Under the pieces are notes generated by a model, which did not search any database, was not told the origin of the DNA, and saw only the letters and a program-made list of their open reading frames with translations. From Streptacidiphilus sp. ASG 303 (GTDB lineage: Bacteria > Actinomycetota > Actinomycetes > Streptomycetales > Streptomycetaceae), in NCBI RefSeq assembly GCF_020991365.1, contig NZ_JAJLRA010000010.1:1-64000 (forward strand): 64,000 nt of DNA. Reading direction: 5' to 3'. The position numbers and the translations under genes are program-made. Numbering within the stretch: position 1 is the first letter of the stretch; each line of letters starts with the position of its first letter. Of the stretch, positions 1-64,000 are shown one piece after another.

Positions 1-150
1 GCGCACAGCGTCCTCGCTGCTGTGTATCTTCAAAGGAACCCAGAGGGTTCAAATATCTGGCGTTGACTTTTGGCACGCTGTTGAGTTCTCAAGGAACGGA
101 CGCTTCCTTCGCGGCCCCTGCGGGCCCTTCCGGGCGCTTCGTTCTTCCGT
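1..150 (-). promoter_or_regulatory. Leader of a leftward rRNA operon (16S gene just outside window)
   Basis: Read on the minus strand, this stretch carries the phrase CCTTGAGAACTCAACAGCG followed by GTGCCAAAAGTCAACGCCAGA and, near position 1-35, a block ending in AGCGAGGACGCTGTG. These are the conserved antiterminator/processing leader elements found upstream of 16S rRNA in streptomycetes (recognised from memory). A small palindrome (GAACCC-TCT-GGGTTC, 36-50) could form a processing stem. The mature 16S 5' end is expected roughly 100 bases or more to the left of position 1, so no rRNA gene itself is in the window. Confidence 0.82.
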
Positions 151-360
151 GTCTCCAGCTTATCAGACCCGCGAACTGCTTCTGCGTTTCCGATTTCCCG
201 CCGGAGTGGGATCCGCTTTCGGCGGCGTCCACCACTTTACTGGTTTCTGCGCTTTCTTCCGAATCGGCCCCGGAGGGCCGTCCGGGCCACCGGATCCATG
301 CGGAACCAGCGACATCTCCGTCGGCGGAGACATGAACGTACCTCCTGTCCGACAGTGAGG
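151..360 (-). promoter_or_regulatory. Probable rRNA promoter region
   Basis: Upstream (on the minus strand) of the rrn leader the composition becomes more AT-rich than the coding surroundings. A -10-like TAAGCT (plus-strand positions 157-162, in the context TCTGATAAGCTGGAGACACGG) resembles the position and context of streptomycete rrn start sites. A second TAAAGT-like box lies at about 235-240. No good TTGACA-like -35 could be assigned, so the number and position of start points are uncertain. Confidence 0.45.
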
Positions 361-468
361 CAAATCGGCGGCGGCCGTGGTCATCCGTTCGGCGCGCACC
401 CCGGGGGCCGAACGTGTGGCGAGGGGAGGCACTCCCTGCGGACTGCGCGCATCCGCACAGGTCACAGA

Positions 469-480
469 GGTGGTCTGGAG
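469..480 (+). promoter_or_regulatory. Possible DasR (dre) half-site upstream of crr
   Basis: GGTGGTCTGGAG matches one arm of the dre consensus (TGGTCTAGACCA) used by DasR to control PTS and aminosugar genes in streptomycetes. The other arm is poor. It lies about 130 bases before crr, which is a DasR target in other species. Weak sequence evidence. Confidence 0.22.
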
Positions 481-610
481 GGGTTCGAAAAGGACGGGGG
501 GCGGGCGGTCGTGCGTGGGATCGCTGACGCAGACCCGGTTTGCCATGATTGGTCACGATCTCCGCGGCCCGCCGCGCGAGGTCGCACCCCGCCCCGCAGG
601 AGGCAGCACC

Positions 611-1060
611 ATGACGACCGTGACGTCACCGCTGGCAGGGCGTGCCGTCGGGCTGGCGGCCGTTCCCGATCCGGTGTTCGCCGAGGCCCTGGTGGGGCCG
701 GGCACGGCCGTCGACCCCGTGCGCCGCGCCGGGGCGGCCGTGGCTCCGGTGTCCGGTGTCGTCGTGTCGGTGCATCCGCACGCGTTCGTGGTGCGGGACG
801 AGGAGGGCCACTGCGTCCTGACCCACCTGGGCATCGGCACCGTGCACCTGGGCGGCGAGGGGTTCGAGGTGCTGGTGGTCAGGGGCGAGCCGGTGGAGCG
901 GGGCCGGCCGGTCGTGCGGTGGGACCCGGTGCGGGTGGAGGAGACGGGCCGGTCCCCGGTCTGCCCGGTCGTGGCGCTGGAGGCGGCGGCGGAGCACCTG
1001 GCGCACGTCGTCGTGGAGGGCCTCGTGGAGAGCGGGGGCGGCCTGTTCACCTGGGACTGA
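611..1060 (+). CDS. crr: PTS glucose-type EIIA component
   Basis: 149-residue stand-alone EIIA-Glc domain. It accepts phosphate from HPr and passes it to a membrane EIIBC permease, acting in the cytosol. Visible family signatures are the glycine-rich P-V-S-G-V strand (residues 46-50), the first active-site histidine in HPHAF (H57) and the phospho-accepting histidine in THLGIGTVHL (H72). Start ATG at 611 follows GCAGGAGGC. It lies 167 bases upstream of ptsI in the same direction, as in the streptomycete crr-ptsI locus, with a short tandem repeat between them. ptsH is not in this window, which fits streptomycetes, where ptsH is elsewhere. Substrate cannot be told from the IIA alone. Confidence 0.93.
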   Translation: MTTVTSPLAGRAVGLAAVPDPVFAEALVGPGTAVDPVRRAGAAVAPVSGVVVSVHPHAFVVRDEEGHCVLTHLGIGTVHLGGEGFEVLVVRGEPVERGRPVVRWDPVRVEETGRSPVCPVVALEAAAEHLAHVVVEGLVESGGGLFTWD

Positions 1061-1094
1061 GAAGGTACGGGCGCCGCGCGGACGGGACCGGGCG

Positions 1095-1136
1095 GACGGG
1101 ACTGCACGGACGGGACTGCACGGACGGGACTGCACG
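1095..1136. repeat. 14-bp tandem repeat, three perfect copies
   Basis: Unit GACGGGACTGCACG repeated three times without change (1095-1108, 1109-1122, 1123-1136), with degenerate flanking copies, filling the crr-ptsI gap. Read directly from the sequence. It sits in the transcribed spacer and has no obvious function. Confidence 0.9.
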
Positions 1137-1227
1137 GACGGGGCCGGGCGGCCGCGGGCGGCGGTCCGCCCCGGGACGGCGCCGTCGAGGACGGATGCGG
1201 GAGACGGAGCGGGTGGAGACGGACGAT

Positions 1228-2898
1228 ATGGACGAGACTCTGCAGGGCGTGGGGGTCAGCCACGGCGTGGCGATCGGACCGGTGCGGCACATGGGCACGG
1301 CGGCGCTGGAGCCGCCGGAGGAGCGGATCCCGGTCGAGCGGGCGCCGCAGGAGCAGGCCTGGGCCCGGCAGGCCCTGGAGGCGGTGGCGGCGGACCTGCG
1401 GGCCCGCGGCAACCTGGCCGGCGGGGAGGCGCAGGCCGTCCTGGAGGCCCAGGCGCTGATGGCGCTCGACCCGGAGCTGGGCGCGGACGTGCGGCGGCGC
1501 ATCGCGGTGGGCAGCACGGCGGCGCGCGCCGTCCACGACGCGGTGGCCTCCTTCCGCGCGGTGCTGGCGGCGGCCGGGGACTACCTGGCCGGGCGGGTCG
1601 CCGACCTGGACGACGTCCGCGACCGGACGGTGGCCCGGCTGCTGGGCGTCCCCATGCCCGGGGTGCCGGACAGCGACGAGCCGTACGTGCTGGTGGCGCA
1701 CGACCTGGCGCCGGCGGACACGGCGCTGCTGGACCGGACGCTGGTGCTCGGCTTCGTCACCGAGGAGGGCGGCCCGACGAGCCACAGCGCGATCCTGGCG
1801 CGGGCGATGGGCGTGCCGGCGGTGGTGGCGCTCCCGGGGGCGACCTCGTTGGAGGAGGACGTGGTCGTCGCGGTCGACGGCAGCACGGGCGAGGTGGTCG
1901 TGGCGCCGTCGCCGGAGCTCCGGGCGGAGCTGCGGCGGGCGGCGGAGGAGCGGCGGTCCGCGCTGGCGTCCGCCTCGGGGCCGGGACGGACGTCGGACGG
2001 GCACCGCGTGCCGCTGCTCGCCAACATCGGCGGTCCGGCCGATGTCGCGGCGGCGCTGCGGGCGGGGGCGGAGGGCGTGGGGCTGTTCCGCACGGAGTTC
2101 CTGTTCATGGAGGACTCGGAGCGCGCTCCGTCGGAGGACCGGCAGGTCGAGGCGTACCGGGAGGTGCTGGAGGCTTTTCCGGAGGGCCGGGTCGTGGTCC
2201 GGGTGCTGGACGCGGGCGCCGACAAGCCGCTGGGCTTCCTGACGCCGGCGGACGAGCCGAACCCGGCGCTCGGGGTGCGCGGCCTGCGGACGCTGCTGGA
2301 CCACCCGGAGGTGCTGCGGACGCAGTTGCGGGCGCTGGGGCGGGCGGCCGAGGGGCTGCCGGTGCACCTGGAGGTGATGGCGCCGATGGTGGCGGACCGG
2401 GTCGACGCGCGGGCGTTCGCGGAGGCGTGCCGGTCGGTGGGGCTGCGGGCCGCGTGCGGGGCGATGGTGGAGGTGCCGGCGGCGGCGCTGCGGGCGCGGG
2501 CGGTGCTGCAGGAGGTGGAGTTCCTGTCGCTGGGCACCAACGACCTGGCGCAGTACGCGTTCGCCGCGGACCGGCAGGTGGGGGCGGTCGCCCGGCTGCA
2601 GGACCCGTGGCAGCCGGCGCTGCTGGACCTGGTGGCGGCGGCCGCGGGCGCGGCGCGGGAGACCGGGCAGGGGTGCGGGGTGTGCGGGGAGGCGGCGGCC
2701 GATCCGGCGCTGGCGTGCGTGCTGGTGGGACTGGGGGTGACGAGCCTGTCGATGGGGCCGGCGGCGATCCCGTACGTGCGGTCGGCGCTGGCCCGGCACA
2801 CGCTGGCGCAGTGCGGGCGGGCGGCGGCCGCGGCGCGGGCGGCGGACACGGCCGAGGAGGCGCGGGCGGCGGCGCACCAGGTGCTGTCCGGGGAGTGA
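1228..2898 (+). CDS. ptsI: Phosphoenolpyruvate-protein phosphotransferase (PTS enzyme I)
   Basis: 556-residue enzyme I, the entry enzyme of the PTS: it autophosphorylates from PEP and phosphorylates HPr. The N-terminal HPr-binding region is followed by the swivelling phosphohistidine domain with GGPTSHSAIL (phospho-acceptor H186). The C-terminal PEP-binding barrel shows GLFRTEFLFM, RVLDAGADKPLGF, SLGTNDLAQY and the CGVCGEAA loop with the acid/base Cys. ATG 1228 is preferred because family members begin near GVGVSHGVAIG and GGTGGAG lies upstream; an in-frame ATG at 1195 would add 11 residues. Follows crr. EI made here would also serve DhaM (46.4 kb) through HPr. Confidence 0.95.
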   Translation: MDETLQGVGVSHGVAIGPVRHMGTAALEPPEERIPVERAPQEQAWARQALEAVAADLRARGNLAGGEAQAVLEAQALMALDPELGADVRRRIAVGSTAARAVHDAVASFRAVLAAAGDYLAGRVADLDDVRDRTVARLLGVPMPGVPDSDEPYVLVAHDLAPADTALLDRTLVLGFVTEEGGPTSHSAILARAMGVPAVVALPGATSLEEDVVVAVDGSTGEVVVAPSPELRAELRRAAEERRSALASASGPGRTSDGHRVPLLANIGGPADVAAALRAGAEGVGLFRTEFLFMEDSERAPSEDRQVEAYREVLEAFPEGRVVVRVLDAGADKPLGFLTPADEPNPALGVRGLRTLLDHPEVLRTQLRALGRAAEGLPVHLEVMAPMVADRVDARAFAEACRSVGLRAACGAMVEVPAAALRARAVLQEVEFLSLGTNDLAQYAFAADRQVGAVARLQDPWQPALLDLVAAAAGAARETGQGCGVCGEAAADPALACVLVGLGVTSLSMGPAAIPYVRSALARHTLAQCGRAAAAARAADTAEEARAAAHQVLSGE

Positions 2899-3024
2899 GG
2901 GGCCGGGTGCGCGGGGCGGCCGCCCGCCGGGCAGAGCGGTCAGGCGGGCGGGCAGTCGGTCGGTGAGCCGTTTCAGCGGGGGCTCGATCGGGTGGCGCCC
3001 GAGCAACGCTGGAGGGGTGCAGAA

Positions 3025-3140
3025 CGGACCAGGCTCCCGAACGGTTGAGCGGGGTGTCCGACGCCTCGACCCGCCCACCGGGGAGTCTCGATGGTCCTCT
3101 GTCCTGCAGCACTGGACCTGCCGTATGCGCTTGTCGCGTG
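3025..3140 (+). mobile_element. Solo IS-end fragment, copy A (hairpin plus transposase start)
   Basis: About 115 bases that recur at 4930-5044 with high identity. It contains a long imperfect inverted repeat (3030-3089) directly followed by an ATG (3091) and the first codons of the same transposase ([11 protein letters not shown]). After about 15 codons the similarity ends, so only the leading end of the element remains here. Differences from copy B inside the hairpin often keep pairing through G-U wobble. The rest of 2899-3266 holds no recognisable gene. Confidence 0.65.
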
Positions 3141-3266
3141 GGTGGCCATCCAGCGGGCCCGCCGGCCCCGGCACCGCCGGACCGCGCCGGGCCGGTCGGG
3201 CCGGGGCTCCCTGTCAGCGGGCCGACGGCCGCGGCGCGCCGTCGTCGCCACGATCGCCGCCCGGGG

Positions 3267-4469
3267 TCAGCCGCAGTACAGCAGGCCTGCCTTCTGCTTC
3301 GCGGCCAGGATGCGGTGGACGCTCCGGTCCGCCTTGAGGCGGAAGGCAGGGTTGTGCGCCATGCGGGCCTGGACGGCCTTGGCCATGGCGGGGATCAGGT
3401 TCGGTTCGACGGTGAGGACCTGGTCCCCGCCGGCGTTGAGGAACGCCACGGCGCGGTCAGCGGGGAGGACGGACCTGACCGCCACCGCGTTGCCGAGGTC
3501 GTCGGAGACGACCACGCCTCGGAAGCCCAGGGAGGTGCGGAGCAGTTTCTGGATCACCGCGGAGGAGAAGACGGCCCTGTGCTTCGAGTCGATCCTGCTG
3601 TAGGTCGCCAGCGAGATCATGACGAACGGCGCGCCGGCCTTGATCCCGGAGCGGAACGGCGTGATGCTCGCGCTGCTGCCGGTCGTCACGGAGTCGACCA
3701 CGTTGGCCGTGGTGTCGGTGTTGCCGCGGACGTAGCCGAGTCCGGGGAAGTGCTTGAGCGTGGCCAGCACCTTCGACTGGGCGAAGCCCGCGGCGAAGGC
3801 GCCGCTGTGGGAGGCGACGGTCGTCGCGGTGTGGCCGTACTCGCGGTCGTAGCGGCCGATCGGAGCATTGTTCCTGCCGAGGCTGGACGGTACGACATCG
3901 GTCACGGGCGCGAGGTTCAGGTTCACGCCGGCGGCCTTGAGCTGCTTCGCCCACAGGGCTGCCGAACTGCGCAGCTTCGAGGTGGACCAGCTTCCCTGCA
4001 CGAGTCCGCTGGGGATCGTGGAGAAGCCGGGGCCGGACAGGACCTGGACCTGGCCGCCCTCCTGGTCGGTGGAGACCAACAGGCCCACACGGTGCCCGGC
4101 CACGGTGTCGGCCTTCGCCTGGAGGCCGTCGGCCAGGGACTTGGTCGCCCTGGTGCCGGACTTGCTCCGTCCGGCCAGGAACACCGACCCGACGTGGTAC
4201 TGGCGCAGGACCTGGAGCCGTTTCCGGTCCGGAAGCGAGGCGTTGACGCCCCCCATGAAGAGCTGGCCGACGCGTTGCGGTCCGGTCATTCCCGCAAAGA
4301 CCCGGTCGACGCAGGTGACGGCACGGACACCGGTCACCGGAGCGGGGTTCGCCGGTTCGGCCTGCGCGACGCCGAGGCCGGCTGCGGCCAGTGAGACGGT
4401 CAGCGGCAGGACGGGCCAGAGCCCGCGTTTGCCCCTCGAACCGCGGGAGGACGTTCGCTGCGACGTCAT
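3267..4469 (-). CDS. Secreted glycoside hydrolase family 3 protein
   Basis: 400 residues. A basic N-region and hydrophobic core (about residues 18-36, ending AGLGVAQA) form a signal peptide. The GH3 N-terminal TIM barrel shows STDQEGGQV, the KHFPG motif and VVVSDDLG, whose Asp is the family nucleophile. In bacterial NagZ-type N-acetylglucosaminidases the segment after KHFPG carries an Asp-Ser-His catalytic dyad. Here it reads KHFPGLGYVRGNTDTTANV without that histidine, so the acid/base differs or the enzyme belongs to a divergent actinobacterial subgroup. Likely exported and acting on GlcNAc-containing wall material, but the substrate is inferred. ATG at 4469 follows GGAAGGGG. It lies between two IS-derived scars. 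Confidence 0.82.
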   Translation of the reverse strand: MTSQRTSSRGSRGKRGLWPVLPLTVSLAAAGLGVAQAEPANPAPVTGVRAVTCVDRVFAGMTGPQRVGQLFMGGVNASLPDRKRLQVLRQYHVGSVFLAGRSKSGTRATKSLADGLQAKADTVAGHRVGLLVSTDQEGGQVQVLSGPGFSTIPSGLVQGSWSTSKLRSSAALWAKQLKAAGVNLNLAPVTDVVPSSLGRNNAPIGRYDREYGHTATTVASHSGAFAAGFAQSKVLATLKHFPGLGYVRGNTDTTANVVDSVTTGSSASITPFRSGIKAGAPFVMISLATYSRIDSKHRAVFSSAVIQKLLRTSLGFRGVVVSDDLGNAVAVRSVLPADRAVAFLNAGGDQVLTVEPNLIPAMAKAVQARMAHNPAFRLKADRSVHRILAAKQKAGLLYCG

Positions 4470-4699
4470 GGGAGACCCCTTCCGTTACGCCCGCCACGGG
4501 CCGGGTGGTCCCTGCCCGCTCGCGCACGGCGTCCACGCAGGCATGTTCGCACAGCGAACACAGCTTCGACACCGTGGGGGTTGGCTGCACCGCGCCTGGT
4601 CATGGTCGGACCGTGGAGAGGACTGGCCGCCGGACGCATCGGAGTGCCGACTCTGCGCGGACGGTGGATCGGCTCCCCGAGCAGTGCCCTGTCCTGCCC

Positions 4700-4915
4700 C
4701 GGCCGATCGAGGTCCTGCGTGACCGGGAGGGAAGCTTCGAGCCGCAGATCGCCAAGAAGTGTCAGCGGCGGCTGACCGGCGTCGACGAGACGGTTCTCTC
4801 CCTGTCCGCCCGCGGCCTGACGCACGGCGGCAACTCGGCCCACCTGGCGGAGGTCTGCGGCGCCAGCGTGTCGAAGTCGACGATCTCCACGATCACCGAC
4901 TCCGCGGGCCGCCAG
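4700..4915 (+). pseudogene. IS256/mutator-type transposase fragment
   Basis: One frame reads FEPQIAKKCQRRLTGVDE, then LSARGLTHGGNSAHLAEV, then SKSTISTITD. This is the typical first third of IS256-family transposases just before the catalytic domain. Upstream sequence does not give the N-terminus and downstream it runs straight into the second IS end at 4930, so the gene is a fragment split or replaced by another element. No DDE residues remain. Confidence 0.75.
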
Positions 4916-4929
4916 GACTGGGACAGGAT

Positions 4930-4996
4930 ACGGACGAGGCTCCCGGGCGGTTGAGCGAGGTGTCCGACACCTCGACTCGCCCACCGGGGAGCCTCG
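4930..4996 (+). repeat. IS end with nested hairpin, copy B
   Basis: Inverted repeat GAGGCTCCC (4936-4944) pairs with GGGAGCCTC (4987-4995), and inside it GAGGTGT-CCG-ACACCTC forms a tight stem. The transposase ATG begins two bases beyond the hairpin. It is the same structure as 3030-3089. Such 5' structures in IS elements commonly block read-through translation of the transposase (known for other IS families; inferred here). Confidence 0.6.
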
Positions 4997-5500
4997 ATGG
5001 TCCTCTGTCCTGCAGCACTGGACCTGCCGCATGCGCTCGTGGAGCGGGTGACCATGCTCATCGTCACCCGCGAGGGTGACCGCCGGCGCAAGCTCCGCCC
5101 CTCCCAGCGGGCCCTGGTCGCGCTGGTGCACCTGCGCAGGCACGACACCCTCACGCAGATCGCCGCCGGCTTCGGCATCGGCGTCGGCACCGCCCACGCC
5201 TACGTCCGCTCCGTCACCGGCCTGCCCGCCCGCCGCGCCCCCGGCCTGACCCGCGCCCTGCGCGAAGCGGACGCCGAGGACGTCCTGGTCGACGGCACCC
5301 TCGCCGAGAGCGACCGCCCCGGCCAGGACCTCACCGCCCGCCCGAGGGCGCGGAACCGAGCCCACGCCCGCCTGCGCTGCCCAGTCGAACGCGGCATGGC
5401 CACCGTGAAGAACCGGCGGATGTTCCGCCACGCCCGCTGCGGCCCCAACCGGCTCACGTCAGCAGCCAAGGCCGTCCTCACCCTGGAGAGGCAATGCTGA
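4997..5500 (+). pseudogene. IS5-like transposase with internal deletion
   Basis: Open frame of 167 codons, shorter than the usual 250-280. The first half has a helix-turn-helix segment ([20 protein letters not shown] then [19 protein letters not shown]), typical of the HTH found in front of DDE_Tnp_4 transposases. The second half jumps to the C-terminal end ([16 protein letters not shown]), which contains the last acidic residue of a DDE enzyme. The central catalytic portion after [10 protein letters not shown] is missing, so it should be inactive. Same leader hairpin as the solo copy at 3.0 kb. Confidence 0.7.
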
Positions 5501-5619
5501 AAGTGCTCAGTCGGTCGGGCGGGGCGGCCGGCCCACGGCGGTGCCGGGTCGCGGCGGCGGCCCGGCGGACGGGTGCCCGCCGGGCCGTGCTCGCGGACGC
5601 GGCTGCCCGGCGGGCCGGT

Positions 5620-7671
5620 TCAGGACCGGTCGGCGGCGCGCTCGCGGGCGAGGCGTTCGAAGAAGCGCAGGCTGTCGGGGTTGTCGACGGAGCCGGGGTT
5701 GACGGCCTGGTCGAGGGCCGCGCCGGCGAGCAGCCGCTTGACGGGGACCTCGATGCGCTTGCCGGTGAGGGTGTGCGGGAGGGCGGGGACGGCGACGACC
5801 TCGTCGGGGACGTGCCGTGGCGAGAGCTGCTCGCGCAGGGCGGTGCGGATGCGGCCGCGCAGCGCGTCGTCGAGGACGGCGCCCTCCTCCAGGACGACGA
5901 AGAGCGGCATCCAGTACCCGCCGCCGGGCTCCTCCAGGCCGATGACGAGGGACTCGCGGATCTCGGGGAGGCGGTCGACGACCTCGTAGATGTCGGCGGA
6001 GCCCATGCGGACGCCCTGCCGGTTGAGGGTGGAGTCGGAGCGGCCGTGGATGACGACGGTGTTGCGGGGGGTGACGGTGATCCAGTCGCCGTGGCGCCAG
6101 ACGCCGGGGTAGGTCTCGAAGTAGCTGGCGCGGTAGCGGGCGCCGTCGGGGTCGTTCCAGAAGCCGGTGGGCATGGAGGGCAGCGGGCGGGTGACGACGA
6201 GTTCGCCGACCTGGTCGACGAGGGGCCTCCCGACGGGGTCCCAGGCCTGGACGTCGGCGCCGAGGCAGGGCGCCTGGATCTCGCCGACGTGGACGGGGAG
6301 CGTGGGGACGCCGCCGACGAAGCAGCTGCACACGTCGGTGCCGCCGCTGACCGAGGCGAGCCAGACGTCGCTCTTCACCTCGTCGTAGATCCAGCGGAAG
6401 CCGTCGGGGGGCAGCGGCGAGCCGGTGGTGCCGATGCAGCGGACGGCGGAGAGGTCGAGGTCGCGGCCGGGGTGCAGGCCGGCCTTGCGGCTGGCGACGA
6501 CGTACGCGGCGGAGGTGCCGAGGACGGTGGCGCCGGTGCGGGCGGCCACCTCCCACAGGGCGCCGGTGCCGGGGTGGCCGGGGCTGCCGTCGTAGGTGAC
6601 GACGGTGGAGCCCGTGAGCAGGCCGGCGACGAGGAAGTTCCACATCATCCAGCCGGTGGAGGTGTACCAGAGGAAGCGGTCGCCGGGGCCCAGGTCGAGG
6701 TGGAGTCCGGCCTGCTTGAGGTGCTCGACGAGGATGCCGCCCTGGCTCTGCACGATGGCCTTGGGCAGGCCGGTGGTGCCGGAGGAGTAGAGCACCCACA
6801 GGGGGTGGTCGAAGGGGAGCTGCTCGAAGACCGCGCCGTCCGGTGCCGCGCCGCCGGGGGCGGCCGCGGTGAGGTCGTCCCAGTGCAGGGCGCCCTCGGG
6901 GGCGGGCGTGCCGAGGACGGGGACGTGGACGACGGCGCGCAGGCCGGGGAGTTCGCGGCGCAGCTCGGCGACGGCGGCGGTGCGGTCGTGCTCCTTGCCG
7001 CCGTAGCGGTAGCCGTCGACGGCGAAGAGGACGACGGGGTCGATCTGCCGGAAGCGGTCGAGGACGCTGCGGGCGCCGAAGTCGGGGGCGCAGGAGGTCC
7101 AGACGGCGCCGACGGCGGCGGAGGCGAGGAGGGCGACGACGGCCTGGGGGATGTTGGGCAGGTAGGCGCTGACCCGGTCTCCGGGGCGCACGCCGAGGCG
7201 GCGCAGTTCCGCGGCGAGGGCGGTGACCTGGCGGCGCAGCTCGGCCCAGCTGAGGGGCTGCGGCTCGGCGGTGGTCTCGTCGAGGTGCAGGAGGGCGGGG
7301 GCGTCGGGGTCGGCGTCGGCGTGGCGCAGGGCGTGCTCGGCGTAGTTGAGGCGGGCTCCGGGGAACCAGCGGGCGCCGGGCATGGCGTCGTCGGCGAGGA
7401 CGGCCTCGGGCGGGGTGCTGAAGCGGACGTCGAACCACTGGGTGACGGCGCTCCAGAAGCGCGCCGGGTCCTCGACCGACCAGGCGTGCAGGGCGGCGTA
7501 GCGGGCCGCGGCGTCGGCGTCGTCGACGGCCGGGGCCAGGGGGGTGGCGGGGGCGCCGTGGTGACGGGCGGCCCACTGCTGGAAGGCGGCGATGCGGGTG
7601 GCGGCGGCCCGCTGGGGGTCGGGGCGCCAGAGGGGCGCGGTCGCCGTGTCGTCCTGCGGCGTTGTGCTCAC
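5620..7671 (-). CDS. Acetoacetate-CoA ligase (acetoacetyl-CoA synthetase)
   Basis: 683-residue adenylate-forming enzyme that activates acetoacetate with ATP and CoA in the cytosol. Signatures: N-terminal ACS domain, P-loop LYSSGTTGLPKAIVQSQGG, the GGTDVCSCFVGG turn, GRSDSTLNRQGVRMGSADIY and the C-terminal TLTGKRIEVPVK with the catalytic lysine. The NRQGVRMGSADIY segment is characteristic of the acetoacetyl-CoA group rather than acetyl-CoA synthetases. A GTG start at 7671, preceded by CCGGGAGA, gives MSTTPQDD and fits family length; the frame is open 30 codons further upstream but that part is low-complexity. Monocistronic. Confidence 0.92.
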   Translation of the reverse strand: MSTTPQDDTATAPLWRPDPQRAAATRIAAFQQWAARHHGAPATPLAPAVDDADAAARYAALHAWSVEDPARFWSAVTQWFDVRFSTPPEAVLADDAMPGARWFPGARLNYAEHALRHADADPDAPALLHLDETTAEPQPLSWAELRRQVTALAAELRRLGVRPGDRVSAYLPNIPQAVVALLASAAVGAVWTSCAPDFGARSVLDRFRQIDPVVLFAVDGYRYGGKEHDRTAAVAELRRELPGLRAVVHVPVLGTPAPEGALHWDDLTAAAPGGAAPDGAVFEQLPFDHPLWVLYSSGTTGLPKAIVQSQGGILVEHLKQAGLHLDLGPGDRFLWYTSTGWMMWNFLVAGLLTGSTVVTYDGSPGHPGTGALWEVAARTGATVLGTSAAYVVASRKAGLHPGRDLDLSAVRCIGTTGSPLPPDGFRWIYDEVKSDVWLASVSGGTDVCSCFVGGVPTLPVHVGEIQAPCLGADVQAWDPVGRPLVDQVGELVVTRPLPSMPTGFWNDPDGARYRASYFETYPGVWRHGDWITVTPRNTVVIHGRSDSTLNRQGVRMGSADIYEVVDRLPEIRESLVIGLEEPGGGYWMPLFVVLEEGAVLDDALRGRIRTALREQLSPRHVPDEVVAVPALPHTLTGKRIEVPVKRLLAGAALDQAVNPGSVDNPDSLRFFERLARERAADRS

Positions 7672-7827
7672 GGTGGTGGTCTCCCGGCCGGAGGGTGGGG
7701 CGGGTGCGGTGCTTGTGGCGGCGGCCCGCCCGTGGGGTCCTGACGTGGCTGACCCTGCCATGCGGGCGGTGCCCGCGCCAGAGGGGCCGGGGGCCGCGGC
7801 GGGTGGGCCGCGGCCGGGACCGCCGGG

Positions 7828-8370
7828 TCAGGCGGCCGGGTCGTCGGGGTGGGGCGGGTAGCCGCCGGCGAACCAGGTGCGGGCCGCGCGGGTGTGGAGG
7901 GGGAAGGCCAGGTCGGCGGGGGCGGTGAGGAGGGGCCGGTCGTCGGTCTCGGCGGTGGGCGTGAAGGGGGGCAGGTCGGCTTCCCGGAGGGTCGGGAGGA
8001 GGCCGAAGACGAGGAGGTGGCGTCCCTCGGGGTCGCTGAGGGTGTCGGCGAGGCGGACGGCGGCGGGGTCGGCGCGGATGCCGGTCTCCTCGGCGAGTTC
8101 GCGGACGAGGGCCCGCTGCCAGGTCTCGCCGTGGTCGACGAAGCCGCCGGGGAGCGCGGGCAGGCCGCGGCCGGGCTCGATGGTGCGGCGGACGGCGGTC
8201 AGGGCGGTGGCGCCGTCGGGGGTGCGGACGGGCTGGAGGGCGACGGCGACGGGCAGCGGGTTGCGGTAGGCGGTGGCGCCGCAGGCGGGGCAGGTGCGGG
8301 GCCAGGCGTCGGTGCCGGGGGCGTAGGGGGAGCCGCAGCGGCTGCAGTGGGTGACCTCGTCGGCGGGCAT
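7828..8370 (-). CDS. Nudix hydrolase with N-terminal zinc ribbon (NADH pyrophosphatase-like)
   Basis: 180 residues. Two CxxC pairs (C9/C12 in CSRCG and C27/C30 in CPACG) make a zinc ribbon, followed by a complete Nudix box, GGFVDHGETWQRALVRELAE continuing ETGI (GX5EX7REUXEEXGU intact). This layout recalls NudC-type proteins, but the protein is shorter than NudC (about 260) and resembles the compact actinobacterial form. It hydrolyses a nucleoside diphosphate linked to another moiety; the substrate is not predictable. Start ATG 8370. It is divergent from mmuM over a 147-bp gap containing tandem repeats. Confidence 0.85.
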   Translation of the reverse strand: MPADEVTHCSRCGSPYAPGTDAWPRTCPACGATAYRNPLPVAVALQPVRTPDGATALTAVRRTIEPGRGLPALPGGFVDHGETWQRALVRELAEETGIRADPAAVRLADTLSDPEGRHLLVFGLLPTLREADLPPFTPTAETDDRPLLTAPADLAFPLHTRAARTWFAGGYPPHPDDPAA

Positions 8371-8393
8371 GGGGGGAGCGTACCGGCGGGGGG

Positions 8394-8468
8394 GCGGCCC
8401 GGGCGGGGTGGGGCGGGGGCGGCCCGGGCGGGGTATAGCGGGGGCGGCCCGGACGGGGCACGGCGGGG
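8394..8468. repeat. 25-bp tandem repeat, three near-identical copies
   Basis: Units of 25 bp beginning GCGGCCCGGGCGGGG (8394-8418, 8419-8443, 8444-8468) fill the divergent Nudix/mmuM gap. Only the middle copy has TATAGC, a potential -10 element. Read directly; function unknown. Confidence 0.8.
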
Positions 8469-8517
8469 CGGTCGGGCCCGGGCGGGCCGGTCCGTCCGCC
8501 GGACTACGGTGGGGATC

Positions 8518-9474
8518 ATGGCGGACCGTTTCTCTCCCTCCCCCGCTCCCCCGCTCGCCGAGGCGCTGGCGGCCGGCCCGGTCGTGCTCGACGGCGGCCT
8601 CTCCAACCAGCTGGAGGCGGCCGGCCACGACCTGTCGGACGCGCTGTGGTCGGCGCGGCTGCTGGCGGACGGCCCGGAGGCGCTGGTGGAGGCGCACGCG
8701 GCGTACTTCGCGGCGGGTGCGGACGTGGCGACCACGGCGAGCTACCAGGCGACCTTCGAGGGGTTCGCCCGCCGGGGCGTGGGCCGGGAGGCGGCGGCCG
8801 GACTGCTGCGGCGCAGCGTGGAGCTGGGCCGGGAGGCGGCAGCGCGGGCACGGGCGCGGGGGGCGGTGCGGCCGCTGTGGGTGGCCGCGTCGGTGGGCCC
8901 GTACGGGGCGATGCTCGCCGACGGGTCGGAGTACCGGGGCCGGTACGGGCTGTCGGTGGACGAGCTGGAGCGGTTCCACCGGCCGCGGGTGGAGGCGCTG
9001 GCGGAGGCGGGGCCGGACGTGCTGGCGCTGGAGACGGTGCCGGACGCGGACGAGGGACGGGCGCTGCTGCGGGCGGTGCGGGGGCTGGGGGTCCCGGTCT
9101 GGCTGTCGTACACGGTGGAGGGCGGGGCGGCGGGGGTGCGGACGCGGGCCGGGCAGTCGCTGGAGGAGGCGTTCGGGCCGGCGGCGGACGCGGACGAGGT
9201 GGTGGCGGTGGGGGTGAACTGCTGCGCGCCGCAGGATGCGGACGCGGCGGTGGCGGCGGCGGCCCGGATCACAGGGAAGCCGGTGGTGGTGTACCCGAAC
9301 AGCGGGGAGGTGTGGGACGCGGCGGCGCGGGCCTGGCGGGGGCGTCCGGTGTTCGGGCCGGAGCGGGTGGCGGCGTGGGCGGCGGCGGGCGCACGGCTGG
9401 TCGGGGGCTGCTGCCGGGTGGGGCCGGCGGGGATCGCCGGGGTGGCGGAGGCGCTGGGGCACCGGGGCGGGTGA
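8518..9474 (+). CDS. mmuM: Homocysteine S-methyltransferase
   Basis: 318-residue single-domain Pfam S-methyl_trans protein: it transfers a methyl group from S-methylmethionine (or SAM) to homocysteine to form methionine. The barrel begins VLDGGLSNQLE. The zinc ligands are in GVNCCAP (C235/C236) and GGCCRVGP (C298/C299), all present. LALETVPDADEG is the usual mid-barrel motif. ATG at 8518 follows GGTGGGGATC. The size matches MmuM rather than the multidomain MetH. Confidence 0.92.
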   Translation: MADRFSPSPAPPLAEALAAGPVVLDGGLSNQLEAAGHDLSDALWSARLLADGPEALVEAHAAYFAAGADVATTASYQATFEGFARRGVGREAAAGLLRRSVELGREAAARARARGAVRPLWVAASVGPYGAMLADGSEYRGRYGLSVDELERFHRPRVEALAEAGPDVLALETVPDADEGRALLRAVRGLGVPVWLSYTVEGGAAGVRTRAGQSLEEAFGPAADADEVVAVGVNCCAPQDADAAVAAAARITGKPVVVYPNSGEVWDAAARAWRGRPVFGPERVAAWAAAGARLVGGCCRVGPAGIAGVAEALGHRGG

Positions 9475-9535
9475 ACGCCGAACCGCGCCGGGCGGGGCGG
9501 GGCGGTGGCCGCGTCGTCGGCGCGGAGCGGGCGCG

Positions 9536-9590
9536 GTGGGGAGAGGGTCGGCGGGGAGAGGGTCGGCGGGGCGGGGGTCGGCGGGGCGGG
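9536..9590. repeat. 15-bp tandem repeats, two forms
   Basis: Two copies of a GGGAGAGGGTCGGCG unit are followed by two variant copies (GGGCGGGGGTCGGCG), just after mmuM and before the gylR operator region. Seen by eye; copy borders approximate. Confidence 0.6.
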
Positions 9591-9649
9591 TGCAATGGGG
9601 AGATGGAGCGGCGGCGTCCGGCCTGGCACACTCTTGGGGACAGCGATGC

Positions 9650-9687
9650 GGTCGACATGACCTGATGCCGTTCGGCATTGTCGACCG
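9650..9687 (+). promoter_or_regulatory. Probable GylR operator upstream of gylR
   Basis: The segment CGTTCGGCATTGTCGACCG (9669-9687) is almost identical to the reverse complement of 10902-10920 in front of the glycerol genes (one base differs). An extra half-site GGTCGACA lies at 9650-9657. IclR-family regulators bind such pseudo-palindromes, and GylR is known to repress its own gene and the glycerol operon in Streptomyces. The position 22 bases before the gylR start suggests autoregulation. Confidence 0.65.
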
Positions 9688-9708
9688 CCGTCCCAGCGGA
9701 GGTGTGCG

Positions 9709-10473
9709 ATGCCCGGCCCGATCCAGTCGCTCTCGCGCGCGGCGGCCATCCTGAGGCTGCTGGCCGGCGGCGAGCGCAGGCTCGGACTGTCGGAGGTCGC
9801 AACCTCGCTGGACCTGGCCAAGGGCACGGCGCACGGCATCCTGCGGACCCTCCAGCTGGAGGGGTTCGTCGAGCAGGACCCGGAGAGCGGCCGGTACCAG
9901 CTGGGCGCCGAGCTGCTGCGGCTCGGGCAGAGCTACCTGGACGTGCACGAGCTCCGGGCCCGCGCCCTGGTCTGGGCGGACGACCTGGCCCGGGCCACGG
10001 GCGAGCAGGTCTACCTGGGGGTGCTGCACCAGCGGGGGGTGCTGATCGTCCACCACGTCTTCCGGCCGGACGACAGCCGCCAGGTCCTCGAGGTCGGCTC
10101 GATGCAGCCGCTGCACGGCACCGCGCTGGGCAAGGTGCTGCTGGCGTACGACCCGGTGGCGCGCGGCGAGCTGGAGGGCGCGGAGCTGGAGGCGTACACC
10201 CCGCGCACGCTGACCGACCTGGCGGACCTGGACGCCGAGTGCGCGCTGACCCGGGAGCGGGGCTGGGCGGGGGCGGTGGAGGAGACCTGGGAGGGCGTGG
10301 CCTCGGCCGCGGCCCTGATCAGGGACCGGCGGCGGAACCCGGTGGGCGCGGTGGGCGTCAGCGGGGCGGTGGAGCGGGTGTGCGAGGCCGGGTTCGTCCG
10401 GCCGGAGCTGGTGGCCTCGGTGCGGGACGCCGCACGGTCGATCTCCCGGGACCTGGGCGCGGCGCGCTTCTGA
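9709..10473 (+). CDS. gylR: IclR-family glycerol regulon regulator (GylR-like)
   Basis: 254 residues. A winged helix-turn-helix (about residues 5-62, LAKGTAHGILRTLQLEGFV as recognition region) is followed by an IclR effector domain with LHGTALGKVLLAY. ATG at 9709 follows GCGGAGGTGTGCG. The identity as GylR rests on the neighbouring glpK and glpD and on two matching operators, one before this gene and one before the catabolic genes. In Streptomyces GylR represses glycerol catabolism and is relieved by glycerol-3-phosphate (known for the family). Confidence 0.88.
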   Translation: MPGPIQSLSRAAAILRLLAGGERRLGLSEVATSLDLAKGTAHGILRTLQLEGFVEQDPESGRYQLGAELLRLGQSYLDVHELRARALVWADDLARATGEQVYLGVLHQRGVLIVHHVFRPDDSRQVLEVGSMQPLHGTALGKVLLAYDPVARGELEGAELEAYTPRTLTDLADLDAECALTRERGWAGAVEETWEGVASAAALIRDRRRNPVGAVGVSGAVERVCEAGFVRPELVASVRDAARSISRDLGAARF

Positions 10474-10862
10474 CCGCGTACGTCCCGTCCGGCGGGCCGC
10501 ACCGGGGGGCGCCCCGTTGGGCGCCGTGGGGGCGGGGCGGCCGGGGAGGCCCCGGGCGCGCCCGCAGGCCCCGACGCGCAGGCTCCGGCCCGCAGGTTCC
10601 AGCGCAGGCCCCGGCGCACGACGCCGCGGGGCGCCGGTCGAAACCCCCGCGCCCCGGCCCGGGCGCCGCGGCCCCGCGCTCCGGCCTGCGGCGACGCCCC
10701 CGTTCAGGTCCGCGCCCCGTCGGCGACCGCCGGCCCGCCTGCGGGCGGACGGGCCCTCCGGAGCCGCCGCGCGGCGCACCGGAGCGGTGCGGACGGGTGC
10801 GCCCGAGCCCTCCCGGCCGGAGGGTGGGGCGGGATCCGTGCGTCACAGACAGGCCGGCGCCC

Positions 10863-10892
10863 TTGACTCCGCGAGGACCGTCGGGAAAAACT
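10863..10892 (+). promoter_or_regulatory. Candidate promoter of the glycerol operon
   Basis: TTGACT (10863-10868) followed after 18 bases by AAAACT (10887-10892), immediately before the GylR operator. The -35 is good and the -10 weak. Operator placement just downstream would allow repression. The remainder of 10474-11156 shows no coding region I can support. Confidence 0.45.
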
Positions 10893-10901
10893 GCCGGATG
10901 A

Positions 10902-10920
10902 CGGTCGACAATGTCGAACG
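10902..10920 (+). promoter_or_regulatory. Probable GylR operator upstream of glp genes
   Basis: CGGTCGACAATGTCGAACG is a pseudo-palindrome whose reverse complement matches the operator in front of gylR except for one base. It lies about 240 bases before the glpF remnant and 640 before glpK, downstream of a TTGACT promoter-like element. Confidence 0.7.
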
Positions 10921-11156
10921 ACGGACGGACGGCGCTCCGCGCGCCCCGCACCGCCGCGGCAGGCGTCCGCCGACCGCCCGGGCGCTCCCGCACCGGGCAC
11001 CACCAGGGGCGTCCCCGGGACCGGGCCGCCCCGCAGGGCCGCGGCACCGCGCCGCGGGCCTCCGACGCTCGGCGACGAGCCGTACCACCGCCGCCCCGCC
11101 CGCACCGCGGGGCGGACGCCGGGAACGACCCGCCGGACAGGGACAAGGGAGTCACA

Positions 11157-11465
11157 GTGTCCGCGTACTCCGACGGCGGCATCCTGGCCGGCGAGGCCGT
11201 CGATGCGGCCGCGCCGGTCCTCACGGGCGGCCGCGCCCGCGCCGCCGCGCCCCTCGGGGGAGCCGGGGCGTTCGGCGCGGGGCGGCCCGCGGCCCCCTCC
11301 GGCCGGGGCCCCTCCGGCCGGGGCCCCTCCGGCCGGGGCCCCGGCGTGCCGGTCGGCGCCCGCACGGGGAGGGGCGGCCCCGACCGGGACCGCTCCCGGA
11401 CCCCCGCCGCCGGGCCCGCCGCCGCCGGGGTGCCCGGCCGCCTGCTCCGCCCTGCCGCGCCGTGA
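11157..11465 (+). pseudogene. Decayed glycerol facilitator gene (glpF/gylC remnant)
   Basis: A GTG at 11157 with a good ribosome site (AAGGGAGTCACA) opens a frame beginning VSAYSDGGILAGEAVDAAAPVLTGGRARAAA when read codon by codon. The core ILAGEAVDAAAPVLTGG lines up with the usual GlpF start (IFIGETIGTAVLILLGGG), but the following residues become Pro/Gly/Arg-rich with a 15-bp repeat (GGCCGGGGCCCCTCC, 11301-11330). No NPA motifs or membrane helices follow. The position between gylR and glpK is exactly where glpF sits in other streptomycetes. I infer a facilitator gene mostly lost. The low-complexity tail could also be a coincidental open frame. Confidence 0.5.
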
Positions 11466-11555
11466 CCCTGGTTTGCCCTCCGCCCGGCGGCGGGGAACGA
11501 CACACCGTCGGCACCACCCGTCCTGGCCCTCCCCCCACCGAATGAGGCCTCTCCC

Positions 11556-13157
11556 ATGACCCACGACCAGGCGACCCCGGACCGGGCGACGCACGACCCG
11601 CTGACCGGCGACCGGACGACCGGCGACCGGCACCGGGCCGGCTACGTCGCCGCCATCGACCAGGGGACCACGTCGAGCCGCTGCATCGTCTTCGGCGCGG
11701 ACGGGCGCATCGTCTCCGTCGAGCAGCAGGAGCACCGCCAGATCTTCCCGCAGCCCGGCCATGTCGAGCACGACGGCGCCGAGATCTGGACCCGGGTGCG
11801 GTCGGTCGTCCGCGGCGCCCTGGAGAAGGCCGGGCTGACCAGGCACGACATCCGCGCCGTGGGCATCACCAACCAGCGCGAGACCACGCTGCTGTGGGAC
11901 CGGCACACCGGCGAGCCGGTGCACAACGCCCTGGTGTGGCAGGACACCCGCACCGAGGCGCTCTGCCGGGAGCTCGGCCGCAACGTCGGCCAGGACCGGT
12001 TCCGCCGCGAGACCGGCCTGCCGCTGGCCAGCTACTTCGCCGGCCCCAAGATCCGCTGGCTGCTGGACAACGTCGAGGGCCTGCGCGAGCGCGCCGAGGC
12101 CGGCGACATCCTCTTCGGCACCATGGACACCTGGGTGATCTGGAACCTCACCGGCGGCCCGGACGGCGGCGTCCACGTCACCGACGTCACCAACGCCTCC
12201 CGCACCATGCTGATGAACCTCCACACCCTGGAGTGGGACGCGAGGATCGCCGAGTCGATGGGCGTGCCGATGGCGGTGCTGCCCGAGATCCGCTCCTCCG
12301 CCGAGGTGTACGGCCACGCGGTCGGCGACCTGGAGGGCGTGCCCGTCGCGTCGGCGCTCGGCGACCAGCAGGCGGCGCTCTTCGGCCAGACCTGCTTCGA
12401 CGAGGGCGAGGCCAAGTCCACCTACGGGACCGGCACGTTCCTGCTGCTCAACACCGGCGAGCGGATCGTCAACTCCTACCACGGCCTGCTGACCACCGTC
12501 GGCTACCGGATCGGCGGGGAGAAGCCGGTGTACGCCCTGGAGGGCTCCATCGCCGTCACCGGGTCGCTGGTCCAGTGGCTCCGCGACCAGCTCGGCATCA
12601 TCTCCACCGCCGCCGAGATCGAGACCCTCGCCTCGACCGTCGAGGACAACGGCGGCGCCTACATCGTGCCCGCCTTCTCCGGCCTCTTCGCCCCGTACTG
12701 GCGCGCCGACGCCCGCGGCGTCATCGCCGGCCTCACCCGGTACGTCACCAAGGGCCACCTGGCCCGGGCCGTGCTGGAGGCCACCGCCTGGCAGACCCGC
12801 GAGGTCGTCGACGCCATGGAGAAGGACTCCGGGGTGCAGCTGACCTCGCTGAAGGTCGACGGCGGCATGACCTCCAACAACCTGCTCATGCAGAACATCG
12901 CCGACGTCCTCGACGTGCCCGTCGAGCGCCCGTACGTCGCCGAGACCACGGCGCTGGGCGCCGCCTACGCGGCCGGCCTCGCCGTCGGCTTCTGGCCGGA
13001 CCTCGCGACGCTGCGGGCCAACTGGCACCGCGCCGCCGAGTGGACGCCCCGGATGGACGACGCGACGCGGGACCGCGAGTACCGCAACTGGATCAAGGCC
13101 GTCGAGCGAACCAAGGGGTGGGTCGAGGACGAGGAGGACGACCCCTCCGACCACTGA
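11556..13157 (+). CDS. glpK: Glycerol kinase
   Basis: 533-residue FGGY-family kinase that phosphorylates glycerol to sn-glycerol-3-phosphate in the cytosol. Motifs: phosphate-binding [28 protein letters not shown], the glycerol-contact region [19 protein letters not shown] and the second FGGY motif [13 protein letters not shown]. The first 28 residues are a hydrophilic repeat-like extension (TGDR/TTGDR) absent in many homologues. ATG 11556 is preceded by AATGAGGCC. It follows a decayed glpF, so substrate would have to enter by diffusion or another channel. The C-terminus is acidic ([10 protein letters not shown]). Confidence 0.96.
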
Positions 13158-13163
13158 CCCGCC

Positions 13164-13196
13164 GGGCCGGGGGACGCGGACCGCGTCCCCCGGCCC
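13164..13196 (+). terminator. Perfect 15-bp stem-loop between glpK and glpD
   Basis: GGGCCGGGGGACGCG, loop GAC, CGCGTCCCCCGGCCC: 15 perfect G/C-rich pairs starting seven bases after the glpK stop. No U-tract. It may partly terminate transcription or protect the glpK mRNA end. glpD starts 156 bases later. Confidence 0.7.
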
Positions 13197-13352
13197 GGGC
13201 CGCCCGCCGGCGCACCGCGTGCGCACGGGCGGGCGGCCCGCCGAACGACGGTGCACCGCACCACCCCGTGCGGGCGCGCCGCACCGCACATCCGAGAGAG
13301 GAGACACGGCCCCCGCGGGCCCCGCGAAGACCCCGGAGCCGTACACCACACC

Positions 13353-14939
13353 ATGGCCACCATCCCGACCCAGGGCTCCCAGCGCACCGCCACCCGGGCG
13401 CAGGCCCGCGAACTCCTCAGCAGCACCACCTACGACCTGCTCGTCGTCGGCGGCGGCATCCTCGGCACCGCCGTGGCCTGGACCGCCGCGCAGTCCGGGC
13501 TGAAGGTCGCCATGGTCGACGCGGGCGACTTCGCCGGCGCCACCTCCAGCGCCTCCTCCAAGCTCGTCCACGGCGGCCTGCGCTACCTGCAGACCGGCGC
13601 GGTGAAGCTGGTCGCCGAGAACCACAAGGAGCGCCGGGCGCTGGCCACCGACGTGGCCCCGCACCTGGTCAACCCGCTGACCTTCTTCGTGCCCGTGTAC
13701 AAGGGCGGCCCGCACAGCGCGCCCAAGCTCGGCGCCGGCGTCTTCCTGTACTCGGCGCTCTCCGCCTTCCGCGACGGCATGGGCCGGGTCTCCACCGCCG
13801 CCCACGCCGCCCAGCAGGTGCCCGCGCTGCGCACCGAGGGCCTGCGGTCGGTCGCCGTCTACGGCGACCACCAGATGAACGACTCCCGGGTCGCCGTGAT
13901 GACCGTGCGGGCCGCCGTCGACTCCGGCGCCGTCGTGCTCAACCACGCCGAGGTCACCGGGCTGCGCTTCACCGGCGGCCGGGTCACCGGCGCCGAGCTG
14001 CGGGACCGGCTGGACGGCGCCGAGTTCGGCGTGGACGCCCGCCTGGTCCTCAACGCGACCGGGCCGTGGGTGGACCACCTGCGCCGCATGGAGGACGCCG
14101 GGGCGGCACCCAGCATCCGGCTCTCCAAGGGCGCGCACGTGGTCGTGAAGCGGCGCACCCCGTGGCGGGCCGCGCTGACCATCCCGATCGACAAGTACCG
14201 CGTCTCCTTCGCGATCCCGTGGGAGGACCACGTCCTGCTCGGCACCACCGACGAGGAGTACACCGGCGACCCGGCGGAGGTGCGGGCCACCGACGCCGAC
14301 ATCGACCAGATCCTCGGCGAGGCCGGGCACGCGGTCCGCGACGAGCACCTGGACCGGTCGCTGATCACCTACTCCTTCGCGGGCCTGCGGGTGCTGCCCG
14401 GCGGACCCGGCGACACCGCCGCCGCCAAGCGGGAGACGGTGGTCACCGAGGGCCGCGGCGGCATGCTGTCGGTGGCCGGCGGCAAGTGGACCACCTACCG
14501 GCACATCGGGCGGACCGTGCTGGAGAAGCTGCGGAACGTGCCGGGCGTGGGGCTGTCGGAGGACATGGCCGAGTTCCCGCGGACGGTGCCGCTGCCGGGC
14601 GTCGGCGCGCCCGACGCCGTCGCGCACCGGCTGCTCGTCGACCGCGAGCCGGGGGCCCGGATGGAGCCGCTGGTCGCCCGGCACCTCGCCTCGCACTACG
14701 GCACGCTCGCCTTCGACATCGCCCGGCTGATCGCCGACGACCCGGCGCTGGGCGAGCCGATCCACCCGGACGGGCCGGACGTGTGGGCGCAGGCCGCCTT
14801 CGCGGCCGACCGGGAGTGGGCGTACACGGTGGACGACGTGCTGCGGCGGCGCACCACCATGACGGTCCGCGGACTGGACACGCCCGAGGTGCGGGAGCGG
14901 GTCGGGGCGTTCCTGGAGAAGCGGGGCCAGGGGCTGTGA
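13353..14939 (+). CDS. glpD: Aerobic glycerol-3-phosphate dehydrogenase (FAD)
   Basis: 528 residues. It oxidises glycerol-3-phosphate to dihydroxyacetone phosphate and passes electrons to quinone at the membrane. The N-terminal dinucleotide fold VVGGGILGTAVAW and the SSKLVHGGLRYL motif bind FAD. GTTDEEYTGDPAEV and VAGGKWTTYR are typical of GlpD, and the C-terminal DAO_C domain is present. ATG 13353 gives MATIPTQ; the ribosome site is weak (CCGGAG about 14 bases upstream). Last gene of the glycerol operon, followed by a stem-loop. Confidence 0.95.
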   Translation: MATIPTQGSQRTATRAQARELLSSTTYDLLVVGGGILGTAVAWTAAQSGLKVAMVDAGDFAGATSSASSKLVHGGLRYLQTGAVKLVAENHKERRALATDVAPHLVNPLTFFVPVYKGGPHSAPKLGAGVFLYSALSAFRDGMGRVSTAAHAAQQVPALRTEGLRSVAVYGDHQMNDSRVAVMTVRAAVDSGAVVLNHAEVTGLRFTGGRVTGAELRDRLDGAEFGVDARLVLNATGPWVDHLRRMEDAGAAPSIRLSKGAHVVVKRRTPWRAALTIPIDKYRVSFAIPWEDHVLLGTTDEEYTGDPAEVRATDADIDQILGEAGHAVRDEHLDRSLITYSFAGLRVLPGGPGDTAAAKRETVVTEGRGGMLSVAGGKWTTYRHIGRTVLEKLRNVPGVGLSEDMAEFPRTVPLPGVGAPDAVAHRLLVDREPGARMEPLVARHLASHYGTLAFDIARLIADDPALGEPIHPDGPDVWAQAAFAADREWAYTVDDVLRRRTTMTVRGLDTPEVRERVGAFLEKRGQGL

Positions 14940-14943
14940 GGCG

Positions 14944-14970
14944 CGCGGGACCGGTGCGGCCGGTCCCGCG
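14944..14970 (+). terminator. Stem-loop terminator after glpD
   Basis: CGCGGGACCGG, loop TGCGG, CCGGTCCCGCG: 11 perfect pairs beginning five bases after the glpD stop. GC-rich without a U-run, the common form in streptomycetes. Confidence 0.7.
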
Positions 14971-15414
14971 GGGAGCGGGGGCGGGGCCGGCCGGCCCCGC
15001 TCCCGGCCGCGCCCGGGCCGGCGGGTGAGGGCTGCGGCCCGGCGCGCGGCGGAGGGCGGGCGGGGCCCCGCGGGGCGCGGCCGCCCTCCGTGCCGGGGCG
15101 GGCGGGGCCGACGGGGCGGAAGCGGGTCGGAGGGGCAGGGGGCGCGAGGCAGGTGACGCTCCGTCAGGACCGTCCGGCAGGGGCCGTCCGGGTGGCGCGG
15201 TACCGCCGGGCGGGCGGGATGCGGCGGCCGGACCGGGTGGTTCCGCCGCAGATCCGGGCATGAACCCCATGGCACCGGGCAGGGTGCCGGACGGACGGTG
15301 CGTCAGCAGCGCCGCCCGGCCGTCGCACTTCGGAGGGGGTCACCCGTGGGACGTACCCGGCATGACAGGAGCACCCGGGACGGCAGGAGCACCGGCGACA
15401 AGGGGGAGGGCGCC
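14971..15414. other. Intergenic stretch, no gene seen
   Basis: About 440 bases between glpD and the small membrane protein. A further inverted repeat pairs CGGAGGGCGG near 15053 with CCGCCCTCCG near 15082 and may act as a second terminator. Open frames here are low-complexity shadows. Confidence 0.5.
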
Positions 15415-15720
15415 GTGCGCCGCCGCCTGCCGGACGAGGTCCGGTCCGCCGCGGTCCGCGCCTGGATGGCCTTCTCCTTCACCCTCTTCTGCCTCATGGT
15501 GACGGTGCTGGCCGCCCTGGGCCACACCTGGCTCTTCCTGCCCTCGCTGCTGGTGACCGCCGCGAGCGTGCTGGCCTCCACCTGGGGGCTGCTGGACGTC
15601 TGGATCGCCCGGCAGGTCGCCGCCCAGCGCACCTGGGGCAGCGGCACCGCCACGGCGTGGGCCGGGGCCGCGGGCGCCGGACGGCGGCCGCGGCGCCGCC
15701 GCCACCCGAGCCCGGCCTGA
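15415..15720 (+). CDS. Small conserved two-helix membrane protein
   Basis: 101 residues from a GTG at 15415 with a strong ribosome site (AGGGGGAGGGCGCC). Charged N-terminus (RRRLPDEVRSAAVRAW), two hydrophobic helices (about residues 15-35 and 39-60), then WGLLDVWIARQVAAQR and a basic tail (RRPRRRRH). I recognise the pattern VRSAAVRAW then GHTWLF then LDVW from short streptomycete membrane proteins of unknown function. It precedes gnd by 153 bases in the same direction. No function assigned. Confidence 0.7.
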   Translation: MRRRLPDEVRSAAVRAWMAFSFTLFCLMVTVLAALGHTWLFLPSLLVTAASVLASTWGLLDVWIARQVAAQRTWGSGTATAWAGAAGAGRRPRRRRHPSPA

Positions 15721-15873
15721 GAGCGGCCCGGGGGCGTACGCGCAGGTCGCCGTGAACCACCGCCGGGTCGCGCTGCGTAGCGAGGGGCTGAGTCCGCGTG
15801 CACCGGCGGCCGGGGGGAGGCAGGCTGGTGGACGGGACGACAGGCGGCGGACGAGAAGGCGGGAGCTTCGGCA

Positions 15874-17310
15874 ATGGCGCAGCAGGCACGCATCGGGGTC
15901 ACGGGACTGGCGGTCATGGGCCGCAACCTGGCACGCAACCTCGCCCGGCACGGGCATCCGGTGGCGGTGCACAACCGGACGCCGTCCCGGACGAGGGACC
16001 TGGTGGAGCAGTTCGGCAGCGAGGGGGTGTTCCTCCCCGCGGAGACGGCGGAGCAGTTCGTCGCCTCGCTGGAGCGCCCCCGGCGGCTGGTGGTGATGGT
16101 CAAGGCCGGCCGGCCGACGGACGAGGTGATCGAGGAGTTCGCGCCGCTGCTCGACCCGGGCGACATGATCGTGGACGGCGGCAACGCGCACTTCGCCGAC
16201 ACCCGGCGGCGCGAGGCGTCGCTGCGGGAGCGCGGCATCCACTTCGTCGGCACCGGCATCTCCGGCGGCGAGGAGGGCGCGCTGCACGGGCCGAGCATCA
16301 TGCCGGGCGGCTCGGAGGAGTCGTACGCGGCGCTGGGCCCGCTGCTGGAGGACATCGCGGCGAAGGTCGACGGGGTGCCGTGCTGCACCCACGTGGGGCC
16401 GGACGGCGCCGGGCACTTCGTGAAGATGGTGCACAACGGCATCGAGTACGCCGACATGCAGCTCATCGGCGAGGCGTACGACCTGCTGCGGCACGTGGGC
16501 GGGATGAAGCCGGCCGAGATCGCGGAGGTGTTCCGCACCTGGAACGGCGGACGGCTGGACTCCTACCTGGTGGAGATCACCGCGGAGGTGCTGGCCCACA
16601 CCGACGCGGAGACGGGCCGGCCGTTCGTGGACGTGGTGCAGGACCGGGCGGAGCAGAAGGGCACCGGGCGGTGGACGGTGCAGATCGCGCTGGACCTGGG
16701 CGTGCCGGTGAGCGGCATCGCCGAGGCGGTCTTCGCCCGGTCGCTGTCGGGCCACGCGGACCTGCGGGCGGCGGCCCGGCACCTGCCGGGCCCCGGGGAG
16801 ACGTGGCTGGACAGCGCGGCGCACGACCGGTTCGCGGACGACGTGGAGCAGGCGCTGTACGCGTCGAAGATCGTGGCGTACGCGCAGGGCTTCCACCAGA
16901 TCCAGGCGGGCAGCGCCGAGTACGGGTGGCGGATCGACCCGGGGGCGATGGCGACGATCTGGCGGGGCGGCTGCATCATCCGGGCGAAGTTCCTGGACCG
17001 CATCCGGGCGGCGTACGAGACCCGGGCGGACCTGCCGTCGCTGCTCGCCGACGACTACTTCGCCGAGGCGCTCGGCGGGGCGCAGGACTCCTGGCGGCGG
17101 GTGGTGTCGACGGCGACGCAGCTGGGCGTGCCGGTGCCGGGCTTCTCCGCGGCGCTGGCGTACTACGACGGGCTGCGCGCGGAGCGGCTGCCGGCGGCGC
17201 TGATCCAGGGGCAGCGGGACTTCTTCGGGGCGCACACCTACCGGCGGGTCGACCGGGAGGGTGCGTTCCACACGCTGTGGGGCGGGGACCGGCGGGAGGT
17301 CGGGGCGTAG
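15874..17310 (+). CDS. gnd: 6-phosphogluconate dehydrogenase, decarboxylating
   Basis: 478-residue long-type 6PGDH: it oxidatively decarboxylates 6-phosphogluconate to ribulose-5-phosphate, producing NADPH in the pentose phosphate pathway. Rossmann motif GVTGLAVMGRNLARN (NADP), VDGGNAHFADT, the substrate signature FVGTGISGGEEGALHGPSIM, the catalytic Lys/His region HFVKMVHNGIEYADMQLI and the C-terminal WRGGCIIRAKFLDRI. ATG 15874 follows GGCGGGAGC. The length matches the dimeric NADP form. Confidence 0.96.
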   Translation: MAQQARIGVTGLAVMGRNLARNLARHGHPVAVHNRTPSRTRDLVEQFGSEGVFLPAETAEQFVASLERPRRLVVMVKAGRPTDEVIEEFAPLLDPGDMIVDGGNAHFADTRRREASLRERGIHFVGTGISGGEEGALHGPSIMPGGSEESYAALGPLLEDIAAKVDGVPCCTHVGPDGAGHFVKMVHNGIEYADMQLIGEAYDLLRHVGGMKPAEIAEVFRTWNGGRLDSYLVEITAEVLAHTDAETGRPFVDVVQDRAEQKGTGRWTVQIALDLGVPVSGIAEAVFARSLSGHADLRAAARHLPGPGETWLDSAAHDRFADDVEQALYASKIVAYAQGFHQIQAGSAEYGWRIDPGAMATIWRGGCIIRAKFLDRIRAAYETRADLPSLLADDYFAEALGGAQDSWRRVVSTATQLGVPVPGFSAALAYYDGLRAERLPAALIQGQRDFFGAHTYRRVDREGAFHTLWGGDRREVGA

Positions 17311-17334
17311 GCGGCACCCTCCGCGCTCCTTCGC

Positions 17335-17368
17335 GGGAGGCCCCCGCCGGGTGCGGCGGGGGCCTCCC
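17335..17368. terminator. Bidirectional terminator between gnd and mks operon
   Basis: GGGAGGCCCCCGCC, loop GGGTGC, GGCGGGGGCCTCCC: a perfect 14-bp stem between convergent genes, 25 bases after gnd and 22 bases before the end of the leftward operon. Confidence 0.85.
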
Positions 17369-17389
17369 GTGTGTCCGGGGCCGGGCGGG

Positions 17390-20300
17390 TCAGCCGGCCG
17401 CGGTGGGCCCGGCGGGCTCCGCACGTGCGGGGGCCTGGGCGCGTTCGGGCGCCTCGGCGGGGCGGCGGAACATGCGGGTGGCGGTGATCTCGCCGTGGAC
17501 GGCGGGGGCGTCGGGCTCGGGCGGGACGGGCAGGCCGGGGCGCAGGTGCTCCTCCACGGAGATGTACTTGAGGCCGGCGCGCAGGTCGGCGTCGTTGCGG
17601 AGCCGGATGATCAGCGGGAACTCGGCGAGCGCGGTCGTGTCGAACAGGCCGGTGGTGTAGAGGAGCTGGACCCCGAGGGCGTCGGCGACGGCGCGCTGGA
17701 GCTCCAGCAGGTAGGTGGCGTTGGCGCGGCCGATGGGGTTGTCGAGGAAGAGCGTGCCGGCGTGGCGCAGCCGGGCCTGGCCGCGGTCGTTGGCGCGCAG
17801 GGCGGCCATGGTGCAGTACAGGGCGATGGCGGCGGTGAGGAGCTGGCCGCCGGAGAAGACGTCGTTCATCTGGCTGACCGGGACCCGCTCGGCGCGGAGC
17901 ACCGCGTCGGGCTTGAGGATCTCCACGGAGACGCCCCGGGGGCCGAGGGCGGCGTGGACGCCGCGCAGCAGGAGGGACATGCCGTCGCGGCGCAGGTCGC
18001 TGTTCTTGCGGACGGCGGCGCGGGTGGCCTCGTCGACGACCTCGCCCAGGCGCTCCACGAGGAGGGCGTGGTCGGGGTCGTCGAAGCGGATGCGCAGGAA
18101 CTCCTGGCCGGACCACTCCCCCAGGCCGTCGGGGAGGCGGGAGAGCCGCTGGGCGGCCCGCAGGGTGGTGAGGGAGGTCTCGACCAGGCCGCGGAGGCGG
18201 TCGACGATGGAGTCGCGGTTGCGCTCCAGCTGCTGGAGCTCGTCGGTGAGGACCCGCAGGCGGGGGGCGAAGGCCTCCGCCCAGGCGGCGGCGTGCTCGG
18301 GGAGGGCGGCGGCGGGCAGTTCGCGGATCTGCTGGCGGGCGGGGGTGCGGACGGCCTCGTAGCGGACGGAGTTGGCGTGCCGGACCAGGACGTCCGAGGC
18401 GTCGCGGACGGCGAGTTCGGCGGCGGAGAGGTCGGCGGCCGCGGCGCGCAGGACGCGGCGGGCGTCGGCGGCGGCGGTGCGGGCCTCAGCGAGGGTGCCG
18501 GGCCAGGGCTCGGCGGGCTGCTCGGGCTCGTCGGCGGCCGCGGGGTCGCGCAGGCCGTCGCGGAGCTGGGCGGCGGCCTCCTCGAAGGCGGCCGCGGCGG
18601 CCTGCGCGGTGTCGTGGGCGCGGACCAGTTCGGCGTGCTCCGTGCGGGCGGCCTCCAGCCGCTCGGTGCGCTCGGCGAGGTCCGCGGTGGCGCTGCGCAG
18701 CAGGGCCTGGGCGTGGTCGGGGTCGGCGGGCACGAGGTGGTCGGGCAGCTCGGTGTGGGCGTCCCCGGCGGCGGGGGCGGAGCGCTCGGCCTCGCCGCGG
18801 AGGCGGCCGAGCTGCTCGCTGGCGGCGGCGGAGCGGGCCTCGATGAGCTGGACGAGGTCCTCGGCGCGGGCGGCGGCGGCCTGGCGGGAGGGGGCGTCGG
18901 CGCCCTCGGGGCCGCCGAGGAGGTCCTCGGCGCGGGCGCGGACCCTGTTGGTGAGGCGGTCGAGCTCGGCCTGGGCGGCGGTCTCGGCGCTCTCGGCGCG
19001 GGCCTGCTCGGCGCGCAGGTCGGCGCCGACGCCGACCTTCTCGTAGAGCTGCGAGGCGGCGCGGTAGGCCTCACGCAGGGCGGGGAGGGACGGCCGCGGG
19101 GCGGCCTCCGTCCCGGCGGGGACCCCGTCGGTCCCGGTCCCGGCGTCGGCGTCGGCGGGGTCGGGGCGGTCGGTGCCGGTGATCTCGGCGCGCTCGGCGC
19201 GCAGGGCGCGGGCGGTGCGGCGGGCGTCGTCGGCGGTGCGCTGGGCGGCGCGGCGGTCCTCGTCGGCGGTGCGGGCGCGGTCGGCGCAGACCTGGCGGCG
19301 CTGCTCGTACGCGGCGGCGTCGGCGGCGAGCTCGCGCAGGCGGCGGTTCCAGGTGTCGCGCTCGCGGAGGCGGAAGGCCAGGCCGGCGAGGGCGTCGGCG
19401 GACCGGCGGGCCTGCTGGGCGGCGTCGCGGCGCTCCTCGTGGACGGCGGCGGCGGAGGCGCGCTCCTCCTCGGCCTCGGCGTGCTCCTCGCGGGCGGCGG
19501 CGAGCTCGGCGGCGGCGAGCCCGGCGGCGTCGCGGGCCTGCCCCGCGGCGGCGGCGAGCTCGGCGAGGCCGCCGGGCGGGCAGCCGGTGCGCCAGGAGGC
19601 GAGGCGGGCGGCGAGGGCGCGGTCGCCGCCGAGGCGGGCGGCGAGCTCGCGGATGTGCTCCTCACGGGCGGCGGCGCGGGTGCGCAGCTCGCGGCGCTCG
19701 TCGTCGGCGGCCCGCTCGTCGTGCATGGCGGGGTTCGGCGGGACGAGGAAGACGTCGCGGGGGCCGTCGGCGGGCGGCGGGGCGATGAGGGCGGCGGCGG
19801 TGCCGACGGCGACGGCCGAGCGCGGCAGCAGGGCGGCGGCGGCGAGGGCCTCGCGGGCGCGGCCGAGGGCGCCGGGGTCGGTGACGACGACGCCGTCGAC
19901 GAGCTCGGGGCGGGTGGCGAGGATGCGGTCGTGGTCGGCGGGGTCGACGGACTGGGCGAGGTAGCGCCAGCCGGGGAGGGCGGGGATGCCGTGCTCGCCG
20001 AGGTGCTCGACGGTGGCGAGGACGTCGCGTCCGGGCGGGAGCAGGCCGCCGTCGCCGAGGGCGGCGAGGATGCGGGAGTCGTCGGCGGCGGCGGTGCGCA
20101 GGTCGAAGAGGGTGCGCTCGGCGGTGGCGACGGCCTCGTCGAGGAGGTCGCGCAGGTCCTCGGCGGCCGTGTCGAGGAGGTCGGGGGTGAGGACGCCGGT
20201 GCCGGGGGCGCCGGCGGCGGCCTCCGCGGCGTCGTCGTCGCGGAGGGGGTCGAACGGGTACGGGTCGAGGGAGAGGAGCGCGGCGAGGCGGGGCTCGGCG

Positions 20301-22141
20301 GCGAGGCGGGCGGCGGTGCGGCGCTCGGCGGCGAGGGCCCGCTCGGCGGCGGCGCGGGCGTCGGCCGCGCGGGCGGCGGCCAGTTCGGCGCGGGACTCGG
20401 CGGCGGCGGCCTCGCGGGTGCGGGCGGCGGCCTGCTCGGCGGCGGCGCGGGCCTGGTCGAGGGCGGCGGTGGCGGCCTTCTCGGCGTCGGCGGCCTGGAG
20501 GGCGGCGCGGGCGGGGTCGGCCGGGTCTGCGGGGCCCTCGCCCCCGGGGGTGTCGGCGATCCAGCCGGCCTCGACGGCGGCGCGGGTCTCCTGCTCGACC
20601 TCGGCGAGGCGCTGGCGCAGGTGGTCGGCCTCGCTGCGGGCCTTCTGGGCGGCGGTGGCGGCGTCGGTGGCGTCGCGGTGGGCGGTCTCGCCGTCGGACT
20701 GGAGGGCGGCGGCGCGGGCGTCCTCGCGGTCGGCCTGCCCCTCGGCGTCGGCCGCGGCGGACTCCAGGGCGCGGACCAGGGCGGCGGCGGCGCGGGCGCG
20801 GGCGGCCAGGGCCGGGGCGGCGTCGCGCTCGGCGTCGCGGATGGCGGCGGCGACGCGGGCGGAGCGGTCGGCGGCGGCACGGTGGCGCAGGACGGCCTCG
20901 GCGGCCTGCCAGGCGGAGTGCAGGGTGCGGGCGTCGGTGAGCTCGCGGCGCAGCGCGGCCGCGTCGGCGGTGGCGGCGGCGAGGCCGAGCGTCGCGTGAC
21001 GGTGCGTCAGTTCGGCGGTGATGAGGGAGTGGCGGGTGCGGTCGGCCTCGGCGGCGGTGACGGCGGAGGCCGCGGCGGCGACCTCGACGGCGAGGTCGTG
21101 GGCGCGGTCGCGCTCGACGCCGCCGCGGGCGGCCAGGGCGCGGGCGAGGCGGCGGGTGCGGCGGTCGGCGGCGCGGTGGACCTCGCGGACCGTCCCGCGG
21201 GCGTCGGCGGCGTCCGCGATGCGGTGCAGCAGGTCGAGGGAGCCGGCGGTGAAGTCGCGTTCGGCGGTGAGCTCGGCGCGGCGGCCGAGCTTGGCGGCGA
21301 AGCCGTGGACGAGGTCGGCGAGGCCGTCGGTGTCGCGGGTGTCGGTGACGGCGCGCAGCAGCAGGTCGGTGAAGTCGGAGTCGTTCCTGACCGAGAACAG
21401 GCCGGCGGCCTCGCCCTCGTCGGCGTTCATCTCGCGCTGGTAGCGGAAGAGCTCGGGGTCCAGGCCGAGGGCGCCGAGGTGCTCGTTCCAGCGGTCGTGG
21501 ACCTCCTCGAAGGTGACCTCCAGGTGGGGGTCGGCGCGGCCGGCCTCGGTGAGGGCGTCGCGGAACCCCTTCATGGTGCGGCGGCGCCCCCGGGAGACGG
21601 GGGCCGCGGCCCCGGAGCCGTCCGGGCCGGGGACGGGCGGCAGCACGACCCGCTCGGCGACGGGCAGGGAGTCCAGGCTCATGCCGGGGCCGGGGCGGAA
21701 GGAGTACCAGAGCTCGGCGAACCTCCGCGGGTCGGAGGAGACCTGGCGGCCGCGCCACTCGCTGACCTTGCCGACCACGACCGACTCGCCGGTGACGGTG
21801 TGCTGCCACTCCAGGGCGACGTGGCCGCAGTCGTCGGCGAGGAGGAACTTGCGCAGCACGCCGGAGCTGGCGCCGCCGAGGGTGTTGCGGTGGCCGGGCA
21901 GCATCACCGAGAAGATCAGCTTGAGCAGGACGGACTTGCCGCCGCCGTTCTCCAGGAACAGCACGCCCGCCGGGGCGGGGCGGCGGGGCGGGCCGTCCGG
22001 CTCCTCGCCGAAGAGGCCGGGCTGCCGGGGGGCGGGGTCGCTGACGGGCTCCCCGACGCCGCGCAGATCGAGCACGGTGTCGGCGTAGCGCGCGCCGGCG
22101 GGCCCGATCGAGTAGAGGCGGACCCGGTTGAGCTCGTACAT
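17390..22141 (-). CDS. MukB/MksB-like SMC ATPase (JetC-like)
   Basis: 1583 residues, SMC architecture. N-terminal head with a P-loop (ENGGGKS, residues 64-70), then long Ala/Glu/Arg-rich coiled coils (about 280-680 and 830-1330) flanking a compact central region around 700-810 (ALPGWRYLAQSVDPADHDRI) that probably forms the hinge. The C-terminal head has signature VFSGGQLLTAA (1429-1439) and Walker B TLFLDNPIGRAN (D1467). It would form the motor of a bacterial condensin with the kleisin and KITE subunits encoded upstream. The usual Walker A first glycine and the catalytic Glu after the Walker B Asp are not visible (Leu-63 and Asn-1468). ATG 22141 follows CAGGAGACC. Last gene of the operon; no JetD/MksG nuclease follows. 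Confidence 0.85.
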   Translation of the reverse strand: MYELNRVRLYSIGPAGARYADTVLDLRGVGEPVSDPAPRQPGLFGEEPDGPPRRPAPAGVLFLENGGGKSVLLKLIFSVMLPGHRNTLGGASSGVLRKFLLADDCGHVALEWQHTVTGESVVVGKVSEWRGRQVSSDPRRFAELWYSFRPGPGMSLDSLPVAERVVLPPVPGPDGSGAAAPVSRGRRRTMKGFRDALTEAGRADPHLEVTFEEVHDRWNEHLGALGLDPELFRYQREMNADEGEAAGLFSVRNDSDFTDLLLRAVTDTRDTDGLADLVHGFAAKLGRRAELTAERDFTAGSLDLLHRIADAADARGTVREVHRAADRRTRRLARALAARGGVERDRAHDLAVEVAAAASAVTAAEADRTRHSLITAELTHRHATLGLAAATADAAALRRELTDARTLHSAWQAAEAVLRHRAAADRSARVAAAIRDAERDAAPALAARARAAAALVRALESAAADAEGQADREDARAAALQSDGETAHRDATDAATAAQKARSEADHLRQRLAEVEQETRAAVEAGWIADTPGGEGPADPADPARAALQAADAEKAATAALDQARAAAEQAAARTREAAAAESRAELAAARAADARAAAERALAAERRTAARLAAEPRLAALLSLDPYPFDPLRDDDAAEAAAGAPGTGVLTPDLLDTAAEDLRDLLDEAVATAERTLFDLRTAAADDSRILAALGDGGLLPPGRDVLATVEHLGEHGIPALPGWRYLAQSVDPADHDRILATRPELVDGVVVTDPGALGRAREALAAAALLPRSAVAVGTAAALIAPPPADGPRDVFLVPPNPAMHDERAADDERRELRTRAAAREEHIRELAARLGGDRALAARLASWRTGCPPGGLAELAAAAGQARDAAGLAAAELAAAREEHAEAEEERASAAAVHEERRDAAQQARRSADALAGLAFRLRERDTWNRRLRELAADAAAYEQRRQVCADRARTADEDRRAAQRTADDARRTARALRAERAEITGTDRPDPADADAGTGTDGVPAGTEAAPRPSLPALREAYRAASQLYEKVGVGADLRAEQARAESAETAAQAELDRLTNRVRARAEDLLGGPEGADAPSRQAAAARAEDLVQLIEARSAAASEQLGRLRGEAERSAPAAGDAHTELPDHLVPADPDHAQALLRSATADLAERTERLEAARTEHAELVRAHDTAQAAAAAFEEAAAQLRDGLRDPAAADEPEQPAEPWPGTLAEARTAAADARRVLRAAAADLSAAELAVRDASDVLVRHANSVRYEAVRTPARQQIRELPAAALPEHAAAWAEAFAPRLRVLTDELQQLERNRDSIVDRLRGLVETSLTTLRAAQRLSRLPDGLGEWSGQEFLRIRFDDPDHALLVERLGEVVDEATRAAVRKNSDLRRDGMSLLLRGVHAALGPRGVSVEILKPDAVLRAERVPVSQMNDVFSGGQLLTAAIALYCTMAALRANDRGQARLRHAGTLFLDNPIGRANATYLLELQRAVADALGVQLLYTTGLFDTTALAEFPLIIRLRNDADLRAGLKYISVEEHLRPGLPVPPEPDAPAVHGEITATRMFRRPAEAPERAQAPARAEPAGPTAAG

Positions 22142-22259
22142 GGGGCGGGGTCTCCTGAGCGGCTGGTGCGGGGGTCGGGTTCGGGGCGGGCGCGGCCCGC
22201 GGTCTGCGGGTCCGCCGTGCGGTTCCCGGTGCCGGGCCGGGGGCGGCCCGGCACCGGGG

Positions 22260-23162
22260 TCAGAGGTTGTGGAAGGGCAGGCCGGCGTCGGCGACGAGCT
22301 CCTCGGACTCGTCGGCGGGCAGCAGGGTGGCGGTGCCGTCGGTGACGGGGACGACGCCGAGGTCGAGCAGTTCGGCCATGGCGGCGCTCCCGGCCAGGTC
22401 GCGGACCTGGAGCTGGTAGCGGGCGGTGGTGCGGTAGGTGCCGCCGGAGTCGTCGGACGCCTTCTGGAGGAAGCCGGAGTCGACGAGGAAGGCGACGGCC
22501 TTGCCGACGATGCCGGTGGTGGAGCCGGAGAGGCGGCGGGCGTCCTTGGTGGCGCCGGTGGCGCTGCGGCGCGCCCACACCCGCCAGGCCGCCTCCAGGC
22601 CGGGGGCGTCGCTCGCGGGGTCGGTGTTGGCGCCGTCGGCGGCGGCCTGCTCCTCCAGGCGGCGGCAGGCCTGGCGGACGAAGGCGTCGACGCCGTTGAC
22701 GCTGATCCGGCCGATGTAGCCGTCGTCGGCGAGGTCCTCGGGACGGGGGAAGGCCAGGGCGGCGACGGCGAGGTGCGCGAGGCCGTGGAGGAAGCGGTCG
22801 GTGGACTCCGAGGCGGCGCGGCGGGAGTAGTCGCCCATCCGGACGGCGAAGACGGAGTCCTCGGCGGCGGCGACCGCCATGCCGGCCCGGGGCGACACCT
22901 CCAGGACGACCAGCCCGAGGCCGGTGGCGACCGCGTCGGCGAGGCGGGCGAAGGGCGGGTCCTCGCGGTAGCGGCGGACCAGCTCGCCGTACTCGGCGTC
23001 GCGGGCGGGGAGCAGCTTGGGCTGGATGCCGAAGGAGACCAGGCGGGAGGCGTCGGCGACGTCGCCCGGGGTGAGGGCCGCCGCGCGGTCGGCGCCGCGG
23101 CCGGCCTCGCCGGGGCCCGGGTCGGTCGCGAAGGGGACGCCGTCGTCGGCGGACGTGGTCAC
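22260..23162 (-). CDS. MukE/MksE-like condensin subunit (JetB-like)
   Basis: 300 residues from a GTG at 23162 (CCAGGAGC upstream). Hydrophilic, helix-rich and without membrane segments. The N-terminus (SRLVSFGIQPKLLPARDAEY) is followed by a winged-helix-like middle and a C-terminal part that includes GSTTGIVGKAVAFLVDSGF and TYRTTARYQLQVRDLAGSA, as expected of the tandem winged-helix KITE proteins that bind the kleisin in MukBEF-type condensins. Assignment rests mainly on position: it sits between the SMC gene (118 bases downstream) and the kleisin-like gene (148 bases upstream), the usual F-E-B order. Confidence 0.7.
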   Translation of the reverse strand: MTTSADDGVPFATDPGPGEAGRGADRAAALTPGDVADASRLVSFGIQPKLLPARDAEYGELVRRYREDPPFARLADAVATGLGLVVLEVSPRAGMAVAAAEDSVFAVRMGDYSRRAASESTDRFLHGLAHLAVAALAFPRPEDLADDGYIGRISVNGVDAFVRQACRRLEEQAAADGANTDPASDAPGLEAAWRVWARRSATGATKDARRLSGSTTGIVGKAVAFLVDSGFLQKASDDSGGTYRTTARYQLQVRDLAGSAAMAELLDLGVVPVTDGTATLLPADESEELVADAGLPFHNL

Positions 23163-23310
23163 GGGCGGTGCTCCTGGCGGGTGGCTGCGGGTACGGGGCG
23201 GGCCGGCGCGGGGCGGGCGGCACCGGCGGGGCTCGGGGCCGGACGGGCCGGGGACGGGGAGGGCGCCGCGGACGGGGGGAGGGCCGCTGGCGGGGAGGGC
23301 GTCGGGGACG

Positions 23311-24867
23311 TCATCCGGCCTCCGCACGCTCGGCCGCCATGCCGGCGGAGTCCAGCAGGGCGCTGCCGACGACGAGGTCGGCGCCGCCGAACTCGGGGTC
23401 CCGCAGGGGGGTGCCGTCGTCGACGGCGAAGAGCAGCCGCCCCTCCCCCTGCCGGTAGGCCGTGCCGACCGGCGGGCTCGCGGCGTGCACGGCCAGCAGC
23501 GCCACCAGGTAGGGCAGCTCGGGGTCCTGGCGGCGGGCGTCGGCGAGCAGGCCGGAGAGCCGGCGGGGCGCGTCGGCGGGCAGGTCGAGCAGGTGCAGGG
23601 CGGCCTCGAGCTGCTCCTCGGAGAAGCGGCTGTCGTCCGGGGTGGCGACCAGGTCGGGCTCGGGCAGCTCGGCGCCGAGGTGCTCGCGCTCGGGCGGCGG
23701 GGTGAGCAGCAGGTCGACGAGGTCGGCGACGCGGACGGCGGACGGGGTGCGCAGGCCGGCGCCGCGGGCGAAGAAGGCGTCCGTGGGGCGGGTGGCCCGC
23801 TCGACGGGGAGCGGGAGGAGCGGGGCGAGGAGCTGGCCGTAGAGGTCGATGCCGGAGCGGGCGGCGGGGGCGGCGAAGGCCTGGCGGTCCTGCTCGGCGC
23901 GGAAGAGCGGCCCGGCCTCCAGCAGCCGGGTCTGGAGCTGGGTGTGGCGGCGGATGCAGTCCTGGACGATGTCGACCAGCTCGGCGGCGCGGCGCTTGTG
24001 CTCGGGGTCCTCGGACTCGTCGCGGGCACGGCGGATGTTGGTGAGGATCGCGTTCTCGTGGCGGTAGCGGTCGGCGACGTGGTCGAGCGCCTCGGCGATC
24101 ATGTCGGGGACGGCGACCGCCCAGTCCACCGCCCGGACGTTGCGCCGGGTGGCCTCCAGGGCGCGGCGCAGCGTCTCGGCGTACTGGACCGTGCGGTAGC
24201 GGGCCTGCTCGGCTGCGAGCTGCGCGTCGGCGAGGCGGCCCCGGCGGATGAGGACCTCCAGCTTGACCTCGGCGGCGATCTGGGCGGAGGTGACGTCGGT
24301 GTCGAGGGCGCCGACGAGGACGTTGACGGCCTCGTCGGTGGTGCGCAGGTAGACGCCGCCGTCGGGGCCGGGCACCTCCTCGACCAGCTTGAAGTCGTAG
24401 TCGCGGCGGACGTAGGAGCCGTCGGGGCCGAAGGTGCCGTAGACGGCGCGGAAGCCGCGGTCGACGCTGCCGACGTTGATCAGCGACTCCAGGACCCAGC
24501 GGGCCACGCGCTCGTGCTCGGCGGCGGGGCGGCCCGGGTTCTGCGCGGCGACGCGGGGCAGCATCCGGGCCAGGACCAGCTCGCGGTCGGCGCCGGTGTC
24601 GAAGTCCATGTGGAGGGTGACCAGGTCGATCGCGGCGAGGCCGACCTCGGCCATGGCGTAGGCGGAGTACTCGCCGGCCAGGTTGACCTTGCGGGCGTCC
24701 AGGTCGTGGAGCGGGGCGGTGCAGGCCAGCGCCTTGAGCCGCCGGGCGAGGCCCTCGTCGGCGGCGGGGCCGGGCGCGGGCCGGGCCGCCCCCGGCGCGG
24801 AGGGGGCCGCGGGCACGGTCGGCCGCACCCGTGAGGGGGCGGCGGTGTGGTCGGCGGTGCTGGTCAC
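23311..24867 (-). CDS. MukF/MksF-like kleisin subunit (JetA-like)
   Basis: 518 residues, first gene of the condensin operon. After a Pro/Ala-rich N-terminus the protein is predominantly helical (residues 40-330), with LHDLDARKVNLAGEYSAYAM, RWVLESLINVGSVDRGFRAV and TTDEAVNVLVGALDTDVTSA. This agrees with the winged-helix plus helical middle layout of kleisins in Mks/Wadjet loci. The C-terminal part (LLLTPPPEREHLG and FSEEQLEAALHLLDLP) would contact the SMC heads. GTG at 24867 is chosen because the frame further upstream is repeat-derived. A TAGTCT box ends 8 bases before it with no clear ribosome site, so translation may be leaderless. Confidence 0.7.
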   Translation of the reverse strand: MTSTADHTAAPSRVRPTVPAAPSAPGAARPAPGPAADEGLARRLKALACTAPLHDLDARKVNLAGEYSAYAMAEVGLAAIDLVTLHMDFDTGADRELVLARMLPRVAAQNPGRPAAEHERVARWVLESLINVGSVDRGFRAVYGTFGPDGSYVRRDYDFKLVEEVPGPDGGVYLRTTDEAVNVLVGALDTDVTSAQIAAEVKLEVLIRRGRLADAQLAAEQARYRTVQYAETLRRALEATRRNVRAVDWAVAVPDMIAEALDHVADRYRHENAILTNIRRARDESEDPEHKRRAAELVDIVQDCIRRHTQLQTRLLEAGPLFRAEQDRQAFAAPAARSGIDLYGQLLAPLLPLPVERATRPTDAFFARGAGLRTPSAVRVADLVDLLLTPPPEREHLGAELPEPDLVATPDDSRFSEEQLEAALHLLDLPADAPRRLSGLLADARRQDPELPYLVALLAVHAASPPVGTAYRQGEGRLLFAVDDGTPLRDPEFGGADLVVGSALLDSAGMAAERAEAG

Positions 24868-24905
24868 GGGGGTCAAGACTAGAGGGAGGGACTGACAACG
24901 TCCCA
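24868..24905 (-). promoter_or_regulatory. Candidate promoter for leaderless mks transcript
   Basis: On the minus strand TTGGGA, 19 bases, TAGTCT, then TGACCCCC and the GTG start. The distance from the -10-like box to the start codon (8 bases) is what is seen for leaderless actinobacterial mRNAs. The -35 is poor. Confidence 0.35.
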
Positions 24906-24940
24906 AACGCCCCGAATGGGCGCCGCCGGGGCGCCCCGGG

Positions 24941-25040
24941 GCCCTGCACCACCCCTCCCCGCCCGGCCCTGCACCACCCCTCCCCGCCCGGCCCTGCACC
25001 ACCCCTCCCCGCCCGGCCCTGCACCACCCCTCCCCGCCCG
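24941..25040. repeat. 25-bp tandem repeat, four perfect copies
   Basis: Unit GCCCTGCACC + ACCCCTCCCC + GCCCG repeated four times with no change (24941-24965, -24990, -25015, -25040), plus a start of a fifth. It lies between the divergent mks operon and the copper-storage-like gene. The units abut with no spacers, so it is a minisatellite and not a CRISPR. Perfect identity implies recent expansion or homogenisation. Confidence 0.95.
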
Positions 25041-25133
25041 GCCCTCCCGCGTTGCCGCGGCGGTCCGGCGGACGTAGGACGGAAGCACCCGGAGCCGCGA
25101 GGAAGCGGCTCCCCCGTGCGCCCAGGAGGCGTC

Positions 25134-25496
25134 ATGCAGCAGACCGGCGGGATGGCCAGGATGAGCAAGGAGATGCAGGAGTGCGTGGACGCGTGCCTCG
25201 CGTGCCACAGCATGTGCGAGGAGACCATGAGCTACTGCCTGCAGCAGGGCGGGCGGATGGACGCGCGCATCATGCGCGCCCTCATGGACTGCACGGACAT
25301 GACGCGGATGTGCGCCGACATGATGATGCGCCGGTCCCCGCTGGCCGCCGAGGTGAGCGCGATGTGCGCCAAGGCGTGCGAGATGTGCGCCGAGGCGTGT
25401 CGCAGCGTGCCGGACGACCAGCAGCTCGCCCGGTGCGCCGAGGCGGCCGCCCGCTGCGCCGAGAAGTGCCGCGCGATGACGGGCGTCCGCGCCTGA
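25134..25496 (+). CDS. Csp3-like four-helix copper-storage protein (DUF326 type)
   Basis: 120 residues with 14 cysteines at 17, 21, 24, 28, 35, 53, 60, 78, 82, 85, 89, 101, 108 and 112, arranged as CxxxC/CxxC motifs along amphipathic helices (CVDACLACHSMC; CAKACEMCAEAC). It is also rich in Met and His. This is the pattern of cytosolic Csp proteins, whose four-helix bundle is lined with Cys to bind Cu(I). No signal peptide, so it acts in the cytosol. Excellent ribosome site AGGAGG five bases before ATG 25134. Divergent from the mks operon; no copper ATPase or CsoR neighbour is seen. Confidence 0.85.
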   Translation: MQQTGGMARMSKEMQECVDACLACHSMCEETMSYCLQQGGRMDARIMRALMDCTDMTRMCADMMMRRSPLAAEVSAMCAKACEMCAEACRSVPDDQQLARCAEAAARCAEKCRAMTGVRA

Positions 25497-25661
25497 CGCG
25501 GTGAGGGACCCGGCGCGGCGGGTGCGCCGGCCGGGCCGCGGCGGCCGGGGACGGACGGGTTCCGCCCCCGGCCGCAGTCGTGCGGGCGGGCACGGGCAGG
25601 ATCGGGGCCCGACGGTGCGGTCCCGCGCCGGGCTGCGCGGGTCCGCCAGGCGGGCCGCTGT

Positions 25662-25853
25662 CGCCGTCCGGCAGGAGCGCCGTGCCGTCGGCGGCGGCTA
25701 GCACGTCGAGGACGACCGCCGGGTACGGCTCGTGGCCGCGCAGCAGCCCGACCGCGTCGCGGAGGGCGGCCGTCGCGGGGGCGTCGGGGGTGTTGAAGGA
25801 CGACGCGCGGAAGGCGGGCGCGTAGCCGGTGGCGACGCGGGTTCCTCCGGCGG
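25662..25853 (-). pseudogene. Fragment resembling MmyB-type XRE regulator ligand domain
   Basis: On the minus strand one frame reads GYAPAFRASSFNTPDAPATA then ALRDAVGLLRGHEPYPAVVL then DVLAAADGTALLPDG. The LLRGHEPYPAVVLD phrase is typical of the MmyB-like domain that follows the HTH in many actinobacterial XRE regulators. There is no upstream start or HTH (a stop precedes it), and downstream the frame becomes low-complexity. I read it as a remnant. The rest of 25497-25919 shows nothing else. Confidence 0.35.
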
Positions 25854-25919
25854 CGGGACGGCCGGCTCCATCCCTGACCGTACGTCAGGGGCGCCGCTGG
25901 GCACCGGTCCCGCGGCGGA

Positions 25920-26153
25920 TCACACCCGGTGGTGCAGGTCCCCGGCGAGGGCGCGGATCCAGCGGTCGAGCTCCTCGCGGTGGTGGGGCTGCCCGCCGCA
26001 CAGGGCGGCCACCTGCGCGTCGGTGAGCCGGTCGGGACCGGCCTCCTCCAGCAGGCGGGCGACCTCGCCGAGCACCGCGGCGAGGCGCTGGGCGTCGGTG
26101 TGGTCGACCATGACGGCCTCGTGGTGGCGGCTGATGGTGACGGAACCGGGCAT
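25920..26153 (-). CDS. Small hypothetical protein
   Basis: 77 residues starting at ATG 26153 with a strong ribosome site (GCAAGGAGGACGC). Sequence is soluble and His/Asp/Glu-rich (MPGSVTISRHHEAVMVDHT at the start, RLAAVLGEVARLLEEAG in the middle, ending DLHHRV), predicted mainly helical. An in-frame ATG 42 bases upstream exists but lacks a comparable site. It is the only solid open frame between the copper-storage gene and pxpA, and is divergent from pxpA. I do not recognise the family. Confidence 0.6.
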   Translation of the reverse strand: MPGSVTISRHHEAVMVDHTDAQRLAAVLGEVARLLEEAGPDRLTDAQVAALCGGQPHHREELDRWIRALAGDLHHRV

Positions 26154-26311
26154 CGCGTCCTCCTTGCGGCCCCCCGGGATCGGCCCCTGTTCCACCGTAC
26201 CCGCGTTCCCGCCCGCCCGCGGGCGGGCCGCGGCGGCCTACGATCAGGGCAGGGGGACGGTGCGGAGGCACCGGACGGTACGGGGACGGCGCGGGGCGGG
26301 AGGCGGCTGGC

Positions 26312-27088
26312 ATGGCGGACGCGGTGATCGACCTGAACGCGGACCTCGGCGAGGGGTTCGGCCGCTGGACCCTGACCGAGGACGAGGCGCTGCTGTCCGT
26401 GGTGACCAGCGCCAACGTCGCCTGCGGCTTCCACGCGGGCGACCCCTCGACGATGCGCCGGGTGTGCGGCTGGGCCGCCGAGCGGGGGGTGCGGATCGGG
26501 GCGCAGGTCTCGTACCACGACCTGGCGGGCTTCGGACGGCGGGCGATGGAGGTGCCGCCGGAGGAGCTGGCGGACGAGATCGCCTACCAGATCGGCGCCC
26601 TGGAGATGTTCGCCCGCGCGGCGGGCTCCCGGGTCTCGTACGTCAAGCCGCACGGCGCGCTGTACAACCGGGTGGTGGCCGACGCCGAGCAGGCGGCCGC
26701 CGTGGTGGCGGGCGTGGCGCGGGCCGGGGCGCTGTGCGGCGGCCCGCTGCCCGTGCTGGGGCTGCCCGGTTCGGAGCTGCTGAAGGCGGCGGGCGGTGCC
26801 GGGCTGCCGGTGGTGGCCGAGGCGTTCGCCGACCGCGCGTACACGGCAGCGGGCACCCTCGTGCCGCGCCGGGACGCGGGGGCGGTGGTGCACGACGCCG
26901 AGGCGGTGCTGGTGCGGGCGGTGGAGATGGCGCGCGAGGGCCGGGTGACGGCGGTGACCGGGGAGGCCGTGCGGGTCCGGGCGCGCTCGCTGTGCGTGCA
27001 CGGCGACACGCCCGGTGCGGCGGACCTGGCGGTGCGGCTGCGGGAGGCGCTGGTGGGGGCGGGCGTCCGGGTGGAGGCGTTCACGTGA
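26312..27088 (+). CDS. pxpA: 5-oxoprolinase subunit A (LamB/YcsF family)
   Basis: 258 residues. Catalytic subunit of the ATP-dependent 5-oxoprolinase PxpABC, which opens the cyclic glutamate 5-oxoproline to L-glutamate. Family motifs: DLNADLGEGFGRW at the N-terminus, SANVACGFHAGDP, IGAQVSYHDLAGFGRR and YVKPHGALYN. ATG 26312 follows GGGAGGCGG. First of a three-gene set with pxpB and pxpC in the usual order. 5-oxoproline arises from damaged glutamine and glutathione-like compounds, so this is metabolite repair. Confidence 0.95.
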   Translation: MADAVIDLNADLGEGFGRWTLTEDEALLSVVTSANVACGFHAGDPSTMRRVCGWAAERGVRIGAQVSYHDLAGFGRRAMEVPPEELADEIAYQIGALEMFARAAGSRVSYVKPHGALYNRVVADAEQAAAVVAGVARAGALCGGPLPVLGLPGSELLKAAGGAGLPVVAEAFADRAYTAAGTLVPRRDAGAVVHDAEAVLVRAVEMAREGRVTAVTGEAVRVRARSLCVHGDTPGAADLAVRLREALVGAGVRVEAFT

Positions 27089-27149
27089 GGCGGGAGCGGC
27101 CCGCCGGGGGCGCGGGCGGGCCCGCGGGCAGGGAGTGAGGAGGCCGGTG

Positions 27150-27914
27150 GTGGCCGGGGAGCACGGGCCGGGAGCGGCGCACGGGCGGGAGCGGGGCGGC
27201 GCCGGAGCGGGCGGGACGCGGCAGGCGGGACTGGGGGAGGCAGGGCTGCGGGTGCGGCCGGTGGGACGCCGGGCACTGCTCCTGGAGGTGGACTCCACCG
27301 AACGGGTGACGGCCTGGCACGCCGAGCTGCTGCGGCGGCGCGCGGCCGGCCGGCTCCCGGCGGACGCGGAGATCGTGCCGGCGGCGTGCACGGTGCTGCT
27401 GGACGGCCTGGCCGACGCCGCCGCCCTCGCCGCCGAGCTGACCGGCTGGCGGGTGCCGCCGGCCGGGACCGGCGGGGGGCCGCTGCTGGAGGTGCGGACG
27501 GTGTACGACGGGGCGGACCTGGCGGAGGTGGCGGCGCTGTGGGGCGTCGCCGTGGAGGAGGCGGTGCGCATCCACTCCTCGGTCGAGTACCGGGTCGCGT
27601 TCTGCGGGTTCGCCCCCGGCTTCGGCTACCTCACGGGACTGCCGGAGCGCTGGTCGGTGCCGCGGCGGGCGACGCCGCGGACCAGCGTGCCGGCGGGCTC
27701 GGTGGCGGTGGCGGGCCCGTACACCGGCGTGTACCCGCAGGCGTCGCCCGGTGGGTGGCGGCTGCTGGGGCGCACCGGCCTGCGCCTGTGGGACCCGGGG
27801 CGGCAGCCGGCGGCGCTGCTGGCGCCGGGGACGCGGGTGCGGTTCGTCCCGGCGGATCCCGGGGCTGCGGGCACGGGTGCGGACGCGGGTGCGGACGCGG
27901 GGGGCCCGGCGTGA
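27150..27914 (+). CDS. pxpB: 5-oxoprolinase subunit B (KipI family)
   Basis: 254 residues from a GTG at 27150 (GAGGAGGCC upstream; the adjacent GTG at 27147 is also possible). After about 25 variable residues comes the KipI domain: LRVRPVGRRALLLEV, EIVPAACTVLLDG, EVRTVYDGADLAEVAALWG, the conserved VAFCGFAPGFGYLTGLP and the proline/glycine turn before YTGVYPQASPGGWRLLG. With PxpC it provides the ATP-using partner of PxpA. Its stop overlaps the start of pxpC by four bases (GTGA), giving translational coupling. The C-terminal tail ends in short Gly-Ala-Asp repeats. Confidence 0.92.
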   Translation: MAGEHGPGAAHGRERGGAGAGGTRQAGLGEAGLRVRPVGRRALLLEVDSTERVTAWHAELLRRRAAGRLPADAEIVPAACTVLLDGLADAAALAAELTGWRVPPAGTGGGPLLEVRTVYDGADLAEVAALWGVAVEEAVRIHSSVEYRVAFCGFAPGFGYLTGLPERWSVPRRATPRTSVPAGSVAVAGPYTGVYPQASPGGWRLLGRTGLRLWDPGRQPAALLAPGTRVRFVPADPGAAGTGADAGADAGGPA

Positions 27915-28888
27915 ACGGCCCGGCGGGCGGCGCGGGGGCGCGGGACGGGGCGCCCGGGGGCGCGGCGCTCGGGGACGGGGAGTGCGGCGGCGGGGAGCGG
28001 CGCGCACGGGTGCTGGAGGTGGTGCGGCCCGGCCCGCTGACCACCGTGCAGGACGCGGGCCGCCGCGGGGTGGCGCACCTGGGCGTGCCGCGCGCCGGGG
28101 CGCTGGACCAGGCCGCCTACCGGGCCGCGAACCGGCTCGTGGGCAACCGCGGGGACGCCGCCGTGCTGGAGACCACGCTCGGCGGGGTGGCGGTGCGCGG
28201 GTCGGTCCCGCTGGTCGCCGCCGTCACTGGCGCCCCGGCTGCGGTGGCCGTGGACGGCCGGCCCGTGCCGTGGGGCACGGCGGTGGCGGTGCCCGCGGGC
28301 GCGGTCCTGGAGGTGGGGGCCGCCACGCACGGGGTGCGCAGCTACGTGGCCTTCGCCGGCGGCCTCGCGGTGCCGCCGGTGCTGGGCAGCAGGTCGGCAG
28401 ACCTGCTGGCGGGCCTGGGCCCGGCCCCGCTCGCGGCGGGCGACCGGCTGCCGCTGGGCGAGGCGGCCGGGGCGGCGCCCCGGGCCGAGGCCGTCCCGCT
28501 GCCGGCCCCGCCGGCGGAGCTGGTGCTGCACCTGCTGCCGGGGCCCCGCGCGGACTGGTTCGCGCCGGGCACGGCGGCCCTGCTCGGCCGGGCCCGGTAC
28601 CGGGTGGCGGCCCGCAGCAACCGGGTTGCCCTGCGCACCGAGGGGCCGCCGCTGGAACGGACGCGCGGCGGGGAGCTGCCCAGCGAGGGGATGGTGCTGG
28701 GGGCCGTGCAGGTGCCGCCGGACGGGCTGCCGGTGGTGTTCCTGGCCGACCACCCCACCACGGGCGGCTACCCGGTGGTGGGGGTGGTGCCGGAGGAGGA
28801 CCTGGGGGCGGCGGCGCAGGCGGCGCCGGGGACCCCGCTGCGGTTCGTGCCGGTGGGCTTCGGGCCGGCGGGTCCCGGGGCGGCGTAG
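27911..28888 (+). CDS. pxpC: 5-oxoprolinase subunit C (KipA/biotin-dependent carboxylase-like)
   Basis: 325 residues from the GTG at 27911 that overlaps the pxpB stop. Around 35 low-complexity residues precede the KipA core: EVVRPGPLTTVQDAGRRGVA, PRAGALDQAAYRAANRLVGN, LETTLGGVAVRG, GVRSYVAFAGG, LPSEGMVLGAVQVPPDGLPV and DHPTTGGYPVVGVV. All hallmarks of the family are present. Third gene of the pxpABC unit, followed at once by a terminator hairpin. Confidence 0.93.
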   Translation: MNGPAGGAGARDGAPGGAALGDGECGGGERRARVLEVVRPGPLTTVQDAGRRGVAHLGVPRAGALDQAAYRAANRLVGNRGDAAVLETTLGGVAVRGSVPLVAAVTGAPAAVAVDGRPVPWGTAVAVPAGAVLEVGAATHGVRSYVAFAGGLAVPPVLGSRSADLLAGLGPAPLAAGDRLPLGEAAGAAPRAEAVPLPAPPAELVLHLLPGPRADWFAPGTAALLGRARYRVAARSNRVALRTEGPPLERTRGGELPSEGMVLGAVQVPPDGLPVVFLADHPTTGGYPVVGVVPEEDLGAAAQAAPGTPLRFVPVGFGPAGPGAA

Positions 28889-28910
28889 CCGGGGCGGCGG
28901 GCCGCCCCGG
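28889..28910 (+). terminator. Stem-loop terminator after pxpC
   Basis: CCGGGGCGG, loop CGGG, CCGCCCCGG: 9 perfect pairs immediately after the pxpC stop codon. Confidence 0.7.
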
Positions 28911-29112
28911 TACGGAAACGCGCCGGTACGGAGCCGGGCGGCACGCCCGGCCCGGCGGGGCTGCGGGCGCGCGTCGGACTGCCGTGCGCCCGCCGGACCG
29001 GGCGTCGGGGCGCGGCGGGACGGCACCTGTCAGTGGTCGGGTGCACACTCCCGGTGGGGCTGCCGTGCGGGACCGGCCGGCGCGGGCCTCCACTCGAGAC
29101 GAGGTGCGGAGC

Positions 29113-30207
29113 ATGGCCGAGGTACTGCTGGCGGTGGGGACGCAGAAGGGGCTCTTCCTGGGGCGGAGCCGGGACCGGCGGACGTGGGACTTCACCGGTC
29201 CCCACTTCGCGATGAATGCCGTCTACTCGGTCGGCGTCGACCGGCGCGGCGCCCGTCCGCGCATCCTGGTGGGGGCCGACAGCTCGCACTGGGGCCCGTC
29301 GGTGTGGTGGTCCGACGACCTCGGGGGGACGTGGCAGGAGCCCTCCTCCCCCGCGGTCCGGTTCCCCGAGTACACCAAGGCGTCGCTGGAGCGGGTCTGG
29401 CAGCTGGTCCCGGCGGGCGAGGACGCCCCGGGCGTGGTGTACGCGGGGACGCAGCCGGGCGCGCTCTTCCGCTCGGAGGACCACGGGGAGTCGTTCTCCC
29501 TGGTGGAGCCGCTGTGGGACCACCCGCAGCGGGAGCAGTGGGAGGCGGGCTTCGGCGGACAGGCCGTGCACACCGTCCTCACCGACCCGCGCGACGCGGA
29601 CGCCCTGACGGTGGCGGTCTCCACGGGCGGCGTGTACCGGTCGGCGGACGGCGGGCGGAGCTGGTCGCCGTCCAACGCCGGCGTCCGGGCGGCCTTCCTG
29701 CCGGAGGGGTCGCAGTTCCCGGAGTTCGGGCAGTGCGTGCACAAGGTCGCGCGGGACGCGCAGGACCCGGACCGCCTGTACCTGCAGAACCACGGCGGGG
29801 TCTACCGGAGCGACGACGGGGGTGCCGTCTGGGAGGCTGTCGACAAGGGGCTTCCGGCCTCCTTCGGCTTCACGGTGGCGGCGCACCCGCACCGGGGCGG
29901 GACGGCCTACGTCTTCCCGCTGACCGCCGACTACCGGCGTCTGCCCCCGGACCTGCGCTGCCGGGTGTTCCGCACCCAGGACGCGGGCGGCAGCTGGGAG
30001 GCCCTCTCCGCCGGGCTGCCGCAGGAGGACCACTACGGCGTGGTGCTGCGGGACGCGATGTCCGTCGACGACGCCGACCCGGCGGGCGTGTACTTCGGCA
30101 ACCGCAACGGGGAGGTGTACGGGAGCGCCGACGAGGGCGAGAGCTGGTCCCTGCTGGCCTCGCACCTGCCGGACGTGCTGTGCGTGCGGGCCGTCGCGAT
30201 CGGCTGA
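29113..30207 (+). CDS. BNR/WD40-like beta-propeller protein (sialidase fold)
   Basis: 364 residues, no signal peptide. Repeated beta-blade motifs with Asp-box signatures: SDDLGGTW, SEDHGESF, SADGGRSW, SDDGGAVW, TQDAGGSW and SADEGESW, about six blades in all. This is the fold of exo-alpha-sialidases, sortilins and Ycf48-like proteins. No sialidase arginine triad is evident, so enzymatic activity is doubtful. Begins AEVLLAVGTQKGLFLGRS, a common actinobacterial start. ATG 29113 follows GAGGTGCGGAGC. Cytosolic protein of unknown role. Confidence 0.8.
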   Translation: MAEVLLAVGTQKGLFLGRSRDRRTWDFTGPHFAMNAVYSVGVDRRGARPRILVGADSSHWGPSVWWSDDLGGTWQEPSSPAVRFPEYTKASLERVWQLVPAGEDAPGVVYAGTQPGALFRSEDHGESFSLVEPLWDHPQREQWEAGFGGQAVHTVLTDPRDADALTVAVSTGGVYRSADGGRSWSPSNAGVRAAFLPEGSQFPEFGQCVHKVARDAQDPDRLYLQNHGGVYRSDDGGAVWEAVDKGLPASFGFTVAAHPHRGGTAYVFPLTADYRRLPPDLRCRVFRTQDAGGSWEALSAGLPQEDHYGVVLRDAMSVDDADPAGVYFGNRNGEVYGSADEGESWSLLASHLPDVLCVRAVAIG

Positions 30208-30220
30208 GACGAGCTACGGG

Positions 30221-30255
30221 CCCCTCCCTCCGGATCGGCGTGCCGGACGGAGGGG
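30221..30255. terminator. Bidirectional stem-loop between convergent genes
   Basis: CCCCTCCCTCCGG (30221-30233) pairs with CCGGACGGAGGGG (30243-30255) with one C-C mismatch and a 9-base loop, downstream of the beta-propeller gene and of the leftward glycosyltransferase. Confidence 0.6.
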
Positions 30256-30424
30256 AGGTGCCGCAGGGCGGCCCGGCGGGCCGGGCCGGGCACCAGCCGG
30301 ACGGGGTGGTGCCCGGCCGCCGGGCGGCCGGCGCCGCGCCGGCGGAGCACGGTGCGCGGGCCGCCCGGGACGGGGGTGGCGGAGGCGGCGGTCCGCACGG
30401 TCCGCGGGCCGGACGCGCCGCAGG

Positions 30425-31883
30425 TCATCGGGGCCTCTCCTCACGAGCCGCGACCGGCACGGCGGGGGCCGTCGCCGCGGGGGCCGCAGACGTGCCCGGG
30501 ACGCCCGGGGCATCCGGCACGTCCGGGACGTCCGGCGCTGTGCGGGTCTGCGGGGAGCGGGGGGACGGGACGCGCGCGGCAGGGGGCGCCTCCGACGCGG
30601 CGGACCGGCCGGTCGCGGCCGCGGCGGCGGGCCCGTCCGGTGAAGGGGCGGTGACCGGGGGAGGACCGGCGGGCCGGGGGACAGCCGGCACGGTGACGGC
30701 GGGTACGGACGGGGCGGACACGAGCCCGGCGGGCACGGGCCCGGCGGGCACGGACGCGGCGGGCGGGAGGCCCAGGACCTCGCCGTAGTGGCGGAGCAGT
30801 TCGTCCCCCACCGCCTCCCAGGTGCGGGCGGCCACCTCCGCACGGCCCGCACGCCCGTACGCGGCCCGGGTCGCAGGGTCCGCCGCGAGCCGGGCGACGG
30901 CCTCGGTGACGGCCTGCGGGTCCCGGGGGCGGACCAGCAGGCCGGTGCGGCGGTGGGCCACCAGGTCGAGGGGGCCGCCGGCGGCGGGGGCGACCACGGG
31001 GACGCCGCTGGCCATGGCCTCCTGCACGGTCTGGCAGAAGGTCTCCAGCGGGCCGGTGTGCACGAACAGGTCGAGGGCGGCGAAGCAGCGGGCGAGGTCG
31101 TCCCCGGTGCGCCGCCCGAGGAAGGCGGCGCCCGGGAGCGCCCGGCGCAGGGCCGGCTCGCTGGGGCCGTCCCCGATGACGACGACGCGCACGCCGGGCA
31201 GCCGGCACACCCCGGCGAGCAGGTCGACCCGCTTCTCCGGCGCGAGCCTGCCGACGTAGCCGACGAGGACCTCGCCGCCGGGGGCGAGCGCGCGGCGCAG
31301 GGCCGGGTCGCGGTGGCGGGGGTGGAAGCGGCCGGAGTCGACCCCGCGCGGCCACAGGTGGACCCGGGGGACGCCGTGCGCGGCGAGTTCCTGGGCGGCC
31401 GGGGTGGAGGGGGCGAGGGTCCGGGCGGCGGCGCCGTGGACGGAGCGGATGCGGCGCCAGGCCAGGGCCTCCCCGAGGCCGCGGCCGGCATGGTAGGCGC
31501 GGGCGTAGCCGGCCAGGTCCGTCTGGTAGGCGGCGACCGCCGGCAGGCCCAGCCGCCGGGCGGCGGCCATGGCCCGCGCACCGAGCACGAAGGGGCTCGC
31601 CAGGTGGACGAGGTCGGGACGGTGGACGGCGAGGACGGCCTCCAGCGGAGCGCCGGGCAGGGCGACCCGGACCTGGGGGTAGCCGGGCAGCGGCACGGAG
31701 GGGACGCGGACCACGGGGCAGGGGTCGTCGGCGGCGGCCCGCCCGCCGCCCCGCGCGGGGGCGGGGGTGACGACGAGGGGCCGGTGGCCGCGGCGCACGA
31801 GGTGCTCGGCGGTGCGCAGCACGGTGTGGGAGACGCCGTTGACCTCAGGGGGGGAAGGACTCGGTGACGATGGCGACGCGCAT
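30425..31883 (-). CDS. GT4 glycosyltransferase with a poly-C frameshift near its start
   Basis: About 485 residues if read through. The N-terminus MRVAIVTESFPP is encoded from ATG 31883, but seven C residues (plus-strand G 31848-31854) put a stop immediately after. With six C the frame continues PPEVNGVSHTVLRTAEHLV. The rest is intact: a GT-B glycosyltransferase with GVDSGRFHP, VGYVGRLAPEKRVDLL, VVIGDGPSEPAL and the donor motif TFCQTVQEAMASGVPVVAP. It resembles actinobacterial mannosyl/diglucosyl-lipid transferases (PimB/MgtA-like). The last 110 residues are a Pro/Ala-rich tail. Either a sequencing indel or a real slippage site. Confidence 0.75.
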
Positions 31884-32078
31884 GTCCCGGTTGTGTCCGG
31901 GCAGGGCGTGGGCGCGGCCAAGGGGATCTTTCCCGGGGGCGAACGTCGTATGAGCGTTCGCCCCCGGGGCGGGGATAGGCTGGGCCGGGCGGCGGCCCGG
32001 GGACGCCGGCCAGGGGTTCCGGCCCCGGGGCGACCGCTCCGGGGCACCCGCTCCGGGGGCGTCGGCGGAGGGACGGTC

Positions 32079-33656
32079 ATGCTGGTCGGCAAGGGTGAGA
32101 ACACGCCGCTCACGGCGGCCGCCGTGCGGGTGGTGCTGAGCTGGCGGCCCGGTGCGGGCGTGCCGGACGCGGACGCCTCCGCGCTGCTGCTGAGCGGCGG
32201 CAGGGTGCGGAGCGACGCCGACTTCGTCTTCTACAACCAGCCGCGGGACGCCTCCGGCGCGGTCCGGCACGAGGGGAAGCGGCAGACCCCGGAGGGCACC
32301 GCCGACACCCTCGCCGTGGACCTCGCCGCACTGGACCCCGCGGTGGAGACGGTGGTGCTGGCGGCCTCCAGCGACGGCGGTCCGTTCGGCGCGCTGCCGG
32401 GGCTGCGGCTGTCGGTGCAGGACGCCGCGGGCGGCAGCGAGCTGGTGCGGTTCGAGGACACGGGGGCCACCACGGAGACGGCCTTCGTCCTGGGCGAGCT
32501 GTACCGGCGGGGCGGGGAGTGGAAGTTCCGCGCGGTCGGACAGGGCTACGACTCCGGCCTGGCGGGGCTCGCCACCGAGTACGGCATCCGGGTCGACGAG
32601 GAGCCGGGGACCGGCACACCGGCGTCCGGCCCGGCCGCCCCTCCCCCGGCGCCCGCCGCCGCACCGTATGCGCCGCCTTCGCAGGCCGCCCCGTACCCGC
32701 CGCAGGCCGCGCCGCCGCCTCCGCAGACCGCCCCGTACCCGCCGCAGCAGCCGCCCGCGCCCCAGGCGTTCCCGCCGGGCCAGGCGTTCCCGCCGGGCAC
32801 GCCGCCGCCCGCCCCGTACCCCTCCGCCCCGCAGCCGCCCGCCCCCTACCCCGGCGGCCCGTACCCCGGCGGCCAGCACCCCGCCCCGCCCCACCCCTCC
32901 GGTCCGTCCGCGCCGACGCCGTACGGGGCACCGCAGCCGCCCCCGTACGTCCCGGCGCCGCCGCCGGGCGCGCCCGGCGGCCCCTCCCCAGCGCCCGCCG
33001 CGGGCGGCGCGGCGCCGACCCGGCTGTCGCTGACCAAGGACGCCCCCGCGGTGTCGCTGACGAAGCACGCCGCAGGCGGCGGCGCGATGCGGGTCAACCT
33101 GAACTGGCAGGCCCGGGGCGGTCAGGCCGGCACGGGCGGGGGCTGGCTGCGCAAGCTGGCGGGGGCCGGCGCCCCCGGCGCCGGCCGGGACCTCGACCTC
33201 GCCTGCCTCTGGGAGCTCCAGGACGGCACCAAGGGCATCGTGCAGGCGGTCGGCCGCACCTTCGGCGACCTGTACGCGCCGCCGTACGTGTTCCTCGACA
33301 ACGACGACCGCACCGGCGCCGCTGCGGGCGGCGAGAACCTGTGGATCAACCTGGACTTCGCCCAGCGGTTCCGGCGGCTGCTGGTCTTCGCCTTCGTCTA
33401 CGGCGGGGCGGGCAGCTTCCAGGGGCTGGACGCGGTGGCGACGCTGTACCCGGCGTCCGGCCTGCCCGTCGAGGTGCGGCTGGACGAGTGCGGCTTCCCC
33501 GCGGTCGGGTGCGCGATCGCCGTGATCGAGAACGTCGGCGGGGAGCTGGTGGTGCGCCGCGAGGGCCGGTACTTCCAGCGGTCGGCGGTCTCCATCCAGC
33601 GGATGGTGGACGACGCGTACGGCTGGGGCCTGACCTGGACCCGCAGCTCGAAGTGA
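32079..33656 (+). CDS. Two-domain TerD-family stress protein with Pro-rich linker
   Basis: 525 residues. Residues 1-180 are a TerD domain (MLVGKGENTPL, LLLSGGRVRSDADFVFYNQ, LAALDPAVETVVLAAS, WKFRAVGQGYDSGLAGLATE). About 120 residues of Pro/Ala/Tyr-rich linker follow with PYPPQ, PFPPG-like and PGGPYPGG repeats. The C-terminal 200 residues are a second TerD-like domain (DLDLACLWELQDGTKGIVQA, GENLWINLDFAQRFRRLLVF) that keeps the acidic Ca-binding strand. TerD proteins bind calcium and act in tellurite, phage and general stress responses. ATG 32079 follows GCGGAGGGAC. No other ter genes are adjacent. Confidence 0.85.
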   Translation: MLVGKGENTPLTAAAVRVVLSWRPGAGVPDADASALLLSGGRVRSDADFVFYNQPRDASGAVRHEGKRQTPEGTADTLAVDLAALDPAVETVVLAASSDGGPFGALPGLRLSVQDAAGGSELVRFEDTGATTETAFVLGELYRRGGEWKFRAVGQGYDSGLAGLATEYGIRVDEEPGTGTPASGPAAPPPAPAAAPYAPPSQAAPYPPQAAPPPPQTAPYPPQQPPAPQAFPPGQAFPPGTPPPAPYPSAPQPPAPYPGGPYPGGQHPAPPHPSGPSAPTPYGAPQPPPYVPAPPPGAPGGPSPAPAAGGAAPTRLSLTKDAPAVSLTKHAAGGGAMRVNLNWQARGGQAGTGGGWLRKLAGAGAPGAGRDLDLACLWELQDGTKGIVQAVGRTFGDLYAPPYVFLDNDDRTGAAAGGENLWINLDFAQRFRRLLVFAFVYGGAGSFQGLDAVATLYPASGLPVEVRLDECGFPAVGCAIAVIENVGGELVVRREGRYFQRSAVSIQRMVDDAYGWGLTWTRSSK

Positions 33657-33668
33657 CTCCGGCTCAGG

Positions 33669-33717
33669 ACGCCGGGACCGGCGGCGCCCCGTGCGGGGAG
33701 GCCGCCGGACCGGGCGT
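33669..33717. terminator. Long stem-loop between convergent terD-like and yhgE-like genes
   Basis: ACGCC...CCGGCGGC (33669-33685) pairs with GCCGCCGG...GGCGT (33701-33717) with a 4-base internal bulge, capped by GCCCC-GTGC-GGGG. Confidence 0.65.
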
Positions 33718-33743
33718 CCGGGCCGCGCAGGGCTGCGTCGGGA

Positions 33744-35190
33744 TCAGGCGGTCTCGCCCTTCCGGCGGTGGCGGTGCACCGCGGCCGGCCGCCCGCGCTG
33801 CGCGGCGTGGACGATGCCCGACGACACGGCGATCCGGTCGAGGGTGAAGACCCCGCCCACGCAGACCAGCAGCCACACGCCGAGGACGACCAGGCCGCTG
33901 CCGACCCCGTCGTGGTGGAAGTAGGCCAGCCCGTCGAGGGCGCGCACCCCCACCCCGGGGGGCATGACCGAGGCCATCGGCTGGAGCCAGCCGGGCAGGA
34001 ACGAGGGGGGCAGGACCCCTCCGCTGGTCGCGTTGCCCATCACCAGCATGAAGATCGACCCGAGCGGCACCCCGAGCGCCCCGAAGACACGGATCAGGAG
34101 GACGGTGGCCGCCCCGACCGCCCCGGACATCAGGGCCACGACGGCGGCGATCCCCAGGAAGGGGCCGGGGATCGCGTCGAAGACCGTGTGCGCGATGAGC
34201 GAGGTGGCGAGGCCGCCGACCACGGCGAAGATCCCGAGGCTGGCCATCCGCTGGCGGAACGACAGGCGGGGCGCCACCTGGTAGGTCATCTGCCCGAACA
34301 GGAACCCGGCGAGGGCCAGGCCGAAGGAGGCGTAGAAGACCGAGAGGCCGCGGCTGTCGCCGCCGGACAGCGGGAGGACGTCCTCGGTGTGCACCTTCCC
34401 GCCCGCGCCCTGCAGGGTGTGGCCGAGCGGCGCGACCAGCGCTTGGACGGCGAGCCCGTTGGCGCCGGCGAAGAGCACCCGGCGGGTGCCGCCGTGCTCG
34501 ATGTACGCGGCGTAGACCCTGCGGTGGAACAGGGCGGAGCGCGCGCTGCCCTCGTCCGCGTAGCGCTCCACCTGGAAGGCGTCGGGCTCCATGCGCTGGA
34601 GCCCGACGTCGAACAGGGCGGCGCCCTGGTCGGAGGCCACGACGGCGACCGGCAGCCGGTGCGCCTTCGGGGTGTGGAAGGCGGCGAGGAAGACGCCGAC
34701 GAAGACGAGGCCCACCGTCAGCACCGTGACCACCGGGCGCAGCACGGCCGCGGGGCCGGTCAGGCCCGGGCGGACCGGCGCCGCGTCGGGGGGGGACGGG
34801 CGCGGGGCTGTCCGGGGTCCCGGCGGGCGGCGGAGGGACGGCGTGGGACAGGCCGTCGCCGGAGAGGTCGTCGCGGGACGGGTCCGCGGGGAGCAGGTCC
34901 GTCCGAAGCGGCTCGGCGTCGAGGGAGTCTGCGTCGAAGGAACCGGCGGGGAACGGGTCCGCGGGGAACGGCTCGGCGTCGAGGGGGTCGCCGGGGAACG
35001 GGTCGCCGGGGCCTTCCGGGCCGGGCCGGGCCGGACCGCCGGGGGCCGGGTCCGACGGGGAGGGGCCGGGGCCTCCGGAGCCGAACCAGTCGACGACGGA
35101 CCCGCCGGAGTAGGCGAGGAGGTCGGGCAGCAGCGGCATGGGCAGGGTCGGGGCGGGGCGGTCGCCGGAGGGGTCGCGGCCGTCGTGCAT
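33744..35190 (-). CDS. YhgE/Pip-like (DUF3533-type) membrane protein with a poly-C frameshift
   Basis: About 480 residues if read through. ATG 35190 (AAGGAGCCCC upstream) opens MHDGRDPSGDRPAPTLPMPL and a 120-residue Pro/Asp-rich cytosolic part with degenerate repeats (DPLDAEPFPADPFPAG). At 34788-34795 eight C residues shift the frame; seven would join it to DAAPVRPGLTGPAAVLRPVV and the membrane part. That part has one helix (VLTVGLVFVGVFLAAF), a large external domain and five C-terminal helices, the layout of ABC-2-permease-related YhgE/Pip/DUF3533 proteins that move hydrophobic substrates or phage-receptor components. Alternative view: the membrane part starts alone at GTG 34745. Confidence 0.72.
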
Positions 35191-35220
35191 GGGGCTCCTT
35201 CGAGGAGTGCGGAGGCGTCG

Positions 35221-35778
35221 TCAGTACCAGTGGTGGGTCCGCCAGAAGGCCCAGGCGCCGCACGGGCTCCCGTACCGGCCGTTCATGTAGGAGAGGCCCC
35301 AGCGGATCTGGGTGGCCGGATCGGTCCGCCAGTCGCCGCCCGCCGAGGCCATCTTGGATCCCGGCAGGGCCTGGACCAGGCCGTAGGCGCCGGAGGAGGG
35401 GTTGACCGCGGTGGGGTCCCAACCGCTCTCGCGCTCGACGATCGCGGAGAAGCACAGGAACCGGGACCCGCCGCCGACGATCCGCAGTGCCGTCAGACGC
35501 GGGGACGCCGGGGCGGCGGACCGTCCGTGCCGGTCGGCCCGGGGGACGCGGGGACGCGCGCGGTCGTGGGAGAGGGCCGCCAGGTGGGCGTGGTGGGAGG
35601 CGTGGGCGAGGTGCGCCGTGTGCGGCGGGTGCGTCGCGCTCACGGGGACGGCGGCGCGGGGTGCGGCCTCCGACGCGTGCGCCGGGGACGCCGAGGCGAC
35701 CATCGCGGCCACGAGGAGTGCGGCGGCGGCCGAGACCGCGAGGGCGGCACGCCGGGTGAGGGTTCGCAGGATGTCCAT
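35221..35778 (-). CDS. Secreted lysozyme-like/transglycosylase-fold protein
   Basis: 185 residues. Signal peptide about 1-36 (RRAALAVSAAAALLVAAMV, cleavage near SPAHA), a His/Ala-rich spacer, then an SLT-like C-terminal domain: FSAIVERESGWDPTAVNPSS (candidate catalytic E115), GAYGLVQALPGSKMAS, DPATQIRWGLSYMNGRYGSP and the terminal CGAWAFWRTHHWY. This is the common streptomycete aggregation-promoting/transglycosylase SLT end domain that cleaves or binds peptidoglycan. Start ATG 35778 follows CCAGGAGGAAGGCC. An AT-rich perfect palindrome lies 49 bases upstream. Confidence 0.85.
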   Translation of the reverse strand: MDILRTLTRRAALAVSAAAALLVAAMVASASPAHASEAAPRAAVPVSATHPPHTAHLAHASHHAHLAALSHDRARPRVPRADRHGRSAAPASPRLTALRIVGGGSRFLCFSAIVERESGWDPTAVNPSSGAYGLVQALPGSKMASAGGDWRTDPATQIRWGLSYMNGRYGSPCGAWAFWRTHHWY

Positions 35779-35826
35779 GGCCTTCCTCCTGGGGACGCGG
35801 TGCTTCGGGCATCAAGTCATCAAGTG

Positions 35827-35846
35827 TTGTCATCAATTGATGACAA
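35827..35846. promoter_or_regulatory. Perfect 20-bp AT-rich palindrome (operator candidate)
   Basis: TTGTCATCAATTGATGACAA is identical to its reverse complement. Two more TTGATGA half-sites (minus strand) follow at about 35808-35826, so the region carries several copies of the same arm. It sits in the divergent space between the secreted lysozyme-like gene and a TetR gene, in otherwise GC-rich DNA. A TetR/MarR-type dimer operator fits. No riboswitch-length leader is present. Confidence 0.7.
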
Positions 35847-36048
35847 AGAAAGGCCCCCTTCTCCCGCCGCCGGCCGCAGACCGCGCGGCTCCACCCCCTC
35901 TGAGCTGCGAGGATGACGACGGCGCGCTCCGTATTCCGGATGCCGGCGTGAGAAGGGTCATGTCACACGGAGCCGGCGCGGCCCCCGTGGTCTCCTGGTC
36001 GGGCAGGGGGAGAGCGGGAAGAGCACACGACGACACCGAGGAGATGCC

Positions 36049-36603
36049 GTGGGACAGGAGCCGACCGGACGCAGCCGTGACGCGGCCCGCACCAGGGAGC
36101 GGCTGCTGCGGGCCGCCCGCGAACTCATGGCCGAACGGGGCTTCGACCGCACGACGGTCCGGGACATCGGGGAGCGGGCCGGGGTCGATCCGGCACTGAT
36201 CGCCCGCTACTACGGGGGGAAGGCGGCGCTCTGCGTGGCCGCGCTGCGGGCCGAGTCCGAGGAGTCGCCGCCGGCCGACCTGCTGGACGAGGAGCGGATG
36301 CTGGAGCTGCTCGACCGCGTCGGCAGGCACGGGCCCGGGCCGGTCTTCCGGTGCGCGGTGCAGCCGAGCGGGGACTCCGCCCTGGACACGGCGGCCCGCG
36401 CGGAGCTGGACCTGCGGATGGTGGCACCGCTGCGGGACGCCTACCGCCGCGACGGCGTCGAAGGTGCGCAGCTCAGGGCGGAGGTGGCGACGGCGGCGTT
36501 CATCGGGGTCACCCTCGCGCGCCGGGCCGGGCTCCTCGGCGAACTCGCGGCGGCGGACACCGGCGTCCTGGCGGAGCTGCTGCAGGAGCTGCTGCGCCCC
36601 TGA
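36049..36603 (+). CDS. TetR-family transcriptional regulator
   Basis: 184 residues from a GTG at 36049 (ACCGAGGAGATGCC upstream). N-terminal TetR HTH (residues 9-55: TRERLLRAARELMAERGFDR, TTVRDIGERAGVDPALIARY, YYGGKAALCVAAL) and a TetR_C-type ligand domain with little conservation. It is divergent from the secreted lysozyme-like gene, with the perfect palindrome about 200 bases away. The palindrome is a plausible binding site, but the pairing is inferred. Confidence 0.88.
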   Translation: MGQEPTGRSRDAARTRERLLRAARELMAERGFDRTTVRDIGERAGVDPALIARYYGGKAALCVAALRAESEESPPADLLDEERMLELLDRVGRHGPGPVFRCAVQPSGDSALDTAARAELDLRMVAPLRDAYRRDGVEGAQLRAEVATAAFIGVTLARRAGLLGELAAADTGVLAELLQELLRP

Positions 36604-36715
36604 CCGGACGCGCCCCGCGGCCGGACCGGCAACCGGACCCGCGGCCGGACCGGTGGGCCCCGGGGCCCACCGGGGCGCCGGGGCCCACCGGGGCGCCGGG
36701 GCCGGGACGGGGAAC

Positions 36716-36783
36716 GGAGGTCAGCGGGGCGCGGGGGTCAGCCAGGCGCGGAGGTCAGCGGGGCGCGGAGGTCAGCGGGGCGC
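36716..36783. repeat. 17-bp tandem repeat spanning a stop codon, four copies
   Basis: Unit GGAGGTCAGCGGGGCGC: copies at 36716-36732, 36733-36749 (3 changes), 36750-36766 and 36767-36783, with a partial copy inside the gene (36784-36791). The stop codon of the HEAT-repeat protein (36772-36774) lies in the fourth copy, so the repeats are duplicates of the gene's last codons plus stop. A GGGGCGCCGGGGCCCACC repeat sits just before. Confidence 0.85.
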
Positions 36784-38262
36784 GGAGGTCAGGCGGCCGC
36801 GGACCGCCGCGTGCACCTCGGCCTCCTCGGCCGGGTCGGCGGCCAGGCGGCGCAGCCGCTCCAGGACCCGGGCGTCCCCCGTGGTGGCGACGTGGCGGGC
36901 GGCGAGCTCGCGGGTGGACTCCTCGCAGTCCCAGAGGCACTCCACCGCCGGACCGGCCGGGAAGTACGGGTCGGTGGCGGCCAGGGCGCGGGCGGCCCGC
37001 CCGCGCAGCTGCGAGGAGACGGTCTCCGCGTACACGTACCGCAGCGCCGCGACGGCGCCGGCCGCGCCGAGCCGTCCGGCGCCGTCGACCAGGCAGCCGA
37101 GACCGTCGCCGTCGGCGCCGCGGGCGGCGATCCAGCGGCGCAGGGCGTCGGTCACCAGCGGGGCGTCGCGCTCGTCGCCGGCGTCGGCGAGGAGCCGGGC
37201 GGCGGCCTCCCCGAGGGCGCTGTCGGCGCCGCCGGTGGCCGGGTCGGCCCAGCGGCGGGCGTGGCCGACGGCGGCGGGGCCGCGCATCAGGCCGACGAGT
37301 TCCAGCGCCGCCTCGACGATCCTCCGGTCCGGGTCGACGGCGGCGAGTTCGACGAGGTCCGGCACGGCAGGGTCGTCGCGGTCGAGGAGGTGGCGCAGGG
37401 CGGCGCGGCGGGCGCCCTCGGCACCGCAGCGGGCGGCGTCCACCAGCAGCGGGCGGTCGTCGGGGCCCGCGACGGCGGCGAGACAGCGGGCCGCGGCCGC
37501 CGCGCGGCGGCGCACGGCGTCGCGCGCGGGGACGGCCGGGTCGTCCTCGGCGGCGCGGTCGGCCCAGGCGAGGACCTCGGCGGCGCCCCAGCCGGGGGCG
37601 GCCGAGGTCCGGTTCAGCTGGCGCTGCCACAGGTCGAAGGGGGCCTGTTCCCCCGCGGCTGCGATCCGGGGGTGGGCGGCGGCCCACAGCCGCCACGGGC
37701 GCGGCTCGTAGGCGTCGCGGACGGCGGCGCGCAGCGCGGCGTCGCCCTCGGGACCGGCGGGGAAGCGGTCGAGGACGGCCGGGGCGAGGCGCATCAGGGC
37801 GGCGTCGTCGTCGCGCAGGGCGAGTTCGTCGAGGGCCCAGGCCCAGTTGGCGCCGGAGGCGGTGTAGCGCCGCAGCAGGCCCAGGGCGTCGCGGCGCCCG
37901 TAGGCGGCGAGGTGGCCGAGGACGGACAGGGCGAGGCCGGTGCGGGACTCGTCGGGGCCGGACCCGGCACCGCCGGTGCCGGCGGCGGGGACGCCGGTGC
38001 CGCCGGCGGCGAGGTCCTCGGGGTGGAAGAGGTGGGCCTCGATGCCGTCCAGGGGCGCCTCCAGCTCGGAGTAGAGGCGTGCGTAGTACAGCGACCGGCT
38101 CTCGGTCCGCCAGTCGCGGCGGGGGTCGCACGTGACACACGCGTCCAGGGCGGCGAGGGCGTCCGGCCGCTCGGCCGCCAGCGCGTGCAGGGTGCCGTCC
38201 CCGCGGCCCCGCTGCAGCAGGCCGAGAAGGGTCGCACTGGGCGCTATGTCGGGCTCGAACAT
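36772..38262 (-). CDS. HEAT-repeat-like protein of unknown function
   Basis: 496 residues from ATG 38262 (MFEPDIAPSATLLGLLQRG). An N-terminal domain with DPRRDWRTESRSLYYARLYS is followed by Ala/Leu/Arg-rich helical repeats to the end (for example RRAALRHLLDRDDPAVPDLV, ELAARHVATTGDARVLERLR), consistent with HEAT/Armadillo-type helical repeats. No membrane helices. Such proteins act as protein-binding scaffolds, but nothing here indicates partners. The ribosome site is weak. The 3' end is embedded in a 17-bp tandem repeat. Confidence 0.7.
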   Translation of the reverse strand: MFEPDIAPSATLLGLLQRGRGDGTLHALAAERPDALAALDACVTCDPRRDWRTESRSLYYARLYSELEAPLDGIEAHLFHPEDLAAGGTGVPAAGTGGAGSGPDESRTGLALSVLGHLAAYGRRDALGLLRRYTASGANWAWALDELALRDDDAALMRLAPAVLDRFPAGPEGDAALRAAVRDAYEPRPWRLWAAAHPRIAAAGEQAPFDLWQRQLNRTSAAPGWGAAEVLAWADRAAEDDPAVPARDAVRRRAAAAARCLAAVAGPDDRPLLVDAARCGAEGARRAALRHLLDRDDPAVPDLVELAAVDPDRRIVEAALELVGLMRGPAAVGHARRWADPATGGADSALGEAAARLLADAGDERDAPLVTDALRRWIAARGADGDGLGCLVDGAGRLGAAGAVAALRYVYAETVSSQLRGRAARALAATDPYFPAGPAVECLWDCEESTRELAARHVATTGDARVLERLRRLAADPAEEAEVHAAVRGRLTSAPR

Positions 38263-38611
38263 GAGGTCAGCATCCGTTGCGGCGGTCCTGGTGGCAACGG
38301 GATTTCCGCTGCCGGGGCCCCGGGCGGGCCGGCGGACGGGGCCGGGACCCGGCCTGGGCCGGAAGCACCGAAGGGTACCGTTCGCGGGGCTTGTCCGCAC
38401 ACAGGGCCGCCGCCGCCGGGGGTGCGGGACCGCCGGAGGACAGGGGGGCGCGCAAGGCCGCAGGGCGGGGCGCACGAGGGCGGCGCAAGCCCCCGAGCTC
38501 CGGCATATGCCCCGGGAACATCGCCGGAGTCGGCCGAAACCCTTACGGGCGGTGGCTCTCTGTGTCAGAGTCGTCACCGCTCCCCCAGTCCGCCGACCCG
38601 TGGGAACCCTC
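38263..38611. other. Divergent intergenic region
   Basis: About 350 bases between the divergent HEAT-repeat and PAS genes. Near 38545-38575 the sequence TTACGGGCGGTGGCTCTCTG and then TGTCAGAGTCG is less GC-rich and may hold the rightward promoter. No open frame or RNA recognised. Confidence 0.4.
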
Positions 38612-39781
38612 ATGCATCCCGCTGCGCACCCGGACAGCACGGCCACCCCGAGGAACGGCGCCCGCCCGGAGGCCCCGCCGGCCGCGACCGGCCTGGCCGA
38701 GTGGAACCTGGCCACCGACGAGGTGCTGTGGTCGCCCGAGGTGTTCGCGCTCTTCGGACGGGACCGGGACGCCGGCGCGCTCACCCTCGACCAGCTGCCC
38801 GCCCAGCTCCTGCCCGAGGACCAGCTCCCCCTCCAGGGCATGGTCACCGCCGCACTGGTCGACGGCCGCGCCCTGGTCGGCGAGTTCCGCGTCGTCCGCC
38901 CGGACGGGACGGTGCGCGCCGTCCGCTGCAGCGGCGGCCCGGTGATGGGCGGCGACGGGCACGCGGAGACGCTCCGGCTCTCCCTGCGCGACCTCGGCGG
39001 ACCGAACGGACCGGGCTCCCCCGGTGGACCCGGCGGCGTACGCGGCCGCGGCGAGGCCCGCAGCCGGCCCCCGGCCGCCCCCGCCACCGCCCCCGCTCCG
39101 GGGCCGGGCCCGTCAGCCCCGCCGGAGCTCGCGGTGCGGGGCCCCGCCGACGACGGGGACGGCTGGGAGGACGCGTTCCCCCTGCCGGGCGGGGGCGCCC
39201 TGCTCGCCCTGGGCGGACCCGCCGGGCCCGCCGCGGGCGGCGGCAGCGGACCGGCCGTGCTGCGCGACGCGCTGCGCGGCATGGCGATGACCGGCGCCGG
39301 ACCCGCACGGATGCTGCGTCTGCTGGACCGGATGCTGCCGCAGTGCGGCTCCGGCGGCCCCGTCGCGGCGCTCTGCTGCCGGTACGAGGCCGGGGAGCTC
39401 GGGAGGCCGGCGGTCCTGACGTGGGCGCAGGCCGGGCTGCGGGGTCCGCTCGTCCTCCGCGGCGGCGCGGCGCTGCGGCTCCCGGCCGGCTCCGACCGCG
39501 GACGGCCGCTGGGCGGACCGTCCGGGGGTGGGCACGGGGCGGGCCGGACGGAACTGCGGCGGGGGGACGTGGTGCTCTGCTGGACCGGCGGTCCGGACGG
39601 CGCCGACGGCCCGGAGGGCGGCGTGCCGGACCCGGCAGACCTGGCGGACGTCCTGGGCCCGCGGGTCGCGGGGGCGGGCAGCGCGGCGGAGTGCGCCGAC
39701 CTCGCCCTGGGGCTGCTGCGGTCGGCGGCGGGAGGGCGGCCCGGCGCGGCTCTGCGGCTGGCCGTGCTGCGGGTGGGCTGA
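38612..39781 (+). CDS. PAS-domain protein with degenerate PP2C/SpoIIE-like domain
   Basis: 389 residues from ATG 38612. Residues 30-125 form a PAS/PAC fold (GLAEWNLATDEVLWSPEVFA, EFRVVRPDGTVRAVRCSGGP). After a Pro/Gly-rich linker, residues about 180-389 align with SpoIIE/RsbU phosphatases: GDGWEDAFPLPGGGALLAL, LRDALRGMAMTGAGPARMLR, LTWAQAGLRGPLVLRGG and RRGDVVLCWTGG. The metal-binding aspartates of the family are gone: GDVSGHG reads GGPAGPA and YTDG reads WTGG. It is therefore probably a catalytically dead sensor or scaffold of the RsbU/anti-sigma network (inference). Confidence 0.75.
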   Translation: MHPAAHPDSTATPRNGARPEAPPAATGLAEWNLATDEVLWSPEVFALFGRDRDAGALTLDQLPAQLLPEDQLPLQGMVTAALVDGRALVGEFRVVRPDGTVRAVRCSGGPVMGGDGHAETLRLSLRDLGGPNGPGSPGGPGGVRGRGEARSRPPAAPATAPAPGPGPSAPPELAVRGPADDGDGWEDAFPLPGGGALLALGGPAGPAAGGGSGPAVLRDALRGMAMTGAGPARMLRLLDRMLPQCGSGGPVAALCCRYEAGELGRPAVLTWAQAGLRGPLVLRGGAALRLPAGSDRGRPLGGPSGGGHGAGRTELRRGDVVLCWTGGPDGADGPEGGVPDPADLADVLGPRVAGAGSAAECADLALGLLRSAAGGRPGAALRLAVLRVG

Positions 39782-40100
39782 GCCCGGATCGGGTCGGGTC
39801 AGGTCCGGCCGGCGCTCGCCAGGGTCGGCGGGCCCGGGCGCGGTGCCCCCCCCGGAAGCGGGGCGGAGGCAGGTCCGGCACGTCGGGGAGGCGGCCCCGG
39901 AGGCGTCGTCCTCCCCCTGCCCTCCCGGCCCCCGGCCCTCCCGGCCGCTGCTCCTCCCGGCCCTTGTTCCCGGCGGTCCCGCCGCTCCTCCGCCCCTCCG
40001 CCGTCGCGCCGGCCCTCCGCCGCACCCCGGCGGGGCGGCGGGTGCGCCGGCGGGCCGCAGCCCGCGGAGGCGGCCCGGAGGGCCCGGCGACCCGGAGGGC
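39782..40100. other. Convergent intergenic region, no gene seen
   Basis: 320 bases between the PAS-protein and the NsdA-like gene. Extremely C-rich (runs such as GGTGCCCCCCCCGGAAGC). No convincing hairpin or open frame beyond shadows. Confidence 0.4.
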
Positions 40101-41570
40101 TCACACAATCTGGCGCCGCTGCTGCGGCACGGCGAGCCGGATCTGCTCGCGCAGGTCGGCGACCTCCGGCAGGCCCTTGTAGCGCTGGGTCAGCCGGTAC
40201 ATCTCGCGCAGCCGGTCCCACGTGCGGTGCGAGGAGGTGTCGCGGATCAGCGCGAGCGCCAGCTTGGCCTGCACGGCGGCCTCGTCCGGCTGCCCGGCGA
40301 TCCAGTAGGCGGACGCCAGCGAGATGCGGTCGAAGGCGGTGGAGCGCTCCATCCCCTCCTTGGCCCGCAGGTGCAGCGCCATTCGGGCGTGGCGCTGGGC
40401 GAGGGGGGCCGCCTTCGGGTCGTGCTCGGCGAGGGTCCGGTAGACCAGCGCCTCCATGCCGTGGAGCTCCGCCTCGGTGAACAGCTGCATCCAGCTGGGG
40501 CCCGGCTCCCCCCGGTCGGCGGTGAACAGCTCCTCCGCCTCGCCCAGCACCCGGCGGGTGGCCTGGGAGCGGCCGAGCGACGCCTGCGCCCACGCCTCGA
40601 TGGTCTGGAGCATGGCGCGGGTGCGCGGCAGGGTCTGCTCGCCGCTGCCGGACCGGGCGAGCCGCATGAGGTCCAGGGCGTCGTCGGCACGGCCGAGGTG
40701 CACCATCTGGCGCGCGGCCCGGGAGAGCGCCTCGCCGGCCCGGGGCTTGTCCCCGGCCTCGCGCGCGGCGTGCACGGCGATCACGAAGTACCGCTGGGCG
40801 GTGGGCTCCAGGCCCACGTCGTGGGACATCCAGCCGGCCAGGACCGCCAGGTTGGCGGCGACGATCCACAGCCGCTTCTCCAGCTCCCTGGGGTGGCGGA
40901 ACGTCAGCATCCCGCCCACCTCGTTGAGCTGGCCGATCACGGCCTTGCGCTGGAGGCCGCCACCCCGGGAGGCGTCCCAGGCGCGGAACACCTCCACCGA
41001 GCGCTCCAGGGCCTCCACCTCGTCGGTGCCGACCGGGCCCGCCTCGTAGAGGTCCAGGGAGGACTCGGCGGCCGGGAGGACGGACCCCCGGCGGCCGGCG
41101 GGCCGGGGGACGGCGGGGGCGGCGGGCTCTCCGGTGAGCCAGCCGTGCAGGGAGTCGGTGATGACGGATCCGGTCGCGAGTGCCGCGCCCGCGCCCATCA
41201 AACCGCGTCGGTTGAGCATGAGGTCCATTCCCGTGAACTCGGTGAGGACCGCGGCCGTCTGCTCCGGCCTCCAGGGCATCCCGTTGTCGGATGCGCCCGG
41301 TCTGCTGCGCCGGTGCCGTTCCAGGCCGAGGTCATCGATGGTGACGACTCGGCCGAGCCGCTCGGTGAACAGGGCTGCCAGCACCCTGGGCACGGGATCG
41401 CGGGGGATCTCCCCCTGCTCGATCCAGCGCCGCACCCGCGAGGTGTCGGTGGACAGCTGCTGCTGTCCGAGGGCGGCACCCCGCCGGTTGACCATCCGGG
41501 CCAGTTCGCCCTTGGACCATCCGGTCAGGGCGAAGAGGTCGGCCAGTCGGGTGTTGGGTTCTCTGCTCAC
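40101..41570 (-). CDS. NsdA-like HTH/TPR regulator
   Basis: 489 residues from a GTG at 41570. N-terminal XRE-like helix-turn-helix (LADLFALTGWSKGELARMVN, STDTSRVRRWIEQGEIPRDP), then VLAALFTERLGRVVTIDDLG, an Ala-rich hydrophobic stretch (RRGLMGAGAALATGSVITDS) and a C-terminal TPR-like helical domain (ALSRAARQMVHLGRADDALD, AYWIAGQPDEAAVQAKLALA). This matches the NsdA family, known in Streptomyces as negative regulators of sporulation and antibiotic production. Whether it is NsdA itself or a paralogue cannot be decided. Three direct repeats lie upstream. Confidence 0.72.
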   Translation of the reverse strand: MSREPNTRLADLFALTGWSKGELARMVNRRGAALGQQQLSTDTSRVRRWIEQGEIPRDPVPRVLAALFTERLGRVVTIDDLGLERHRRSRPGASDNGMPWRPEQTAAVLTEFTGMDLMLNRRGLMGAGAALATGSVITDSLHGWLTGEPAAPAVPRPAGRRGSVLPAAESSLDLYEAGPVGTDEVEALERSVEVFRAWDASRGGGLQRKAVIGQLNEVGGMLTFRHPRELEKRLWIVAANLAVLAGWMSHDVGLEPTAQRYFVIAVHAAREAGDKPRAGEALSRAARQMVHLGRADDALDLMRLARSGSGEQTLPRTRAMLQTIEAWAQASLGRSQATRRVLGEAEELFTADRGEPGPSWMQLFTEAELHGMEALVYRTLAEHDPKAAPLAQRHARMALHLRAKEGMERSTAFDRISLASAYWIAGQPDEAAVQAKLALALIRDTSSHRTWDRLREMYRLTQRYKGLPEVADLREQIRLAVPQQRRQIV

Positions 41571-41632
41571 GTCAAGCCCCCAGGTTCCTCGGCATCTTCG
41601 ACATTAACGGGGTGTCATGTGCCCCGCGACCA

Positions 41633-41662
41633 TTCGCCAGGGTTCGCCAGGGTGCGCCAGAT
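41633..41662. promoter_or_regulatory. Three 10-bp direct repeats upstream of NsdA-like gene
   Basis: TTCGCCAGGG, TTCGCCAGGG, TGCGCCAGAT in tandem (exactly one helical turn apart), 63-92 bases upstream of the GTG of the NsdA-like gene and in the divergent space to the APH-like gene. Head-to-tail sites with 10-bp period suggest cooperative regulator binding. A TAGACA box near 41690 may be the rightward -10. The rest of 41571-42000 holds no gene. Confidence 0.5.
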
Positions 41663-42000
41663 GGTGTGCCACCCGTCACCCGGTGTGATGTAGACATGCG
41701 CCACCCGACCACCGTCGGGAGCCGCCGCGGACCAGGGCCTTCCCCGCTCCGCGGCCGGCCTCCCGGTCCTCGCGGCGGAGGGGTGGCGCAGAGGGTGGCG
41801 CGAGGGCGCCGGACACGGCCGCACGCCGGGCGGCCGCCGCATTCCCCAGGGTGCGGCGGCAGCGCGGCGGAGCCTCCTCCGCGGTCCGTGTCCGGCGCCC
41901 TGGCGCCACCCCGTCCGCCACCCCAGTCCGCCACCCCCGGCCGCCGTCCCGGCCGGGACCGGTGGCCGAGCCGGCCCGCAGGAAGGGACCCACCGCCCCC

Positions 42001-43173
42001 ATGTACCCCTCAGCCACCGTCACATCCCCCTCACCCCTGCGCGCCCCCGCGGCCCTGCGGCGCACGATCGGCGCCCCCGCCGCCCCGGCACGCGGGGGCC
42101 GCGTCCTTGATCCGCGCACGGCCGACCCGCGCGCCGCGGCGTCCGCCTACGCACCGCTGGCCGTCCGCAGGCCCGGCGCCCCCGCGGGGACGGCCCTGCT
42201 GCCCCGGCCCGGCGGGGACGCCGGCCTGCGGGGCCGGCCGCCCCAGCCCGCCGAGCGGCGCCCCGACACCGCCGCGCTGCAGACCCCCGCGGTCCGGGCC
42301 GCCATGGCCCACGTGACGCGGATATGCCCCGCCTTCACCCCGCGCCAGCTGCTGCGCGCCGACGACCGGCACATCCTGGTGGCGGGCACGGTCGGCCGCA
42401 CGCCGGTGGTGGCCAAGTGCCTCACCCCGCGGGCGGAGCGCCACGACGAGGACATGCTGTGGGTGGAGGGCTTCCGGCACGAGGTCGCCGCCTACCGGTC
42501 CTTCGTGCGGCACCGGCCTCCGGTGCGGCTGCCGAAGCTGGTGGCCGCGGACCCGGACCGCTGCGTGCTGATCCTGGAGCGGGTGCCGGGCCGGACCGCG
42601 GCCCGCGAGCGCCACCCCGCCGACGCGCCGACCCCGGGCGAGGTGCGCGCCGTGCTGGGCGCGGTCCGGGCGCTGAACCTGTGGCGCCCGCCGTCCGGTT
42701 TCGACGCCCCACTGGACTACCCGGTGGAGATCGCCCGGTACCACGCGCTGGGCCTGCTCACCGACCGCGACGCCGGCGACCTGCAGCAGCTCCTGCACGG
42801 TCTGGCGCACACCCCGGCGCAGTTCTGCCACGGCGACGCCCTGCTGTCGAACGTGCTGCTCGCCCCGTCGGGCCCGGTGCTCGTCGACTGGGAGCGGGCG
42901 GGCTGGTACCTGCCGGGCTACGACCTGGCGGTGCTGTGGAGCGTCCTGTCCGGCGACACGGCCGCCCGCCGCCAGATCAGCCAGCTGGCGCAGGCCTCCG
43001 GCACGGTGGTGCGGGACGCCTTCCTGGTGAACCTGATCCTGGTGCTCATGCGGGAGATCCGGATGCACGACGTGCCGGGGGCGGGCGAGGAGCAGCGCAT
43101 CCTCATCCGGCGGCTGCACGACGACGCGTCCCTGGCGCGCCGGGCGGTACGGGCGGCCGTCGGGACCCGCTGA
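42001..43173 (+). CDS. Aminoglycoside phosphotransferase-fold kinase
   Basis: 390 residues. About 95 low-complexity residues precede the kinase fold: [15 protein letters not shown]-like lysine strand, [35 protein letters not shown], the catalytic loop [13 protein letters not shown] (H277, D279, N284) and the Mg-binding [20 protein letters not shown]. All catalytic residues are present, so it is probably active. Proteins of this fold phosphorylate antibiotics, sugars or lipids, and nothing identifies the substrate. ATG 42001 follows AGGAAGGGA at about 12 bases. A downstream start near [11 protein letters not shown] is possible. Confidence 0.75.
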
Positions 43174-43180
43174 CCCGCCT

Positions 43181-43207
43181 GCGCCCGCCGGACGGGGCGG
43201 CGGGCGC
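43181..43207. terminator. Stem-loop between convergent genes
   Basis: GCGCCCGCC (43181-43189) pairs perfectly with GGCGGGCGC (43199-43207), loop of 9, just after the APH-like gene. Confidence 0.6.
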
Positions 43208-43307
43208 GGACGGGTCGGGCGCGGGCGGGTCGGGGCGGCCGTGCGGGGGCACGGCACCCCGCGCCGGCGGTGGCGCGGCGGGGGGGTGCCCCGGGGGCCC
43301 CGGGGGG

Positions 43308-43802
43308 TCAGCCCTGCTGGAACATGTCGGCCGGCAGCGGCTTGAGCAGCTGGTACAGGTCGTCGGAGATGGGGCGGTCCCAGGAGGCGATGGTGACCTG
43401 GACGCCGTCGCTGCGGCCGAACTGGGCGCAGGCGACACGCCCTTCGCTGACCTTCACCTTCCGCACGATCAGCAGGTCGTCGCCGAGCATCACCGGGAAG
43501 TCCTCGCTGGAGACCACGCTGACCGGCTCGTCGTTCTCCAGGGCCGCGAGCAGCTGGCGGACCTCGAACGGCACGCCGTCCTCGGGGTCGCGCGCCGGGG
43601 AGCCCTCCGGGAGGTTGCCGATCAGCATGGCGGGGCCGCGGCCGCCGAACAGGTCGTAGCGCAGGAAGATCCCCTGGCAGGTGCCGTCGGCGCCCGCCAG
43701 GATGGCGGCGCCGAAGTGGCCGGGCCAGTCGCCCGGGTCCATCGCGAGCACGTCGAAGTCCGGGCCCGCGGGGGTGCCGGAGCGGCGGCGGAGAAACGGC
43801 AT
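43308..43802 (-). CDS. Conserved hypothetical protein
   Basis: 164 residues from ATG 43802 (MPFLRRRSGTPAGPDFDVLA). Soluble mixed alpha/beta protein with DPGDWPGHFGAAILAGADGT, GRGPAMLIGNLPEGSPA, VSVVSSEDFPVMLGDDLLIV and a C-terminal QVTIASWDRPISDDLYQLLK. No membrane segment or recognised catalytic motif. It lies 120 bases downstream of a DUF397 gene on the same strand and may be co-transcribed. I do not recognise a characterised family. Confidence 0.6.
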   Translation of the reverse strand: MPFLRRRSGTPAGPDFDVLAMDPGDWPGHFGAAILAGADGTCQGIFLRYDLFGGRGPAMLIGNLPEGSPARDPEDGVPFEVRQLLAALENDEPVSVVSSEDFPVMLGDDLLIVRKVKVSEGRVACAQFGRSDGVQVTIASWDRPISDDLYQLLKPLPADMFQQG

Positions 43803-43922
43803 GGGGACATCGTACGGGGCCGCCCGGAGCGGCCGTGCAGCCGTACCGGCGCGGCCCGCCGCCGTCGGCGCCCCGCCTCCCGGCCGCACGCCTCGGGGGG
43901 CGGCCGGGAGGCGGGGCGGGGC

Positions 43923-44174
43923 TCAGGTGAGGTCGAACTCGCCGTCGCGCGCGCCGAGCACGAAGGCGCGCCACTCGGCGGGGGTGAAGACCAGCGACGG
44001 ACCGTCCGGGTTGCGGCCGTCCCGCATCGCGATGTACCCCTCCACGAAGGCGATCTGCACGTCGCCGACCCCCTGGCTGCTGGAGAGCCACTCCGCCCCG
44101 CTGAGGTCGAGCCGCGGCTTGCGCCCGTCCGCCGGAACCCCTGCCGCCAGGACCTCTGCGCTGTCACCCGACAC
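43923..44174 (-). CDS. DUF397-domain protein
   Basis: 83 residues from a GTG at 44174 (GGGAGGAGCAGGGAC upstream). The domain reads LSGAEWLSSSQGVGDVQIAF, VEGYIAMRDGRNPDGPSLVF and TPAEWRAFVLGARDGEFDL, the standard DUF397 pattern (WxxS...VAVRDSK-like...F..WxxF). Such small proteins usually sit beside an XRE regulator and act as partners in streptomycete development or antibiotic control. Here the nearest HTH gene (NsdA-like) is 2.4 kb away with an intervening opposite-strand gene. Confidence 0.82.
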   Translation of the reverse strand: MSGDSAEVLAAGVPADGRKPRLDLSGAEWLSSSQGVGDVQIAFVEGYIAMRDGRNPDGPSLVFTPAEWRAFVLGARDGEFDLT

Positions 44175-44523
44175 GTCCCTGCTCCTCCCGCCGTCGTCCG
44201 CGATGGCCAGCGTAGCCAGAGCGGCGGCGGCGCAGCAGGCCTTTGCGCGGAGACCACCCTCCGCGGCGGGGCGGCGGCGGTACCGGCCCGCGGCGGGGCG
44301 GCGGCCGGGCCTCCGCACGGGGACGGGCCGCCGGAGGCCGCGCCGGGCCGCGCCACCGCACGGCCCCGCAGCGGTTGCGGCGCCCCCGGGGGCGCGGGGA
44401 CGCTGGGAGCCGGGCCCTCCCGGCGGTTCCGGAGCGGCCCGCGCTTTGCGAGAGTGGTGAGGAGCGGTCGCAGCCCCGACGGGGCGGCCGGCCGGTGCCC
44501 GCGCGGCACGAGAGGAGCCGGCG
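44175..44523. other. Divergent intergenic region before dhaK
   Basis: 349 bases between the DUF397 gene and dhaK. GAGAGTGGTGAGGAGCGGTC near 44448-44467 is less GC-rich and could contain the dha promoter. No coding frame or RNA recognised. Confidence 0.4.
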
Positions 44524-45516
44524 ATGAAGAAGCTGATCAACGCCCCGGACCAGGTGGTCCCGGACGCCCTGCGCGGACTGGCCGCCGCCCACCCCGAGCT
44601 CGCCGTGGACGTGGCCGCCCGCACCGTCGTCCGCCGCGACGCGCCGGTCGCGGGCAAGGTCGGCCTGGTCTCCGGCGGCGGCACCGGCCACGAGCCGCTG
44701 CACGCGGGCTTCGTCGGACCGGGGATGCTGGACGCCGCCTGTCCCGGCGAGGTGTTCACCTCCCCCGTGCCCGACCAGATGGCGGCCGCGACCCGCGCGG
44801 TCGACGGCGGCGCGGGCGTGCTGCACATCGTGAAGAACTACACCGGCGACGTGCTCAACTTCCGGATGGCCGCCGAGCTCTGCGAGGACGAGGGCGTGGA
44901 GGTCCGGCAGGTCGTGGTCGACGACGACGTGGCCGTCACCGACAGCCTGTACACGGCGGGGCGGCGCGGCACGGGCGCCACCGTGTTCGTGGAGAAGCTG
45001 GCGGGCGCGGCCGCCGACACCGGCGCGCCGCTCGCCGAGGTGGCGGCGGTGGCCCGGCGGGTCGACGCGTGCTCCCGCAGCTTCGGGGTCGCCCTCACGG
45101 CCTGCACCACGCCGGCGAAGGGCACCCCCACCTTCGACCTGCCGGCGGACGAGCTGGAGCTCGGCATCGGCATCCACGGGGAGCCCGGCCGGGAGCGGCG
45201 TCCGATGATGTCCGCCCGGGAGATCGCCGAGGCCGTCCTGGACGCGGTGCTGGCCGACCTCCCGCCGGGCGGCCCGGTGCTGGCCCTGGTCAACGGCATG
45301 GGCGCCACCCCGCTCCTGGAGCTGTACGTGCTGTACGGGGAGGTGGACCGCATCCTGCGGGAGCGCGGCGTGGAGGTCGCGCGCTGCCTGGTGGGGAACT
45401 ACGTGACCAGCCTGGACATGGCGGGCTGCTCGGTCACGCTGTGCCGGGCCGACGACGCGCTGCTGCGGCTGTGGGACGCCCCCGTGCGCACGCCCGCGCT
45501 GCGCTGGGGGTGCTGA
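44524..45516 (+). CDS. dhaK: PEP-dependent dihydroxyacetone kinase, substrate-binding subunit DhaK
   Basis: 330 residues. It binds dihydroxyacetone covalently through a histidine (IGIHGEPG, H218) and receives phosphate from DhaL. Other family motifs: [55 protein letters not shown] and [20 protein letters not shown] 44524 follows GAGAGGAGCCGGCG. First gene of dhaKLM. Dihydroxyacetone would become DHAP, the same product as the GlpK-GlpD route in this window. Confidence 0.95.
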
Positions 45517-45700
45517 CCACGGCGGGCCGGTCGCGCCGGGCCGGTCCCGCCGCGCCCGGGCGGAGGCCCGGCGCGGACGGCCCGGCCCGGGTGCGGGCGC
45601 CGGTCCGGTCCCGGGCGGTCCGGGACCGGACCGCGGTGCAGGAGAGCCGACAGCGGGGTGCCCGGCCGCCGGGCGCCCCAGGCAGGAGCGGAGAAACCGG

Positions 45701-46417
45701 ATGCCCACCGTCCCCGTCCTCGACACCGCCTTCTTCCGGCACTGGCTGGAGCTGGCCGCCGACACCGTCCGCCGCGAGAGCGCCCGGCTGACCGAGCTGG
45801 ACTCCCCCATCGGCGACGCCGACCACGGCACCAACATGGACCGCGGCTTCACCGCGGCCCGCCTCGCGGTGCTCCAGGACCCGCCGCAGAGCCCCGGCGG
45901 GCTGCTGGTGACCGTCGGCCGGACCCTGATCTCCAGCGTGGGCGGCGCCTCGGGGCCGCTGTACGGGACCGCGCTGCGGCGGGCCGGCCGGGCGCTGGGC
46001 GACGCGCCGGAGGCCACCCCGCCCGAGCTGGGCGAGGCGCTGGCGGCGGCGGTGGCGGCGGTCCGCGAGCTGGGGGGCGCCGAACCCGGCGACAAGACGA
46101 TGGTCGACGCGCTGCTGCCGGCCTCGCAGGCGTACACCGGCGCGCTGGCGGACGGCCTGGGGGTGGCCGCGGCGCTGGACGCCGCGGCGGGGGCGGCGCT
46201 GGCCGGGGCGGAGGCGACCGTGCCCCTGCTGGCCCGCAAGGGGCGCGCCAGCTACCTCGGGGAGCGCAGCATCGGCCACCAGGACCCGGGGGCCACGTCG
46301 GCGGCGCTGCTGGTGGGGTGCCTGCGGGACGCGGCGGAGGCCCGGCCGGGCGCGGACGGACCGGGCGCGGACGGGCCGGACGCGCCGGGCGCGGACGGGC
46401 CGGAGGAGCGGCGGTGA
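45701..46417 (+). CDS. dhaL: Dihydroxyacetone kinase, ADP-binding subunit DhaL
   Basis: 238 residues. DhaL holds ADP/ATP as a permanent cofactor that is rephosphorylated by DhaM. Motifs: the Mg-binding DSPIGDADHGTNMDRGF, SSVGGASGPLYGTALRRA, GDKTMVDALLPA and LVPLLARKGRASYLGERSIG-like C-terminus ending HQDPGATSAALL. A 25-residue tail of GADGP repeats follows (ADGPGADGPDAPGADGPEER). ATG 45701. The stop overlaps the dhaM start. Confidence 0.94.
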   Translation: MPTVPVLDTAFFRHWLELAADTVRRESARLTELDSPIGDADHGTNMDRGFTAARLAVLQDPPQSPGGLLVTVGRTLISSVGGASGPLYGTALRRAGRALGDAPEATPPELGEALAAAVAAVRELGGAEPGDKTMVDALLPASQAYTGALADGLGVAAALDAAAGAALAGAEATVPLLARKGRASYLGERSIGHQDPGATSAALLVGCLRDAAEARPGADGPGADGPDAPGADGPEERR

Positions 46418-47010
46418 CCGGGTCCGGAGGGGAGGGGGAGCGGGGGTCCGGGCGGGAGGGCGCCGAGGTCGTTCCGATCCGCGGCGGCGCCGTCCCGGCC
46501 GGCGGGGACGTCGTCCCGATCGGCGGGGCGCAGTCCGCCGCGCCCCCGGCGGGGGCGGCGGCGCCCGCGGCGGCCGGCCGGGGCGGTGCGGGCCGGGAGG
46601 GCCCGGCCCGGGTGGGGGTGGTGCTGGTGTCGCACAGCCGGGAGGTGGCCGCCGCCACGGCGGCCATGGCCATGGAGATGGTCGGCACGGGCGACCCGGC
46701 GCCGGTCGGCACGGCGGGCGGCACCGAGGACGGCCGGCTGGGCACCAGCGCGGAGCTGGTCCTGGCCGCGGCCCGGCGGGTGGACGGGGGCGTGGGCGTG
46801 GCGGTGCTGTCGGACCTGGGGAGCGCGGTGCTGACGGTCAGGGCGCTGCTCGCGGAGGCAGAGGAGAACGGCCTGCCGTTCCCGGTCCGGTTCGCCGACG
46901 CGCCGTTCGTGGAGGGCGCGGTCGCGGCGGTGGTGACCGCCTCGGCGGGCGGGGACCTGGCGGCGGTGGTCGACGCCGCGGAGGAGGCCTACCGGTTCCG
47001 GAAGGGCTGA
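46414..47010 (+). CDS. dhaM: PTS-dependent dihydroxyacetone kinase phosphotransferase subunit DhaM
   Basis: 198 residues from the GTG at 46414 that overlaps the dhaL stop (GTGA). The EIIA-Man-like core begins VGVVLVSHSREVAAATAAMA, with the phospho-histidine in SHSRE, followed by GTEDGRLGTSAELVLAA, VLSDLGSAVLTVRALL and DAPFVEGAVAAVVTAS. It takes phosphate from HPr and re-charges ADP in DhaL. Only the first of the domains found in E. coli DhaM is present, as usual in Gram-positives. The first 65 residues are low-complexity; an in-frame GTG at 46612 would give a standard 132-residue protein. Confidence 0.9.
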   Translation: MTGSGGEGERGSGREGAEVVPIRGGAVPAGGDVVPIGGAQSAAPPAGAAAPAAAGRGGAGREGPARVGVVLVSHSREVAAATAAMAMEMVGTGDPAPVGTAGGTEDGRLGTSAELVLAAARRVDGGVGVAVLSDLGSAVLTVRALLAEAEENGLPFPVRFADAPFVEGAVAAVVTASAGGDLAAVVDAAEEAYRFRKG

Positions 47011-47014
47011 CGCC

Positions 47015-47032
47015 GGCCGGACCGGTCCGGCC
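47015..47032 (+). terminator. Palindromic stem after dhaM
   Basis: GGCCGGACCGGTCCGGCC is a perfect palindrome five bases after the dhaM stop, and its core CGGACCGGTCCG recurs at 47064-47075. Probable termination structure between dhaM and the next gene. Confidence 0.5.
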
Positions 47033-47195
47033 CCCGGCCTCGCCGGCCCCCCGGCCCCGCCGGCGGACCGGTCCGGGCGGGGACGATCGGCCGATCCCGC
47101 CCGTCGGCGGACACCCCGGGGCTACGATCGCGCCCGGGGAGCGCCGGCCGCCCCGGGGGACCCTTCCGGCCGGCCCATGGAGGGGGGACGCGCCC

Positions 47196-48125
47196 ATGCG
47201 CGTGGTCGTGACCGGCGGAGCGGGGTTCATCGGCGCCAACCTGGTGCGGGCCCTGCTGGAGCGGCCGGAGGTCGCGGAGGTCCGGGTGGTGGACGACCTG
47301 TCCACCGGCAGCAAGGCGAACCTGGCGGGCCTCGGCGCGGCCCTGCACGAGGGCAGCGTGCTCGACCCGGCGCTGCTGGACGAGGCGTTCGCGGGCGCCG
47401 ACGCGGTGGTGCACCTGGCGGCGCTGCCGTCGGTGCCGCGCTCGGTCGCCGACCCGGTCGCCAGCCACCACGCCAACGCCACCGGCACCCTGGAGGTGCT
47501 GCAGGCGGCCCGGCGGGCCGGGGACCTCTACGTGGCGGCGGCGTCCTCGTCGTCGGTGTACGGCGCCAACCGGGAGCTGCCGAAGCGCGAGGCGATGCGG
47601 ACCGCGCCGATGAGCCCGTACGCAGTGAGCAAGCTGGCCACCGAGGCGTACCTGACCGCCTTCCACCACTGCTACGGGCTGGACGTGCTGCCGTTCCGGT
47701 TCTTCAACGTCTTCGGCCCGCTGCAGCCGGCCGGGCACGCCTACGCGGCGGTGGTCCCGGCGTTCGTCGACGCGGCGCTGGCGGGGCGGCCGCTGCAGGT
47801 GCACGGCGACGGCGGGCAGACCCGTGACTTCACCTTCGTCGGGACGGTGACGCGGGTGCTGTGCGACGCGGTGCTGCGGCGGGTGGTCCACCCCGACCCG
47901 GTGAACCTGGCCTTCGGGACCCGCACCTCGCTGACCGAACTGGTCGCCGAACTGGAGTCGGTGCTGGGCCGGCCCGTCGCGGTGGAGCACACCGCGCCGC
48001 GCCCCGGCGACGTCCGGGACTCGCAGGCGGACAACGCCCGGCTGCGGTCGCTCTTCCCCGACGTGCGGCCGGTGCCGCTGCGCGAGGGGCTGGAGCGGAC
48101 CGTGGAGTGGTTCCGCGAGTCCTGA
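47196..48125 (+). CDS. NAD-dependent sugar epimerase/dehydratase (GalE-like SDR)
   Basis: 309-residue extended short-chain dehydrogenase: NAD-binding TGGAGFIGANLVRALL, VVDDLSTGSKANL, VHLAALPSVPRSV, the catalytic Ser in AAASSSSVYGANRELPKREA and Tyr/Lys in MSPYAVSKLATEAY, then RFFNVFGPLQ and the C-terminal DFTFVGTVTRVL. This pattern fits UDP-glucose/UDP-GlcNAc 4-epimerases of the WbpP/GalE type that supply sugar nucleotides for polysaccharides. ATG 47196 follows ATGGAGGGGGGACG. First gene of the surface-glycan region. Confidence 0.88.
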   Translation: MRVVVTGGAGFIGANLVRALLERPEVAEVRVVDDLSTGSKANLAGLGAALHEGSVLDPALLDEAFAGADAVVHLAALPSVPRSVADPVASHHANATGTLEVLQAARRAGDLYVAAASSSSVYGANRELPKREAMRTAPMSPYAVSKLATEAYLTAFHHCYGLDVLPFRFFNVFGPLQPAGHAYAAVVPAFVDAALAGRPLQVHGDGGQTRDFTFVGTVTRVLCDAVLRRVVHPDPVNLAFGTRTSLTELVAELESVLGRPVAVEHTAPRPGDVRDSQADNARLRSLFPDVRPVPLREGLERTVEWFRES

Positions 48126-48167
48126 ACCGGGCCGGGGCCCGGGCGGTGCGGGCGGAGGGCGGGCCGG

Positions 48168-48764
48168 TCAGGACTCGCGGCCGTCCGCCGTCCCGGCCGC
48201 ACCGCCCCCGGCACCGCCCCCGGCGGCGCTCCCGTCGGGGCTCCCCGCAGGGCTCCCGTCGGCCGCCGCCCCCGCGATGGCCCTCTCCAGGCCGGAGAAG
48301 GAGAAGTGGGTCTCCGGGTCGCCGCTCAGGGCGTGCCGGAGGCGGCGGGCGGCGCTCTCCCCCAGCTCGGGGAGGGCGTCCGGCGCGAACCAGCCGACCT
48401 CCAGGGACTCGTCGTCGTTCACCCGGGCGTGCCCGCCGACCGCCCGGCAGCGGAAGGTGATCTCCACGTACTGGGCGCTGTCCCCGTTGGGGTAGTGCAG
48501 CATCGGGGAGACGGTGACGCTGGTGATCCGCTCGGGGACCGCCTCCACCCCGGTCTCCTCCCAGCACTCCCGGACCGCGCCGTCGGCGGGCTCCTCGCCG
48601 GGGTCGAGGATGCCGCTGACGACCGACCAGCGGCCGGTGTCGGCGCGGCGGCCGAGCAGCACCCTCCCCTCGTCGTCGACGACGACGGCGGTGACGCCGG
48701 CCAGCCAGAGCGGCCGGGTGCCGACGAGGGAGCGCAGGTCGCGGAGGAACTCGGGAATCGCCAT
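48168..48764 (-). CDS. Nudix hydrolase
   Basis: 198 residues. Complete Nudix box GILDPGEEPADGAVRECWEE continuing TGV after the strand GVTAVVVDDEGRVLLGRRAD. PMLHYPNGDSAQYVEITFRC and DESLEVGWFAPDALPELG complete the fold, followed by a Gly/Ala-rich tail. The N-terminus (MAIPEFLRDLRSLVGTRPLW) is the form common in streptomycete Nudix proteins. TAGGGT six bases before the ATG and no ribosome site suggest a leaderless message. Substrate unknown. Convergent with the epimerase gene. Confidence 0.88.
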   Translation of the reverse strand: MAIPEFLRDLRSLVGTRPLWLAGVTAVVVDDEGRVLLGRRADTGRWSVVSGILDPGEEPADGAVRECWEETGVEAVPERITSVTVSPMLHYPNGDSAQYVEITFRCRAVGGHARVNDDESLEVGWFAPDALPELGESAARRLRHALSGDPETHFSFSGLERAIAGAAADGSPAGSPDGSAAGGGAGGGAAGTADGRES

Positions 48765-49264
48765 GCCCCGACCCTATGCGCCCTCCCGGACCGCACGGCG
48801 GACCGGCCGACCGCCGCGACGGGGCACGCGTACCCGGCCGGGTCGTGCCGTTCCGGTCCGCCGGTCCGCCGGCCCCCGGCGCGGTGCGGGCCGCACCGGC
48901 GGGGAACGGCGGGGCGCGTCGCTCGCCACCACGGGCACGGCGCCGATCGTGGCGCGTGCGGTGACGTCGCTCCTGGTGCCGGTGCCGCTCACCTCGCGTT
49001 CCGCGACCCGGTCGCACGAGGGCGCGCGGACCGGAAGCAGCAGCTGCAGCGGTGGGACCGCCGCCGCTCCGTCGGCGTGGGCGCGACCGTGGCCGCCCTC
49101 GCCCGGTCCACCGTCGCACGCGTCCGGAGTCCCCCGCCGGGGCAGTGGGCCGGGTTCCGGGACGCGGACGCCGCGCCGTCCGGGTGGACCGGTGCCGCCG
49201 ACCGGGCCGTCGGCGCCGTCGACACCTTCGGGCGCCCCTGCGGCGGCGCCCCCGGGGCGGCGCC
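48765..49264. other. 500-bp stretch without a supported gene
   Basis: Between the two leftward genes. A rightward frame reaching 49268 reads partly protein-like (AFRDPVARGRADRKQQLQRW, WTGAADRAVGAVDTFGRPC), but it has no start with a ribosome site and no recognisable family. Possibly a decayed gene; nothing firm. Confidence 0.35.
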
Positions 49265-49963
49265 CTAACGGCTCTCGCGGCCGGGCATCGGCCGGGCCGG
49301 GGAGCCGACCACGGTGGCGCCCGGCGGCACGTCCCGGGTGACGACCGCGGCGGCGCCCACGAAGGCGCCGCGGCCCACCGTGCGGCCCTGGAGGACGACG
49401 GCGTTGCTGCCGACGGTCGCGCCGTCCTCCAGCCGCACCGAGCCGGAGACATTGCCGCCGGGGTAGACGGTGACCCGCTCCCCCAGCACCGCGTCGTGGC
49501 CCACGGTGGCGTTGTAGTGGACCTGGGTGTGCGGGCCGAGCCGGACGCTGCTGGAGACGTAGGCGCCGCCCAGCACGATGCACCCCTCCGCCAGCTCGGT
49601 CTCCGGCGCGACCACCGCGCGGGGGTGCACCAGCGTCGCCGGCCGGGCGCCGCGCTCCTCCAGCAGCAGGACGAGGCGCTGCCGCACGGCGGGGTCGGCG
49701 ATGCCCACCAGGTAGCGGGCGCCGCGCGGCCCCCGCTGCGGGGGCAGGACCGGCAGGTCGCGCACGCGCCCGCCCGCCAGGTGGTCGTCGAGGAAGCCCG
49801 CCACCGCGACCCCCGCGGCCAGGGCGGTGTCCAGGGCCTCCCGGCCCACTCCCCCGGCGCCCGCGATCCACAGCCCGCCGGCGTCGCCCTCGCCCTCCGC
49901 TGCCGGGGCGGGGGCGGGGTGGGGGACGGTCGCGGTGCCGGGTACGGCGATCCTCTGAGACAT
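49265..49963 (-). CDS. NeuD/PglD-family sugar O/N-acyltransferase
   Basis: 232 residues from ATG 49963 (GGCAGGATG upstream; a GTG two codons earlier is possible). A PglD-type N-terminal Rossmann-like domain (LWIAGAGGVGREALDTALAA, VAGFLDDH, YLVGIADPAVRQRLV) is followed by a left-handed beta-helix of hexapeptide repeats (AVVAPETELAEGCIVLGGAY, VHYNATVGHDAVLGERVTVY, VGSNAVVLQGRTVGRGAFVG). His in VGHDAV is the presumed catalytic base. Enzymes of this type acetylate bacterial sugars such as sialic acid or bacillosamine. It fits modification of glycan precursors in this cluster. Confidence 0.87.
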   Translation of the reverse strand: MSQRIAVPGTATVPHPAPAPAAEGEGDAGGLWIAGAGGVGREALDTALAAGVAVAGFLDDHLAGGRVRDLPVLPPQRGPRGARYLVGIADPAVRQRLVLLLEERGARPATLVHPRAVVAPETELAEGCIVLGGAYVSSSVRLGPHTQVHYNATVGHDAVLGERVTVYPGGNVSGSVRLEDGATVGSNAVVLQGRTVGRGAFVGAAAVVTRDVPPGATVVGSPARPMPGRESR

Positions 49964-50101
49964 GGTCACATCCTGCCCGGTCCGAGGCTACGGTGTGGAC
50001 AGCTCGGGGGCCGTGCGGCCGCCGCCGGACCGCGGGGGCGCCCACGGGGCCGGCGGGGCGGGCCGCGCGCTCCCCCGGCCGGGGGATGCGAGGGGGCGGG
50101 C

Positions 50102-51193
50102 ATGAGGGGGTCCGGGGACGTCTCCGGGGCGGCTGCGGCGCGCCGGTCCCGGCTGCCGGGGCCGGACGCGGCCGGCGCGGCGGTGCTGGCCGCCTGCGCG
50201 GTCTGGACGCTGGCCGCGGCCCACGGCCGCGACGCCGCCCGGCCCGAGGGGGTGCTGCTGGCCCTGCTGGCGGTGGCGGCCGGCTACGGCGCCGGGCGGG
50301 TCGCGGGGGCCCTGCTGCCCGCGGCCGCGCCCGCCGCGGCGGCGGTCGCGGCGGGACTGGCGGTTGCGGCGGTGCCCGGCGGGTTGTCCGGCGGGGCGCT
50401 CGCGCCCCCGCTGCACTACGGCAACGCCGACGCCGCGCTGCTCTGCCTGGGGGCCGGGGCGGCCTGCTGCGCCGCCTGGTCCGCGCGCCGCCCACCGGTA
50501 CGGGTGGGCCTGCTGCTGCTGGCCGGGGTCCTGGCGGGGCTGACGGCGGCCGTCGGGTCGGCGGCGGGGTCCGCCGCCGCGGCGGGGACGGTGCTGGTGT
50601 CCTGCGCCGCCGCGCGCCTGCGCCGCCGGGGCCCGCTGCTGGCCGTGCTGGCGCTGTGCGCCGTCCTCGCCGGGGTCGGCACGGTGGCCCTGGCCCGGGG
50701 TGCGGTGCCGCAGCCGCTGCGGGCGCACCTGGTGGCCGGGCTGTCGGAGCGGCGCGTCGCGCTGTGGGACGACGCCCTGGCACAGGTGCGGCTGCACCCG
50801 CTGCGCGGAGTGGGGCCGGGCCGGTTCGGCGAGGTGAGCCCGGCGGCCCGCGCCGACCGGGACACGGCGAAGGCCCACTCGGCGCCGCTCCAGCAGGCGG
50901 CGGAGCAGGGGCTGCCGGGGCTGGCCCTGCTGGTGTGCGCGTTCGCGTGGGCGCTGTGGACGCTGCTGCGCTCCCCCCGGCCGACGGCGGTGGCGCTCTC
51001 CGCCGCGGCCGCGCTGACCGGCCTGGCCGTGCAGGCGTGCGTCGACTGGGTGCTGAGCTTCGCGGCGGTGTCCGCCGGGGCGGGGCTGCTGCTGGGCCTG
51101 GCCGCCGCCCGTCCCACCGGGGGCGAGGGGGCGCCCGGGGGCGCGTCCGGCGGCGGCCGGGAGCGCCCCCGCACCCGGGCAGGGGCCGGCTGA
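50102..51193 (+). CDS. O-antigen ligase/polymerase-like membrane protein
   Basis: 363 residues with about 9-10 hydrophobic helices, Ala/Leu/Gly-rich. A hydrophilic loop (residues about 225-270) carries RRVALWDDALAQVRLHPLRG, VGPGRFG and AHSAPLQQAAEQGLPGLALL. This is the Wzy_C/WaaL (O-antigen ligase superfamily) signature WxxAxxxxxxxPxxGxGxGxF followed by a conserved His. It would polymerise or ligate lipid-linked glycan outside the membrane. ATG 50102. Opposite orientation to the flanking NeuD-like gene. Confidence 0.82.
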   Translation: MRGSGDVSGAAAARRSRLPGPDAAGAAVLAACAVWTLAAAHGRDAARPEGVLLALLAVAAGYGAGRVAGALLPAAAPAAAAVAAGLAVAAVPGGLSGGALAPPLHYGNADAALLCLGAGAACCAAWSARRPPVRVGLLLLAGVLAGLTAAVGSAAGSAAAAGTVLVSCAAARLRRRGPLLAVLALCAVLAGVGTVALARGAVPQPLRAHLVAGLSERRVALWDDALAQVRLHPLRGVGPGRFGEVSPAARADRDTAKAHSAPLQQAAEQGLPGLALLVCAFAWALWTLLRSPRPTAVALSAAAALTGLAVQACVDWVLSFAAVSAGAGLLLGLAAARPTGGEGAPGGASGGGRERPRTRAGAG

Positions 51194-51714
51194 CGGACGC
51201 GGCGTCGGGACGGCGGTCCGGGGCGGCGGCGGTCCGGGGCGGGCGCATCGGCGCGGGGCTCCGCTGCCGGGGAGGAGCCGGACGGGGAGGAGCCGGACGG
51301 GGACACCGCCGGGACCGCCCTCATGCGGACCGCTTTCGTCCGCGCACCCGGTGCATGCCGGCATACGGGCCATCCGGCTCTCCGACCCGGACCACGGCCC
51401 GGGCCCCGCCCGGACCTCCGGCCGTCTCGCCGTGATTGCCGGGGCGGTGCTCGGGGGCCTGCGCCGTCCGGCGGAGCCGGCCGCCAGTGCGGGGGGCTGG
51501 GCGTCGGCGTCGCGACCCTTCTCGACCTGCATCCTGCTCGGTGCCGTCCTCTTCTGCGCGGCCCTCTCCCCGCTGGCCCGCGGCCTTGCAGCCCCGCTCC
51601 GGTCGGGGAACCCGGCGGCTGCTGCCGCCCAGCTGCGCCGACCCGACGCGTTGATCGAGTGTGCGGGTGGCAACCGCTTGACTTGTACCGAGGTCCAACG
51701 TTGAGGCTTGTGGC
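51194..51714. other. Intergenic boundary of insertion island
   Basis: 520 bases before the MerR-hydrolase gene. GC content visibly falls toward 51660-51715. CTTGACTTGTACCGAGGTCC (51678-51697), followed by AACGTTG, carries a TTGACT hexamer and resembles the dyad-containing promoters bound by MerR-family activators. No matching -10 at 19 bases could be fixed. Open frames here are not supported. Confidence 0.4.
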
Positions 51715-52893
51715 ATGGATGAGGCAGATGAGCTGTTCGGCATCGCGGAGGTCTCAGCGCGGATCGGTCTGGCGCCGGACACGCTGCGCTACTTCGAACG
51801 TCAGGGGATCGTGCCCTCTCCTGGGCGCGACAGCACCGGCCGTCGCCAGTACACGGCGGTCGATGTCGAGCTGATCCGCATGTTGGTTCATCTCCGTGAG
51901 ACGGGGATGCCACTGGCCGACATCGCGCAGTTCACAGGCGCCGACGACAAGGTCACCGATCCGGCCGGCCTCCGGCTGGAGCTGCTCACGGCTCACCGCC
52001 GTCGCATCCAGGAGCGCCGCGAGGAGCTGGACCGCGCCCTCGAAGTGATCAGCCGGAAGATCGCGGACTACAGCGACCGGATGACGAGTTCGCTGGAACT
52101 CCTCGACCGGCCGGACTGCACGATCGCCTTCAGCGTCCAGGGCGGGGGGCCGCTGCTGTTCCTCGTTGGTGCGCCGGCGGGGCGGGCCGGCTTTGCAGCG
52201 CTGGCGCACGAGCTTGCAGGACGGTTCAGGGTCGTCACCCACGATCCGCGCGGTATCGGTGCCAGCCGCGCGGTATCGGGGATGGCTGCGCCCACGCCCG
52301 AGGTCCTGGCTGAGGACCTTGCTGCACTCGTCGACCGGTTCACCGGCGGGCCCGCGCTGTTCGTCGGTACCAGCGGCGGTGCCGTGACGCTGCTGGAACT
52401 GGCCAGGCGGTATCCCCACCTGGTCGACCGGGCCGTCCTGCATGAGCCGCCTCTCGTCTCTCTCCTGGACGACGCGGGCCTGGCAGCGCGTGCTGGAGCA
52501 GCGTTCGCAGCGGCGGACACGGACCCTCAACGGGCGGCGCAGGAGTTCTTCGACCTCAGCGGCGCCGGCCACCACACGGGCCCGGATCAGACGCCTCCCA
52601 CGCACATGACCCTGCCCGAGCTGCCGGCTGCGGAACTCGACAAGAACCGCTACTTCCTCGGGCGGATGGCCGGCCCCACGGTGTTCTACGTCCCCGACAT
52701 CGAAGCCACCCGACGGATCTCGGTGGCCCTGTGCGCCGGCGCGCTGAGCCATCACCAGATGGCGCGCCGGGCCACCCGAGCACTGGCTGACCAGCTGGGA
52801 CTGCCTCTGATCGACATGCCCGGCAACCACGTGGGCGCAAGCGCTGAGCCGGCAGAGTTCGCCCGTGCCGTTGTGCCCCTGCTCGAAAGCTGA
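51715..52893 (+). CDS. MerR-family regulator fused to an alpha/beta hydrolase
   Basis: 392 residues. Residues 6-75 form a MerR winged helix (LFGIAEVSARIGLAPDTLRY, FERQGIVPSPGRDSTGRRQY, LRETGMPLADIAQF). Residues 85-130 form the dimerisation helix (RRRIQERREELDRALEVISR). Residues 135-392 are an alpha/beta hydrolase: VQGGGPLLFLVGAPAG, THDPRGIGASRAV, nucleophile elbow VGTSGGAVTLLELARRYPH (S220), ALCAGALSHHQMAR and a C-terminal candidate catalytic His in MPGNHVGASAEP (H372). Known MerR proteins carry small ligand domains, so a complete hydrolase as effector domain is unusual. Lower GC at third positions than neighbours suggests transfer. Start ATG 51715. Confidence 0.88.
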   Translation: MDEADELFGIAEVSARIGLAPDTLRYFERQGIVPSPGRDSTGRRQYTAVDVELIRMLVHLRETGMPLADIAQFTGADDKVTDPAGLRLELLTAHRRRIQERREELDRALEVISRKIADYSDRMTSSLELLDRPDCTIAFSVQGGGPLLFLVGAPAGRAGFAALAHELAGRFRVVTHDPRGIGASRAVSGMAAPTPEVLAEDLAALVDRFTGGPALFVGTSGGAVTLLELARRYPHLVDRAVLHEPPLVSLLDDAGLAARAGAAFAAADTDPQRAAQEFFDLSGAGHHTGPDQTPPTHMTLPELPAAELDKNRYFLGRMAGPTVFYVPDIEATRRISVALCAGALSHHQMARRATRALADQLGLPLIDMPGNHVGASAEPAEFARAVVPLLES

Positions 52894-53112
52894 ACACGAT
52901 CCCCGGCCCCTCCGGGGCTGAGCGGCCCAGGAGGGGCCTCGCCATGCCGCATCGCAACGCCGCACTGACTCCCCGCCACCGTACGTGGGCCGCACGACCC
53001 GTGGTCGAGGGCGGGTAGGCGATCAGTGGGGCGGCCGCTCGGATCCAGGTGCCCTGGCCGACCGTGAAGCGAACCGGCCCACCGGTACGAGCACCCGCGC
53101 CCGGGGCCGCCG

Positions 53113-53278
53113 GTGCACGTCGACGCGCTGCTGACCCAGGAGGTCCTGGCCGACCCGAAGGGGGCAGACAAGCTCACCGACGCGGACCGCCGGGCGCTGT
53201 CACCGCTGTTCAGGACCCATGTGCATCCGTACGGCCGGTTCGAGCTCGCCATGAACAGCCGCCTCCGCCTGGACCTGT
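53113..53278 (+). pseudogene. Tn3-family transposase C-terminal remnant
   Basis: One frame reads LLTQEVLADPKGADKLTDAD then RRALSPLFRTHVHPYGRFEL then AMNSRLRLDL, which is the end of Tn3-type TnpA (LTxxDxRALTPLFWxHVNPYGxFxLDM...RLxL). Only about 50 codons remain and no upstream catalytic portion is present. It marks a transposon scar next to the MerR-hydrolase gene. Confidence 0.7.
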
Positions 53279-53356
53279 CCATCCGGGCGGCGGGCCCGGC
53301 CCGCGCACCCCGCAGGGGGGAACAGCTCCTGCCTCGACGTGAGGTCCGGGCGGCCT

Positions 53357-53476
53357 TCACCGCTGTGCGGTGGGCCGTACCACGATTTCGTTCACGTCGA
53401 CCCTGTCCGGCTGGGTGATGGCGTACGCGATGGCGTCCGTGATCGCTGCGGCCTGTGCCCGAGCAAGGTCAGGGAC
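53357..53476 (-). pseudogene. Short-chain dehydrogenase C-terminal remnant
   Basis: Minus-strand frame ending AAAITDAIAYAITQPDRVDV then NEIVVRPTAQR and a stop. This is the characteristic last helix and strand of classical SDR oxidoreductases (AVxYAxxQPxHVDVNEIxxRPTAQ). The Rossmann and catalytic parts are absent. MerR genes are frequently paired with such reductases, so it may be the broken partner of the MerR-hydrolase gene. Confidence 0.65.
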
Positions 53477-53707
53477 GGGGCGCCGGACCCTCGGTGATTG
53501 CGGATCAGTTCTCGGAGCGACAACAAGCCGCCCCTCACCCGATCGATCGACGTCCCCGATCATTACACCCGGCCGGTCCCCTGCCGGGCCGGGCGTGCGG
53601 TCCCCCGGGACGCGCGCCCGAGGGGATGCGGGGCCGGCGCCCGCTCGGCGGGCGGCCGGCCCGCACCCGTCCCCGGAACCGCGACGGAGAACCCGGCGAG
53701 GCCCCTG

Positions 53708-54463
53708 CTACGACGCCTCCTCCGCGGCCTCGGCGGCGGGCCGGTAGCGGGTGCGGGCCGGCATCGGGGTGACGGGGCCGCCCTGGCGCGGCACGACGGG
53801 GCGGGGGTGGACCGGCCCGGCCCGGGGCGGGACCGGCCGCAGCGGGACGGCCGGGGCGGCCGGGGCCGCTGCGGTGCCGTCCGCCTCGCCGGGCACCGGG
53901 AAGCCGGGGTTGACGCCGCCGGCTCCGGTGATGCCGGCCGGCCGCAGCAGCACGCCGACCGTGCGGAACAGGATGGCCAGGTCGAGGCGGGGCGAGCGGT
54001 GCTCGACGTACCAGAGGTCCAGCTCGATGCGCTCCGGCCAGGTGAGGGAGTTGCGACCCCGGACCTGGGCCCAGCCGGTGAGTCCGGGCCGCACCGCGAG
54101 CCTGCCCCGCTGGCGCGGGGAGTAGTGGACGACCTGCTCCGGGAGGGTCGGCCGGGGTCCGACGACGGCCATGTCGCCGCGGACGACGTTCCACAGCTGC
54201 GGCAGCTCGTCGAGGCTGGTGCGGCGCAGCAGGTGCCCCAGGCGGGTGATCCGGGGCGCGTCCGGCTCCCCGGGGAAGCGGCTGTCGCGCATGGTGCGGA
54301 ACTTGAGGATCTCGAACTCCTGGCCGCCGCGCCCGGAGCGGGTCTGGCGGAAGATCACCGGCCCGCCCATGGTGAGCCGGACCAGCAGCGCGATCGCCAG
54401 TACCAGCGGGATCGCGACGATCCCGACCAGGACCGCGAGCGCCAGGTCCCCCCCTCGCTTCAT
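53708..54463 (-). CDS. Initiating bacterial sugar transferase (undecaprenyl-phosphate sugar-1-P transferase)
   Basis: 251 residues, short PglC/WcaJ-C-terminal-type polyprenyl phosphate phosphoglycosyl transferase. It starts MKRGGDLALAVLVGIVAIPL, with a re-entrant membrane helix, then GGPVIFRQTRSGRGGQEFEI, KFRTMRD, RRTSLDELPQLWNVVRGDM with the catalytic DE, VVGPRPTLPEQVVHYSPRQR and RPGLTGWAQVRGRNSLTWPE. It transfers a sugar phosphate to the lipid carrier, starting glycan synthesis. The C-terminal 60 residues are a Pro/Val tail. It lies 6 bases after the glycosyltransferase gene, in one operon. Confidence 0.93.
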   Translation of the reverse strand: MKRGGDLALAVLVGIVAIPLVLAIALLVRLTMGGPVIFRQTRSGRGGQEFEILKFRTMRDSRFPGEPDAPRITRLGHLLRRTSLDELPQLWNVVRGDMAVVGPRPTLPEQVVHYSPRQRGRLAVRPGLTGWAQVRGRNSLTWPERIELDLWYVEHRSPRLDLAILFRTVGVLLRPAGITGAGGVNPGFPVPGEADGTAAAPAAPAVPLRPVPPRAGPVHPRPVVPRQGGPVTPMPARTRYRPAAEAAEEAS

Positions 54464-54469
54464 GCGTTC

Positions 54470-55909
54470 CTACCCCCCTCGGTGGTCCGCGGCGCCGCGG
54501 TGCGCGGTGCCGCCGGATAACGGTCTGCCCGGGGCGTACGGCGCGGCGGGGCCGTCCGGTTCACCCGGGCCGTGCGGCGCGGTCGTCCAGCCCAGGCCGC
54601 GGGCCCGGGCGACGGCGGCGTAGGTCTGCACGGAGACGCGCGCCACCGCCCGCTGGTCGAACGCCTCGCGGGCCCGGCGGCGGGCGGCTCCCCCGAGCCG
54701 CCGCCTCAGGTCCGCGTCGGTGAGCAGCCGGTCGACGGCGGCGGCGAGCGCCGCGGGGTCGCCCGGCGGGACGAGCAGCAGGTGCTCGCCGTGGGTGCCG
54801 ATCTCCCGGCAGCCGCGGATGTCGCTCAGCACCATGGGCAGGCCGGCGGCGGCGGCCTCCATGGCGGAGCGGGAGAACCCCTCGCGGTGGGAGGGGAGGA
54901 CGAAGAGGTCGAGGGCCGCGTACACGTCGGGCATGTCGGCCCGCTCGCCGGGGAGCACCACGCCGTCGAGGGGGCCGCCCGGCGCCGCGGCGAGGGCGTC
55001 GGGCTTGTCGGGGTCCTCGGGGCCGATCCACACGAAGCGCGCCTTCCCCGCGAGGGCGCGGGCGGCGGCGGCGTACTCGGGGAGCCCCTTCTCGGCGACG
55101 CGGCGGCCGACGCCGCCGACGAGCAGGTCGCCGTCGGCGGCGCCGAGCTCGGCGCGGACCCGGGCGCGGGCGGCGGCGCGGCCGGCGCCGTCGGCGAAGC
55201 GGTCGAGGTCGACGCCGTTGCCGACCACCCGGGAGCGGCGGGCGGGCACCGCGCGGGAGAGGGTGCGGCGGTCCTCGCCGTTCTGGTAGAGCTCGGCGTG
55301 GGAGAAGCGGGCGGCCAGCGCCTCGGCTCCGAGGACGAGGGCCCGCCGAGCGAGCGGGTCGTGGGCCTGCGCCCACAGCCCGTGGCAGGTGTTGACCACG
55401 ACGGGGACGCGTGCGGCGCGGCCGAGGACCCGCCCCAGGACGCCGGTCTTGGGGTTGTGGGTGTGCAGCACGTCGGGCCGGATGCGGCGCAGCGCGGCCA
55501 GCAGTTCGCGGGCGGCGGCGGCGTCGCGGCGCGGGTCCCAGGCGCGGGTGAGGGCGGGCAGCGGCACGTGGGTGACGCCGAGCGCCTCGACGCGGTCGGT
55601 GTAGGGGCCGGGGGCGCTGATGCCGTACGTCTCGAAGCCGCAGGCGACGTCGTGGCGCAGCTCGGTGCCGAGCAGCAGGTGCAGGCTCATGTCGACGGTG
55701 GTGAGGTGGGCGACCCGCAGCGGTCGGCCGCCGGGGCCGCGCGGGACCGCTCCGGCGGCGGAGGCGTGCGGCGCGCCGCCGGTCCGGGGGCCGCCGGTCG
55801 GGTGGAGGCCGTCCGTCCGGTGGGTGCCGCCGGTCCGGCGGGGCGCGTAGGGCGCGTGGGGCGTGTGGGGCACGTCGGGCGTGCGGGGCACGTCGGGCGT
55901 GTCAGGCAC
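54470..55909 (-). CDS. GT4-family glycosyltransferase
   Basis: 479 residues from a GTG at 55909 that overlaps the upstream deacetylase stop by eight bases. The N-terminal 60 residues are Pro/Thr/His-rich repeats. The GT-B core shows LRVAHLTTVDMSLHLLLGTE, DVLHTHNPKTGVLGRVLGRA, VVNTCHGLWA, VVGNGVDLDRF, VGGVGRRVAEKGLPEYAAAA and the donor-binding EGFSRSAMEAAAAGLPMVLS. It probably adds a sugar to the lipid-linked intermediate made by the adjacent sugar transferase. A polymerase-slippage-prone repeat encodes its N-terminus. Confidence 0.9.
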   Translation of the reverse strand: MPDTPDVPRTPDVPHTPHAPYAPRRTGGTHRTDGLHPTGGPRTGGAPHASAAGAVPRGPGGRPLRVAHLTTVDMSLHLLLGTELRHDVACGFETYGISAPGPYTDRVEALGVTHVPLPALTRAWDPRRDAAAARELLAALRRIRPDVLHTHNPKTGVLGRVLGRAARVPVVVNTCHGLWAQAHDPLARRALVLGAEALAARFSHAELYQNGEDRRTLSRAVPARRSRVVGNGVDLDRFADGAGRAAARARVRAELGAADGDLLVGGVGRRVAEKGLPEYAAAARALAGKARFVWIGPEDPDKPDALAAAPGGPLDGVVLPGERADMPDVYAALDLFVLPSHREGFSRSAMEAAAAGLPMVLSDIRGCREIGTHGEHLLLVPPGDPAALAAAVDRLLTDADLRRRLGGAARRRAREAFDQRAVARVSVQTYAAVARARGLGWTTAPHGPGEPDGPAAPYAPGRPLSGGTAHRGAADHRGG

Positions 55910-56735
55910 GGGCGCCCACCGCCTTGGCGGCGGCGACCAGGTGCGCGTAGGCGCGCTCCGGGCCGAGGCGGCCGGTCAGCTTGGCGCGGAAGAAGTCGAG
56001 CGGGTCGGTGCGGCGGACCGGCACCCGGCGCAGCCGCACCGGGTCGGCGCCGGGCAGGTTGCGGCCGACCTCGCCGGTGGCGGCGCTGCGGAAGCGGGCG
56101 CGCAGCGCGGGCTCCATGTGCGGCACGGGCACGCCCCAGGTGTACGCGTAGTGGCGGGGCCGGGTGCCGAGGTGCTCCTCGACGTCGTCGCCGCAGGCGT
56201 CGAGCTCGGCGGTGGAGAGCAGTTCGGGGCGGGCGTGGCTGCGGGTGTGGTTGGCGACGGTGCACAGGCCGCTCGCGGTCATCTCGGCGAGCTGCGCCCA
56301 GGTGAGGGCGGGGGCGCCGGCGGCCTTGGCGGTGGACCCCTCCCACCGCATCTCCCCGCCGACGTGGCCGCTGGCGAGGTAGACGGTGAAGGGGAGGCCG
56401 CGTTCGCGCAGGACCGGCCAGGCGTTGCGGTGCACGTCGGCGAAGCCGTCGTCGAAGGTCAGGACGACCGTGCCGGCGCGGTCGCCGCGCTCCAGGCGGT
56501 CGACGGCCTCGTCCAGCGGCACCACCGGCCGGCCCGGGAGCCCGGCGAGCAGGTCCATCTGGGCGGTGAAGTCCGCGGCGGAGACGTCGAGCTCGTCGGG
56601 CGAGCCGCCGCCGACGCGGTGGTAGATGAGCAGCGTGGCGCCCCGGGCGGGGCGGTCTCCGGCGGTGCGGGCGAGCAGGTGCTTGATCCGGGCTCTGGCT
56701 CCGGCGGAGGGCGCCGGGGCGGTGGTGCGGGTCAT
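55902..56735 (-). CDS. Polysaccharide deacetylase (NodB domain)
   Basis: 277 residues from ATG 56735. CE4 NodB fold: ATLLIYHRVGG, motif 1 TVVLTFDDGFADV (metal Asp), PFTVYLASGHVGG, motif 2 NHTRSHARP (metal His pair) and YAYTWGVPVPHM. No signal peptide, so it may act on a cytosolic or membrane-facing lipid-linked intermediate. It removes N-acetyl groups from GlcNAc-type sugars. First of the leftward operon deacetylase - GT4 - sugar transferase, with overlapping genes. Confidence 0.9.
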   Translation of the reverse strand: MTRTTAPAPSAGARARIKHLLARTAGDRPARGATLLIYHRVGGGSPDELDVSAADFTAQMDLLAGLPGRPVVPLDEAVDRLERGDRAGTVVLTFDDGFADVHRNAWPVLRERGLPFTVYLASGHVGGEMRWEGSTAKAAGAPALTWAQLAEMTASGLCTVANHTRSHARPELLSTAELDACGDDVEEHLGTRPRHYAYTWGVPVPHMEPALRARFRSAATGEVGRNLPGADPVRLRRVPVRRTDPLDFFRAKLTGRLGPERAYAHLVAAAKAVGARA

Positions 56736-56905
56736 CGTTCCCCCCTCTGCGGCCCCTCCCCGAGGCCGCGTCCCGGCGCCTGTCCCCCGCGCCGGACGTG
56801 GACCACGATAGGGGGAGTCCTGGGCCGCCGCCCGGGAAATGTGAAAGAACCGAGGAGGAGGGGCGGAGGAGGGGCGGGAGTGCGCCCGTGTGCGCCCCCT
56901 GTGCG

Positions 56906-57517
56906 CTACGCCGCGCGGGGGCGCGGCGGCAGGTGGTCGCGGATCACCCGCACCGCGTCCTCCGGGTGGTCGACGGTGACGGTGAAGCGGCGGCCCCCGC
57001 CCAGTTCCAGGACCAGGGCGGGCCCCTTGCGCACCACCACGGCGGCGCCGTGGCTCTGCCGGTAGCGGTAGCCCCAGCCGCCCCAGTGCATCGGGGCACA
57101 GGGCTGGTACGTCGCGTCGACCACCTGGTCCAGGGGGATGCGGCGGCGGGGCAGGCCCACGTGGCCGCAGCGGACCTCCAGCGCGTCCCGGTCGATCCGG
57201 ACGTCGACGTGCACGAAGGCGAGGGTCCCGGCCAGCAGCATCACGCCCACCGCGAGGCATCCGGCGACGGTCATGACCCAGGCCGCGGGGCCGTCGGTGT
57301 CCGGGACGGTGACGGCGACCAGCACGCCGAGCGCCAGGCAGGCGGCGCCCACGGCGGCCAGCAGCCACTGGTGGGGGTTGCGGGCCGAACCGGTCCACAG
57401 GGCGGGGCCGTGCGGGAGGGCCGGCCCGGGCGGGAGGCCGGGGCCGGAGGGGGCGGCCGGACCGGGCGCGGGGGCGCCGTGCGGACCGCCTTCACGATCG
57501 CTCTCCGCATCCTCCAT
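56906..57517 (-). CDS. Small membrane protein with PH-like domain
   Basis: 203 residues from ATG 57517 (GTGAGGCCC upstream). A Pro/Gly-rich N-terminus, two helices (WLLAAVGAACLALGVLVAV; AWVMTVAGCLAVGVMLLAG), then a cytosolic beta-rich domain: VDVRIDRDALEVRCGHVGLP, RRRIPLDQVVDATYQPCAP, GWGYRYRQSHGAAVVVRKGP, ALVLELGGGRRFTVTVDHPE. The bacterial PH (DUF304-like) pattern is clear and is commonly seen in streptomycetes. Function unknown. Confidence 0.75.
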   Translation of the reverse strand: MEDAESDREGGPHGAPAPGPAAPSGPGLPPGPALPHGPALWTGSARNPHQWLLAAVGAACLALGVLVAVTVPDTDGPAAWVMTVAGCLAVGVMLLAGTLAFVHVDVRIDRDALEVRCGHVGLPRRRIPLDQVVDATYQPCAPMHWGGWGYRYRQSHGAAVVVRKGPALVLELGGGRRFTVTVDHPEDAVRVIRDHLPPRPRAA

Positions 57518-57655
57518 GGGCCTCACGGTATACCGCCTGCCCGCAGCGGGCACGGTCAAGCGCATGAGGGGCCGCAGCGGCCCCCGCGGCCGGCCCCGGC
57601 GGCACCGTGCGCGGGTTCCGGCCGGACCGGCTACAACCATCCGCGGTCCGTCCGT

Positions 57656-57678
57656 GTCTGTACTCCGTCGTCTGTACT
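57656..57678. promoter_or_regulatory. Direct repeat in divergent promoter region
   Basis: GTCTGTACT at 57656-57664 and again at 57670-57678, in a locally AT-richer patch between the divergent PH-domain and deacetylase genes, near a -10-like TACAAC (about 57632). Candidate regulator site. The remaining 57518-57840 has no gene. Confidence 0.4.
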
Positions 57679-57840
57679 ACGTTGAGCGGCCCGGGGCGGT
57701 CGGGAGCCGGCCCCGGGGCCGCCGCCACCCCGGGACGGGGCCCTCCGTCCCGCCCGCACCACCAGCACCACCAGCACCGGTAGGGCGGTCGTCCGCCCGT
57801 CCGGAGGATCCGCCGCGCCCCGGGCGTGGAAGGGGGAGCC

Positions 57841-58842
57841 GTGCCTCAGCCGGAGACCACCACGAGACCGTCGGCCACCGCCGCGGGAGGACCCGGGCGC
57901 GCACCGGGGGCGGCCGGACTGGCGGCCGCCCACCGCCGGCGCGTCGACGCCCTGCTGCGGCGCTCGCCCGCCCAGCCGCTCTTCCGGGCGCGGGCCGCCC
58001 GCCGCCTCGCCGTGCTCGCCTACCACGGCATCGACGACCCGCAGGCCTTCGCCGCCCAGATGGAGCGGCTGCGGCGCACGGCGTCACCGGTGACGGTGGG
58101 GGAGGTGGAGCGGGCGGTGGCCGAGGGGCGGCCGCTGCCGCCGCGCAGCGTGCTCGTGACCTTCGACGACGGGGACCGGTCCGTCGTCACCGAGGGCCTG
58201 CCGGTCCTCGCCCGCCACGGAGTCCCCGGGGCCGCGTTCGTGGTGGCCGGCCTCGTCGGCGGGGACCAGCCGTTCTGGTGGCGGGAGGCGGAGTTCCTGG
58301 CCCGGCACGGCGGCACGGCCCGCTCCCTGCCGCCCGGCATCGGGCCGGGCGCCGCGGTGCGGCGGATGAAGGCGATGCCCGACCCGGACCGCAGGCGCAG
58401 CCTCGCCGAGATGCGGGTGAGCGCCTCCCGGCGGGCGCCCCGGCAGGAGCAGCTGTCGGTGGAGGACCTGCACACCCTGCACGGGGCCGGCGTGCGGATC
58501 GGCAACCACACGGCGGGCCACCCCTGCCTGGACCGCTGCGACGACCAGACCGTGCGGGCGGAGGTCACCGAGGCGCACCGGGCGCTGGAGCGGTGGCTGG
58601 GCGAGGCCCCGACGGCGTTCGCCTACCCGAACGGCGGCACGGACCCGCGGGCCGACCGGGTCCTGCGCGACCTGGGGTACCGGCTGGGCTTCCTCTTCGA
58701 CCACCGGCACGACGCGCTGCTGCCCCGCGACCCGCTGCGGATCAGCCGGCTGCGGGTGAACAGCTCCACGAGCCGCGACCGGTTCGACACCATCCTGTCG
58801 GGGCTGCACCCCGCGGTGCACCGGCTGCGGGGCGGCCGCTGA
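57841..58842 (+). CDS. Polysaccharide deacetylase (NodB domain), second copy
   Basis: 333 residues from a GTG at 57841 (GGAAGGGGGAGCC upstream). NodB fold with RLAVLAYHGIDDPQAFAAQM, motif 1 SVLVTFDDGDRSVV, AAFVVAGLVGGDQPFWW, motif 2 GNHTAGHPCLDRC and AFAYPNGGTDPRADRVL, then a C-terminal FDTILSGLHPAVHRLRGG. Domain order resembles the other deacetylase, but the insertion between motifs 1 and 2 (WWREAEFLARHGGTARSLPP) is longer. Both metal motifs are complete, so it should be active. Convergent with the racemase gene. Confidence 0.9.
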   Translation: MPQPETTTRPSATAAGGPGRAPGAAGLAAAHRRRVDALLRRSPAQPLFRARAARRLAVLAYHGIDDPQAFAAQMERLRRTASPVTVGEVERAVAEGRPLPPRSVLVTFDDGDRSVVTEGLPVLARHGVPGAAFVVAGLVGGDQPFWWREAEFLARHGGTARSLPPGIGPGAAVRRMKAMPDPDRRRSLAEMRVSASRRAPRQEQLSVEDLHTLHGAGVRIGNHTAGHPCLDRCDDQTVRAEVTEAHRALERWLGEAPTAFAYPNGGTDPRADRVLRDLGYRLGFLFDHRHDALLPRDPLRISRLRVNSSTSRDRFDTILSGLHPAVHRLRGGR

Positions 58843-58920
58843 GCGGCGCCTGCGGGGGACGCGCCCCCCGGGGCGCGCCCCGGGGCGGCCGGGGGCGGGG
58901 ACGCCGGGCCCGCCCGGAGG

Positions 58921-58942
58921 CGGACCGGTGCGCGCCGGTCCG
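58921..58942. terminator. Stem-loop between convergent genes
   Basis: CGGACCGG, loop TGCGCG, CCGGTCCG: eight perfect pairs just beyond the racemase stop. A second inverted repeat (CGCGCCC...GGGCGCG) lies near 58860. Confidence 0.6.
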
Positions 58943-58943
58943 G

Positions 58944-59735
58944 TCAGTTCGGGACGGCGGCCCCCGCGACGAGGCGGCCCTCGGCGAAGGCCAGCGCCTC
59001 CGGGGGCAGCACGCCCTCCCGCCCGCTCGCCAGGACGGTCAGGGTGCCGCCGCCGACGGCCGCGTGCCGGTGCGGGGCCGCGGCCTCGACGCGGCGCAGC
59101 GCCTGGGCCGCCACGGCCTCGGCGGAGCCGAGGAGGACCAGGCCGGGGTCGGCGGCGGGGGCGACGGCGGCGCGGATCCGGTCGGCGACCAGCTCGTAGT
59201 GGGTGCAGCCGAGGACCAGGGCGCGGACGCCCCGGGGGGTGCGGGCCGCGGCGTCGGCGACGGCGGCCTCGACGGCCTGCTCGTCGGCGTGCTCGACGGC
59301 GTCGGCGAGCCCGGGGCAGGGCACCTCCGCGACCTCGGCGCCGTCCGCGAACGCGCGGATCAGGCCGCGCTGGTAGGGGCTGCCGGTGGTGGCGGGCGTG
59401 GCCCAGATCGCCACCGGTCCGCCGGTCGCGGCGGCGGGCTTGATCGCGGGGACGGTGCCGACGACGGGCAGGCCGGGCTCCAGCTCGGCGCGCAGGGCCT
59501 CCAGGGCGTGGACCGAGGCGGTGTTGCAGGCCACGATCAGGGCGTCCGGGCGCAGGGCGGCGGCGGCGCGGGCGCAGACCAGGGCGCGCTCGGCGATCTC
59601 CTCGGGGGTCCGGGGGCCCCACGGCATGCCGTCGGGGTCGGAGGAGAGCACGAGGTCGGCGTCGGGGCGCAGCCGCCGCAGGGCCGCCGCGGCGGGGAGC
59701 AGGCCGGTACCGGAGTCCATCAGTGCGATCTTCAC
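58944..59735 (-). CDS. Glutamate/aspartate racemase family protein (MurI-like)
   Basis: 263 residues from a GTG at 59735. MurI fold with both catalytic cysteines: IVACNTASVHALEALR (C70) and LVLGCTHYELV (C177), N-terminal IALMDSGTGLLPAAAALRRL and GTVPAIKPAAATGGPVAIWA. It would make D-glutamate for peptidoglycan, or a D-amino acid for modification. Its place in a polysaccharide cluster is unusual, and a housekeeping murI may exist elsewhere. A TATGGT box eight bases before the start and lack of a ribosome site suggest leaderless expression. Confidence 0.85.
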   Translation of the reverse strand: MKIALMDSGTGLLPAAAALRRLRPDADLVLSSDPDGMPWGPRTPEEIAERALVCARAAAALRPDALIVACNTASVHALEALRAELEPGLPVVGTVPAIKPAAATGGPVAIWATPATTGSPYQRGLIRAFADGAEVAEVPCPGLADAVEHADEQAVEAAVADAAARTPRGVRALVLGCTHYELVADRIRAAVAPAADPGLVLLGSAEAVAAQALRRVEAAAPHRHAAVGGGTLTVLASGREGVLPPEALAFAEGRLVAGAAVPN

Positions 59736-59869
59736 GACCACTGACCATAGACGATGGCCGCGCGGCGGCGCCCGGGCGGGCCGCCGGGACGGGCCCGGCC
59801 GCGGCGCCGCGGGCGGCGCCGGGCCGCGGGTGCTGCCCGCGGGGCCGGGTGTGCGGCAGACTGCGGGGC

Positions 59870-61048
59870 GTGACGGTGCTCGGGTGGGTCTCCGCGGTGT
59901 CCCTGGCGTCCTGGGTGTGGCTGGCGCTCGGCCGCGGCTTCTTCTGGCGGACCGACGTGCGGCTGCCGGAGCGGCCCGCCCCGGCCCGCTGGCCGTCGGT
60001 GGTGGCGGTGGTGCCCGCCCGGGACGAGGCGGAGGTGCTGCCGCTGAGCCTGCCGGGCCTGCTGGCACAGCGCTATCCGGGCGAGGCGCGGGTGGTGCTG
60101 GTCGACGACGGGTCGTCGGACGGCACCGGCGCGCTCGCCGCGGAGCTGGGCGCGGCGGGCGGGCTGCCGCTGGCGGTGGTGTCGCCCGGGGAGCCCCCGG
60201 CGGGCTGGACCGGCAAGCTGTGGGCGCTGCGGCGGGGCGTGGAGGAGGCTGGGGACGCCGAGTACCTGCTGCTGACCGACGCCGACATCGCCCACGGGCC
60301 GGACTCCCTGGCCCGGCTGGTCGCGGCGGCCGAGGGCGGCGGGCTGGACCTGGTGTCGCAGATGGCGCGGCTGCGGGTGCGCACGGGCTGGGAGCGGCTG
60401 GTCGTGCCGGCGTTCGTGTACTTCTTCGCGCAGCTGTACCCGTTCCGGTGGTCCAACCGGCCGTCCGGCCGAACGGCGGCGGCGGCCGGCGGCTGCTCGC
60501 TGGTGCGGCGGGAGGCCCTGGAGCGGGCGGGCGGGGTGGCGGCGGTCCGGGGCGCGGTGATCGACGACGTGTCGCTGGCGCGGGCCGTGAAGCGGTCGGG
60601 CGGCCGGACCTGGCTGGGCCTGGCGGAGCACGTGGACAGCGTGCGGCCGTACCCGGGGCTGGCGCAGCTGTGGCGGATGGTCTCCCGCAGCGCGTACGCC
60701 CAGCTGCGGTACTCGCCGCTGCTGCTGGCGGGGACGGTGCTGGGGCTGGCGCTGGTGTACCTGGTGCCGCCGGCGGCGGCCGCGGCCGGGGCGGCGGGTG
60801 CGGCCGCGGGGGCCGGGGGCGGCCCGGCGGCGCTGCTCGGCCTGGCCGCGTGGGCGCTGATGGCGGCGACGTACGCGCCGATGCTGCGGTACTACGGGCA
60901 GCCGGCGGCGGCGGCCGTGCTGCTGCCGTTCACGGCGTCGCTGTACCTGCTGATGACGGTCGACTCGGCGGTGCAGCACCGGCGCGGCCGGGGCGCGGCG
61001 TGGAAGGGCCGCACGTACCCGGCGCCGCGCCCCGGGGAGGCCGGGTGA
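59870..61048 (+). CDS. GT2 membrane glycosyltransferase (HpnB-like)
   Basis: 392 residues from a GTG at 59870. An N-terminal helix (VLGWVSAVSLASWVWLALGR) is followed by the GT-A domain: VVAVVPARDEAEVLPLSLPG, VVLVDDGSSDGTGALAAELG, YLLLTDADIAHGPDSLARLV (DAD metal site) and AVIDDVSLARAVKRSGGRTW, then VSRSAYAQLRYSPLLLAGTV and three C-terminal helices. This layout is the one annotated as hopene-associated glycosyltransferase HpnB, but no hopanoid genes are near. In this context it more likely extends a lipid-linked glycan. Divergent from the racemase gene. Confidence 0.85.
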   Translation: MTVLGWVSAVSLASWVWLALGRGFFWRTDVRLPERPAPARWPSVVAVVPARDEAEVLPLSLPGLLAQRYPGEARVVLVDDGSSDGTGALAAELGAAGGLPLAVVSPGEPPAGWTGKLWALRRGVEEAGDAEYLLLTDADIAHGPDSLARLVAAAEGGGLDLVSQMARLRVRTGWERLVVPAFVYFFAQLYPFRWSNRPSGRTAAAAGGCSLVRREALERAGGVAAVRGAVIDDVSLARAVKRSGGRTWLGLAEHVDSVRPYPGLAQLWRMVSRSAYAQLRYSPLLLAGTVLGLALVYLVPPAAAAAGAAGAAAGAGGGPAALLGLAAWALMAATYAPMLRYYGQPAAAAVLLPFTASLYLLMTVDSAVQHRRGRGAAWKGRTYPAPRPGEAG

Positions 61049-61051
61049 GGG

Positions 61052-61080
61052 CGGACCGGGGGCCGGGGCGGGGCGGTCCG
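61052..61080. terminator. Weak stem-loop between convergent glycosyltransferases
   Basis: CGGACCG (61052-61058) and CGGTCCG (61074-61080) can pair around a 15-base G-rich loop between the two convergent genes. Confidence 0.35.
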
Positions 61081-61082
61081 GT

Positions 61083-62312
61083 TCAGCCGCGGCGCAGCAG
61101 GCGCAGCCCGGCGGGCTTGAGGTACTCGTAGCGGGCCATCTGCTCTGCGTCGCGCAGCCAGCCCGCGAGGCCGGGCGGGTCGGCGAGGGCGGCCCGGTAC
61201 AGGCGCTCGAAGGCGGTGGTGACGCTCTCCAGCGAGAAGCGGCCGACGACCCACTCCCGGCCCCAGGCGGACAGCCGGGCCCGGCGGCCGGGGTCGTCGA
61301 GCAGGCCGCGCACCTGGGCGGCGAGCGCCGCGGCGGAGGGCGCGCCGGTGCCGAGCCCGTACATGCAGCGCGAGGCGTGCTCCTCGGCGAGCGGGCCGGG
61401 CTCGTGGACGGCGGTGTAGCCGCCGGCGCCGTGGACCACGACGGGCTTGCCGTGGGCGAGGCCGCGCAGCGCGGAGCTGCCCATGCCGAGGACGACGTCG
61501 GCGGCGGCGTAGGCGGTGCGCGGGTCGGGCATCTGGCCGGGGACGAGGACGGCCTCGCGGCCGAGCCCGGCGTTGGCCGCGGCGGCGGCGGCGCGCAGCC
61601 GGCCGCGGCTGGGCCCCTCGCCGACGACGGCGAGCCGGACGCGGGGGTCGGCGAGGAGCCGGACGGCCTCGACGGTGAGCTCGGCGCCGGCGTCCTTGCC
61701 CAGGTCGGGCACCAGCCGGGTGACGATGACGAGCAGGTGCTCGTCCGCGCCGATGCCGTGCGCGGCGCGGAAGGCGGCGCCGTCGACGGCGCCGGGCGCG
61801 TCGGCGCGCGTGTCGACGGGCGGCTCGACGAGGTGCAGGTCGCGGTGGCCGAAGGCGCGGCCCTCGGCGGTGAGGGCGCCCAGGCCGAGGACGAGCGGCT
61901 GGTGGCGGGGCATGCCGCGGAGCATCCGGACGCCGTAGAAGGTGGTGAGGACGGGGAGGCGGCCGAACCGGCCGGGGCCGAAGTAGGCGTTGCGGGCGGC
62001 GCGCACCTCCCAGGCGTGCACCAGGTCGCTGCCGTGGTCGCGGGCGAGCCGCTCCAGCCGGGTCCGGACGGCCCGGTGCGGGGTGTCCGGTCCGCCGGCG
62101 ACGACGAGGTCGAGGCCGTGGGCGGCGGCCCGCTCGACGAGCGGTGCCGGTCCGTCGACCCCCTGGGCGAAGAGCACCGGGTGGTGGCCGCGGCCGTGCA
62201 GGGTGCGGGCGATGTCGACGGCGTTGATCTGGGCGCCGCCGAGGGCGAGGTTGTTGAGGTGGACGAGGACGCGCAGGCCGTCGCGCGGCGCCGCCCCGGC
62301 ACGTGACGGCAC
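61083..62312 (-). CDS. GT4-family glycosyltransferase
   Basis: 409 residues from a GTG at 62312, two bases after the ABC ATPase stop, so translationally coupled. GT-B core: LRVLVHLNNLALGGAQINAV, DLVHAWEVRAARNAYFGPG, LLVIVTRLVPDLGKDAGAEL, VRLAVVGEGPSRGRLRAAA, VLGMGSSALRGLAHGKPVVV (donor site in place of the usual E...A motif) and HEPGPLAEE. The acidic donor residue pattern is atypical (GSSALRGLAHG), so the donor is not predictable. It acts with the exporter in the same leftward operon. Confidence 0.88.
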   Translation of the reverse strand: MPSRAGAAPRDGLRVLVHLNNLALGGAQINAVDIARTLHGRGHHPVLFAQGVDGPAPLVERAAAHGLDLVVAGGPDTPHRAVRTRLERLARDHGSDLVHAWEVRAARNAYFGPGRFGRLPVLTTFYGVRMLRGMPRHQPLVLGLGALTAEGRAFGHRDLHLVEPPVDTRADAPGAVDGAAFRAAHGIGADEHLLVIVTRLVPDLGKDAGAELTVEAVRLLADPRVRLAVVGEGPSRGRLRAAAAAANAGLGREAVLVPGQMPDPRTAYAAADVVLGMGSSALRGLAHGKPVVVHGAGGYTAVHEPGPLAEEHASRCMYGLGTGAPSAAALAAQVRGLLDDPGRRARLSAWGREWVVGRFSLESVTTAFERLYRAALADPPGLAGWLRDAEQMARYEYLKPAGLRLLRRG

Positions 62313-62313
62313 G

Positions 62314-63507
62314 TCAGTCCTCCCAGTGGTGGGGGACGAAGACGGGCGCGGCCAGCACCACGGCGCGCGGCGGGGTGTCCAGCACCGGCCCGAAGACGTC
62401 GAACTGGCCCGCGGAGTGCCAGCTCATCAGGGTGCCGCCGTCGGTGCGGCCGATGCCGTAGACGCCGGTCCACAGCGTGTACCGGCCGCGCGGCAGCGGC
62501 AGCCGGGGGATGGTGCAGGTGACGGTGCGGTCCTCGCCGGTGAGCCGCACCTCGTGGCTGATCTGGAAGACCGGGCTGGCGGTCCCCTCGCTGACCCCGA
62601 GGTGGAGGGTGGCGTCGCCGCGGTAGTCGCCGCCGAGGTGCAGGTCGACGGTCATCGGCTCGTCGGTGAGGAGGTTCTCCCGGTCGGCGCCGCGGATCTC
62701 GTACTTGAGCAGCTGCAGCGGCTCGCCGGCGCGGGCGCCCGCCTCCGACTGGGCCTCGATGGAGTCGCGGTAGCCGGCCATGGCCTCGCGGATGCCGGCG
62801 TCGACCCGGACGGTGCCCTGCTCCAGCCACACGCCGCGGGTGCAGACGGACTCCACGGCGGGCAGGTCGTGGGAGACGAAGACCAGGGTGGTGCCCTGGT
62901 CGAGGACCTCGCGCATGCGGTCCAGGCAGCGCTGCTGGAAGACGGCGTCGCCGACCGCCAGCACCTCGTCGACGAGGAGGACGTGCGGCTCCAGGTAGGC
63001 GGCGACGGCGAAGCCGAGCCGCATCTGCATGCCGGAGGAGTAGAACTTCACCTGCCGGTCGATGGCGCCGCCGAGCCGGGCGAACTCCACGATGTCGTCG
63101 AACCGCCCGGCGACCTCGCGGCGCCGCAGGCCGAGCAGGGCGCCGAAGAGGTAGATGTTCTCCCGCCCCGTCAGGTCGGGGTGGATGCCGGCCCGGATCT
63201 CGATCAGGGCGCCGATGCGGCCGCGCACGTCGATGCCGCCCGCGTACGGGTACATGACCCGGGTCAGCATCTTCAGCAGGGTGGACTTGCCCGAGCCGTT
63301 GGAGCCGATCAGGCCGACGGACTCGCCGGGCCCGATGTGCAGGTTGACGTCCCGCAGCGCCCAGCGCCAGTCCTCGCCGCGCCGCCCGCGCAGGCGGCGG
63401 CCCGCCGCCTCGACCCGGTCGCGGAGCAGCATGCGCTGCTGGTCGGCGCGGAAGCGCTTCCAGACGTGCTCGGTGCGGATGGTCCCGTCGGGCAGCTCAC
63501 GCGACAT
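62314..63507 (-). CDS. ABC transporter ATP-binding protein for polysaccharide export (Wzt-like)
   Basis: 397 residues. Walker A GSNGSGKST (68-76), an ABC signature of the polysaccharide-exporter type (FYSSGMQMRLGFAVAAY), Walker B HVLLVDEVLAVGDAVF and the switch His in VFVSHDLPAVESV. After residue 260 comes a Wzt-type beta-sandwich (EPMTVDLHLGGDYRGDATLH, VSEGTASPVFQISHEVRLTG, RYTLWTGVYGIGRTDGGTLM), which in Wzt recognises the exported glycan. It energises export of a lipid-linked polysaccharide. The ATG lies inside the 3' end of the permease gene (11-base overlap). Confidence 0.94.
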   Translation of the reverse strand: MSRELPDGTIRTEHVWKRFRADQQRMLLRDRVEAAGRRLRGRRGEDWRWALRDVNLHIGPGESVGLIGSNGSGKSTLLKMLTRVMYPYAGGIDVRGRIGALIEIRAGIHPDLTGRENIYLFGALLGLRRREVAGRFDDIVEFARLGGAIDRQVKFYSSGMQMRLGFAVAAYLEPHVLLVDEVLAVGDAVFQQRCLDRMREVLDQGTTLVFVSHDLPAVESVCTRGVWLEQGTVRVDAGIREAMAGYRDSIEAQSEAGARAGEPLQLLKYEIRGADRENLLTDEPMTVDLHLGGDYRGDATLHLGVSEGTASPVFQISHEVRLTGEDRTVTCTIPRLPLPRGRYTLWTGVYGIGRTDGGTLMSWHSAGQFDVFGPVLDTPPRAVVLAAPVFVPHHWED

Positions 63508-64000
63508 CGGCGATCCCCGTCTCGAGCTTCTTGAAGATGAGGTAGCCGCCCACCAGGAAGACCACCGAGCTGGCGGCCGCGACGAGGGTCAGCCGGGCGT
63601 CGGGCGCGTCGCCGTACAGCAGCGCCCGGCGGTAGCCCTCGATGACCGCGCCCAGCGGGTTGAGGGCGACGTAGAGCTCCTGGAGGCGATGCGGGATCTT
63701 GGCGAGGGGGTAGGCGACCGGGGTGGCGAAGACGCCCATCTGCGTGATGATCGGCAGCAGGTGCCGGACGTCCCGCAGGTAGACCACGGCGACGGAGAGG
63801 ACCAGCGCCACGCCGTAGGTGAAGGCGAACTGGACCGCCAGCAGCGGCAGCACCCAGGCGGCGGTGGCGGCGGGCGCCGTCCAGAAGGCCAGGAACATCA
63901 CGCCGAGGACGCCGACGCCGATCAGCATGTCGACGGCGGCCACCAGCATGGTCGCCAGCGGGAAGACCTCGCGCGGGCAGTAGACCTTGTTGAGCAGGCT
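63497..64000 (-). CDS. ABC-2 polysaccharide export permease (Wzm/TagG-like), partial
   Basis: Only the C-terminal 167 residues are inside the window; the gene continues past 64000. The visible part begins SLLNKVYCPREVFPLATMLV and shows four to five hydrophobic segments (VDMLIGVGVLGVMFLAF, LLAVQFAFTYGVALVLSVAV, AVVYLRDVRHLLPIITQMGV, VVFLVGGYLIFKK). YLRDVRHLLPIITQ and the FATPVAYPLAKIPHRLQELY loop are typical of TagG/Wzm permeases. It pairs with the overlapping Wzt-like ATPase. Confidence 0.9.
   Translation of the reverse strand, partial: SLLNKVYCPREVFPLATMLVAAVDMLIGVGVLGVMFLAFWTAPAATAAWVLPLLAVQFAFTYGVALVLSVAVVYLRDVRHLLPIITQMGVFATPVAYPLAKIPHRLQELYVALNPLGAVIEGYRRALLYGDAPDARLTLVAAASSVVFLVGGYLIFKKLETGIADVA

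What the first reader, a model, noticed from the sequence alone, without database searches (positions are those of the whole stretch)
17390..24867. Three-gene MukFEB/Mks condensin operon without a nuclease subunit
The leftward operon encodes, in order, a kleisin-like, a KITE-like and a 1583-residue SMC-type ATPase, the F-E-B core shared by MukBEF, MksBEF and the Wadjet (JetABC) anti-plasmid systems. Wadjet and MksBEFG loci also carry JetD/MksG, a Toprim nuclease. Here the next gene downstream is gnd on the other strand behind a strong terminator, and upstream lies a copper-storage gene, so no nuclease subunit is linked. It sits among core metabolic genes rather than in a defence island. This suggests either a chromosome-organising condensin next to the standard SMC-ScpAB, or a Wadjet-like system with a nuclease elsewhere. 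Subunit identities for F and E rest partly on gene order.
Basis: partly seen in the sequence, partly recalled or inferred. Interest (0 to 1): 0.75.

Follow-up and report, generated by a model that had tools for sequence, protein, structure and literature searches.

The report
Nuclease-free Wadjet complex, DNA-damage promoter
Streptomyces and its relatives almost all carry a second DNA-folding machine, descended from a plasmid-killing defence system that has lost its DNA-cutting part, and the switch in front of it looks like the one that turns on DNA-repair genes.

Summary
The three-gene operon is real: jetA 23311-24867, jetB 22260-23162, jetC 17390-22141, minus strand. By sequence it is not MukBEF. 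PADLOC places it in Wadjet type III (JetC3 1352 bits, JetA3 626 bits). No JetD nuclease was found in the locus or the genome.

It is core genome: an orthologue at 74% identity or more is in 119 of 121 genomes of its family, Streptomycetaceae, own genome included. None of 40 family loci read past jetC has JetD. The 10 strong JetD3 hits in those 121 genomes all sit beside divergent paralogues. A second nuclease-free lineage exists in another family; the combined tree prefers two JetD losses but does not exclude one.

Two features stand out. In 107 of 118 family operons a RecA-NDp/PafBC-type DNA-damage promoter lies 6-8 bases before an in-frame start codon; here the strict pattern also precedes recA. 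JetB has a conserved C-terminal peptide, GLPFH (115 of 117; 0 of 29 outside).

Best reading: a Wadjet-derived, damage-inducible, nuclease-free SMC motor acting on the chromosome. Function is untested; structure prediction failed.

The parts
23311..24867 (-). jetA (F-type subunit, kleisin-like by homology to JetA3 only), 518 aa, GTG start
   Evidence: PADLOC JetA3 626 bits over residues 34-516; 53% identical to JetA of a complete JetABCD operon on a Rhodococcus plasmid
22260..23162 (-). jetB (E-type subunit, KITE-like by gene order and homology only), 300 aa, GTG start
   Evidence: No Pfam, NCBIfam or PADLOC hit; 53-54% identical to the middle protein of the complete Rhodococcus JetABCD operon
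22269..22286 (-). AGLPFH peptide near the JetB C-terminus, after a variable linker
   Evidence: GLPF[HF] in the last 60 residues: 115 of 117 family JetB; 0 of 15 in the other nuclease-free lineage; 0 of 14 JetD-bearing copies
17390..22141 (-). jetC (SMC-type ATPase), 1583 aa: Walker A ENGGGKS, signature FSGGQ, Walker B LFLDNPIG
   Evidence: PADLOC JetC3 1352 bits; signature and Walker B in 40 of 40 family copies, Walker A in 39 of 40, the exception being the broken L069
24876..24898 (-). RecA-NDp/PafBC-type promoter TTGTCAGTC-N8-TAGTCT; jetA GTG follows after 8 nt (leaderless mRNA inferred)
   Evidence: consensus tTGTCRgtg-8nt-TannnT quoted in PMC5656591 (passages)
17334..17369 (.). 16-bp hairpin between the convergent jetC and gnd (terminator-like)

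Best explanation
The operon encodes a nuclease-free SMC motor descended from a type III Wadjet (JetABCD) by loss of the JetD nuclease, and now part of the core genome of Streptomycetaceae. Most likely the RecA-NDp promoter switches it on when single-stranded or damaged DNA activates PafBC. JetC with JetA and JetB then binds and extrudes chromosomal DNA, as P. aeruginosa MksBEF is thought to do, folding or holding damaged or stalled DNA instead of cutting it. The JetB C-terminal peptide AGLPFH is a candidate docking site for a new partner. Shown here: homology, no JetD found, conservation, purifying selection, intact ATPase motifs, a promoter-like element, a conserved peptide. Inferred: PafBC control, DNA-damage induction, loop extrusion, the chromosome as substrate, the peptide as docking site.
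For: JetC3 and JetA3 assignment. No JetD in own genome, in 40 of 40 family loci or in 68 of 68 named loci read past jetC. Orthologue at 74% or more in 119 of 121 family genomes. JetA dN/dS 0.05-0.19 in 9 of 9 pairs, against gnd 0.14 (one pair) and glpD/glpK 0.11-0.16 (two pairs each). Signature and Walker B kept in 40 of 40, Walker A in 39 of 40. Rooted on three distant JetD-bearing copies, the JetD-free copies nest among JetD-bearing ones. Promoter (.TGTCRG-N10-TANNNT) in 107 of 118 family operons, 0 at any of 8 other spacings, each of the 107 with an in-frame start 6-8 nt later. The strict pattern occurs 13 times in the genome against 0 for the reversed pattern, including before recA, polA, dnaX, a DNA pol III beta paralogue and a sigma-factor gene. 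Conserved JetB peptide. PMC10586767 (passages) says P. aeruginosa MksBEF likely arose by JetD loss and contributes to chromosome organisation.
Against: No functional data. 6 of 14 JetD-bearing copies also have the promoter pattern (in 3 of these 6 without an in-frame start right behind it), so it is not a mark of domestication and fits defence too. With the strict consensus TTGTCRGTS-N8-TANNNT only 14 of 40 and 21 of 78 family operons match; the count of 107 uses a pattern relaxed after seeing the sequences. PMC9380542 (passages) reports that an initial search suggested the M. smegmatis PafBC motif is not conserved in S. venezuelae. The other nuclease-free lineage mostly lacks the promoter (2 of 14; none in 4 more loci) and lacks the peptide (0 of 15). 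JetC evolves faster (dN/dS 0.09-0.34, 0.44 in one frame-broken pair). The core copy is missing in G012 and G074 and broken in G013, so it is not strictly essential. The family sequences are related, not independent.
Confidence: 0.55

Rival explanations
1. It is still a defence system: JetABC recognises circular or foreign DNA and silences it by compaction, without cutting, or hands it to an unrelated partner bound by the JetB tail.
For: The ancestor is a plasmid-restriction system. JetD-bearing copies share the promoter pattern in 6 of 14. The JetB tail suggests a new partner. PMC10586767 (passages) discusses that loop extrusion by Smc5/6 could compact circular DNA and prevent viral gene expression.
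Against: Near-universal in the family and placed among metabolic genes, while JetD-bearing type III copies in the same family are patchy (10 strong hits in 121 genomes). That defence systems are usually patchy is general knowledge.
Confidence: 0.27
2. Wadjet with its nuclease in trans: an undetected or highly diverged JetD elsewhere in the genome completes it.
For: Profile searches can miss very diverged proteins; only two JetD models (PF09983, PDLC00594) were tried on the own genome.
Against: Neither model finds anything at E up to 1 in a 99.5% complete genome, while C. glutamicum rings in both controls. 107 of 121 family genomes have no JetD3 hit at E up to 0.01, and all of these but G074 carry the orthologue. 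All 10 strong JetD3 hits in the family lie beside a JetC.
Confidence: 0.1
3. A second general condensin that works constitutively, in chromosome arms or sporulation, with the promoter only incidental.
For: Core conservation while SMC-ScpAB is also present.
Against: The upstream element that I recognised as conserved is the damage-type promoter directly in front of the start codon; no systematic search for other elements was made.
Confidence: 0.06
4. A decaying remnant of a Wadjet system.
For: JetD is gone; the copy in G013 is broken and that in G083 is in two pieces.
Against: 39 of 40 loci intact; dN/dS well below 1; ATPase motifs kept.
Confidence: 0.02

Closest known systems
Wadjet type III (JetABCD)
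   Same: JetA3 and JetC3 by profile, gene order A-B-C, JetB 53-54% identical to that of a complete JetABCD operon
   Different: No JetD found in locus or genome; near-universal in its family instead of patchy; extra JetB C-terminal peptide
MksBEF of Pseudomonas aeruginosa
   Same: Three-gene SMC complex without nuclease; proposed in PMC10586767 (passages) to be a JetABCD that lost JetD
   Different: Different phylum; sequence comparison with MksBEF was not made; whether it has a damage-type promoter was not checked
MukBEF of E. coli
   Same: F-E-B gene order
   Different: No detectable sequence match of JetA to MukF or JetB to MukE
Mycobacterial PafBC / RecA-NDp regulon
   Same: Same promoter consensus and spacing; recA of this genome carries it too
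   Different: The search that joins PafBC or RecA-NDp with Wadjet or MksB listed 20 papers; the one listed with both PafBC and Wadjet (PMC9122601, passages) is about another regulator

Membership tests
Wadjet type III (JetABCD) | JetC3-type SMC ATPase | tested here: met
   1352 bits to PDLC00588; all 8 families listed at E up to 1 are JetC3
Wadjet type III (JetABCD) | JetA3 subunit | tested here: met
   626 bits to PDLC00567, residues 34-516 of 518
Wadjet type III (JetABCD) | JetB3 subunit | tested here: inconclusive
   No PADLOC hit; but JetB of a complete operon (L009) hits PADLOC JetB3 only at 4e-4, and the window protein is 53-54% identical to it
Wadjet type III (JetABCD) | JetD Toprim nuclease | tested here: not met
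   Not found in locus or genome
Wadjet type III (JetABCD) | Restriction of circular plasmids by cleavage | not testable with these tools
   Needs transformation and cleavage assays
MukBEF | Sequence homology of F and E subunits to MukF and MukE | tested here: not met
   hhalign probability 0.1% for A1 against MukF and A2 against MukE, single-sequence templates, so a weak test
MksBEF-like condensin (function) | No nuclease subunit, coexists with SMC-ScpAB | tested here: met
   No JetD found; ScpA PF02616 190 bits; the SMC gene itself was not looked for
MksBEF-like condensin (function) | Organises or compacts the chromosome | not testable with these tools
   Needs Hi-C and microscopy
SMC ATPases | Walker A, signature, Walker B motifs | tested here: met
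   ENGGGKS, FSGGQ, LDN; the LDN Walker B is shared with JetD-bearing copies, so it is not a degenerate change here
SMC complexes | Kleisin and KITE folds of the two small subunits | not tested
RecA-NDp / PafBC regulon | Promoter tTGTCRgtg-N8-TannnT with short distance to start | tested here: met
   Window 24876-24898; relaxed pattern in 107 of 118 family operons, 0 at 8 other spacings; in-frame start 6-8 nt behind in 107 of 107; strict form in 35 of 118
RecA-NDp / PafBC regulon | Induction by DNA damage dependent on PafBC | not testable with these tools
   Needs RNA measurements with and without pafBC

The most novel reading that the evidence does not exclude
Streptomycetaceae run a second, damage-inducible condensin: a domesticated type III Wadjet whose JetD nuclease was lost, probably independently of a parallel loss in a second actinobacterial family. 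It is wired to the PafBC promoter with recA and polA, and carries a newly gained JetB docking peptide that recruits a repair or replication partner to extruded, damaged chromosomal DNA.
Probability: 0.4. Interest if true: 0.88.

Novelty: new variant of a known kind. Interest (0 to 1): 0.77.

Why it matters
A review proposes that MksBEF and MukBEF may have arisen from Wadjet defence systems, MksBEF of P. aeruginosa by losing JetD, and notes that most work so far is on type I (PMC10586767, passages). Here the change can be followed in living lineages: JetD-bearing and JetD-free type III operons side by side in one family, and probably two separate losses. In the Streptomyces chromosome-folding papers, the passages that my condensin terms brought up (PMC8410768, PMC8410849, PMC12511625, PMC13121528) speak of SMC or SMC-ScpAB as the condensin and not of this operon. 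If it acts on the chromosome, a near-universal second complex has been overlooked in the main antibiotic producers. The promoter gives an immediate, cheap test, and suggests that some type III Wadjet systems of actinobacteria are tied to DNA damage.

Tried and rejected
Muk by sequence: hhalign of JetA and JetB profiles against E. coli MukF and MukE gave probability 0.1%, with single-sequence templates, so weak either way. PDB sequence search: JetC gave one chance hit (E 0.35), JetA none, JetB only E 0.04 and above. Pfam and NCBIfam: no hit for any of the three at E up to 1 (JetB was given there and with 16 extra N-terminal residues, and again to PADLOC at its own start).

Type I IFDR motif of JetB, a JetD contact (PMC10586767, passages), as a marker of loss: not seen in JetD-bearing type III JetB either, so uninformative. 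JetC Walker B 'DN' as a sign of a dead ATPase: rejected, because JetD-bearing copies share it (the Walker A pattern of that script failed on all rows, and Walker A was recounted). A conserved replacement gene beside jetC: not found; the commonest neighbours are a CvnA-like histidine kinase (18 of 40; name recalled) and LamB/YcsF (14 of 40). A sigma-70-like pattern upstream of jetA: 0 of 119 regions, one of them a JetD-bearing copy. A single loss of JetD, suggested by the JetA tree of 54 rows (94/90), was weakened when a JetD-bearing copy close to the group (G396, L219) was added (long branches, poorly resolved) and by the JetA+JetB+JetC-ends tree of 34 rows (14 family, 11 f18, 9 JetD-bearing; the most distant JetD-bearing rows L010, L011, L068, L123 and also L099, L102 left out), which favours two losses (96/94); the AU test does not reject one clade (p 0.163).

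Relabelling: the genes that my scripts called 'pgi' and 'zwf' are glpD and glpK; this affects labels only. One 49-codon glpK fragment (dN/dS 0.49) was left out of the comparison. L099 is counted as JetD-bearing by inference: its contig ends before the JetD place, and the JetD of that genome lies on another contig beside a JetC piece.
Full report
WHAT IS THERE. The window holds three consecutive minus-strand genes at 17390-24867. PADLOC assigns the 1583-aa protein to JetC3 (1352 bits; all 8 families listed at E up to 1 are JetC3) and the 518-aa protein to JetA3 (626 bits). The 300-aa middle protein has no PADLOC match, but it is 53-54% identical to the middle protein of a complete operon on a Rhodococcus plasmid, where the gene after jetC is annotated as JetD domain-containing. 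That plasmid's JetB itself reaches PADLOC JetB3 only at 4e-4, so the missing hit is probably a limit of the model. The operon is therefore a Wadjet type III core. Pfam and NCBIfam give nothing for any of the three, and MukF and MukE do not match (single-sequence templates).

NO NUCLEASE FOUND. Between jetC and the convergent gnd there are 79 bases, with a strong hairpin. In the 6.99-Mb, 99.5% complete genome neither JetD_C (PF09983) nor JetD3 (PDLC00594) is found at E up to 1, while Corynebacterium glutamicum rings in both controls.

CORE GENE OF A FAMILY. The family is Streptomycetaceae by inference: of 542 relatives found among named genomes the best 80 were kept, and their titles are 79 Streptomyces and 1 Kitasatospora. 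JetA is found in 120 of 121 family genomes (own genome included), in 119 at 74% identity or more; G074 has none and G012 only a 28% copy. In G002 the match is cut by a contig end and in G083 it is in two pieces; ten rows show one stop inside the aligned stretch, which I did not examine. JetD3 is found in 14 of 121: 10 strong (over 170 bits) and 4 weak (under 50 bits). All 10 strong ones sit beside a JetC only 36-50% identical to this one. I read 40 family loci (window plus 39), each at least 1200 bases past jetC: none has JetD by tblastn with two JetD queries, and all three genes are intact in 39; G013 (L069) is broken. Of 80 named loci, 68 hold all three genes complete and reach 1200 bases past jetC; the other 12 are cut by contig ends; no JetD in any. 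JetA dN/dS is 0.05-0.19 in 9 pairs (two of them from the second family below), against 0.14 for gnd (one pair) and 0.11-0.16 for glpD and glpK (two pairs each); JetB is 0-0.40, JetC 0.09-0.34 and 0.44 in one frame-broken pair (names corrected).

BEYOND THE FAMILY. In 296 genomes of the class, JetA was found in 43: 28 of this family and 15 of one other family, f18 (at most 5 candidates per genome were scored, so misses are possible). In f18 it is in 19 of 35 genomes. Nineteen f18 loci of the nuclease-free type were read; 7 end at or before the JetD place, and the other 12 have no JetD. JetD3 occurs in 15 of 35 f18 genomes, 6 places over 100 bits. One of these genomes, G396, carries, besides a nuclease-free copy (L220), a JetD-bearing copy (L219) whose JetA is 61-62% identical to the window's.

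ONE LOSS OR TWO. JetA alone (54 rows) put all nuclease-free copies on one side of a branch (94/90). With the G396 copy and 1403 columns of JetA, JetB and JetC ends (34 rows), the family's copies (100/100) and the f18 copies (100/99) are each one clade, but f18 groups with JetD-bearing copies (96/94), and with three distant JetD-bearing copies as outgroup the nuclease-free ones nest among JetD-bearing ones. That means loss from JetABCD, probably twice; a single clade is not rejected (AU p 0.163).

THE MOTOR LOOKS ALIVE. FSGGQ and LFLDNPIG are kept in 40 of 40 family copies and Walker A ENGGGKS in 39 of 40, the exception being the broken L069. In f18, 12 of 14 JetC reads show ENGGGKS; L110 and L120, as read by my script, do not, which I did not resolve. 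The unusual D-N in Walker B is shared by JetD-bearing copies.

A DNA-DAMAGE PROMOTER. Right before jetA lies TTGTCAGTC-N8-TAGTCT (24876-24898), 8 nt before the GTG. The published consensus of the LexA/RecA-independent mycobacterial promoter is tTGTCRgtg-8nt-TannnT (PMC5656591, passages); PafBC acts on it (PMC8223512, PMC6789036, passages). Counts depend on strictness. In the 40 read and 78 named upstream regions, TTGTCRGTS-N8-TANNNT gives 14 and 21, TTGTCRG-N10-TANNNT 15 and 55, [TA]TGTCRG-N10-TANNNT 22 and 73, and .TGTCRG-N10-TANNNT 31 and 76. The last form was relaxed after seeing the data, but with spacings 6-9 and 11-14 it gives 0 in all groups, and Markov-resampled sequence gives 0.00-0.01 on average. 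In all 107 an in-frame start codon, open to jetA, follows after 6-8 nt, 7-8 in 104. The strict genome-wide pattern TTGTCRGT-N9-TANNNT occurs 13 times in this genome against 0 for the reversed pattern. Beside jetA, the nearest ORFs behind it are, by Pfam, recA (start 8 nt behind), dnaX (7 nt), polA, a DNA polymerase III beta paralogue, a sigma-70-family factor (ECF type, recalled), an ABC transporter and a DUF4241 gene. Less convincing: an HU domain begins roughly 350 bases behind and a MerR-family domain still further; one ORF had no Pfam hit and two sites had no ORF. RecA-NDp promoters are reported in Streptomyces: SCO6735 of S. coelicolor has one and is UV-inducible (PMC5087735, passages). 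Against this, PMC9380542 (passages) states that an initial search suggested the motif is not conserved in S. venezuelae, though PafBC homologues exist. Also, 6 of 14 JetD-bearing copies (3 of the 6 with an in-frame start right behind) and 2 of 14 f18 copies carry the pattern, while the G396 JetD-bearing copy and four further f18 copies do not. So it is not unique to the nuclease-free operon and may be an old trait of some type III Wadjet systems.

A NEW TAIL. JetB of the family ends, after a variable linker, in A-G-L-P-F-H, with 98-100% identity per column in 116 sequences. GLPF[HF] is in 115 of 117 family JetB, 0 of 15 f18 and 0 of 14 JetD-bearing copies. Its partner is unknown.

HOW IT LIKELY WORKS. 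PMC10586767 (passages) describes Wadjet as a DNA loop extruder coupled to JetD, and P. aeruginosa MksBEF as a likely JetD-less derivative that contributes to chromosome organisation. By analogy this complex should extrude DNA without cutting. Its promoter points to use under DNA damage, its conservation to a chromosomal job, its tail to a partner. None of these steps is shown. The main rival is non-cutting defence.

NOVELTY. Searches that join Streptomyces with Wadjet/MksB/condensin, PafBC or RecA-NDp with Wadjet/MksB and Streptomyces with JetA/JetC/DUF3584 listed no paper that I could recognise as describing this operon; I saw listings and, for some, passages. The library holds open-licence papers only. 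The actinobacterial defence survey PMC10482375 (passages) finds Wadjet in 42% of Actinobacteria and enriched at Streptomyces chromosome ends; the passages do not speak of JetD-less loci.

Noticed in passing
window 24940-25045: A perfect 25-bp tandem repeat (4.2 copies, 100% matches) directly upstream of the jetA promoter; the same-genus relative L058 does not show it in the stretch printed.
   Followed up: partly
L009, L098, L099, L103, L104, L105 (upstream of jetA): JetD-bearing type III Wadjet operons, including one on a Rhodococcus plasmid, also carry the RecA-NDp/PafBC-type pattern (6 of 14; 3 of the 6 with an in-frame start right behind): type III Wadjet defence itself may be tied to DNA damage.
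   Followed up: partly
L011 13572-15553: On a Streptomyces plasmid a gene annotated 3'-5' exonuclease follows the JetD-like gene directly in a divergent JetABCD operon.
   Followed up: no
single-contig family genomes: By hand from the coordinates, jetA lies roughly within the outer quarter of the contig in 14 of 16 single-contig genomes (exceptions G057 and G065).
   Followed up: partly
L069 (G013) and G083: G013 has broken jetB and jetC frames and G083 a jetA in two pieces; decay or sequencing errors were not distinguished.
   Followed up: no
window 25152-25493: Cys-rich 114-aa ORF divergent from jetA, like a four-helix copper-binding protein by eye (recalled), but without a Pfam hit at 1e-5.
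   Followed up: partly
C-terminus of jetC, about window 17460-17500: A tail motif, TATR.[FY][RK]R, in 86 of 108 family JetC, 2 of 14 f18 and 0 of 13 JetD-bearing copies; similar but different letters are visible in the printed f18 and JetD-bearing tails, so it is not clearly specific to the family.
   Followed up: partly
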